Below, in pieces: positions 1-43,564 of a stretch of 43,564 nucleotides of DNA. Position 1 is the stretch's first letter. Every line of letters starts with the position of its first letter. Under the pieces are notes generated by a model. That model was not told the DNA's origin. It worked only from the letters and a program-made list of their open reading frames with translations, and made no database searches. The stretch is from assembly GCA_937899995.1 (NCBI GenBank), contig CALCCK010000014.1, forward strand, positions 1-43,564. The letters run 5' to 3'. Source of the stretch: an uncultured Gammaproteobacteria bacterium (lineage in GTDB: Bacteria; Pseudomonadota; Gammaproteobacteria; PS1; Pseudothioglobaceae). Made by a program: the position numbers and the translations under genes.

Positions 1-223
1 AGATGGTTGCTGTTTTACCATCGTCACTAATGTTTATCTTTACAAGACCCTCAGCAGCGATACGACCTGATTTTTTAGCAGCTTTAGCAGCACCTGATGC
101 GCGCATAAGGTCAATCGCTGCCTCCATGTCGCCATTGGTTTCTGTTAGGGCTTTTTTGCAGTCCATCATACCTGCACCGGTTCTTTCTCTAAGTTCTTTA
201 ACTGAAGCGGCTGTAATTGCCAT
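1..223 (-). CDS. tsf: Translation elongation factor Ts, N-terminal part (truncated by window edge)
   Basis: Reverse-strand translation from the ATG at 223: [63 protein letters not shown]..., characteristic EF-Ts N-terminus; directly downstream of rpsB. Absent from the ORF track because its stop lies outside the window. Confidence 0.95.
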
Positions 224-286
224 AAGTATCTCCTGTATGTATTGCACCCCAGTAAAGTGGGGGTGGCTTAATGTGTGTTCGCGCCC

Positions 287-1246
287 TTATGTAAGCTTTT
301 CAATCATTTGAGCTTTAGTGTCGTTAGCGTTAACCTTAATACCCTGAATACTTGCATAATCAGCTAACTCTGCTTTTTTCATTGCGTTAAGTGCTGTTTT
401 GTTAAGCTTTTCCGCTTCAGCAGCTTCTGGCTTTTTAGCGGGTGCTTCTTTAGACGCTTCTTTAGGTTCTTCTTTAGGTTCTTCTTTAGGTGTTACAGTT
501 TCAGTTTTTGCTTCTTCTTTCTTAGCAGTAAGCTCTTTAGCAGGCGCGGCTTTAGTCTGTTTGCCAGCGGCAGCCTTCGCTTCTAAAACGGCGTTAGCAA
601 TTTCTCTAGCGTAGAAACCAATAGCTCTGATTGAATCGTCATTACCAGGAACAACGTAGTCAATGCCTTCTGGATTATAGTTGGTATCTACAATACCGAT
701 AATCGGTAAGTGAAGCTTTTGCGCTTCTTTAATAGCATTTTTTTCATGACCAATGTCAATCACAAAAACCACATCAGGAATACCACCCAAGTCTTTAATA
801 CCCCCCAAACTGCGTTCTAATTTTTCCATTTCACGTGTCATCATTAGCGCTTCTTTTTTACCAAACTGGGTAAAGTTTTCTTCGGCTAAAAATTCAAGAT
901 CTTTTAAGCGCTTAATAGAAGCTTTAATTGTCTTGTAGTTTGTCATCATGCCACCTAACCAGCGGTGATTAACGTATGGCATGCCACAACGAATCGCCTC
1001 TTCTTTAATGATATCGGTTGCTGCTCTCTTGGTGCCAACGAATAAGATTGAACCACCTGCAGCCGCTGTTTTTGATGCAAAATTCAGTACATCATTAAAT
1101 AGTGGAAGGGTTTTTTCTAGGTTGATGATATGCACACCATTGCGAGTGCCATAGATGTAGCGCTCCATTTTTGGGTGCCAAAAACGGCTGCGGTGACCAA
1201 AGTGTACACCAGCCTCTAACATTTTTTTCATGGACGTTTTTGCCAT
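287..1246 (-). CDS. rpsB: 30S ribosomal protein S2 with long C-terminal extension
   Basis: [46 protein letters not shown]... is the S2 core; rpsB-tsf order; 319 aa versus about 241 in E. coli. Confidence 0.97.
457..492. repeat. Three tandem 12-bp units (cttctttaggtt) encoding the KEEP-type repeat in the S2 tail
   Basis: cttctttaggtt / cttctttaggtt / cttctttaggtg read directly. Confidence 0.85.
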
Positions 1247-1380
1247 AATATTTTCTCCGGGGTTAATAAAGAATACTGACTTTTGTCAACTTCTTTCTTC
1301 CACAGCCTCTGCTAGCCAACCCTTTATTTTGCAAAAGGGCACCCTGACCAACATGTCAAGCCGTGTGATACATTAAAACA

Positions 1381-1430
1381 AGTTGGGCGTCCATTATCGA
1401 AACTGGACGCCCAACTCAACTTTTTGATTT
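1381..1430 (-). terminator. Intrinsic terminator, likely for gpmI-rpe; T-rich flanks on both sides
   Basis: Perfect 13-bp inverted repeat AGTTGGGCGTCCA (1381-1393) / TGGACGCCCAACT (1404-1416), 10-nt loop, T-rich on the plus side and TTGTTTT on the minus side. Confidence 0.75.
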
Positions 1431-1516
1431 TTTATTACTTAGAAAGTAATTAAAATCGTAAAACGCACTATTATACCGCAGCAGTGTTGATACGACAAGC
1501 CTATGCGTTAATCACC

Positions 1517-2188
1517 TTATGCTTTAGCGAGCTCTGCACGCATTGCATCAATAGTGGCCTTGTAATCATCAGTACTGAAGATTGCAGAACCAGCAACAAA
1601 CGTGTCGGCACCAGCTTCAGCCACTTCACGAATGTTGTCAATTTTGACACCACCATCAACCTCCAAACGAATGTCTCTACCGCTAGCGTCTATTAACTTA
1701 CGTACTTGACGACACTTTTCTAGCGTGTGCGGGATAAACGATTGCCCGCCAAAACCAGGGTTGACTGACATTAGTAAGATCATGTCTAGTTTGTCCATGA
1801 TGTTGTCTAGCACGTGTAAGGGCGTGGCTGGGTTAAACACCAGGCCAGCTTTACAGCCGCTTTCTTGAATCATACCAAGGGTTCTGTCGATATGCTCAGA
1901 AGCCTCCGGATGGAAGGTAATGTATGAAGCGCCTGCTGCCACAAAATCAGGAACGATTCTGTCAACTGGCTTCACCATTAAATGCACATCGATTGGTGCT
2001 GTTACGCCATGATTTCTAAGCGCTTCACACACTAATGGACCAATGGTTAGATTAGGCACATAGTGGTTGTCCATTACGTCAAAGTGAACGATGTCAGCGC
2101 CATCACGTAGAACATTATCAACTTCTTCACCTAGTCTAGCAAAGTCAGCGGCTAAGATAGAAGGTGCGATAAAATTAGATTGTTTCAT
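1517..2188 (-). CDS. rpe: Ribulose-phosphate 3-epimerase
   Basis: [59 protein letters not shown] motifs. Confidence 0.96.
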
Positions 2189-2222
2189 TTCTCTCTCCTG
2201 TTTTTAAATTTATTTTTAAAGA

Positions 2223-3764
2223 TTATTGGTCAAATGTTAAAAGGCTAGTCCCGGTCATCTCATCGGGTTTTTCGATATCCATCATTGCCAAGAGTGTTGG
2301 AGCGATATCGGACAATGACCCTGTACCCGGTTCGGCGATGTCAGCGTTGCGATCACTAATAAATAATAACGGTACTAAATTATTAGTGTGTGCAGTATGC
2401 ACTTCGCCAGTTTCAGGGTTGACCATTTGCTCGACATTACCATGATCGGCGGTAATTAGAATTTCCCCGCTAATTTCGTGCATTGCTTGGTAAACAATAC
2501 CTAGACAAGCATCAACCGCTTCAACCGCTTTAATGGCAGCATCAAGCTTGCCAGAGTGGCCAACCATGTCAGTGTTGGCGAAGTTGCAAATAATGAGGTC
2601 GTATTTTTGACTTTCAATGTGTTCAACCAGTTCATCAGTCAGCTCAAAAGCACTCATTTCTGGCTGAAGGTCGTAAGTGGCCACGTCAGGTGATGGGATC
2701 AATACTCGGTCTTCGCCATAAAAAGGGCGTTCGACGCCACCATTAAGGAAAAAAGTAACGTGAGCGTATTTTTCAGTTTCGGCAATTCTAAGCTGAGTCA
2801 TGCCCAGGTTAGACAAATATTTACCCAAAACATTGTTTAACTTAGCTGAAGGATAAGCCACAGGTAGATTAAAGTCTTTTTTGTACTGGGTCAGGCAAAC
2901 GAACTGTGTTGGGAGGAATGTTCCACGTGAAAAACCCTGGAAGTTTTCATCAAAAAACGCTTGTGTGATTTGACGAGCACGATCGGCACGATAATTCATA
3001 AAGATAAGTACGTCGCCTTTTTTAATCTTAGTTGGCGCTTTAATCACCGTTGACTGAACAAATTCGTCTGTTTCACCACGCTCATAAGCCATATCAATAG
3101 CGTCGGTGGCGGACTTGGCCAAGAACTTACCTTTGCCTTTAGCAATTAGCTCGTAGGCACAACGTACACGTGCCCAACGATTATCACGGTCCATTGAAAA
3201 ATAGCGACCGATAACGCTGGCAATTTCACCAATACCAACTTCGATAATTTTTTCTTCGAGTATCTGAATGTATTTTTTAGCGCTTTTTTGTGCACAGTCT
3301 CGACCATCGGTAAAAACGTGTAAATACACTTCTTTACAGTCATGTTTTTTGGTCATTTCTAACATAGCGTGAATTTGCTCTTCATGTGAATGAACACCGC
3401 CATCGGACAATAAGCCCATAATATGAACAGCTTTATTGTTGTCGTTAGCATAATCCAATGAGTTTTTTAAGATTGGATTTCTGAAGAAATCACCGTTTCC
3501 AATTTCTTTGTGAATACGGGTAAAGTCTTGTTTAACAACACGACCTGCGCCCAGGTTTAAGTGACCTACCTCTGAATTACCCATTTGTTCGCCAGGAAGC
3601 CCAACCTCTTTACCACTAGTGTTGATTAAAGAATGAGGGAATTGCTCGTTAAACCTATCCCAAACAGGTGTTTCCGCTTGAGCGATTGCGTTGCCCTCAA
3701 CAACATCAGAGTGTCCCCAGCCGTCAAGAATAATGAGTAATTTTGTTTGTTTTTTAACGATCAT
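2223..3764 (-). CDS. gpmI: 2,3-bisphosphoglycerate-independent phosphoglycerate mutase
   Basis: LLIILDGWGHSD, GNSEVGHLNLGAGRVV, HIMGLLSDGGVHSH, ITADHGNVEQM; 513 aa. Confidence 0.96.
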   Translation of the reverse strand: MIVKKQTKLLIILDGWGHSDVVEGNAIAQAETPVWDRFNEQFPHSLINTSGKEVGLPGEQMGNSEVGHLNLGAGRVVKQDFTRIHKEIGNGDFFRNPILKNSLDYANDNNKAVHIMGLLSDGGVHSHEEQIHAMLEMTKKHDCKEVYLHVFTDGRDCAQKSAKKYIQILEEKIIEVGIGEIASVIGRYFSMDRDNRWARVRCAYELIAKGKGKFLAKSATDAIDMAYERGETDEFVQSTVIKAPTKIKKGDVLIFMNYRADRARQITQAFFDENFQGFSRGTFLPTQFVCLTQYKKDFNLPVAYPSAKLNNVLGKYLSNLGMTQLRIAETEKYAHVTFFLNGGVERPFYGEDRVLIPSPDVATYDLQPEMSAFELTDELVEHIESQKYDLIICNFANTDMVGHSGKLDAAIKAVEAVDACLGIVYQAMHEISGEILITADHGNVEQMVNPETGEVHTAHTNNLVPLLFISDRNADIAEPGTGSLSDIAPTLLAMMDIEKPDEMTGTSLLTFDQ

Positions 3765-3784
3765 TGACCTAAGCTTGTTGAGGG

Positions 3785-4876
3785 TTAAACATTAAATAAG
3801 AAGTGTACCACATCGCCATCTTGGACAATGTAGTCCTTGCCTTCAGAGCGCAGTTTTCCCGCCTCTTTGGCGCCTTTTTCACCATGGTATTGAATAAAAT
3901 CATCAAAAGCAATTGTTTCGGCGCGAATAAAACCCTTTTCAAAATCACCATGAATTTTACCCGCTGCTTGCGGCGCACTATCACCTACGTTAATGGTCCA
4001 AGCGCGTACCTCTTGGACGCCAGCAGTAAAGTAGGTTTGTAGGCCTAGTAAAGCATAACCAGATTTAATCAGTCGGTCTAGGCCAGACTCGCTTTGACCC
4101 ATTTCAGATAAGAACTCTTGTTTCTCTTCAAGATCAAGCTCAGAGATTTGGGCTTCAATATCAGCGCAAATTGCCACAACTTGTGCACCTTCTGCTTTAG
4201 AAAAACTAGTCACAACATCAAGGTGTGTATTGTTATTAAACCCCTCTTCACTGACATTGGCAACATAGACCACGGGCTTAATGGTTAACAATTGGAAGCC
4301 TTTGAGTAGTTTGAGCTCTTCAGCATCGTAAGACAGCGTTCTTGCGCTTTCACCTGCTTCAAGAGCAGGCAATATCTTTTCTAATAAAGCTTTAAGTGGT
4401 AGCCCATCCTTCTGGCCAGACTTAGTGTTTTTAATAGCTTTTTGATAAAGTTTTTCAACCACGGCTAGATCAGCCAACACAAGTTCAGTGTTGATGATTT
4501 CAATGTCATCGAGAGGCGATATTTTGCCAGCAACATGGATAATGTCTTCATCTTCAAAACAACGAACCACATGAACAATGGCATCAGTTTCACGAATATT
4601 GGTTAGAAACTTGTTGCCGAGACCTTCGCCTTTTGAAGCGCCCTCAACCAAGCCGGCAATGTCGACAAACTCCATAGTGGTGGGTAGGATTTTTTCAGGA
4701 TTAACGATATCAGCCAGTTGCTGTAAGCGCCTATCATTAATCGGTACGATGCCTACATTCGGCTCAATTGTACAAAATGGATAGTTAGCAGATTCAATGC
4801 CTGCCTGAGTTAGCGCGTTAAAGAGAGTTGATTTTCCGACGTTGGGTAAGCCAACAATACCACATTTAAATCCCAT
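3785..4876 (-). CDS. ychF: Redox-regulated ATPase / Obg-family GTPase YchF
   Basis: [23 protein letters not shown] ... [13 protein letters not shown] ... [13 protein letters not shown]-terminal TGS. Confidence 0.97.
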
Positions 4877-4878
4877 TT

Positions 4879-5454
4879 TTATCCTTGTGTGTGTAGCGCC
4901 TTCATAGCGGGCTCAATATCACCCTTAACTACTTGTTCAATAACGTTTAACGAGTTAACCAATGCTGTTTGTATTGGCTCAACCTCTGATTTATTAGGCG
5001 TATGTAAAACAAAATCAGCTACTTTTGATTTGTCACCCGGGTGACCAATACCGATCCTTAGTCGGTAAAAACCATTACTGCTAAGCGCTTTAATAGTGTC
5101 TCTAAGGCCATTGTGACCACCGTGTCCTCCGCTAAGTTTGATTCGAGCAATGCCAGGATCGAGGTCTAGCTCATCATGTGCAACTAAAACCTCATCAACC
5201 GTAAGTTGGTAGAATTTGGCAATGCTTTGAACAGACTGACCTGAGCGGTTCATATAAGTATTTGGTTTTAGTAAGTACAAGTTTGATCCTGCAATATTGA
5301 CACGTGCTACATCACCAAAAAACTTGGCTTCTTTTTTGAAGGTGCCTGAGTATAAATGCGCAAGCGCATCACAAAACCAAAAACCAACGTTGTGGCGATG
5401 GGGCTGATAGTCTTTGCCTGGGTTGCCCAAGCCAACAATCAGTTTAATCGCCAT
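4879..5454 (-). CDS. pth: Peptidyl-tRNA hydrolase
   Basis: [50 protein letters not shown]. Confidence 0.96.
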
Positions 5455-5470
5455 AATGGTTTAGCTCAAA

Positions 5471-6151
5471 TTAAGAGTTTGAGTCTGAATCGCCTTGTTC
5501 AGTATCGCCGCCTTCAGCAGACTCATCACCTTCAGCTTCAACAACCTCTTCTTCGACCTCAGCCATAATCTTGGCCTCTTGAACAGCAACAACACTTTGG
5601 TCGTGTGCTTCAATATCACCATGTGTGAGCGCAGTAAGTGTCACACCTTCTGGCATGTTAAGGCCAGTTAAGCTAATATGGTCGCCCAAAGCAAGGTTGC
5701 TAATATCAACATCAATACCATTCGGCATGTCTGCTGGTAAACAAGAAACCTCAACAGCATTAATGAATTGGTTAAGGATAGCACCTAGACGGAGCGCCTC
5801 GTTGTCGTCAGAGCCAGTAAAGTTCAGTGGAATACTGGTAACAATAGCTTGTTTCATGTTAATGCGTAATAAGTCAACATGCGTAATGGTGTTTTTAGCA
5901 GGGTGGCGCTGCAAGTCTTTAATAATGACAGGCTCTACTTTTTTATCAATCGACAAATCAAGAACGGATGTATAAGCATCGTCGCTTTCTAATAGATGTG
6001 TGATCTCGTGTATGTTTAGTGAAATTGCACTAGGCTCCTTGCCCGCACCGTAAACGATAGCGGGTATTTTTTCTTCACGACGCAGGCGGCGGCTCGCACC
6101 TTTGCCCTGGTCATCGTCATCTCTTACTGTTGCATTAATTATCATGCTCAT
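5471..6151 (-). CDS. rplY: 50S ribosomal protein L25/general stress protein Ctc
   Basis: MSMIINATVRDDDDQGKGASRRLRREEKIPAIVYG; the track ORF begins 18 codons upstream but ATG at 6151 gives the family N-terminus. Ctc-type C-terminal domain and acidic tail. Confidence 0.92.
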   Translation of the reverse strand: MSMIINATVRDDDDQGKGASRRLRREEKIPAIVYGAGKEPSAISLNIHEITHLLESDDAYTSVLDLSIDKKVEPVIIKDLQRHPAKNTITHVDLLRINMKQAIVTSIPLNFTGSDDNEALRLGAILNQFINAVEVSCLPADMPNGIDVDISNLALGDHISLTGLNMPEGVTLTALTHGDIEAHDQSVVAVQEAKIMAEVEEEVVEAEGDESAEGGDTEQGDSDSNS

Positions 6152-6268
6152 TTTGACTCTCCAAATAATAAAAAAACACCCACCAATTGGGCGCCATATA
6201 AACAATATGCTTTGCGACCAAACATATTGAGGTGGTAATTTTACCCGAAAATAAGGCCAAAGAAAACG

Positions 6269-7873
6269 TTATCTAGACTTGATCCAGAACACCAAGCCAG
6301 CCACTGCACTAATGCCACTAGCTAGCCATAAAGCATTAGTAGCCAAAACACCTGAAAGGATGATTAAGGCCCCTGCAAAAATAGCCGATGTTTGTTTGTT
6401 AGCATTGTCTTTTAATTGCTTGACAATTGAATCTGTTTGTTGGGCGTATAGGCCAGACAGGTCTTTCATTTTGTCGAGTTTCTTTAGAGCGCTAATGGCT
6501 AATGCCGGCAACTCTGGAATGTCTTTTAACATCTGTGGTGCTTGTTCTTTGAGTTTTTCAAATGTGTTTTTCATACTGTATTTCTCTTTAACTAAATCTT
6601 CTAAAAAGGGCTTTGCTGTTGCCCATAAATCTAGTTGTGGGTAAAGCTGTCTGCCCAGCCCCTCAACGTTCAACAGGGTTTTGTCTAATAATAACAGTTG
6701 TGGCTGAACAGTGATATCAAAATTTTTCGCCTCTCCCATTAAATCCAGGAGCACCTGTCCAAAGGAAATTTCACCTAAAGATTTTTCGAACATAGGCTCG
6801 CAGATTCTGCCGATGGCTTTTTCAAAGGCCACTACATCAGTACTAGCACTTGCCCAGCCTGATTCAATGTAAGCACTAGCCACACCGTGATAATCTTGAT
6901 TAAAAAACGCTAAAAAGATATCGGCAAGAAAGTCTTTATCGGTTTCAGTGAGTGTACCCATAATGCCAAAATCAACACCAATATAGTTGCCCTCAGCACC
7001 GATAAAGATGTTGCCAGGGTGCATGTCAGCATGAAAGAAGTTGTGTTTAAACACCTGAGTAAAAAAGATAATTACACCCTCTTCGGCTAATCTTTTAAGG
7101 TCGACATTGTCAGCTTTAAGTTGGGCGATATTACCGACGGGTGTGCCGTAAATGCGTTCGGTAGTTAGGATGTTTTCGCTACACAAATCCCAGTACACTT
7201 TTGGCACATAAAGCAAGTTTGAATTTTGAAAATTTTGTCGTAGTTGAGAGGCGTTGTTAGCCTCATTAAGCATGTTTAGCTCATTTAAGATAATAGCTTC
7301 AAATTCTGCGACAAGTTCTAAAGGACGCACCTTTTCACTTATAGGGTGCTTACTAATCAGTCTAGCCAAAGCGTACATCAGTGAGATATCACGTTTAATG
7401 GTTTGGTCAATATTAGGGCGCACCACTTTAACCACAACAGCGTCACCATCATGTGTAATGGCTGTGTGTACTTGAGCAATGGAGGCTGAGGCGAGCGGCG
7501 CCTGATCAAACTGTTTAAACAAGCGCTCTGTGCTATCACCCAGAGATTGTTCAATGATGCGTTTGGCTTCGGCTGAATCAAAGGCAGGGCAGCTGTCTTG
7601 CAGTTTGGCTAATTCATCACCAATGTCATTTGGCAACAAATCTCGTCTGGTAGAAAGCGTTTGTCCAAATTTAATAAAAATTGGCCCCAGCTCTTCTAGT
7701 GCTAAACGAATGCGTTCGCCACGGGTGTATTGCTTTACTGGAAAATAATGCCAGGGGATTAAATATAAAAGCGGCTTAAAGCTTTTTAACAAAGGCGTGG
7801 ACAAGACCAGGCTATCCAATCGATAGCGCATTAAAATACGTGAGATAGCAAAAAATCTGAGCAAGTTGCGCAT
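6269..7873 (-). CDS. ubiB: Ubiquinone biosynthesis ABC1/UbiB-family atypical kinase
   Basis: LGPIFIKFGQTLSTRRDLLP, ASIAQVHTA, FHADMHPGNIFIG, GVDFGIMGTL; in a ubiE-ubiJ-ubiB cluster. Confidence 0.95.
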   Translation of the reverse strand: MRNLLRFFAISRILMRYRLDSLVLSTPLLKSFKPLLYLIPWHYFPVKQYTRGERIRLALEELGPIFIKFGQTLSTRRDLLPNDIGDELAKLQDSCPAFDSAEAKRIIEQSLGDSTERLFKQFDQAPLASASIAQVHTAITHDGDAVVVKVVRPNIDQTIKRDISLMYALARLISKHPISEKVRPLELVAEFEAIILNELNMLNEANNASQLRQNFQNSNLLYVPKVYWDLCSENILTTERIYGTPVGNIAQLKADNVDLKRLAEEGVIIFFTQVFKHNFFHADMHPGNIFIGAEGNYIGVDFGIMGTLTETDKDFLADIFLAFFNQDYHGVASAYIESGWASASTDVVAFEKAIGRICEPMFEKSLGEISFGQVLLDLMGEAKNFDITVQPQLLLLDKTLLNVEGLGRQLYPQLDLWATAKPFLEDLVKEKYSMKNTFEKLKEQAPQMLKDIPELPALAISALKKLDKMKDLSGLYAQQTDSIVKQLKDNANKQTSAIFAGALIILSGVLATNALWLASGISAVAGLVFWIKSR

Positions 7874-7879
7874 CTGTTT

Positions 7880-8380
7880 TTAGGCGCCCTTGTTTTTGAA
7901 CAGTTTAGATTTTGTTGGTGTGATGAGTAAAGCGGTCAGTTCGTCTTTGAGTGTTTCTAATGGGTTGTCAGACGCCTTAAAACTTTTAGCCAGTTTTCCT
8001 ATTTGATGGGCAACAACATCACCAGTGTATTTAGATAGTGCTTCTTCGAAATCAATGTCAACTTGTTGAAGCAGGTCGACTAATAATTGCGCGGTTTTAA
8101 CATCACCATGGATGATTATTTTGTCTTGTCGAAGTAATTCGGTTAAGTCTTCACCTTGAAACAACGCTAAGAAGACACTAGATTTGAGCTTTATGTCGAC
8201 ATCAGCACCAGCACTTGTGTCTGTAGTGACAAAAATACGATCATTGGTGCAGATGAAGTTAACGTTGAGTGGTAAGTCCTCCAAGGCAAAGTACAGTATT
8301 TTACCGTTGAGCGCACTTAGATCTGCATTGCCTTGATCGATTAAATAGTTTAAGGCTTGTTCAAGCACAAAGCATTGCAT
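7880..8380 (-). CDS. ubiJ: SCP2-domain ubiquinone biosynthesis accessory factor
   Basis: SCP2-like N-terminal region and position between ubiE and ubiB. Confidence 0.85.
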   Translation of the reverse strand: MQCFVLEQALNYLIDQGNADLSALNGKILYFALEDLPLNVNFICTNDRIFVTTDTSAGADVDIKLKSSVFLALFQGEDLTELLRQDKIIIHGDVKTAQLLVDLLQQVDIDFEEALSKYTGDVVAHQIGKLAKSFKASDNPLETLKDELTALLITPTKSKLFKNKGA

Positions 8381-8385
8381 GGAAT

Positions 8386-9126
8386 TTAAACTTTGATGCC
8401 TTTGTGCAAAGCAACGATACCGCCGGATAGGTTGTGATACTCGCAGAAACCAAAGCCTGCATCCAGCACCATAGATTTCAGCGTTTCTTGATCAGGATGC
8501 TTGCGAATGGATTCGGCTAAATATTGATAAGACTCTTCGTCATCAGCAAGTATGCCACCAAGTTTTGGCATAACGTTGAATGAATAAAAATCATAGAATT
8601 TTTTCAAAAATTCAGAATCAGTTTTAGAAAATTCTAAAATTAATAAACAACCACCCGGCTTGAGAATGCGGAGCATTTCTTTGAGTGCTTGATCTTTGTC
8701 AGTGACGTTTCTAAGACCAAAGGCAATACTAACGCAATCAAAGGTGTTGTCTGCAAATGGAATTTGTTGCGCATTAAGCTGGACAAACCCCACACCAAAA
8801 ATACCGTTGTTGATTAAGTTTTTTCTGCCCTCATCAAGCATAGCGGCGTTAATATCGCTTAGAACAACTTGCCCAGCATCGCCGACTTTTTTTCTAAATT
8901 CAATGGCTAGATCGCCAGTTCCACCAGCAATATCTAACACTTTGTCCCCAGCCCCCACATTGCTTGAGGCAATGGTATAACGCTTCCATAAACGATGTGC
9001 ACCAAACGAAAGTACGTCATTCATAAGATCGTACTTGCTAGCTACTGAGTCGAAAACACCCTTAACTAGACTTTGTTTGTCGTCAGTAGCAACATCTTTA
9101 AAACCAAAATGTGTCGTTTTATCCAT
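8386..9126 (-). CDS. ubiE: Ubiquinone/menaquinone C-methyltransferase
   Basis: HFGFKDV..., [47 protein letters not shown]. Confidence 0.96.
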
Positions 9127-9138
9127 GTTTGATTTGAG

Positions 9139-10275
9139 CTATTTGCTTGGGTATTTTCTAAAATCAGCGCCAGTGTAGATTTGCGTTGGTCTGAAAATAC
9201 GATTATGGCGTACTTGCTCTCTCCAATGCGCTAACCAGCCTGCTGAACGCGCAACCGCAAAGATAGGGGTGAACTGGTCAGTCGGTAAGTGTAGTATTTC
9301 CGCATACAAAATACCAGAGTAGAAGTCAACATTTGGATAGACGCCTTTAGTCGACAATAACTCTTCACAAATTCGCTCTACTTCTAACGCGATTTCGAAA
9401 CGCTTAGACAGGGTGACACCCGTTTTGTTGACGTATTCTTCAATCATTTTTTGCAAAATAGTGGCGCGCGGGTCTTTGACGCTATATTCGCGATGCCCCA
9501 TACCCCAAACCACTTGCTTATTTTTTAGGCGGTTTTCAATGTAGCTACGTGCATTTTTAACCTCGCCAATCTCGTCTAACATATTGAGCACGTCTTCATT
9601 GGCGCCACCATGTAGCGGCCCGGCTAAAGTACCAACGGCTGCCGACATTGCAGCAAACGGATTGGTTAGCGTAGAAGCTGTTACCATGGCTGAGAAGGTT
9701 GAGGCGTTAATAGTGTGTTCTGCGTGCAAAATTAAGCAAGCATCAAACAGCTTAACAATGTCATCGCTGGGCTCTTTGGTGCAAAGCATGTGCAGGAAAT
9801 TTTGCGCATAGCCCATTGATGGGTCGGGCGGTACTGGGTCGTAACCGTTGCGTATATTTTCCCACATAGAAACCAGGGTGGCTGTGGTCGACAAAATATG
9901 AATGAGCGCCACTTGAGTTACAGCAGAGTCAGGGGTTGCCGCCTTGGCTTCTGGATAGAAAGTCGCCATTGAGGCGATCGCCATCTGCAGCACATTCATC
10001 GGATGGCCTGTTTGTGGCAATGACCACATCATCGTGCGAATGTTTGACTTTACGCGATAATGGCTTTGTAGTAAATGCTTAAACTCTCCAAGCTCTTGTT
10101 TGTTAGGTAATTCGCCGTGTAATAGCAGCATTGAAGTCTCTTCGAAAGAAGAATTTTTGACTAAATCTTCAATGGAATAGCCACGATAAGCCAAAATGCC
10201 ATTTTCGCCATCAATCGAGGAAATGGAAGACTCTGTTGCCGGAACGCCGGCTAAACCAGGGATATATTCAATCAC
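9139..10275 (-). CDS. gltA: Citrate synthase (short homodimeric-type)
   Basis: [17 protein letters not shown]...[49 protein letters not shown]. The track start (10302) runs into erpA; GTG at 10275 gives [11 protein letters not shown] and a 4-nt GTGA overlap with the erpA stop. Methylcitrate synthase cannot be excluded by eye. Confidence 0.88.
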
Positions 10276-10625
10276 ACTGAGAACGATGAGCCACAACCGC
10301 AAGTGGTTTTGGCATTTGGATTATGAATAATAAAGCGTGAGCCTTGTAAGTCTTCAAGATAGTCAACCGTTGCACCAATTAAATATTGGTAACTCATTGG
10401 GTCAACAACAAGGCGCACACCGTTGTTATCAACAGCACTGTCACCCTCTTTGTATTTTTCATCAAAAGTGAAGCCGTAAGAAAAACCAGAACAGCCACCA
10501 CCAGTAATATAGACACGTAGTTTTAGGTCTTCGTTTTTTTCTTCAACAATTAAGTCGGCTACTTTTTTAGCAGCAGAGTCGCTAAAAATAATATCAGCTT
10601 CTTCAAAAGTTTGTGTTGTGTCCAT
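10272..10625 (-). CDS. erpA: Iron-sulfur cluster insertion protein (A-type carrier)
   Basis: [19 protein letters not shown] and C-terminal CGCGSSFSV. Confidence 0.93.
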
Positions 10626-10636
10626 GTTTATCTCCT

Positions 10637-11668
10637 TTAAGGCAGTAAGCCAATTTGTTCTAGGCCTAACCCTTCATCCATATCAAACATAATATTCATG
10701 TTTTGTATTGCCTGTCCTGCTGCACCCTTAATCAAATTATCAATCACGGATATCATCACCAGCTTACCACCAACTGTTTTTTGTGCAGCAATTTGACAGA
10801 AGTTGCTTGACTTGACATTACGTGTTTCAGGCACAACACCTGCACCAAGAACAGTCACAAAATGCTCGTCTTTATAAGCGTCTTCAAGTACTGATTGTAC
10901 ATCAACATCAGCATCTAATAAGTCCACATAAATTGTGGATTCCATGCCGCGAATCATTGGCACTAGGTGTGGAATAAAGGTTAAGCCAACAGGCTTGCCG
11001 CCCGCCAATAGACTTAATTCTTGTTTAATTTCTGGGTAGTGACGATGGCCACTTATGCCATAGGCTTTAACAGACTCACTGGCTTCACATAATAGCATTG
11101 CTTGGTTTGCACCACGACCTGCACCACTCACACCTGTTTTGGAATCAACAATAATGTTTGATAAATCGATCAAACCGTTTTCAATCAACGGCTTAAGCGC
11201 CAACAAAACAGTAGTCGGAAAACAGCCCGGATTACCAATTAATTGCGCGTCTTTAATTTGCTCACGATTAATTTCAGAAAGTCCATACACCGACGACGCA
11301 AGTAGGTCGTCTTGGAAATTTTCCAAACCATACCATTGTGCATATTCGTCTTTATCACGTAAACGGAAGTCTGGGCCCAAATCAATAACTTTAATGCCTT
11401 TGTTAATAAAGGCGCCAGCAGTTTCCATCGCAACACCATGTGGCGTTGCAAAGAAGATTACGTCACACTTATCTAGGATTGCATCATCGGGCGCTGTGAA
11501 AGCTAAATCTGTTTGCCCCGCTAAAGACGGGAAAAACTCGCCAACCAGTTGCCCTGCTTCTGAACGAGAGCTGATTGCAATCACCTCTACCTGTGCGTGG
11601 TTGTGTAGTAATCGGAGTAGCTCAACACCAGTATAACCCGTGCCGCCAATAATGCCTGCTTTAATCAT
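10637..11668 (-). CDS. argC: N-acetyl-gamma-glutamyl-phosphate reductase
   Basis: [53 protein letters not shown]. Confidence 0.96.
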
Positions 11669-11680
11669 AGTAGTCGATCT

Positions 11681-13033
11681 CTAGTGAGGCTCCCCAAGCA
11701 TTTTTTCTAAGTAGTGAATGTTCATGCCGCCCTTACGAAAAGTTTCGTCTTCCATAATGCGAACTTGCAACGGAATGTTGGTTTTAATGCCATCAATCAC
11801 CATTTCGTCCAATGCATTTTGCATTTTGATAATGGCACCGTGCCGCGTGTCAGCAAAAGTAATCAGCTTGCCAATCATTGAATCGTAATACGGCGGCACC
11901 GTGTAACCGTTATAAATATGTGAGTCCACACGTACACCCAGACCACCAGCAACATGGTATTGAGTAATCTTGCCGGGTGAAGGTATAAAATTGTTTGGGT
12001 CTTCAGCGTTAATACGACACTCAATTGCACAGCCTTTAATTTCAATCTCATCTTGAGTGAACGACAACGGTTGGCCGTCAGCAATTAGTATTTGTTCGCG
12101 TACGATATCAACACCAGTAACCATTTCAGTAACTGGATGCTCCACTTGAATGCGAGTGTTCATCTCGATAAAGTAAAACTCGTCGTTTTCAAATAAAAAT
12201 TCAAATGTACCTGCGCCACGATAGTTAATGGCTTTACAGGCATCGGCACAAACCGTACCGATTTTGTTGCGAAGTTCGGGCGTGATGCCTGGAGCAGGCG
12301 CCTCTTCAACCACTTTTTGGTGGCGTCGTTGCATAGAGCAGTCACGTTCACCTAAGTGTACAGCGTTGCCGTGTTCATCTGCCAATATTTGAATTTCAAT
12401 ATGACGAGGCGTAGTAAGGAATTTTTCCATATACACTTCAGGGTTGCTAAAGAAATTTTGTGCTTCAGTTTTAGTTAGTTCGATTGAGCCGAGCAAATCT
12501 TCTTCTTTTTCGACAACGCGCATACCGCGACCACCACCACCACCAGAGGCCTTAATAATAATAGGCAGGCCGATATTGCGAGCTAGTTCTATATTCTCAA
12601 TATCGTTAGTGCCTAAGCCACCATCCGATCCCGGCACACAAGGTACGCCAGATTTTTGCATGGCCTCAATGGCCGCGACCTTGTCACCCATCACGCGAAT
12701 ATTTTCAGCGCGAGGGCCGATGAATATAAAACCACTTTCTTCAACGCGTTGAGCAAAGTCCGCGCTTTCAGACAGGAAACCATAGCCCGGGTGAATTGCA
12801 TCTGCATGCGTCACTTCAGCTGCACTAATGAGTGCTGGAATATTAAGGTAGCTATCTGTTGATGAGGGTGGGCCAATACAAACAGCCTCATCCGCTAGGC
12901 GGACATGTTTTAAGCTACGATCTGCTGTTGAGTAAACTGCAACCGTTTTGATGCCGAGCTCTTTACAAGCGCGCAAAATACGCAAGGCGATTTCACCACG
13001 GTTGGCGATTAGAACTTTTTGGATTTTATTCAT
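11681..13033 (-). CDS. accC: Acetyl-CoA carboxylase biotin carboxylase subunit
   Basis: [59 protein letters not shown]. Confidence 0.97.
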
Positions 13034-13464
13034 TGGATTACAACTAAAGTTTGACCAAATTCAATTGCATCGCCATCGTTACATAAGATTTCAGTCACGG
13101 TGCCAGATTGATCCGCCTCAATTGGGTTCATGATCTTCATGGCTTCAACGATACAAATTGTGTCACCTTGATTAACATGTTGGCCAATTTTTATAAAAGC
13201 TTCAGAGGTTGGTGATGCCGCACCATAATAAGTTCCCACCATTGGCGAGGTGATTGGGTGGCCGTTAACACTTGGTGCTGCGCTCTCGGTTGTTACCTCT
13301 GTTACCTCTGTTGTTTGTGTCGCTACCACCACTGGTGCTGCCACCATAGGTGCAGCACCATAGCGCGAGATGCGAACCGATTCTTCACCCTCATGAATTT
13401 CAATCTCTGCCATGCCGGACTGTTCTAACAATTCCATTAATTTTTTTACCTTACGAATGTCCAT
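13030..13464 (-). CDS. accB: Biotin carboxyl carrier protein of acetyl-CoA carboxylase
   Basis: [17 protein letters not shown]...; biotinyl motif VEAMKIMN; 4-nt overlap with accC. Confidence 0.96.
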
Positions 13465-13473
13465 TTACTTCCC

Positions 13474-13917
13474 CTATACTTGTGTTTGTATGTGTTTAAT
13501 TGCTGCACTCATTGCGAATTCGTAGCCTTGTGCGCCAAAGCCAGAAATCACACCCTGTGCTATGTCTGAAAAATATGATTTAGAACGAAAATCCTCTCTT
13601 TTATAAACGTTCGAGAGATGTATCTCTGCGAATGGAATATCTACAGCCAGCATTGCATCACGTAGCGCAACTGAAGTATGCGTAAATGCCGCCGGATTGA
13701 TAATAATGTACTTAACGTCGTCATTGTGTGCCTGATGAATACGCTCAATTAGCCCTACCTCTGCGTTGTCTTGATGATGGCCAAGCGTTAAACCAGCCTC
13801 TGTTGCTAAATCAGTCACTTTATTAACAATATCGTCTAAGGTTTGCACACCATAATGGTCAGGCTCGCGCGCGCCGAGCATGTTGAGATTTGGGCCGTTG
13901 AGTAACAAAATATCCAT
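13474..13917 (-). CDS. aroQ: Type II 3-dehydroquinate dehydratase
   Basis: [53 protein letters not shown]. Confidence 0.96.
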
Positions 13918-14022
13918 GGTTACAATCAGTGTTTTAAAATAAAACTGATTTTACCACCAACATCACAGATGTTAGAAGGATTTATCGGCATTTTAACTAC
14001 ACAATTTAAGCTTTTTTAAGTT

Positions 14023-16245
14023 TTATTTAGCTTTGTTGAAATGCTCGAGATAGCCTTGGGCATTAATTTCGCCCACAATACGCTGGGCGCGCTTTTCAAC
14101 ACCGTTATTGAAAAACAAAATTGCCGGCGGGCCAATAATATTAAAGCGCGCCATTAGAGCTTTATCGGTTGCATCATTTGCTGTGACATCTGCTTGTAAG
14201 GCAACGTGATTTTTCATTGCGTTAACTACTTTGGTGTTTGAGAAAACGAAACGTTCTAGCTCTTTACAAGAAATACACCAGTCAGCATAAAAATCTAGCA
14301 TGACGATTTGATTGTTCTTTTTGGCTTTGGCCAGTATTTGATCCAAATCAGTATTAGATTTTATACGTTTAAACTTTACATGCGCTTGCTCGCTTTGAGT
14401 AGAGGCGCCGTAACCAGATAGCGGCGCTAACATGTCGCCACCACCACGAGCCACTAAGCCCCAAAGTAAAATACCATAAGCCAGCACTAATAATCCGATG
14501 CCTTTAAAGATACGCTGCCACGGTGTCGTTGTATTGGTGAGTGAGTTAAACACACCCATCGCAATCGGCGAGAAACTAAACAGCGTTGCCCATAATGCTA
14601 ACGACACAACTGGTGAAACGATACGATCAAGCAGCCAAATAGCGACGGCTAACATTAAGATGCCGAATACATATTTGACATTATCCATCCAGCCGCCGGC
14701 TTTAGGTAATTTACTCACGCCCGCACCGACAGCTAATAGCGGCGCACCCATGCCTAAGCTCATGACAAATAGTGACAAACCACCAAGTACTGCATCACCT
14801 GTTTGACCAATGTAGATAAGTGCGCCTGCTAATGGCGGCGCCACACATGGACCAACGATCAGTGCGGATAAGAAGCCCATAATGGCCACCCCAATTAGGT
14901 GGCCACCCTCTTGCTTATTGCTGATTTTGGCAATTTTGTTTTGCAAACTGGCTGGCAGTTGGATTTCATAATAACCAAACATTGAGAATGCTAAGGCAAC
15001 AAAAATCAGACTAAAGACCACCAGTATCCAGGGTGTTTGAAATAGTACTTGTAGGTTTTCACCAAAATACCCGGCGAGAACACCGGCAATCGAATAAGTC
15101 ACACTCATTGCCAACACAAATACGATTGACATAATTAGTGCTTTTCTGGTGGTGACTTCGCCCTTATGGCCGACAATAATGCCTGATAAAATTGGGATCA
15201 TTGGGAATACACAAGGCGTTAATGACAACAACAAACCAAAGCCAAAGAAGCTGGCAAGGATTAATAACACGCTATCTTGTTGCAACAGTGCTGCGATTCT
15301 GTCTGTTTCATTAAGTTCAACATTCACAGTCTTATTCGAAGTGTTAGCTGGTGTAGATTCTAGTGTATTGGTTGAGTTTTGTGCACCCTGAATAGGCAAC
15401 GTAATTGTGTTGGTTTTTTCCATTGGTGGGTAGCAAATACCACCCAACCAACAACCCTGGAACTTAACGATGAAAGTGACTTGCTGTCCCTGAATATTTT
15501 TGAGCGGTATTTCAACACTTAGTTCGCCCTTGTGGACTTGAACCGTACCGAACAAAGGGTCCTCTTTGGTTTTCCCCTTAGGAAAAACAATATCGCCAAA
15601 CTCAGCACCCTTAATGTCAAAGAAAAACTTATCGTTGTATAAATAATATTCCGGATGAATTTGCCAAGTTGCCATGAGTGTGTTGGCATCTGTTGCCACG
15701 ACTGAGAAGGCAAAGGCCTCATCCGCAGGTAGTGGCTCATCAGAAATAGGTGTTACTTTATTGACCACTGACAGCATGCCAATTTTGGCCTTAGAAAGAA
15801 GATCAAGCGCACTGTTTACTATAGATGGCTTGTGAATGCTGCTAATATCAAGCGCAACTGACTTGGTAATTGGCGGATAACACACACCTAAATCAGCACA
15901 GCCTTGATAGGTAACGGTTAATAATATTGATTTTGCATCACCCTCAAGTACAGGGATTGCCACCACAGCGTTATTGCGATAAATACCAATTTTACCAAAG
16001 AATTCATCGTTCTTAATTTTAGCTTTTGGGAATTTTGCTGTACCTAACTGAGTAGAAAAGTCAGAAGAAATTTTGATCTTTTCTTTATATAGATAGTAAC
16101 CTTGAGCAATGTCCCAGTTGAGCAATATCTCGTCATTAACAACTCTGGCCTTAAAAGCAAACGCCTCATCAGCAGGCAATAAGTCATTTTCTGCGTGTGT
16201 AAACGCTGAAAACAATAAGAATAATGACAGTAATAATCGTTTCAT
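14023..16245 (-). CDS. dsbD: Thiol:disulfide interchange protein DsbD with two N-terminal alpha domains
   Basis: Signal peptide; two repeats of LPADEAFAF...YQGCADLGVCYPP / FQGCWLGGICYPP; TM domain with TPCVFPMIP and GPCVAPPLAG; C-terminal thioredoxin DFYADWCISCKELE. Confidence 0.95.
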   Translation of the reverse strand: MKRLLLSLFLLFSAFTHAENDLLPADEAFAFKARVVNDEILLNWDIAQGYYLYKEKIKISSDFSTQLGTAKFPKAKIKNDEFFGKIGIYRNNAVVAIPVLEGDAKSILLTVTYQGCADLGVCYPPITKSVALDISSIHKPSIVNSALDLLSKAKIGMLSVVNKVTPISDEPLPADEAFAFSVVATDANTLMATWQIHPEYYLYNDKFFFDIKGAEFGDIVFPKGKTKEDPLFGTVQVHKGELSVEIPLKNIQGQQVTFIVKFQGCWLGGICYPPMEKTNTITLPIQGAQNSTNTLESTPANTSNKTVNVELNETDRIAALLQQDSVLLILASFFGFGLLLSLTPCVFPMIPILSGIIVGHKGEVTTRKALIMSIVFVLAMSVTYSIAGVLAGYFGENLQVLFQTPWILVVFSLIFVALAFSMFGYYEIQLPASLQNKIAKISNKQEGGHLIGVAIMGFLSALIVGPCVAPPLAGALIYIGQTGDAVLGGLSLFVMSLGMGAPLLAVGAGVSKLPKAGGWMDNVKYVFGILMLAVAIWLLDRIVSPVVSLALWATLFSFSPIAMGVFNSLTNTTTPWQRIFKGIGLLVLAYGILLWGLVARGGGDMLAPLSGYGASTQSEQAHVKFKRIKSNTDLDQILAKAKKNNQIVMLDFYADWCISCKELERFVFSNTKVVNAMKNHVALQADVTANDATDKALMARFNIIGPPAILFFNNGVEKRAQRIVGEINAQGYLEHFNKAK

Positions 16246-16440
16246 GCAGCCCCCTGAATTTTACACCCTAAGCATATTTATTTTATTACACTTAGAAGTA
16301 GGGGCTAATTATATGACAAACACACGTTTAAAACAAATACTTGTTGTTTTTCTTTAATGCAATAAAAAACCCCGAGTGTTTCCATACCCAGGATTTTGAC
16401 TTTAACAACCAACCTGTTAAATTTAAACAGGTTAAAAAAA

Positions 16441-17079
16441 TTAGCCAATTTTTGCTTGAATAGCGTCAATCACTGCTTGAGACGAAGTCGCATCTACAGA
16501 AAGCAGTAAACCCTCTTCTTTGTAGAAACCGACTAAAGGCGCTGTTTGGTCGTTGTAAACGTTAAGACGGTTGCTGATTGCTTCTTCAGTTTCGTCTTCA
16601 CGTTGCGTTACAGCACCACCACACTTATCACACACACCCTCAACTTTAGTTGGATTAGACTTTACGTTATAGATTGCGCCACAACCTTCACAAGTACGAC
16701 GCGTTGTTAAACGATCAAGAATCACATCACGCGGTACGTCAATTTCGACAGCCGCGTCTAATTTTTCGCCCATTTTTTCAAGCAATGTTTTCAATGCTTC
16801 TGCTTGTGGAATCGTGCGTGGGAAGCCGTCTAATAAGTAGCCGTTTTTACAATCATCTTCTTTAAGGCGCTCTTCCATAATGCCCATGATTAAATCGTCA
16901 GAGACTAAGTCACCCGCTTTCATTGCTGCTTGGGCTTGCTTACCTAGTTCGGTTCCGGCTGCAACTGCGCCACGTAAAATATCACCAGTTGAGATTTGTA
17001 CTGAACCATCAATTTTGGTTAGTAATTTTGCAACAGTGCCCTTGCCAGCACCTGGTGCGCCTAAAAGAATTAATTTCAT
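16441..17079 (-). CDS. adk: Adenylate kinase
   Basis: MKLILLGAPGAGKGTVAKLL; DGFPRTIPQAEAL; zinc-lid CEGCGAIYN...CDKCGG. Start reassigned to the ATG at 17079. Confidence 0.96.
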   Translation of the reverse strand: MKLILLGAPGAGKGTVAKLLTKIDGSVQISTGDILRGAVAAGTELGKQAQAAMKAGDLVSDDLIMGIMEERLKEDDCKNGYLLDGFPRTIPQAEALKTLLEKMGEKLDAAVEIDVPRDVILDRLTTRRTCEGCGAIYNVKSNPTKVEGVCDKCGGAVTQREDETEEAISNRLNVYNDQTAPLVGFYKEEGLLLSVDATSSQAVIDAIQAKIG

Positions 17080-17108
17080 AATGTTTCCTTGGAAATAGTT
17101 AATAAAAA

Positions 17109-17134
17109 ATACATACAAATAGGATTGTATGTAT
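17109..17134. repeat. Perfect 10-bp inverted repeat followed on the minus strand by T6, 30 nt upstream of adk
   Basis: ATACATACAA-ATAGGA-TTGTATGTAT; minus strand continues TTTTTTATT before the adk start. Confidence 0.75.
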
Positions 17135-17171
17135 AAAAATTTGGCCTCATTTTTTATTATTTAAGGCCAAA
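17135..17171 (-). terminator. Putative intrinsic terminator downstream of grpE
   Basis: Minus strand TTTGGCCT ... AGGCCAAA followed by TTTTTA. Confidence 0.55.
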
Positions 17172-17244
17172 ATTGAGCGAAAATTATATCATACAGACGT
17201 GATGTTTACAATTCAAGCCAACAGTGGTTTGGACCGCTAAATAA

Positions 17245-17802
17245 CTACTGAACCACAATTACCATTGCTGGGCGCACCAAGCGACCATTAAGGGTAAAGC
17301 CAATTTGCACCACTTCAAGTACTGAATTAGACTCTTTGTCAGGCGTTGGCACCATCGTGACTGCCTCATGAAGCTCAGGATTAAAAGTCCCGTCTGTTGG
17401 GTTGATAACCTCAACACCGAACTTTTCCATGGTGGATAAAAACACTTTGTCGGTCATCTCTAAGCCTTCAATAATGTGCTCAATAGTGGCTTTCTCCTCA
17501 TTGGCAGTTTTAAGCCCCATAGTCAGCGAGTCTTTAACTTCAAGTAGCGCCTTAACAAAACCATCGAGTGCAAATTTGTGTGCATTTTCAAGATCTTTAG
17601 CATTACGACGTTTGAGATTTTCCATCTCAGCTTGGGCACGAAGCATTTTATCCCAATTGTCTTTAGCGGATTGTTGCGCTTCTTCTAACTGTGTTTGTAG
17701 GTCGGTTTCTTGTCCGTCTTGTTCAGTTGTTTCAATGTTTTCGTCTTCTACTTTTTCAGCTGATTCATCTTGTGCTTTCTTTTTTGTCATTTTGGTGTCC
17801 AA
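17245..17802 (-). CDS. grpE: Nucleotide exchange factor GrpE
   Basis: [46 protein letters not shown]; divergent from nadK-recN as in many gammaproteobacteria. Confidence 0.94.
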
Positions 17803-17833
17803 TTAATGTATATTTATAGCTAATTATCAGCCA

Positions 17834-17863
17834 ATTATATAGTGGCTATTTTAAAGAAAACAA
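17834..17863 (-). promoter_or_regulatory. Putative sigma70-type promoter for grpE
   Basis: Minus strand TTGTTT - 18 nt - TATAAT in the grpE/nadK divergent gap. Confidence 0.4.
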
Positions 17864-17879
17864 GACTAATAAAATCAAA

Positions 17880-18698
17880 ATGTTTAATACAATTGGCATC
17901 ATCACAAAACCGAACGACCCGGTCAGCGAAGGCAAGGCTGCAGAGCTCAGTGCCTTTCTTGAAGAACAAGGCGTGGGTGTGGTGCTTGAAGCAGAACAAA
18001 TTGCAGAGCAGGCAGATTTGATTATTGTGGTGGGCGGTGATGGCTCTTTACTCAACACTGCACGCTCTTTTGTGGACAATAACATCCCAATTTTAGGTAT
18101 TAACTTAGGCCGTCTTGGATTTTTGGCAGATGTATCTGTTACACATATGCTGGATATTGTCGCCGAGATATTGAATGGCGATTTCACTAAAGAAGAGCGC
18201 TGTTTATTATCGTGCCAAATTGAGCAAGATGGCAATGTCCTGAGCCAACATTTAGCTTTAAACGATGTGGTTGTGCATCGAGAAGAAACCCTAAAAATGA
18301 TTGAATTCGATGTGTTTATTGATAATAAGTTTGTCAATAATCAGCGCGCCGACGGTTTGATTGTAACCACACCAACAGGTTCAACAGCTTATGCTTTATC
18401 AAGTGGCGGCCCAATCATGCATCCTGGTGTCAATGCAATCGGCTTGGTGTCGATCTGCCCACATACCATGAGCCACCGCCCGTTGTTAATACCGGGTGGT
18501 AGCGAGGTGGTGATACGCCTAAAAGAAACGAACAAGGGCGCAACCGTAAGTTTTGATGGGCAAACTTCAGTGGCAATTGCTTCTGGGCAGGATATTCGCG
18601 TGCGCCAACATGGTAGTTTTATTCACCTATTGCACCCGCAAAATTACGACTACTTTGAGATTATTCGTTCAAAGTTACATTGGAGTACTAAGCTTTAA
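17880..18698 (+). CDS. nadK: NAD kinase
   Basis: IIVVGGDGSLLNTAR, ILGINLGRLGFLAD, RADGLIVTTPTGSTAYALSSGGPIMHP. Confidence 0.96.
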   Translation: MFNTIGIITKPNDPVSEGKAAELSAFLEEQGVGVVLEAEQIAEQADLIIVVGGDGSLLNTARSFVDNNIPILGINLGRLGFLADVSVTHMLDIVAEILNGDFTKEERCLLSCQIEQDGNVLSQHLALNDVVVHREETLKMIEFDVFIDNKFVNNQRADGLIVTTPTGSTAYALSSGGPIMHPGVNAIGLVSICPHTMSHRPLLIPGGSEVVIRLKETNKGATVSFDGQTSVAIASGQDIRVRQHGSFIHLLHPQNYDYFEIIRSKLHWSTKL

Positions 18699-18717
18699 GT
18701 AGTGCACAATATCGACC

Positions 18718-20382
18718 ATGTTATCCCTATTATCGGTTAAAAATCTTGCAGTTGTTGAAAAACTAGACTTGGCATTTTTTCCAGGAATGAGTACGGTGAC
18801 TGGCGAGACTGGCGCAGGAAAATCAATTTTGCTGCAAGCACTTAGTTTGACACTTGGTAGACGTGGTGATTCCACTTTAGTTCGTCATGGCAAAGATAAG
18901 GCTGAAGTCAGTGCGGTATTTGATGTGACTAATCATCAAAAAATTCAGAATTACTTAGAAGAGCAATCATTAGAAGATGAAGGCGAGTGTATTTTGCGCC
19001 GTATTATTAGCAGAGACGGCCGATCAAAAGCGTTTGTTAACGGCGTTAGCGTGCCGTTGTCAGTATTAAAAAACGTGGGCGAGCTGTTAATTGATATGCA
19101 TGGCCAAAACGAGCATCAATTATTATTGCGCCCCGACCAACAGCGAGATTTGCTTGATGCTTATGCGAAAAGTAGTGAGATATGCACCCAGCTTAATGCC
19201 ATCGTTGTTGAATATAACACAGTCAGCAATCACATTGATGAGCTGAGTAGTAACCATGACTTAAAACAGCAACAGAAAACCTTATTACAACATCAGCTGC
19301 AAGAGTTAGAAGAGGCTGTACTCATCCAAGACGAGCTTAATAACATTGAAAGTGATTTTAAAACCAGCGCCAACGCAGCAAGTTTGATCGAAAAAACCTC
19401 TACTATTCTCAACCAGCTTGAACAAGAATCTGGTGTTAACGCTCAGCTGAATAGTTTGAGTTATGAGCTGAGTTTAGCAGCAGAAACCGATGAGAAGCTT
19501 GTACCAATCTCAGCGTTGCTGTCTAGTGCACAAGTGCAAACCCAAGAAAGTGTTTATGAGCTAAATAATTATTTGTCTAGTTTGTCAGTGGACGAACAAA
19601 CAACGACCGAGTTAGAAGCTAGATTAAGTGAGTTGCATGATTTGTCGCGCAAACACAATTGCCAGATTACAGAATTAATTGCTACTAAAGAAGGTATTGG
19701 TTCAGAGTTAGAATCTATTGGCGGTGCTGGCGCATCGATCGACGCCTTGCAAGGGCAAAAGGAAAAACTATCCCAGCAGTATAGAACACAAGCCAAGCGC
19801 TTGAGTAAAATACGATCTGAAAAGGCCGTACACTTATCAAACGCAGTTACCGAAGCCATGCAAGTATTAGGTATGCCTGGTAGTGAGGTTAAAGTTGACT
19901 TACAGAACAAGGCAGTAGGCGTTCACTATAATGGTGATGAGAGCGTTAATTTTTTGGTAAAAACCAACAAGGGTAGTGGTTTTAAAACCCTGAAGAAGGT
20001 GGCATCAGGCGGCGAACTTTCTCGTATCTCTTTGGCAATATCAGTAGTCAGTAGTGATAGAGAATACACACCAACCTTAATTTTTGATGAGGTTGATGTA
20101 GGTATTAGTGGTGCGGTTGCCGAAGTAGTTGGGCAAAAATTAAAACAGTTGAGCGAGCATTATCAAGTGATTTGTATTACTCATTTGGCGCAAGTGGCTG
20201 CTTTTGGTCATCAGCACTTGCGTGTGAGTAAAACACAAAATGATAATGGCGCTCAAACAACCGTCGAACAACTCTCTAATGATGAGCGTATTAGTGAAGT
20301 GGCACGTATTTTAGGCGGAGCAACTATTACTGACAAGGCGCTCAGAGCCGCCGAAGAAATGATCGAACAAAGTTATTCATGA
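18718..20382 (+). CDS. recN: DNA repair protein RecN
   Basis: MLSLLSVKNLAVVEKLDLAFFPGMSTVTGETGAGKSILLQALSLTLG; VASGGELSRISLAI; LIFDEVDVGISG. Confidence 0.96.
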   Translation: MLSLLSVKNLAVVEKLDLAFFPGMSTVTGETGAGKSILLQALSLTLGRRGDSTLVRHGKDKAEVSAVFDVTNHQKIQNYLEEQSLEDEGECILRRIISRDGRSKAFVNGVSVPLSVLKNVGELLIDMHGQNEHQLLLRPDQQRDLLDAYAKSSEICTQLNAIVVEYNTVSNHIDELSSNHDLKQQQKTLLQHQLQELEEAVLIQDELNNIESDFKTSANAASLIEKTSTILNQLEQESGVNAQLNSLSYELSLAAETDEKLVPISALLSSAQVQTQESVYELNNYLSSLSVDEQTTTELEARLSELHDLSRKHNCQITELIATKEGIGSELESIGGAGASIDALQGQKEKLSQQYRTQAKRLSKIRSEKAVHLSNAVTEAMQVLGMPGSEVKVDLQNKAVGVHYNGDESVNFLVKTNKGSGFKTLKKVASGGELSRISLAISVVSSDREYTPTLIFDEVDVGISGAVAEVVGQKLKQLSEHYQVICITHLAQVAAFGHQHLRVSKTQNDNGAQTTVEQLSNDERISEVARILGGATITDKALRAAEEMIEQSYS

Positions 20383-20521
20383 GGTGGAACTGTAGGGCGT
20401 TAGTTAAAGCCTAATTACCCCCACCATCGACAATAGCCAATATGAAACTGTTATCAAAGAAACTACGATATTACACTTTGTTGAATTAATAAGTAACTTT
20501 TCACGAAAAACCTCTTTAATT

Positions 20522-20543
20522 TATAATGCTCAGACTGTATAAT
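20522..20543 (+). promoter_or_regulatory. Two tandem TATAATGCTC -10-like elements upstream of the atp operon
   Basis: TATAATGCTC at 20522 and again at 20538, 39-60 nt upstream of atpI; -35 boxes are weak. Confidence 0.4.
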
Positions 20544-20581
20544 GCTCTCTTTTGTGGGTTTGTGATATTGGAGTTTTGGCA

Positions 20582-20932
20582 ATGAAAAGTAAGCTGCCAA
20601 AGATTCAACTAATCACCATATTGGTGACCATCGCTTATTTTTCCTCATTAGGTGTAGGACTTTCTGCAGCCTATGGGGGATTAATTAGCTTGATGAATAC
20701 AGGACTGGTTAATCGACATATAAGCAAACAAAGAGAAGACTTAACTATTAGCGCCCAAGCGAGTGTTGGGATGATGGCCATTAGTGTGATAATGCGTATG
20801 GCGCTGGTGGTGGGTTTGACTTTAGCCGGGCATTTCCTTTTGAAGTTAAGTACAGATGCCCTAATCGTTAGTTTAGTTTTAGGACTGATTGGTTTTTTAA
20901 TAGATAAGATGTTGCCCAATGGCGGGCAATAA
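20582..20932 (+). CDS. atpI: ATP synthase protein I
   Basis: Short multi-TM protein directly upstream of atpB; start reassigned to MKSKLPKIQ. Confidence 0.8.
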   Translation: MKSKLPKIQLITILVTIAYFSSLGVGLSAAYGGLISLMNTGLVNRHISKQREDLTISAQASVGMMAISVIMRMALVVGLTLAGHFLLKLSTDALIVSLVLGLIGFLIDKMLPNGGQ

Positions 20933-20952
20933 ATATAAGCATAGAAGTTTAG

Positions 20953-21816
<864 letters not shown>

Positions 21817-21839
21817 TTTTTTTAAAAAAAAAGGAGTAA

Positions 21840-22082
<243 letters not shown>

Positions 22083-22115
22083 ATACTTTTTACTTAAAAG
22101 CACAAGGTTTAAGCT

Positions 22116-22586
22116 ATGAATATTAATTTGACGATGATTGGCCAGTTAATCATGTTCGCCATGTTTACATGGTTCTGCATGAAGTTTATTTGGCCACCAA
22201 TTGTTGCTGCCATGGACGAGCGTAAAAAACGCATTGAAAGTGGTTTGATTGCAGCAGAACGAGGCTTGTCAGAGCACAAAGAAGCACAACAAAAAGCGCA
22301 AGAGATGCTTAATCAGTCTAAAGATCAAGCAGCTGAAATCATTGCTAATGCGGGCAGACAAGCTTCAACAATGGTTGAAGACGCTAAAGACGTTGCCTCT
22401 CAAGAAGCGGACCGTATTAAAGCGCACGCACAAGCGGAGATTGAGCAAGAAGCCAATCGTGCGCGTAATAAGCTAAAAGATCAAGTGTCTGATTTAGTTA
22501 TGCAGGGTGTAAATTCGGTATTGGCTAAAGAAGTAGACGCTAAAACACATAAAGACATGTTAGGCAAGTTGTCGCAAACACTATAG
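22116..22586 (+). CDS. atpF: F0F1 ATP synthase subunit b
   Basis: [29 protein letters not shown]..., coiled coil; operon position. Confidence 0.96.
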
Positions 22587-22595
22587 GATATATCA

Positions 22596-23144
22596 GTGGA
22601 ATTAACAACAATCGCCAAGCCCTACGCTAATGCAGTTTTTGAAATTGCTGAGCAAAATAAGTCACATTCAGACTGGAGGGGTGTATTAGAGGCGGGTGCA
22701 CAATTAGCCAATGATGGAAATATGCAAGCATTTATTGCTTCGCCAAGCGCCACTAGTGAGAATAAAATACAAGCAGTGGTAGCAGTATTTAAGGCGATTT
22801 TAGGCAGGGCATTAAGCAAGGAGGAGACATCTTTCGTTACTTTGTTGTTAGACAATGGTCGTATTGGTGTTTTACCCAGTATGCTTGAGTTATTTGATGC
22901 AATGAGCAACCTTAGTAGTGATTCCAAAGCATTTCATGTGATTAGTGCTTATAAGTTAAGTGCCGCTGAAGAAAAACAAATTGTGAGTGATTTATCTGAT
23001 AAATACAGTACAACAGTTAGTATCGACACCGAAATAGACGAAAGTTTGGTTGGTGGCGTAGTGATTAAAGAAGGTGACAAAGTGATTGACTTGTCGATTA
23101 AGGCTCGAGTAGATGGGCTGAGTTCATGTTTGTCAATCAATTAA
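22596..23144 (+). CDS. atpH: F0F1 ATP synthase subunit delta
   Basis: ELTTIAKPYANAVFEIAEQ...; DESLVGGVVIKEGDKVIDLSIKARVDGL. Confidence 0.96.
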   Translation: MELTTIAKPYANAVFEIAEQNKSHSDWRGVLEAGAQLANDGNMQAFIASPSATSENKIQAVVAVFKAILGRALSKEETSFVTLLLDNGRIGVLPSMLELFDAMSNLSSDSKAFHVISAYKLSAAEEKQIVSDLSDKYSTTVSIDTEIDESLVGGVVIKEGDKVIDLSIKARVDGLSSCLSIN

Positions 23145-23168
23145 TTTATTTTATTAAGAGGAAGGGTT

Positions 23169-24710
23169 ATGCAATTAAACGCAAGCGAGATTAGTGATTT
23201 AATTAAAAAACAAATAGAAGGCTTTGATTTCGTAGCTGAAGCACGTACTGAAGGTACGGTAATCAGTGTTAGTGACGGCATTGTTCGTATTCACGGATTG
23301 GCAGATGTTCAGTTTGGTGAAATGTTAGAGTTCCCAGGCAATACGTTTGGTTTGGCATTGAACTTAGAGCAAGATTCAGTCGGTTCAGTTGTTTTAGGAA
23401 GCTATTTACATATTTCTGAAGGCGATACAGTTAAATGTACTAATCGTTTGCTGGAAGTGCCAGTTGGTGAGGCGATGTTAGGTCGCGTAGTTAACGCACT
23501 AGGAAAGCCAATTGATGGTAAAGGTGATATTGACACTCAAGACGCACGTCCAATAGAGGTTATGGCACCAGGTGTGATTGATCGTCAAAGTGTTGACGAG
23601 CCGCTTCAAACAGGTGTGAAAGCAATTGATGCGATGGTTCCCGTTGGCCGTGGTCAGCGCGAGTTAATCATTGGAGATCGTCAAACCGGTAAAACAGCCG
23701 TAGCCATTGATGCAATCATCAACCAAAAAGACACCGGTGTTAAATGTATCTACGTTGCTATTGGTCAAAAAGATTCTTCAGTAGCCGCTGTTGTGCGTAA
23801 GCTGGAAGAGCATGGTGCAATGGAAAATACCATTGTGGTTAATGCCGGTGCTTCTGATTCAGCGGCTTTACAATACATCGCACCTTATGCAGGTTGTGCG
23901 ATGGGCGAATATTTCCGTGATCGTGGTGAAGACGCCTTGATTGTTTATGATGATTTAACTAAACAGGCTTGGGCTTACCGTGAAGTATCACTATTATTAA
24001 GGCGTCCACCAGGCCGTGAAGCATACCCAGGTGATGTATTCTACTTACACTCACGTTTACTTGAACGCGCAGCACGTGTGAATGCAGATTACGTAGAAAA
24101 GCAGACTAATGGCGAAGTTAAAGGTAAAACTGGCTCATTAACGGCATTGCCAATTATTGAGACCCAGGGTGGTGACGTGTCAGCATTCGTACCAACGAAT
24201 GTAATTTCAATTACAGATGGTCAGATTTTCTTAGAAACAGATTTGTTTAACGCGGGTATTCGTCCAGCGATTAATGCGGGTTTGTCAGTATCACGAGTGG
24301 GTGGCGCGGCACAAACTAACATTATAAAGAAGCTCGGTGGCGGTATTCGTCTTGACTTGGCACAATACCGTGAATTAGCGGCGTTTGCACAGTTTGCTTC
24401 AGATCTTGATGCAGAAACAAAAGCACAAATTGACCGTGGCCAGCGTGTTACTGAGTTGATGAAACAAAATCAATATGCACCACTATCAGTAGCAGAAATG
24501 GCAACCTCATTATTTGCAGCCAACTCAGGTTCATTAGATGACATTGATGTAAATAAAGTGGTTGATTTTGAAGCGGCATTGATTGCTTATATGAATGCAA
24601 ATCAAGTATCACTACTTGAAAAAATTGATACAACAGGTGACTATAACGATCAAATTGTAGCTGAATTACAAGCCGCAATTGATGACTTTAAAGCAAACCA
24701 TACTTGGTAA
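23169..24710 (+). CDS. atpA: F0F1 ATP synthase subunit alpha
   Basis: [66 protein letters not shown]. Confidence 0.98.
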
Positions 24711-24719
24711 ATAGATAAT

Positions 24720-25583
24720 ATGGCAGTTGGAAAGGAAATTAAAACGCAGATCGCGAGTATTAAAAACACTCAGAAGATTACTTCGGCCATGGAAATGGTG
24801 GCAGCGTCTAAAATGAAAAAAGCCCAAAATAGAATGTTGGCATCACGCCCTTATTCTGAAAAAATATCCAAAGTTATTGGACACTTGACGTACGCTCATT
24901 CTGAATTTGAACATCCGTATATGAAAGAGGCGGGCGATGTTAAGCGTGTTGGTATTATTATCGTTTCTAGTGATAGAGGTTTGTGTGGTGGTTTAAACAC
25001 TAACTTATTCAGAAGCTTGTTAAAGCAAGTAGCTGATTATCAAGCCAAGGGTATTGAAGTTGATATTTGTACGATTGGTAAAAAAGCCACCGCATTCTTT
25101 AAAAACTTAGGCTTAAACATTAAGTCAGTTTTAACGGATCTAGGTGACACACCACACTTTGATGATTTATTAGGTACAGTAAAAGTAATGCTAGATGCTT
25201 ACGATGAAGGTGAAATTCAGCAGTTATCTGTGGCTTACAATCGATTTGAAAATACTATGACCCAAGTGCCAACAGTGGCACAATTAGTGCCAATGGTTGC
25301 AGGTGAAGTTGATGATATGGATCATCATTGGGATTACATTTATGAGCCAGACGCTGAAGAGGCGTTGAATGCATTATTAGTAAGATATATTGAAGCTTTG
25401 GTTTATCAAGGCCTAGTAGAGAATATTGCTTGTGAGCAGTCATCACGTATGATCTCGATGAAGAGTGCAACAGATAATGCAGGCGACATGGTTCAAGAAT
25501 TAGAGTTAGTTTACAATAAGGCAAGACAGGCGGCAATTACTCAGGAAATTTCTGAGATTGTTAGTGGTGCTTCTGCGGTATAA
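24720..25583 (+). CDS. atpG: F0F1 ATP synthase subunit gamma
   Basis: [71 protein letters not shown]. Confidence 0.98.
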
Positions 25584-25598
25584 ATTTAAAAAATATAG

Positions 25599-27002
<1,404 letters not shown>

Positions 27003-27419
27003 ATGTCAACCATTCATGTCGACGTTGTTAGTGCAACAGAGTCACTTTACTCAGGTGAAGCAAACTGTGTGTTTGCACCAGGATCTACTGGCGAATTAGG
27101 TATCTATCCAAAACATGTAGCTTTGTTATCGACATTAAAGCCGGGTGAAGTTAGAGTAGAAACTGACAAAGGCGTTGAGTCTATTTATGTTTCTGGCGGA
27201 ATTGTTGAAGTACAACCCAATGTGGTTACTATTTTTTCTGATACAGCAATCCGAGCGCATGATTTAGATGAGTCTAAAGCATTAGAGGCTAAGCAACGCG
27301 CTGAAGAGGCAATGGCTGATTCAGACAATGGTCATGATGTTGGCACAACACAAGCCGCATTGGCAGAAGCGATGGCGCAATTACAGATGATCTCTAAAAT
27401 GCGAGGTAAAAAGCTATAG
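27003..27419 (+). CDS. atpC: F0F1 ATP synthase subunit epsilon
   Basis: IHVDVVSATESLYSGEA...GELGIYPKHVALLSTLKPGEVRV; end of operon. Confidence 0.97.
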   Translation: MSTIHVDVVSATESLYSGEANCVFAPGSTGELGIYPKHVALLSTLKPGEVRVETDKGVESIYVSGGIVEVQPNVVTIFSDTAIRAHDLDESKALEAKQRAEEAMADSDNGHDVGTTQAALAEAMAQLQMISKMRGKKL

Positions 27420-27445
27420 ACTGCTTCTTAAGTAAGAATTAGAAC

Positions 27446-27474
27446 AAAAACGCCTTCTTTGTGAGGGCGTTTTT
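27446..27474. terminator. Bidirectional intrinsic terminator between convergent atpC and kdsC
   Basis: AAAAACGCC (27446-27454) / GGCGTTTTT (27466-27474), T-run on both strands. Confidence 0.85.
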
Positions 27475-27497
27475 ATTGCGTGCTCTTTTATAAAACC

Positions 27498-28034
27498 CTA
27501 TTGATGTAAGTAAGGTTTCATTGCTTCATCAAACTTGTCTTGTGCTTTTAGTAAAAAGTCACACACTTCTCTAACGGCGCCATGACCACCATTCTTCTCG
27601 GTTACCATACAAGATTTTTCTTTGACTAATTCATGTGCATTAGCAACAGCTATAGGCAAACCAACTTTGGTCATTACGGGTAGATCGATCACATCATCCC
27701 CCACGTAGGCAACCTGATCAGCACTTAGGTTAAGCTTTTCTAATAAGTCGTTGTAGGCAACTAGTTTGTCTTCTTGACCTTGGTAAAAATGCGTAATACC
27801 CAGATTTTTCATCCGAAGCTCAACAGTTGTAGATGTGCGAGCAGTAATAACAGCAGGTTCGACACCATTGTCTTTTAGGATCTTAATACCCAGCCCGTCA
27901 AGTGAATTAAAGCGCTTAAACTCTTGCCCATCATCAGAAAAATACAATCCACCGTCGGTTAATACACCATCAACATCAAAAATAATAAGTTGAATTTGCT
28001 TGGCCCGTAAGTAAGATTTATTGAGTAGCTTCAT
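27498..28034 (-). CDS. kdsC: 3-deoxy-D-manno-octulosonate 8-phosphate phosphatase (KdsC, HAD family)
   Basis: IQLIIFDVDGVLTDGGLYFSDDGQEFKRFNSLDGLGIKIL; ITARTS; VAYVGDDVIDLPVM. Confidence 0.93.
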   Translation of the reverse strand: MKLLNKSYLRAKQIQLIIFDVDGVLTDGGLYFSDDGQEFKRFNSLDGLGIKILKDNGVEPAVITARTSTTVELRMKNLGITHFYQGQEDKLVAYNDLLEKLNLSADQVAYVGDDVIDLPVMTKVGLPIAVANAHELVKEKSCMVTEKNGGHGAVREVCDFLLKAQDKFDEAMKPYLHQ

Positions 28035-28037
28035 GAG

Positions 28038-28556
28038 TTAATCCTTTATTTCGTCCCAATTAAATGCTTCGCCTGGGTCAGTTTTCCTACCCGGGGCGAT
28101 ATCACTATGCCCAACGATATTTTGGACTGGGTAATGGTTTTTTAATTGCTTTAATGTTGTTTTTAATGACTGGTATTGTACCGCTTCATAGTTAAGATTG
28201 TCAGTACCTTCTAGTTCGATACCGATGGAAAAATCATTGCAATTGTCTTGTTTATTAAAGCTAGACTCGCCCGCATGCCACGCGCGTTTATCAAAGGGCA
28301 CGAACTGAATGATTGAACCGTCGCGCTTAATTAGTAGGTGGGCTGACACTTGTAAGTCTTGAATAGTTTTGAAATAGGGGTGTGCATTAAAATCGAGCTG
28401 GTTTGTAAAAAACTGCTCAATAAAGCGGTTGTTGAATTCACCCGGCGGTAAAGAGATGTTGTGAATTACTATTAGAGAAATTTCCCCATTGGGGCGATCG
28501 TTATAATTAATCGAGGGATATTGTGCGGCTGATGCTAGTCGGTGATTGCTAATCAT
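28038..28556 (-). CDS. ampD: 1,6-anhydro-N-acetylmuramyl-L-alanine amidase AmpD
   Basis: SLIVIHNISLPPGEF; FDKRAWHAGES; NDFSIGIELEGTD; VGHSDIAPGRKTDPG. Confidence 0.94.
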   Translation of the reverse strand: MISNHRLASAAQYPSINYNDRPNGEISLIVIHNISLPPGEFNNRFIEQFFTNQLDFNAHPYFKTIQDLQVSAHLLIKRDGSIIQFVPFDKRAWHAGESSFNKQDNCNDFSIGIELEGTDNLNYEAVQYQSLKTTLKQLKNHYPVQNIVGHSDIAPGRKTDPGEAFNWDEIKD

Positions 28557-28571
28557 GAATTCATTATATCC

Positions 28572-29429
28572 CTATTCGATTCGGTTAAAGTAACGCCCTC
28601 TTAGTAGTAGTCTTGGGTTATCTTTATCATCAGTAAAAGCATTGCGCTTGTGTAAAACATTGTTACAAAGAAAGCCTTGCCCAGTTTGCATCAGGTGTTT
28701 AAAGTGATAGTCAGTTGTTGTATTTAACAGAACATCTAAATACTTTACAGCTTGTTTAATCTCAAGCGAATTTAAGAACTCGATATTTTTTTTTCGCTGT
28801 GTGTAGCGCATAGACAATTCCTTGCTTAATTCATCAATAAAAAAGATGGGCCCAGTTGATGTTTCTCGCCTAACTTTGCCATCAACCTTGTGCTCAGGAA
28901 TGCTCATGGCCTCTGGGTGAACCAATGCTTTGACAACATCAGGGTTATCTTCACGTAATAATAAATAAATCATTTGTGGGTCAACCCACTCGTTGACCCC
29001 ACCTTGGGCGGCGGGCTTGACACAGAACAGTGAAAACGCACGAATACGCTGCTCTATTGCATTGTAATAGCCATCTGTATGCCAGCCTAGGTTTTTGTCA
29101 GTGTAGGGGATGAATTCGCCTTGGTCTTTTTTGTCGCTTTGAGTAATGTGTGCTAGCCCACCTGTTTTAACAAACAAGTGTTGATCAAAATCTTTTAAAC
29201 CTAATTGTGTATTGACACTTATAATCGCTTTATCATATTGGTCAACAGGTTGAATTTGAAATAGTGCAAAATTACCTTTCTGACAAAGGCTGGTAATTTT
29301 GTTTTTTTCAGCATTTGAGAGTTTAAATGGGCTTTGTATTTCAACAATACAATCGCTTAATTGGGTTGGTGCATTGGCTAGCTTTTCATCTCGCCAATAT
29401 CGGTAATCATCTAAATTATCTAATAACAT
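28572..29429 (-). CDS. TauD/TfdA-family Fe(II)/2-oxoglutarate-dependent dioxygenase, substrate unknown
   Basis: LGWHTDGYYN (HxD), distal HKRNAFTDDKDNPRLLLRGRYFNR consistent with the second His and 2OG-binding Arg. Confidence 0.75.
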   Translation of the reverse strand: MLLDNLDDYRYWRDEKLANAPTQLSDCIVEIQSPFKLSNAEKNKITSLCQKGNFALFQIQPVDQYDKAIISVNTQLGLKDFDQHLFVKTGGLAHITQSDKKDQGEFIPYTDKNLGWHTDGYYNAIEQRIRAFSLFCVKPAAQGGVNEWVDPQMIYLLLREDNPDVVKALVHPEAMSIPEHKVDGKVRRETSTGPIFFIDELSKELSMRYTQRKKNIEFLNSLEIKQAVKYLDVLLNTTTDYHFKHLMQTGQGFLCNNVLHKRNAFTDDKDNPRLLLRGRYFNRIE

Positions 29430-29469
29430 GTTTAAAAATTAAAGATACAAGGTTATTTTGTCTAAAGAC

Positions 29470-29497
29470 AGTATAACTTGAATACACTGTAAGACAA
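29470..29497 (-). promoter_or_regulatory. Putative sigma70-type promoter for the dioxygenase-ampD-kdsC unit
   Basis: Minus strand TTGTCT - 16 nt - TATACT, inside a hairpin-capable inverted repeat (TTTGTCT..ACAGT / ACTGT..AGACAAA, 29457-29498). Confidence 0.4.
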
Positions 29498-29518
29498 ATA
29501 GCGCAGTAATTTTATTTT

Positions 29519-31135
29519 TTAACCATTTAGACGTTTATTAATCGTCCACTGTTGTGCAATCGACAGAACGTTGTTAAACACCCAGTAAAGTACTAAACCT
29601 GATGGGAACCATAAGAAGAAAATAGTAAATACAAAGGGTAATGACATCATGATCTTCGCTTGCATTGGGTCAGGTGGTGGCGGGTTGAGTTTTTGCTGTA
29701 TAAACATAGACGCACCCATGATGATTGGTAAGATGTAGTAAGGGTCTTCCATTGATAGATCGGTTAGCCACCAAAACGATGTTTGGCGTAATTCGACTGT
29801 ATCAAGCAACATCCAATAAAAGGCAATGAATACTGGAATTTGCACCATGATTGGTAAACAACCAGAGGCTGGATTAATTTTTTCCTTCTTATACAGCTCC
29901 ATGGTTTTTTGACCAAGTTTTTGTTTGTCGTCACCATAGGTTTCTTTAAGCTTGGTGAGTCTTGGCGAGAGTTTTCTCATGCCCGCCATTGAGCGGTAAG
30001 ACTTTTCACTTAGTGGATAGAAAGCTAGCTTGATTAAAATAGTAATGATAATAATAGACCAACCCCAGCTATTAATTAGGTCATTGATTTTATGGATACC
30101 CCAAGACAGCGGATCTGCCAAGATATCTAACCAGCCATAATCAAGTGTGTAGTTTAATCCAATAGCTACTTCTTCAATCTTGCCATACTCTTTAGGGCCA
30201 AGATAAAGCTTGTTGGCAGATAGTATGGTGCTGCTGCCAGCACCAAGGCTAATTTGTTGGTTGGCATTGGTTAACTTGTGTAAGTTGTTGCTTGAGCTAG
30301 CAGAAAACGTCTGAGACTCATCTTGATTCGGGATCCAAGCAGCAATAAAATATTGCTGAACCATTGCTATCCAGCCGCCAGTTGATTGTTGTGCGTCAAA
30401 ATCATCCCAATCGTCAAATTCATTTTTTTGTACTGTATGAGCTATCTTATCATAAATGATACCGCCGGTAAAAGTCGGCATCATCATGTTTGATTGGTCA
30501 ATTGCACTTCTACTGAGGCGCACATAGCTTTTAACCGGAATGGCTTGATTAGAATTGTTGGTGATTTGATAATCAATCTCAACAACATAACTGCCTTTTT
30601 TAAAGTGAAAATTCTTAGTGACCATGGTGCCGTCTTTTCCTTGCCAAGTCAGCGGCACGGTGAGTGTGTCAGCAGACAACTGATAGTTTGAGTTAGCAGA
30701 GTTGAATAATGATAAATGTGTTGGCATTAAATCGTCGCGTGAAGCTAAGCCACTTTGTGCTTGGAACAACATTCCAACTTTATCACTCAATAGTTGGAAT
30801 TTTTCTTTGCCACCTTTTTCTAAAGGGAAAGCGTTGAGATAGGCATTTTGAATTGTTCCGCCTTTGTGGCTAATTTCTACTGTAAGCAAATCAGTGGTAA
30901 CCGTGGTATAGCCGTGTGACTCATTAATACTTGGTGGGGTTGGTAGGTCAATTTGTGTTGTTTCTGCGTTGATCATTGGCACGTCAGTATTTTGTGCACT
31001 AGTATCAAGTGTGATTTGAGTTTTGCGTATGACATTGCCATCTTCATCAGTGACATGGGTGATTTGCCACTTGTCCCATAATAAGAAAACAGTTAAGAAA
31101 ATTGCAATACCGAGAAATACTTTTTGATTGTTCAT
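29519..31135 (-). CDS. yidC: Membrane protein insertase YidC
   Basis: MNNQKVFLGIAIFLTVFLLWDKWQ; WGWSIIIITILIKLAFYPLSEKSYRSMAGMRKLSPRL; NPASGCLPIMVQIPVFIAFYWML. Confidence 0.97.
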   Translation of the reverse strand: MNNQKVFLGIAIFLTVFLLWDKWQITHVTDEDGNVIRKTQITLDTSAQNTDVPMINAETTQIDLPTPPSINESHGYTTVTTDLLTVEISHKGGTIQNAYLNAFPLEKGGKEKFQLLSDKVGMLFQAQSGLASRDDLMPTHLSLFNSANSNYQLSADTLTVPLTWQGKDGTMVTKNFHFKKGSYVVEIDYQITNNSNQAIPVKSYVRLSRSAIDQSNMMMPTFTGGIIYDKIAHTVQKNEFDDWDDFDAQQSTGGWIAMVQQYFIAAWIPNQDESQTFSASSSNNLHKLTNANQQISLGAGSSTILSANKLYLGPKEYGKIEEVAIGLNYTLDYGWLDILADPLSWGIHKINDLINSWGWSIIIITILIKLAFYPLSEKSYRSMAGMRKLSPRLTKLKETYGDDKQKLGQKTMELYKKEKINPASGCLPIMVQIPVFIAFYWMLLDTVELRQTSFWWLTDLSMEDPYYILPIIMGASMFIQQKLNPPPPDPMQAKIMMSLPFVFTIFFLWFPSGLVLYWVFNNVLSIAQQWTINKRLNG

Positions 31136-31151
31136 AAGAATAATTTATTGA

Positions 31152-31376
31152 TTAATGAATGTGTTTTTTTGGCACTGGATCAAACCCGCCATCATGCCAA
31201 GGGTGGCATTTTCCAATACGTTTTACGCTTAGAGTAAAACCCTTAAAAAAGCCATGTTCTTTCACGGCGTCATAAGAATATTGTGAACAGGTTGGATTAA
31301 AACGACAGTTAGTCCCTAAAAACGGACTAATAAATAATTGATAAAATTTAATGGGAATAAGCAATAAATAACGCAT
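31152..31376 (-). CDS. yidD: Membrane protein insertion efficiency factor YidD
   Basis: [31 protein letters not shown]...[15 protein letters not shown]. Confidence 0.96.
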
Positions 31377-31384
31377 AATTCAAA

Positions 31385-31726
31385 TTAGTTTTTCGTCACC
31401 TGTGTAAATAAGTCCAGTAGTTCAGCAGATAATTCTGGATTTTTAGTCGGCTTAGCGTTTCTGGCCATAACTACAAATCCCCAACTATCTAAGTGTGGTT
31501 GCGCCACTCTAAAGGTTTCTCTTGCAACACGTTTGAATCGGTTTCTATCGACAGCCAAACGCGTTACTTTCTTTGAGATTGCTAAGCCTAAACGCGGCCT
31601 AGAGTCTTGAATAGGTTTTGCAATGATTTGCCAGTATTTACCCTTGGCCCGCTTACCACCTTTAAAAATATGGGTGTATTCGCTGGGTTTTAGGATTTTG
31701 GCTTCACGTGTCAGCCGTAGAGACAT
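31385..31726 (-). CDS. rnpA: Ribonuclease P protein component
   Basis: RLGLAISKKVTRLAVDRNRFKRVARETFR; between rpmH and yidD. Confidence 0.95.
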   Translation of the reverse strand: MSLRLTREAKILKPSEYTHIFKGGKRAKGKYWQIIAKPIQDSRPRLGLAISKKVTRLAVDRNRFKRVARETFRVAQPHLDSWGFVVMARNAKPTKNPELSAELLDLFTQVTKN

Positions 31727-31869
31727 TAAGCTGCAGCTAAGCGCTTACGTCCTTTTCTTCTACGAGCATTGATTACTGCACGGCCAGACTTAGTGCTCAT
31801 TCTTGATCTAAAGCCATGAGTACGTCTGCGTTTTAAAACACTGGGTTGGAAGGTTCTTTTCTGTTTCAT
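31726..31869 (-). CDS. rpmH: 50S ribosomal protein L34
   Basis: [47 protein letters not shown], 47 aa; too short for the ORF track; TAATG overlap with rnpA. Confidence 0.97.
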
Positions 31870-31967
31870 AATAGAATATCAGCCGATAAAATCTTGCAAT
31901 TTTACCATAAATCACAATACACCTTGTAAATAACTATGATAATTTATAATAATGTCAATACGCTGAA

Positions 31968-32120
31968 ATGGGTTTAGAAGTGCCTTTATCAGGCAATAAC
32001 GTACCTATTTATACAAAAGATGTAGACAACACCCCCCTTGTGCTATTAAAATGCTTGAGTTGTGAAGCCATGAGTATTGATAAAATACTTGAAAAAAGTG
32101 GATTAATCCCCAAATATTAG
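31968..32120 (+). pseudogene. Probable dprA/smf C-terminal relic (50-aa ORF)
   Basis: MGLEVPLSGNNVPIYTKDVDNTPLVLLKCLSCEAMSIDKILEKSGLIPKY*: the last ~30 aa resemble the start of the DprA C-terminal winged-helix; directly upstream of smg, matching the common dprA-smg order. Confidence 0.55.
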
Positions 32121-32181
32121 AACATGCGAACAGAGACAAAGGTTAGCGACTCTGGCTATCTATTAACTAAGTGAGATTTTT

Positions 32182-32670
32182 ATGACACACAATATTCTTG
32201 ATGTACTAACTTATATGTTTGATTATCTGTTTGAAGAAGCAGAACAAGACTCGTCTCATGAAATTGATGATACTGCTTTAAAGGCTCATCTTTCAGATGC
32301 TGGTTTTGAAACAGTTCGTATTGAAAAAGCGCTTAGCTGGCTAGAAAATATTGCCACTTTGCAAGATGGCAGTGTTAAGCCGTTTGCTAATACGCATGGT
32401 GGCATGCGTATTTATAGCGACGCGGAAAAACTAAAGCTTGATGTCAAGTCTCGTGGCTTTTTATTGTTCATGGAAAACATGGGTCAACTAGATGCCAATC
32501 AACGTGAAATAATCATTGATCAAATTATGTCATTGGGTGATTCATCGGTGCCTTTAGATGATTTAAAGTGGGTGGTGATGATGGTACTGGGCAACAGCAA
32601 TGATGAAGAGATTTCAGTACAATGGCTAGAATCAATTGTGTTTCTTGACGATAACCATACTGTTCAATAA
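32182..32670 (+). CDS. smg: Smg family protein (DUF494)
   Basis: ILDVLTYMFDYLFEEAEQ...LKAHLSDAGFETVRIEKALSWLENI; adjacent to topA. Confidence 0.88.
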   Translation: MTHNILDVLTYMFDYLFEEAEQDSSHEIDDTALKAHLSDAGFETVRIEKALSWLENIATLQDGSVKPFANTHGGMRIYSDAEKLKLDVKSRGFLLFMENMGQLDANQREIIIDQIMSLGDSSVPLDDLKWVVMMVLGNSNDEEISVQWLESIVFLDDNHTVQ

Positions 32671-35039
32671 TGGCAAAAAACCTTGTCATTGTTGAGTCCC
32701 CTGCAAAAGCCAAAACAATTGAAAAATTCTTAGGCAAAGACTATACCGTTAAGTCAAGTATTGGTCATATTCGTGACATGCCTAAAAAAGACATGGGCAT
32801 TGACCTTGAGAATAATTTCCAACCAACCTATGTGGTTAGTGCCGATAAGAAAAAGGTTGTAGCCGATCTTAGAAAATCAGTTAAAACAGCAGATCAAGTT
32901 TATCTCGCGACTGATGAGGACCGCGAAGGAGAGGCGATCGCTTGGCATTTGCTAGAGACATTAAATTTACCTAAAGATACACCACGCATTGTTTTTCATG
33001 AGATTACCAAGAGTGCCATTACTAAGGCAATCACTTCACCAAGAATAGTAGATTACCAGGTGGTTGATGCACAACAAGCTAGACGTGTGATTGATCGTTT
33101 AGTGGGTTTTGAAATCTCACCTATTTTATGGCGCAAGATTTCAGGTGCGCGTTCTGCAGGTCGAGTGCAATCGCCAGTAGTGCGTTTGGTAGTAGAAAGA
33201 GAAAGAGAAATTACCAATCACACGACGCAAAGCACCTATAAAGTTAAGGCTGAGCTAGTGAATGACAACGGTGAAGTTGTAGACGTAAAGCTTAGTAAAG
33301 ATTTTGACTCTAAAGACGAAGCGGTTGTCTTTACTACAGCCCTATTAGATGCCAAATTAAGTGTTTCTGCGATTGAAAAGAAGCCTTCTAAACGCTCTCC
33401 TAAGCCACCATTTATTACCTCTACTTTACAACAAGAAGCCTCGCAAAAACTCGGTTTTTCGGTTAAACAAACCATGACCCTGGCACAAGGCTTGTATCGA
33501 GAAGGCTCAATTACTTACATGAGAACCGATTCATTTACTCTTTCAGAAACAGCCATTGAGGCAGCTGGAGAGGTGATTAAAAAAACCCATGGTTCAGACT
33601 ATCATCAAGTTAGACGCTATAAGACTAAAGACGCTAGCGCACAAGAAGCGCATGAAGCAATTCGACCAACAGATTTAACCAAGTCAGAAATTTATGGTTT
33701 AGAGGATCAGGCTGCTAAACTTTATACACTTATTTATAAACGTACATTAGCCTCACAAATGAGTGATGCAAAATTACAAAGAACACAGATTAAGACCAAC
33801 ATTTCTAATCGCGACGAAACCTTTGTGGCTAACGGTGAGATATTGGTATTTCCAGGCTTTTTAAGTGTTTATGATTACCTATCATCAGACGATAAATTAC
33901 TGCCTGACTTAAGTCAAGGCGACGAATTAACCTTAGCCAGTTTTGCAGCGAGAGAAAGTTTTTCACGCGCTAAGCCACGCTACACTGAAGCTTCTTTGGT
34001 TAAAAAAATTGAAGAAATGGGCATTGGTCGTCCCTCTACTTTTGCCACCATGGTGTCAACTGTACAAGACAGAAACTATGTTACTAAAGAAACACGTGAA
34101 GGTGTAGAACGCACTTATCAACTCATTGAAATTACTGATGGAAAAGTTGTCGAATCAAAGCCAGTTGAAACAATAGGCGTTGAGAAAAACAAACTATTCC
34201 CAACCAATGTGGCGTATTTGTTGAATGATTTTTTAGTGAAAAATTTCAGTAATATTATTGATTATGAATTTACTGCCAAATTAGAAAGTGATTTTGACAC
34301 CATTGCCAATCAAGGTGTGGCTTGGCAAGGTATTGTTAAAAATTTCTATGAGCCCTTCCATGCTCAAATTGAACTAGCCAATGATATCTCTAGGGAAGAA
34401 ACTCACGGTATGCGTGAGCTTGGTACTGATCCTAAGAGTGGTAAACCCGTCAGTGTACGTTTTGGACGCTATGGCGCCTTTGCACAAATTGGCCATAAAG
34501 ATGACGAAGACAAACCAACTTTCGCCTCCCTTAGAGGCTCTCTTGATATTGAAACTATCAACCTTGATGAGGCGTTAGAGTTATTCAACATGCCACGTAC
34601 GGTAGGTGAAACAGACGACTTTGGTGTTATAAAAGCCAATTATGGCCGTTTCGGCCCCTACATACAATATGGTAAGAAATATGTTTCTTTGAAAGAAGAT
34701 ATTCCTGAAGAAGTTACGCTTGAAAAAGCATTGGAATTGATTGTCGCTAAAGAAAAATTTGATGCTGAACGTATAATAAAAACCTTTGATGACAGTGAAA
34801 TCCAGGTGCTTAATGGTCGCTTCGGCCCGTATATCTGGAATGGTAAGAAGCGTGGTAAAGGCCAAAAGAATATCACAGTCTCTAAATTGTTTGGCGACAA
34901 AGAGCCGAGCGAACTCACACTAGAAGAGTGTAAAAAAGCCATTTCTGGAAAAATCAAATCTAAGACTGCTAAGCGTAAAAAGAAAGCCACGAAAAAAGCA
35001 GTTAAAAAGACCGCCAAGAAAACCACGAAAAAATCATAG
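32670..35039 (+). CDS. topA: DNA topoisomerase I lacking zinc fingers, with Lys-rich C-terminal tail
   Basis: MAKNLVIVESPAKAKTIEKFLG; TDEDREGEAIAWHL; GSITYMRTDS; repeated GRFGPYI motifs; tail KIKSKTAKRKKKATKKAVKKTAKKTTKKS. Confidence 0.96.
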   Translation: MAKNLVIVESPAKAKTIEKFLGKDYTVKSSIGHIRDMPKKDMGIDLENNFQPTYVVSADKKKVVADLRKSVKTADQVYLATDEDREGEAIAWHLLETLNLPKDTPRIVFHEITKSAITKAITSPRIVDYQVVDAQQARRVIDRLVGFEISPILWRKISGARSAGRVQSPVVRLVVEREREITNHTTQSTYKVKAELVNDNGEVVDVKLSKDFDSKDEAVVFTTALLDAKLSVSAIEKKPSKRSPKPPFITSTLQQEASQKLGFSVKQTMTLAQGLYREGSITYMRTDSFTLSETAIEAAGEVIKKTHGSDYHQVRRYKTKDASAQEAHEAIRPTDLTKSEIYGLEDQAAKLYTLIYKRTLASQMSDAKLQRTQIKTNISNRDETFVANGEILVFPGFLSVYDYLSSDDKLLPDLSQGDELTLASFAARESFSRAKPRYTEASLVKKIEEMGIGRPSTFATMVSTVQDRNYVTKETREGVERTYQLIEITDGKVVESKPVETIGVEKNKLFPTNVAYLLNDFLVKNFSNIIDYEFTAKLESDFDTIANQGVAWQGIVKNFYEPFHAQIELANDISREETHGMRELGTDPKSGKPVSVRFGRYGAFAQIGHKDDEDKPTFASLRGSLDIETINLDEALELFNMPRTVGETDDFGVIKANYGRFGPYIQYGKKYVSLKEDIPEEVTLEKALELIVAKEKFDAERIIKTFDDSEIQVLNGRFGPYIWNGKKRGKGQKNITVSKLFGDKEPSELTLEECKKAISGKIKSKTAKRKKKATKKAVKKTAKKTTKKS

Positions 35040-35114
35040 TCTAACTATCACGTAGCTATTTGTAAGCTTTGCAGTGTAAAATACAAGGCATTTAATTAAT
35101 AACGGTAGTTTTTT

Positions 35115-35297
35115 ATGTTGCTAATAAGTGAAGTCATAATTGCAAATCCGCAAATTGATGATTTTGAAGGTTTGGTTGTTGCACTTAAAGCCATCGCCAA
35201 AACATCAGACGAGCGTTTTTTTCAAATGGATGTTAAGCCTGATTATGGCGATACACCAGAGAACTGGGAAGATCGTTTAGAAGCGGCGTTTTACTAG
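35115..35297 (+). CDS. Small hypothetical protein (60 aa)
   Basis: ORF of 60 aa, 10 nt upstream of the next ORF, in the same direction as topA and trpF. Confidence 0.6.
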   Translation: MLLISEVIIANPQIDDFEGLVVALKAIAKTSDERFFQMDVKPDYGDTPENWEDRLEAAFY

Positions 35298-35307
35298 AGG
35301 ATAACAA

Positions 35308-36024
35308 ATGGGATTTAAATATCTAAACAAAGATCATGATATTTTTGACGGCGATGACGGTGAAGATGTATACGCTAATGAAGAGCAGTTACAGTCGAGA
35401 CTAGAATATTTTGAAGCACAACTGGCTAGCTTAAGTGAGGGCTCACCTGTTGAAGACAGAATTAAAAATTTATTAGAAATCGGTCGCATTCAGGTTGAAC
35501 GCTATAAAGGTGCCGACGCTTGGGAAAAAGCCTTTACTGCCTTTAATTTAGCGCAGGAAGACGAGCTGTGGGAACTAGCCGTTGAGGCTTGTGATGTGAT
35601 GTTTTTATCTGATGGGCCAGATGCTTTAGTCGCACTTGGACATGCACTATGGTTGGGAATTACTTTTCCAATCGACCCAGAAATCACCGTGGCAATGTTA
35701 CAACATTTGGTTGAAGAATCTCCAGAAGAGGCGGACACTAGAGCAGTGGCAGCAGCAGCAGCATATTACGTTACTTCAATGCGTTGTGGTGAAGACGACG
35801 AGTTAACGTTTTTTACGTCGCAAATGTTGGCCAGTGTTGCCGATAAGCATTCACATATAACCGACCAATCCACTTTTGATGTATGGCATAGAACTTTGGA
35901 ATTAGATAAGCCGGAGGTATTTTTAAAGAAATTATCCGGCGCGGTAGATCAACTGGTAGATGATAAGTGGTGGATTGACCGTGATACAATTAGAGAAAAA
36001 TTAGAGGCTGAGAATATACATTAA
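35308..36024 (+). CDS. Hypothetical acidic alpha-helical protein (238 aa)
   Basis: Preceded by agaggataacaaatg (good RBS); stop abuts the trpF ATG; no family recognised, possible TPR-like helices. Confidence 0.8.
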   Translation: MGFKYLNKDHDIFDGDDGEDVYANEEQLQSRLEYFEAQLASLSEGSPVEDRIKNLLEIGRIQVERYKGADAWEKAFTAFNLAQEDELWELAVEACDVMFLSDGPDALVALGHALWLGITFPIDPEITVAMLQHLVEESPEEADTRAVAAAAAYYVTSMRCGEDDELTFFTSQMLASVADKHSHITDQSTFDVWHRTLELDKPEVFLKKLSGAVDQLVDDKWWIDRDTIREKLEAENIH

Positions 36025-36633
36025 ATGAAAATTAAGATTTGCGGATTCACCAATGCTGACAATGCACGAGAAGCATCGCTTCTCGGTATAGATGCAATCG
36101 GCCTGGTGTTTTACGACAAATCGACTCGTCATGTTGATGTTGAATCGGCACTAGAAATTGTTAACGCCTTGCCACCGTTTATTAATCGCGTGGGTTTGTT
36201 TGTGAATGCGGATTCGAGTTTTATTGATGAAGTATTGTGTGAAGTGCCACTCGACACTTTGCAATTCCATGGTGATGAGTCTGTACTTGAATGCACACAA
36301 TATGCCATGCCGTTTATTAAGGCGGTTCGCGTTAACCATGACACCAATCTTACGCAAATAGCTGATGATTATCATCAGGCCAGTGGTTTGTTGTTAGATG
36401 CCTTTAATAAAGACGCTTATGGCGGTACTGGTGAGGCCTTTGACTGGAGTTTAGCCAAGGTTGATATTGATTTACCCATTATTCTAGCAGGTGGCCTAAA
36501 CCCCGATACGGCTGCTGAGGCGATTAAGCAAGTTAATCCTTATGCGGTTGATGTGTCTAGCGGTGTGGAAAGTGAGCCAGGCATGAAAGACATCACTAAA
36601 ATAAAACAATTTATACAACAGGTTAGATCATGA
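36025..36633 (+). CDS. trpF: Phosphoribosylanthranilate isomerase
   Basis: [67 protein letters not shown]. Confidence 0.96.
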
Positions 36634-37832
36634 GCTATTCATTGCCAGATGATAAAGGCCATTTCGAACAATATGGCGGTGTCTTTATTGCAGAAACTTT
36701 AATGACAGCAGTAACTGAGCTTAAAGAGGCTTATGAAAAATATAAGGATGATACAGACTTTATAAAAGAATTTGAACACGATCTTAAGCATTATGTTGGT
36801 CGTATAACGCCGCTTTATCATGCTGATAATTTGAGTAAAAAATTCGGTGGTGCACAGATTTACCTTAAGCGCGAAGACCTAAATCATACTGGTGCACACA
36901 AAATAAACAATACCATTGGCCAGGCTTTATTGGCTAAGCGTATGGGTAAAACACGTATTATTGCCGAGACCGGCGCAGGTCAACATGGCGTGGCCACTGC
37001 CACGGTTGCGGCGCGCCTAGGCTTAGAGTGTGTTGTGTACATGGGCGAGGTTGATGTAGCCCGTCAAGCGCTGAATGTCTTTCGCATGAAATTACTCGGT
37101 GCTACGGTAGTGCCAGTTACCTCTGGCTCTAAAACCCTTAAAGATGCACTGAACGAAGCGATGCGTGATTGGGTTACTAATATCGACGACACCTTTTATA
37201 TTATTGGCACAGTGGCGGGTCCACACCCTTATCCGATGATGGTGCGTGATTTCCAAAGCATCATTGGTAAAGAGGCCAAAGTTCAATTCGCCGATCAAGT
37301 CGGTGGTTTGCCAGATGCACTAGTTGCTTGTGTCGGTGGCGGATCAAACGCTATTGGTTTATTTCATGAATTTATTGACGATGCATCAGTGGCCATTTAT
37401 GGTGTGGAAGCAGGAGGATATGGTTTAGAAAAAGGACCAACGGCTCATGCAGCGCCTCTGTGTGCAGGTAGTGTCGGTGTATTGCACGGTAACAGAACTT
37501 ACCTATTGGAAGATGAAAACGGCCAGATTATCGAAGGCCATTCAATTTCAGCGGGTTTAGATTATCCAGGTGTTGGCCCAGAACATGCTTACTTAAAAGA
37601 CTCAGGTCGCGCACAATACGTCTCGATTACGGATGATGAGGCGCTGGAGGCCTTCCATACACTCACTAGAGTTGAAGGTATTTTGCCAGCATTAGAATCT
37701 GCTCACGCTGTGGCTTATGGTATTAAACTGGCACAAGAGCTAGGTAAAGATAAAAATATCATTATCAATCTCTCTGGGCGTGGTGATAAGGATATTCATA
37801 CTATTGCTGAGATCGAAGGCATCGAGTTTTAG
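36630..37832 (+). CDS. trpB: Tryptophan synthase beta subunit
   Basis: [68 protein letters not shown]; 4-nt ATGA overlap with trpF. Confidence 0.97.
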
Positions 37833-37929
37833 GACAGTACTTTTTCATAATTACTGCGTCAGTTTCCGTACCCAAAACCTCATGTATTAGTGAATACACT
37901 TCAATTTTTTCGTGCGTTACTTCCTTGTA

Positions 37930-37960
37930 CTGATAAAAAATTATCAGCCTAAATTTTTTT
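37930..37960 (+). terminator. Putative terminator after trpB
   Basis: CTGATAA-AAAA-TTATCAG followed by cctaaaTTTTTTT. Confidence 0.5.
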
Positions 37961-38105
37961 AAAAGTTGTTTTTTTAGCAAAGGATTTGTTGTCGAAATTC
38001 TTAAAACAGTCATTTATTGTTAATAAACTCTTGTTTTTTAAAATTCCTTATACTTTGATTTCGGAAAAAATTACTATTTTAAAACCAATTAAATAGTGTT
38101 TTTAT

Positions 38106-38219
38106 CTAAAATTAGCTAATTTTTAGTCAATTTATCGTATAAAACAGCTATTTTTAATCAAAAATAGTCTATTTATCTCAATTTTAGGTTGTTCTAGTAT
38201 AAATTAGGCTAAAAATAGC
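38106..38219. repeat. Cluster of AT-rich interlocking inverted and degenerate direct repeats between convergent trpB and glmU
   Basis: CTAAAATTAG/CTAATTTTTAG (38106-38126); CTATTTTT-AATC-AAAAATAG (38148-38167); agtcaatttatc (38125) and agtctatttatc (38166); GCTA-AAAA-TAGC (38208-38219). Confidence 0.6.
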
Positions 38220-38263
38220 AATATTTTGTGTTTTAAGTAAAAAAATTCTGTGCCGGTAATTTC

Positions 38264-39622
38264 TTATTTTTTAGTTGGGCGTTCCCAGTTTTTCAGGGTG
38301 GTTTGTCTAGAACGGCTTAGGCTTAGATGACTATCTGGTACGTCTTTGGTGATGGTAGATCCTGCGCCAATCGTGGCATTTTTACCAATAGTCACCGGAG
38401 CGATGAGTTGCGTATCTGAGCCAACGAATGCGCCGTCTTTAATGGTAGTTTGGTGTTTGTTAGCGCCGTCATAGTTGCAAGTGATCACGCCAGCGCCGAT
38501 ATTAACATCGTCACCTATGGTGGTGTCGCCCACATAACTTAGGTGTGAGACCTTTGAGCCTTTACCAATGGTGGATTTTTTAACTTCAACAAAGTTACCA
38601 ATTTTTGCGTTTTCACCAATGTTAGCTTCTGGACGAATACGAGCAAATGGCCCGATGGACGCACCGTCGCCAATGATAGCACCCTCAATTACCGAGTTAG
38701 GCAATATGGATACGTTGCTACCAATGATAGTATTTTTAATAACACAGTTTGGTGCGATGGTTGTGTTGTCACCTAGGGTCACTTTACCTTCGACCACTAC
38801 ATTAACGTCGACCTCACAGTCTTGTCCAAAGCTTAAATTGCCTCGGCAATCAAAACGGGCAGGATCTTTTAACATTAATCCTTGCTGCATAAACCTGGTT
38901 GCTTGGTTCTGTTGTAAGGTTCTTTCTAATTCTGCGAGTTGTACTTTGTCGTTCACACCGGCTACCTCAAATTCGTTGTCTGTAATGACGGATGCGACAG
39001 TCTTACCATCACTCACAGCCATTTCAATAATGTCGGTTAAATATAATTCACCTTGGGCGTTGTTAGAATCTAAACCATCTAAGTAAGTTTTTAACAAACC
39101 ACTATTAACCGCCATAATACCGGTATTCACTTCACAAATTGCGAGTTGTTCCTTGTTGGCATCTTTTTGTTCAATAATAGACTGTATTTGGTTATTTTGT
39201 CTGATGATTCGACCATAGCCTACAGGGTTGTCTAACACGACAGATAATAATGCCACACCATTGTGCTGTGCTTGGGTGATTAGGTTATTTAATGTGGATT
39301 TTTCAATCAGAGGTACATCACCATAAAGCACCAAGGATATTGAATCGTCATCAATATGCGGCATGGCCTGCTGGACTGCATGGCCCGTGCCAAGTTGATT
39401 AGCTTGCTCCACCCAGTTGATAGAATCATCATTAATGTGTTTACGCACCTGATCACCACCAAAGCCATACACCACATGTACTTTTGAACACAGTTTTTGA
39501 ACTTGCGTGAGTACATGTCCGAGTAGGGTTTTGTCTGAAAGTATTTGTAAGACTTTTGGCTTTGAAGAGTTCATGCGCGTGCCTTTGCCTGCTGCAAGAA
39601 TTATGCCGTGAATTTGGATCAT
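38264..39622 (-). CDS. glmU: Bifunctional N-acetylglucosamine-1-phosphate uridyltransferase / glucosamine-1-phosphate acetyltransferase
   Basis: GIILAAGKGTRMNSSKPKVL; hexapeptide repeats; RPEANIGENAKIGNFVEVKKSTIGKGSKVSHLSYVGD. Confidence 0.97.
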   Translation of the reverse strand: MIQIHGIILAAGKGTRMNSSKPKVLQILSDKTLLGHVLTQVQKLCSKVHVVYGFGGDQVRKHINDDSINWVEQANQLGTGHAVQQAMPHIDDDSISLVLYGDVPLIEKSTLNNLITQAQHNGVALLSVVLDNPVGYGRIIRQNNQIQSIIEQKDANKEQLAICEVNTGIMAVNSGLLKTYLDGLDSNNAQGELYLTDIIEMAVSDGKTVASVITDNEFEVAGVNDKVQLAELERTLQQNQATRFMQQGLMLKDPARFDCRGNLSFGQDCEVDVNVVVEGKVTLGDNTTIAPNCVIKNTIIGSNVSILPNSVIEGAIIGDGASIGPFARIRPEANIGENAKIGNFVEVKKSTIGKGSKVSHLSYVGDTTIGDDVNIGAGVITCNYDGANKHQTTIKDGAFVGSDTQLIAPVTIGKNATIGAGSTITKDVPDSHLSLSRSRQTTLKNWERPTKK

Positions 39623-39631
39623 AATGACGCT

Positions 39632-40291
39632 CTAGAAGTCTTCAACAATGGGATTTTGATCGAGGTAGGCCTGAGTAATGCCCGGTACAATAAAGCTGAT
39701 TGTACCGATGACTTGCCCATCTTTACGGACTACACTATAGGTGGCAGCGCGCATGTGTGTAGGCGCATCTTTGAATATCTCTGAAAAATTACGCGCTTTG
39801 AGCGATTGAGCTTTAAATTCGTCTTTGCTAATAAAGGTGTATTTAATGTTGTGTTTTTGATAAGCGTTGTTTTCAAACTCAGCAATCAATTTAGTGAACT
39901 CGTGTTTGGCGAATGTATTGGCGCTAATCTCGATGATGTCTAAGCGCTCTTTGCCATCTTCAATAAGCACCAGATCAAATTGTGTTTTAAGTACGTAAAA
40001 CATTTTTTTAATCTTGCTGACATCGCTCAGCGGCATCATTAGTACGATAGACACCAGTTGGTCTTTTAAAAATCGGAAGGCGATTTCTGCATTTTCACCT
40101 GACAATGAGTGATTCTGCATACACAATGTGCCCTGTTCGTATTTGATTGAACAGTCCTCTAATTTGTGTATCTTTTGTAAATGGGTTTTTGGGGTGCCTA
40201 CAATATATTGCTTGTATAGACGAATTTGATCAGCGGCGATACTGGCAGTACTGAGTAGTAAGAATAAACCAAATAGTATTAAACGCTTCAT
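39632..40291 (-). CDS. Hypothetical secreted/periplasmic protein
   Basis: N-terminal signal peptide MKRLILFGLFLLLSTASIAA; 9 nt upstream of glmU, likely co-transcribed; no family recognised. Confidence 0.75.
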   Translation of the reverse strand: MKRLILFGLFLLLSTASIAADQIRLYKQYIVGTPKTHLQKIHKLEDCSIKYEQGTLCMQNHSLSGENAEIAFRFLKDQLVSIVLMMPLSDVSKIKKMFYVLKTQFDLVLIEDGKERLDIIEISANTFAKHEFTKLIAEFENNAYQKHNIKYTFISKDEFKAQSLKARNFSEIFKDAPTHMRAATYSVVRKDGQVIGTISFIVPGITQAYLDQNPIVEDF

Positions 40292-40345
40292 AACTTTATA
40301 TTATAAGAGAACCTAATAAAAAAATACAATAAAATCAGTCTATTA

Positions 40346-40632
40346 ATGTCTAATGTTTGTTACCTGCCAGTCACCCTGACTAATAGAGTCGAATCGATTA
40401 TTCAAGATACACAGCAAAATTTTTGCTGTGCGGGTTGTGTCAGTGTTTGTCAAACCATTTATGAAAGTGGTTTAGGTGCTTTTTATGATCAGCAAACTTC
40501 AACGCTCTTGCCTTGCTTTATAACGCTTTTATGGTGCCGTTGGCAATGATGGCTAAGGTTACGCCATTATTTGCCGCAATTGCGATGCCAATCAGTTCGA
40601 TCATTGTGGTTGTTAATGCAGAGCTTGGTTGA
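40346..40632 (+). pseudogene. Internally deleted, frameshifted ccoI/fixI-like copper P-type ATPase relic
   Basis: Frame 1 from 40346: ...NFCCAGCVSVCQTIYESGLGAFYDQ (CcoI/FixI N-terminal CCxGC motif). A second frame then gives FNALALLYNAFMVPLAMMAKVTPLFAAIAMPISSIIVVVNAELG* (C-terminal TM end of heavy-metal P-type ATPases). The catalytic middle is absent. Confidence 0.75.
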
Positions 40633-40704
40633 GAAAAAATCAAGAATAGCGAATAATAATAGTATATAATTCCTCCTCTTTTAGATTTACATAAAGTTAT
40701 AGAC

Positions 40705-40917
40705 ATGAAAACAAACATTCACCCTAATTACGACACTGTAAAAGTTGTATGCTCATGTGGCAATACTTTTGAGTCACGTTCAACGATTGGCAAGGAAGAA
40801 TTACATTTAGATGTATGTTCTAGCTGCCACCCTTTTTACACAGGCAAGCAAAAAATTATGGACAGTGCTGGTCGTGTTGAGAAGTTTAAATCACGTTACG
40901 CTTCATTCAAGCGCTAA
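40705..40917 (+). CDS. rpmE: 50S ribosomal protein L31 (zinc-binding type)
   Basis: [27 protein letters not shown]...[18 protein letters not shown] with CxC/CxxC. Confidence 0.96.
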
Positions 40918-40934
40918 ACACCAAGCATTCAATA

Positions 40935-40962
40935 AAAAAAAGCCACTTATGTGGCTTTTTTT
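40935..40962 (+). terminator. Intrinsic terminator after rpmE
   Basis: AAAAAAAGCCAC-TTAT-GTGGCTTTTTTT. Confidence 0.9.
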
Positions 40963-41035
40963 ATACCTGATTATATGAGCGTTTAGGACAAAAATCGTTA
41001 TAATAATTGCACTATTAATTTTTTAATTCAACACT

Positions 41036-42070
41036 ATGTCATTTGATTATCTTAATGCCTTATTAAAGCAACCTACATCACGTACACCTATCTGGGTAAT
41101 GCGCCAAGCAGGTCGTTATTTACCTGAATATCGTGCCACTCGTAAGCAAGCGGGTGACTTTATGAGTTTGTGTAAAAATCCACAGCTTGCCTGTGAAGTA
41201 ACCATGCAACCGATTGATCGATTTGATCTTGATGCGGCAATCTTGTTTTCTGACATCTTGACTATTCCTGATGCAATGGGTTTAGGCCTGTATTTTAGCG
41301 AAGGTGAAGGGCCAAAATTTGAGCGTCCTATCAAAACCTTGGCAGACATTGAGGCTATCCCGTCAGAGATTAATAATGACCTAACTTATGTGTTTGATGC
41401 TATATCTACGATTAAGACAGCGCTAGGTATGCGTGTACCACTGATTGGTTTTAGTGGTAGTCCTTGGACATTGGCTACCTATATGATTGAGGGTGGTAGT
41501 AGTAAAACTTTTGCTAAAACCAAAGCGATGCTGTTTAACGATCCAAAAATGTTGCATTTATTATTGGATAAATTAGCCGACAGTGTGATCGCCTATTTAG
41601 ACCAGCAAGTACTGAGTGGTGCAGATAGTCTGATGGTTTTTGATACTTGGGGTGGTGTATTATCCAAGACGCATTATTTAGATTTCTCACTTAGCTACAT
41701 GCAAAGAATTGTGAATGGGGTTAAGGAAAAACATCCAAATACACCAATCACTTTATTTAGTAAAAATGGCGGCAAGCATCTGAATGAGATTGCTAATACA
41801 GGCTGTGATGGTGTCGGTATTGATTGGACAGTAGATCTCAGTGAAGTTGAACAACAAATTGGCGACAAGGTGGCGATTCAAGGTAACCTAGACCCAGCTG
41901 TTATGTATGGCACGCCTGAAGTTGTTCGAGCAGAAGTTAAGAAAGTGCTCAGCCAGTTTAAAGGCGACACAGGTCATATCTTTAATTTAGGCCATGGCAT
42001 CACCCCAGATGTTGATCCAGAAAACATGAAGGTGTTGGTAGACAGTGTGCATGAGTTTAGTGCTAAGTAA
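41036..42070 (+). CDS. hemE: Uroporphyrinogen decarboxylase
   Basis: [64 protein letters not shown]. Confidence 0.97.
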
Positions 42071-42072
42071 CT

Positions 42073-42870
42073 ATGTCAAGATTAGTTCAAGTTTTTTCTA
42101 ATTTACCCGAGGGTCAAAAGGCGTTTATTCCATTTATTACTGCAGGTGATAGCGGTTTAGACAATACTTATGCCTTGATGCAAACCCTAGTTGCTAATGG
42201 CGCTGATGTGATTGAACTTGGTGTGCCATTTTCAGACCCGATGGCCGATGGCCCTGTGATTGCTAAATCACATGAGCGTGCTGTGGCTGATGGTGTGAGT
42301 TTGCATGACGTAATTGATTTAGTAAATAAATTCAGACAAACTAACAATACGACAGCCGTTGTGTTGATGGGATATCTAAACCCTATCGAGGTATTTGGCT
42401 ATCAAGCCTTTGCTGATGCGGCGAGTGAAAGTGGTGTTGATGGCGTACTAGTGGTGGATATGCCACCGGAAGAAGCGCATGATTTAAAGCAATGTTTAGA
42501 TGATGTTGATATTGATTTTATTTTCCTGGTAGCGCCAACGACAACCAACGATCGTTTGGCATATATAGCTAATATTGCCTCGGGTTTTGTGTATTTCGTA
42601 TCTCTTAAAGGGGTGACTGGTGCTGGCCATTTAGATATTGATTCGGTGAACACTAACCTGGCTAGAATTCGCCAATTTATTGATTTACCTGTAGGTGTAG
42701 GTTTTGGTATTAAAGACGCAGCAACTGCCAAAGCGGTTTCAGTCTCCGCTGACGCGGTGATTGTTGGCTCGTCTTTAGTGTCATTTATTGAGCAATATGC
42801 CACAGATAGGGATAAAATGTTAGCAAGTGTTGGTGCATTGTCAGCTGAAATATCAGCTGCTATCAGATAA
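42073..42870 (+). CDS. trpA: Tryptophan synthase alpha subunit
   Basis: [55 protein letters not shown]. Confidence 0.96.
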
Positions 42871-42880
42871 AGGATTTATT

Positions 42881-43364
42881 ATGAGCTGGCTAAAAAAAAT
42901 CTTACCCACGATTACCAATGTTGTAAAAAAGAACATTCCTGAAGGCTTGTGGAGCAAATGCCCTAAGTGTGAATCCACTTTATACGAAGAAGAGCTTAAG
43001 CAACTGACTTATGTGTGTCCAAATTGTGACCACCATATGCGTATTTCAGCCAGAGTGCGACTTGAAAGTTTTTTGGATGTTGATGGCCAAGAAGAAATTG
43101 CACCAAATTTAGTCGCCGTTGATCCACTAAAGTTTAAAGACCAAAAGAAGTATAAAGACCGCTATTTACAAGCGCAAAAAAATACCGGCGAGAAAGATGC
43201 GTTAGTGGTTAAAAAAGGCACTCTAAATGGTATGTCTGTTGTTGTTGCTGCTTTTGAGTTTAAATTTATGGGTGGCTCAATGGGCTCTGTGGTTGGTGAA
43301 AAGTTTGTACGCGCCGCACAAGAAAGCATCCGTACCAATTCACCACTTATTTGTTTTTCAGCTT
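42881..43364 (+). CDS. accD: Acetyl-CoA carboxylase carboxyltransferase subunit beta, truncated by adapter junction
   Basis: [39 protein letters not shown]...[22 protein letters not shown]; ends mid-domain at SPLICFSA where the family continues SGGARM. The track start (42827) is too far upstream. Confidence 0.94.
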
Positions 43365-43564
43365 AGATCGGAAGAGCACACGTCTGAACTCCAGTCACAA
43401 GCCTACATCGTATGCCGTCTGCTGCTTGAAAAAAAAAAACAAGCACTCACGAACGCGAAGTACACACACTGTGAGACTCCCCAAAGTGACACATCATGAC
43501 ACACAGATGCACGCTGTATACAACCACCAGATAGTTCCTACAGATGACATAATATAAGTACAAG
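43365..43564 (+). other. Illumina TruSeq adapter read-through plus poly-A and noise (assembly/trimming artefact)
   Basis: 43365-43398 AGATCGGAAGAGCACACGTCTGAACTCCAGTCAC is an exact adapter match; then an index-like stretch, ..ATCGTATGCCGTCTgCTGCTTG (43428) close to ATCTCGTATGCCGTCTTCTGCTTG, A11 (43429-43439), then unrelated sequence to the end. Confidence 0.98.

Follow-up and report, generated by a model that had tools for sequence, protein, structure and literature searches.

The window, a stretch of 43,564 nucleotides that forms contig C14 of a 1.24 Mb genome (99% complete, about 2% contamination, 78 contigs), carries between rpmH and smg a relic of dprA, whose product handles DNA taken up by the cell; the relic is quite probably a recent pseudogene in a lineage that has lost its DNA-uptake set, the 3′ tail of the gene being kept as an internal σ70-type promoter for smg and topA. 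An in-place internal deletion of 858 bp and some small deletions made the pseudogene, and the source lineage would have given up the uptake set of dprA, comEC and comM. The tail would not be kept as protein; a promoter within it would transcribe smg and the essential topA, and deletions that remove dprA and spare the tail would be the tolerated ones. The source genome was examined by targeted searches, and the named relatives in its family comprise bivalve gill symbionts and bacteria of the SUP05/Thioglobus type. The features of the locus, with two further relics in the same genome, are these.

31726..31869, minus strand: rpmH (L34), Pfam Ribosomal_L34 E=1e-21, in the same position in nearly all family loci
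31870..31967, no strand: divergent rpmH/dprA intergenic region, aligning collinearly with relatives apart from a gap of 12 nt, its first 83 nt 95% identical to L031
31968..32120, plus strand: dprA relic ORF, running in frame from the native start codon straight into the linker and on through the first half of the winged helix
31971..31976, plus strand: junction of the 858-bp deletion (286 codons, in frame), from alignment to L014, L006 and L031
32023..32052, plus strand: candidate smg-topA promoter, -35 TAGACA at 32023-32028, 18-nt spacer, -10 TAAAAT at 32047-32052
32089..32096, plus strand: TTGAAAAA, a further conserved element, which encodes Val-Glu-Lys where dprA is intact
32114..32115, plus strand: junction of a 22-nt deletion, from alignment, that frameshifts the winged-helix domain into TAG at 32118
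32132..32133, plus strand: junction of a 2-nt deletion, from alignment, with the DprA terminus SGYLLTK and its stop still readable downstream
32182..32670, plus strand: smg (DUF494), intact, DUF494 E=5e-44, 94% identity in relatives
32670..35039, plus strand: topA, intact, its start overlapping the smg stop
G000:C22, locus L175 2546-3072: comEC relic between coaBC and dnaE, the first ~0.5 kb, with stops and frameshifts
G000:C18, locus L185 1606-2046: comM relic between tsaD and hisA, only codons 1-63 and 383-477 left

The first-pass annotation had taken an ORF of 50 amino acids between rpmH and smg for a probable relic of dprA. The ORF is present as described (31968-32120, plus strand), with the C-terminal end DNTPLVLLKCLSCEAMSIDKILEKSGLIPKY and a premature TAG at 32118-32120. 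Of the Pfam domains DprA_WH is its sole match (model positions 14-37 of 61), the domain named for the proposed HMM check, but at 12.4 bits (E=0.17) the match falls under the PF17782 cut-off of 22.9 bits; the relic does not hold a complete C-terminal winged helix, the domain being frameshifted and then stopped. A sub-threshold Pfam match is insufficient for identity, which was settled by direct alignment to relatives with intact dprA: the best tblastn match of the ORF is to the gene of L014 (E=3e-21, 79% over 47 aa), and the rpmH-smg interval matches at a blastn E of 7e-67. At the level of sequence these alignments establish the ORF as a C-terminal remnant of dprA. Aligning the interval across relatives, as had been suggested, shows a full dprA in the slot and not an unrelated small gene; of the eight other window-genus genomes, seven (G001-G007) have the Rossmann-like core PF02481 and an intact dprA, about 362 codons from its ATG, with rpmH divergent on the left and smg-topA on the right. 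PF02481, which a functional DprA would carry, has no match anywhere in the 99% complete source genome, and neither a full dprA nor a stray fragment of one was found elsewhere in it. Because the ORF is a dprA remnant and the genome has no intact copy, DprA function is taken to be lost, as the first-pass annotation had supposed, and comEC and comM have gone as well.

The lesions, mapped with L031 as reference, take in the upstream 12-nt gap and the 858-bp deletion besides the two smaller ones; in relatives the deleted segment is flanked at both ends by the microhomology GATTTA, and the window reads GGTTTA. In the codons that the relic retains there are 10 nonsynonymous changes and 1 synonymous change relative to L031, and in the intact gene of L034 5 and 5, all small numbers; the skew indicates relaxed protein constraint, as expected of a dead gene, while the still high identity to relatives indicates that little time has elapsed since decay began. 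Syntenic homology to intact orthologues, disabling lesions and relaxed protein constraint together mark a dprA pseudogene.

The candidate promoter matches the σ70 consensus at 10 of 12 positions, with a spacer inside the 16-18 nt range taken for the hexamers, and its -10 TAAAAT sits inside TATTAAAAT (32044-32052). A 10/12 match stands at the same place in 28 of 34 intact dprA genes, where it outranks nearly all other positions in dprA, and a few Bathymodiolus symbionts have a poor -35 (ACGCACA). A synonymous-constraint scan of 34 intact genes, corrected for genome pair and amino acid, gave for these loci, which share ancestry, a synonymous-codon excess of +0.284 at dprA codons 302-316, the permutation 99.9% level being 0.172; this is constraint beyond coding, of the kind looked for in an internal promoter. 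The peak recurs in four clades taken separately, within one codon of the same window; the two-genome groups (SUP05/g8 and g3) have no significant peak on their own, groups of two being uninformative. In the same scan smg has no comparable peak. Bias from poorly conserved codons that are compared mostly between close relatives was met with a pair-specific expectation, and the peak stayed; an overlapping gene is set aside as the cause since no other frame is consistently open, and so is conserved RNA structure, for which RNAalifold finds nothing and Rfam gives only a sub-threshold chance match. The dprA of Aeromonadales/Shewanella has a synonymous peak at the homologous place, over a different but conserved sequence. 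The second element, TTGAAAAA, kept in 32 of 35 intact genes and, with one gap allowed, in 16 of 20 relics, has a synonymous excess of 0.3-0.4 at its codons and is not accounted for by a simple promoter. Across the family topA also has a weak synonymous-constraint peak (0.148) at codons 330-344, possibly another embedded element.

What is constrained in intact genes is also what tends to survive in broken ones. All 35 aligned intact dprA genes have TATTAAAAT unchanged; of 20 relics 8 have it exactly and others are one base off, and it or its one-base variants persist in Vesicomyosocius relics where little else of dprA aligns. The candidate promoter element is likewise kept in relics of deeply decayed symbionts (for example L051 and L090), and among the dprA-less lineages examined a readable trace of the end of dprA lies beside smg in all but L082/L121 and some Pseudothioglobus. 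One Pseudothioglobus subclade has lost the -10 TTAAAAT, so that its promoter must have moved or been replaced, and retains GATGTGGATAAT and GGTTGAAAA. As a separate observation, GATGTGGATAAT, which contains a DnaA-box-like TGTGGATAA, has been conserved between rpmH and smg in Pseudothioglobus relics (L068, L069, L071-L074, L078, L080 and L084) despite the loss of dprA, column identity being about 91% there and 47% at the fourfold sites of smg; TGTGGATAA as a DnaA box was rejected as the conserved element, for it is a single copy and derives from DVDN codons. A literature search on promoter-retaining pseudogenes turned up nothing on point.

The tail could instead be ordinary pseudogene debris that survives only through the recency of the deletion, with no function keeping it. 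The decay in the window genome is recent, so that retention there proves little when taken alone, and both the 10 to 1 excess of nonsynonymous change beside the 5 to 5 of L034 and the high remaining identity to relatives are what debris would show. Intact dprA genes, however, already have suppressed synonymous change in exactly the same stretch, and old relics (L051, L090, L042, L054 and part of g3) keep parts of the element with the rest gone or scrambled, which makes debris an unlikely account of the tail. Still less probable, to the point of being very doubtful, is that the 50-aa ORF encodes a working small protein descended from the DprA winged helix: the 858-bp deletion is exactly in frame with the native start codon kept, and the rpmH-smg interval of G009 (L113) retains an open, in-frame C-terminal dprA remnant of 127 codons, but the winged helix of the window is frameshifted and cut half way, its codon changes are mostly nonsynonymous, and G008 and most of the other relics have the homologous ORF interrupted.

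Two other uptake genes of the source genome are broken as well. The comEC relic is 82% identical to the gene of G005, the remaining ~80% of the gene being deleted, and it and the comM relic each lie inside collinear flanks; since an internal deletion has disrupted each of dprA, comEC and comM, the DNA-uptake set is read as lost, and with it, judging from these genes, transformation would probably have been lost in the source lineage. An origin of the deletions in misassembly, with dprA intact in the source population, is barely credible: the genome does have 78 contigs and about 2% contamination, but an artefact would have to account for three separate indels at dprA, with no stray dprA fragment elsewhere in the genome, and for independent in-place decay of comEC and comM between collinear flanks. 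Across 83 family genomes dprA and comEC are both intact in 33 and neither is in 41, with dprA alone in nine, and none of the 83 has an intact comEC with dprA missing or broken; the association has a Fisher p of 4e-15 over all 83 genomes and 2e-9 over those at least 90% complete, values uncorrected for relatedness. The existence of dprA-only genomes, and of none with comEC only, suggests that comEC is usually lost first, though draft assemblies may exaggerate the nine exceptions. A tree of smg and TopA needs five changes of dprA state, at least three of them forced by starred branches, and places the window apart from G008, the other dprA-less member of the genus (support 93/95); on its 5′ side the deletion also seems not to be alike in the two relics, although the alignment of G008 there is uncertain. 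No PilT-family ATPase was detected in G001-G007, although dprA is intact in these genomes and comEC and comM mostly are too, so that canonical pilus-driven uptake may already be gone in these relatives. A search of the literature on competence loss in Thioglobus, SUP05 and vesicomyid symbionts found nothing on point.

The first-pass annotation had further proposed a single rearrangement, with its breakpoint between rpmH and smg, that could both have truncated dprA and have parted dnaA from rpmH, moving the boundary of the origin region in the same event. It was right that rpmH lacks an adjacent dnaA here and that it adjoins a truncated dprA, but sequence comparison with intact relatives refutes the rearrangement: rpmH divergently adjoins dprA in nearly every family genome with an intact dprA (order rpmH|dprA-smg-topA), both flanks of the internal deletion are collinear with relatives, and a distance of at least 25 kb to dnaA is seen with intact dprA too. 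The junction, which a breakpoint would lead one to find absent from close relatives, is present throughout the window genus; because the order is family-wide and rpmH beside dprA was not found in the loci examined outside the family, the junction is old and unrelated to the loss of dprA. The dnaA of the source genome, identified by Pfam match, is on contig C42, where it heads an intact block with what we take, by recognition of their sequences, to be dnaN, recF and gyrB, and the upstream neighbour of the block is the same as in G002 and G007. In most closed family genomes, several of them with intact dprA, dnaA is 25-70 kb from dprA/smg/rpmH (with dprA intact, 53 kb in G028, about 25 kb in G029 and 44 kb in G087), G012 being an outlier at about 400 kb. 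The separation of dnaA from rpmH is thus the older, family-wide state, and it and the truncation of dprA were not one event.

Suboperonic promoters for downstream genes can lie in the 3′ part of the upstream coding gene. The candidate within the dprA tail differs from such promoters in general in that the gene which contains it has been lost again and again, and the promoter would outlive that gene. Neisseria meningitidis has the same gene order as the window family: dprA, smg and topA are co-transcribed there, with a predicted promoter within dprA, and a dprA null goes on producing TopA (PMC5817196), the last being as a model with an embedded promoter expects. In Neisseria, though, dprA is intact and the promoter, only predicted, is mid-ORF, whereas the candidate here is near the 3′ end and is recognized by comparative constraint and by its retention in relics. 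Vesicomyid clam symbionts and Pseudothioglobus resemble the window in having lost dprA from the same slot with traces of the 3′ tail left and comEC lost or degraded; their relics differ in deletion ends and degree of decay, and the window genus mostly keeps dprA.

Constraint on the tail, its standing as the best promoter match and its survival in lineages that lost the gene, together with Aeromonadales/Shewanella and Neisseria, give the relic the look of a protected promoter, and a protected promoter inside the dprA tail is well supported by these comparisons. We infer from them that the element would act as a promoter in the cell and that the tail would be kept by selection on the expression of topA. 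It is an evenly balanced matter whether the final ~50 codons of dprA carry an old smg/topA promoter, gammaproteobacterial and perhaps shared with betaproteobacteria, that dictates how dprA is lost, leaving the tail as a regulatory fossil. If the protected-promoter account is true, the end of a gene outlives the gene because a neighbour needs the promoter within it, and an apparently dead ORF of 50 amino acids becomes a test case for why pieces of pseudogenes persist. The repeated joint loss of dprA and comEC in the SUP05/symbiont clade bears, in turn, on how these bacteria lose recombination with outside DNA.
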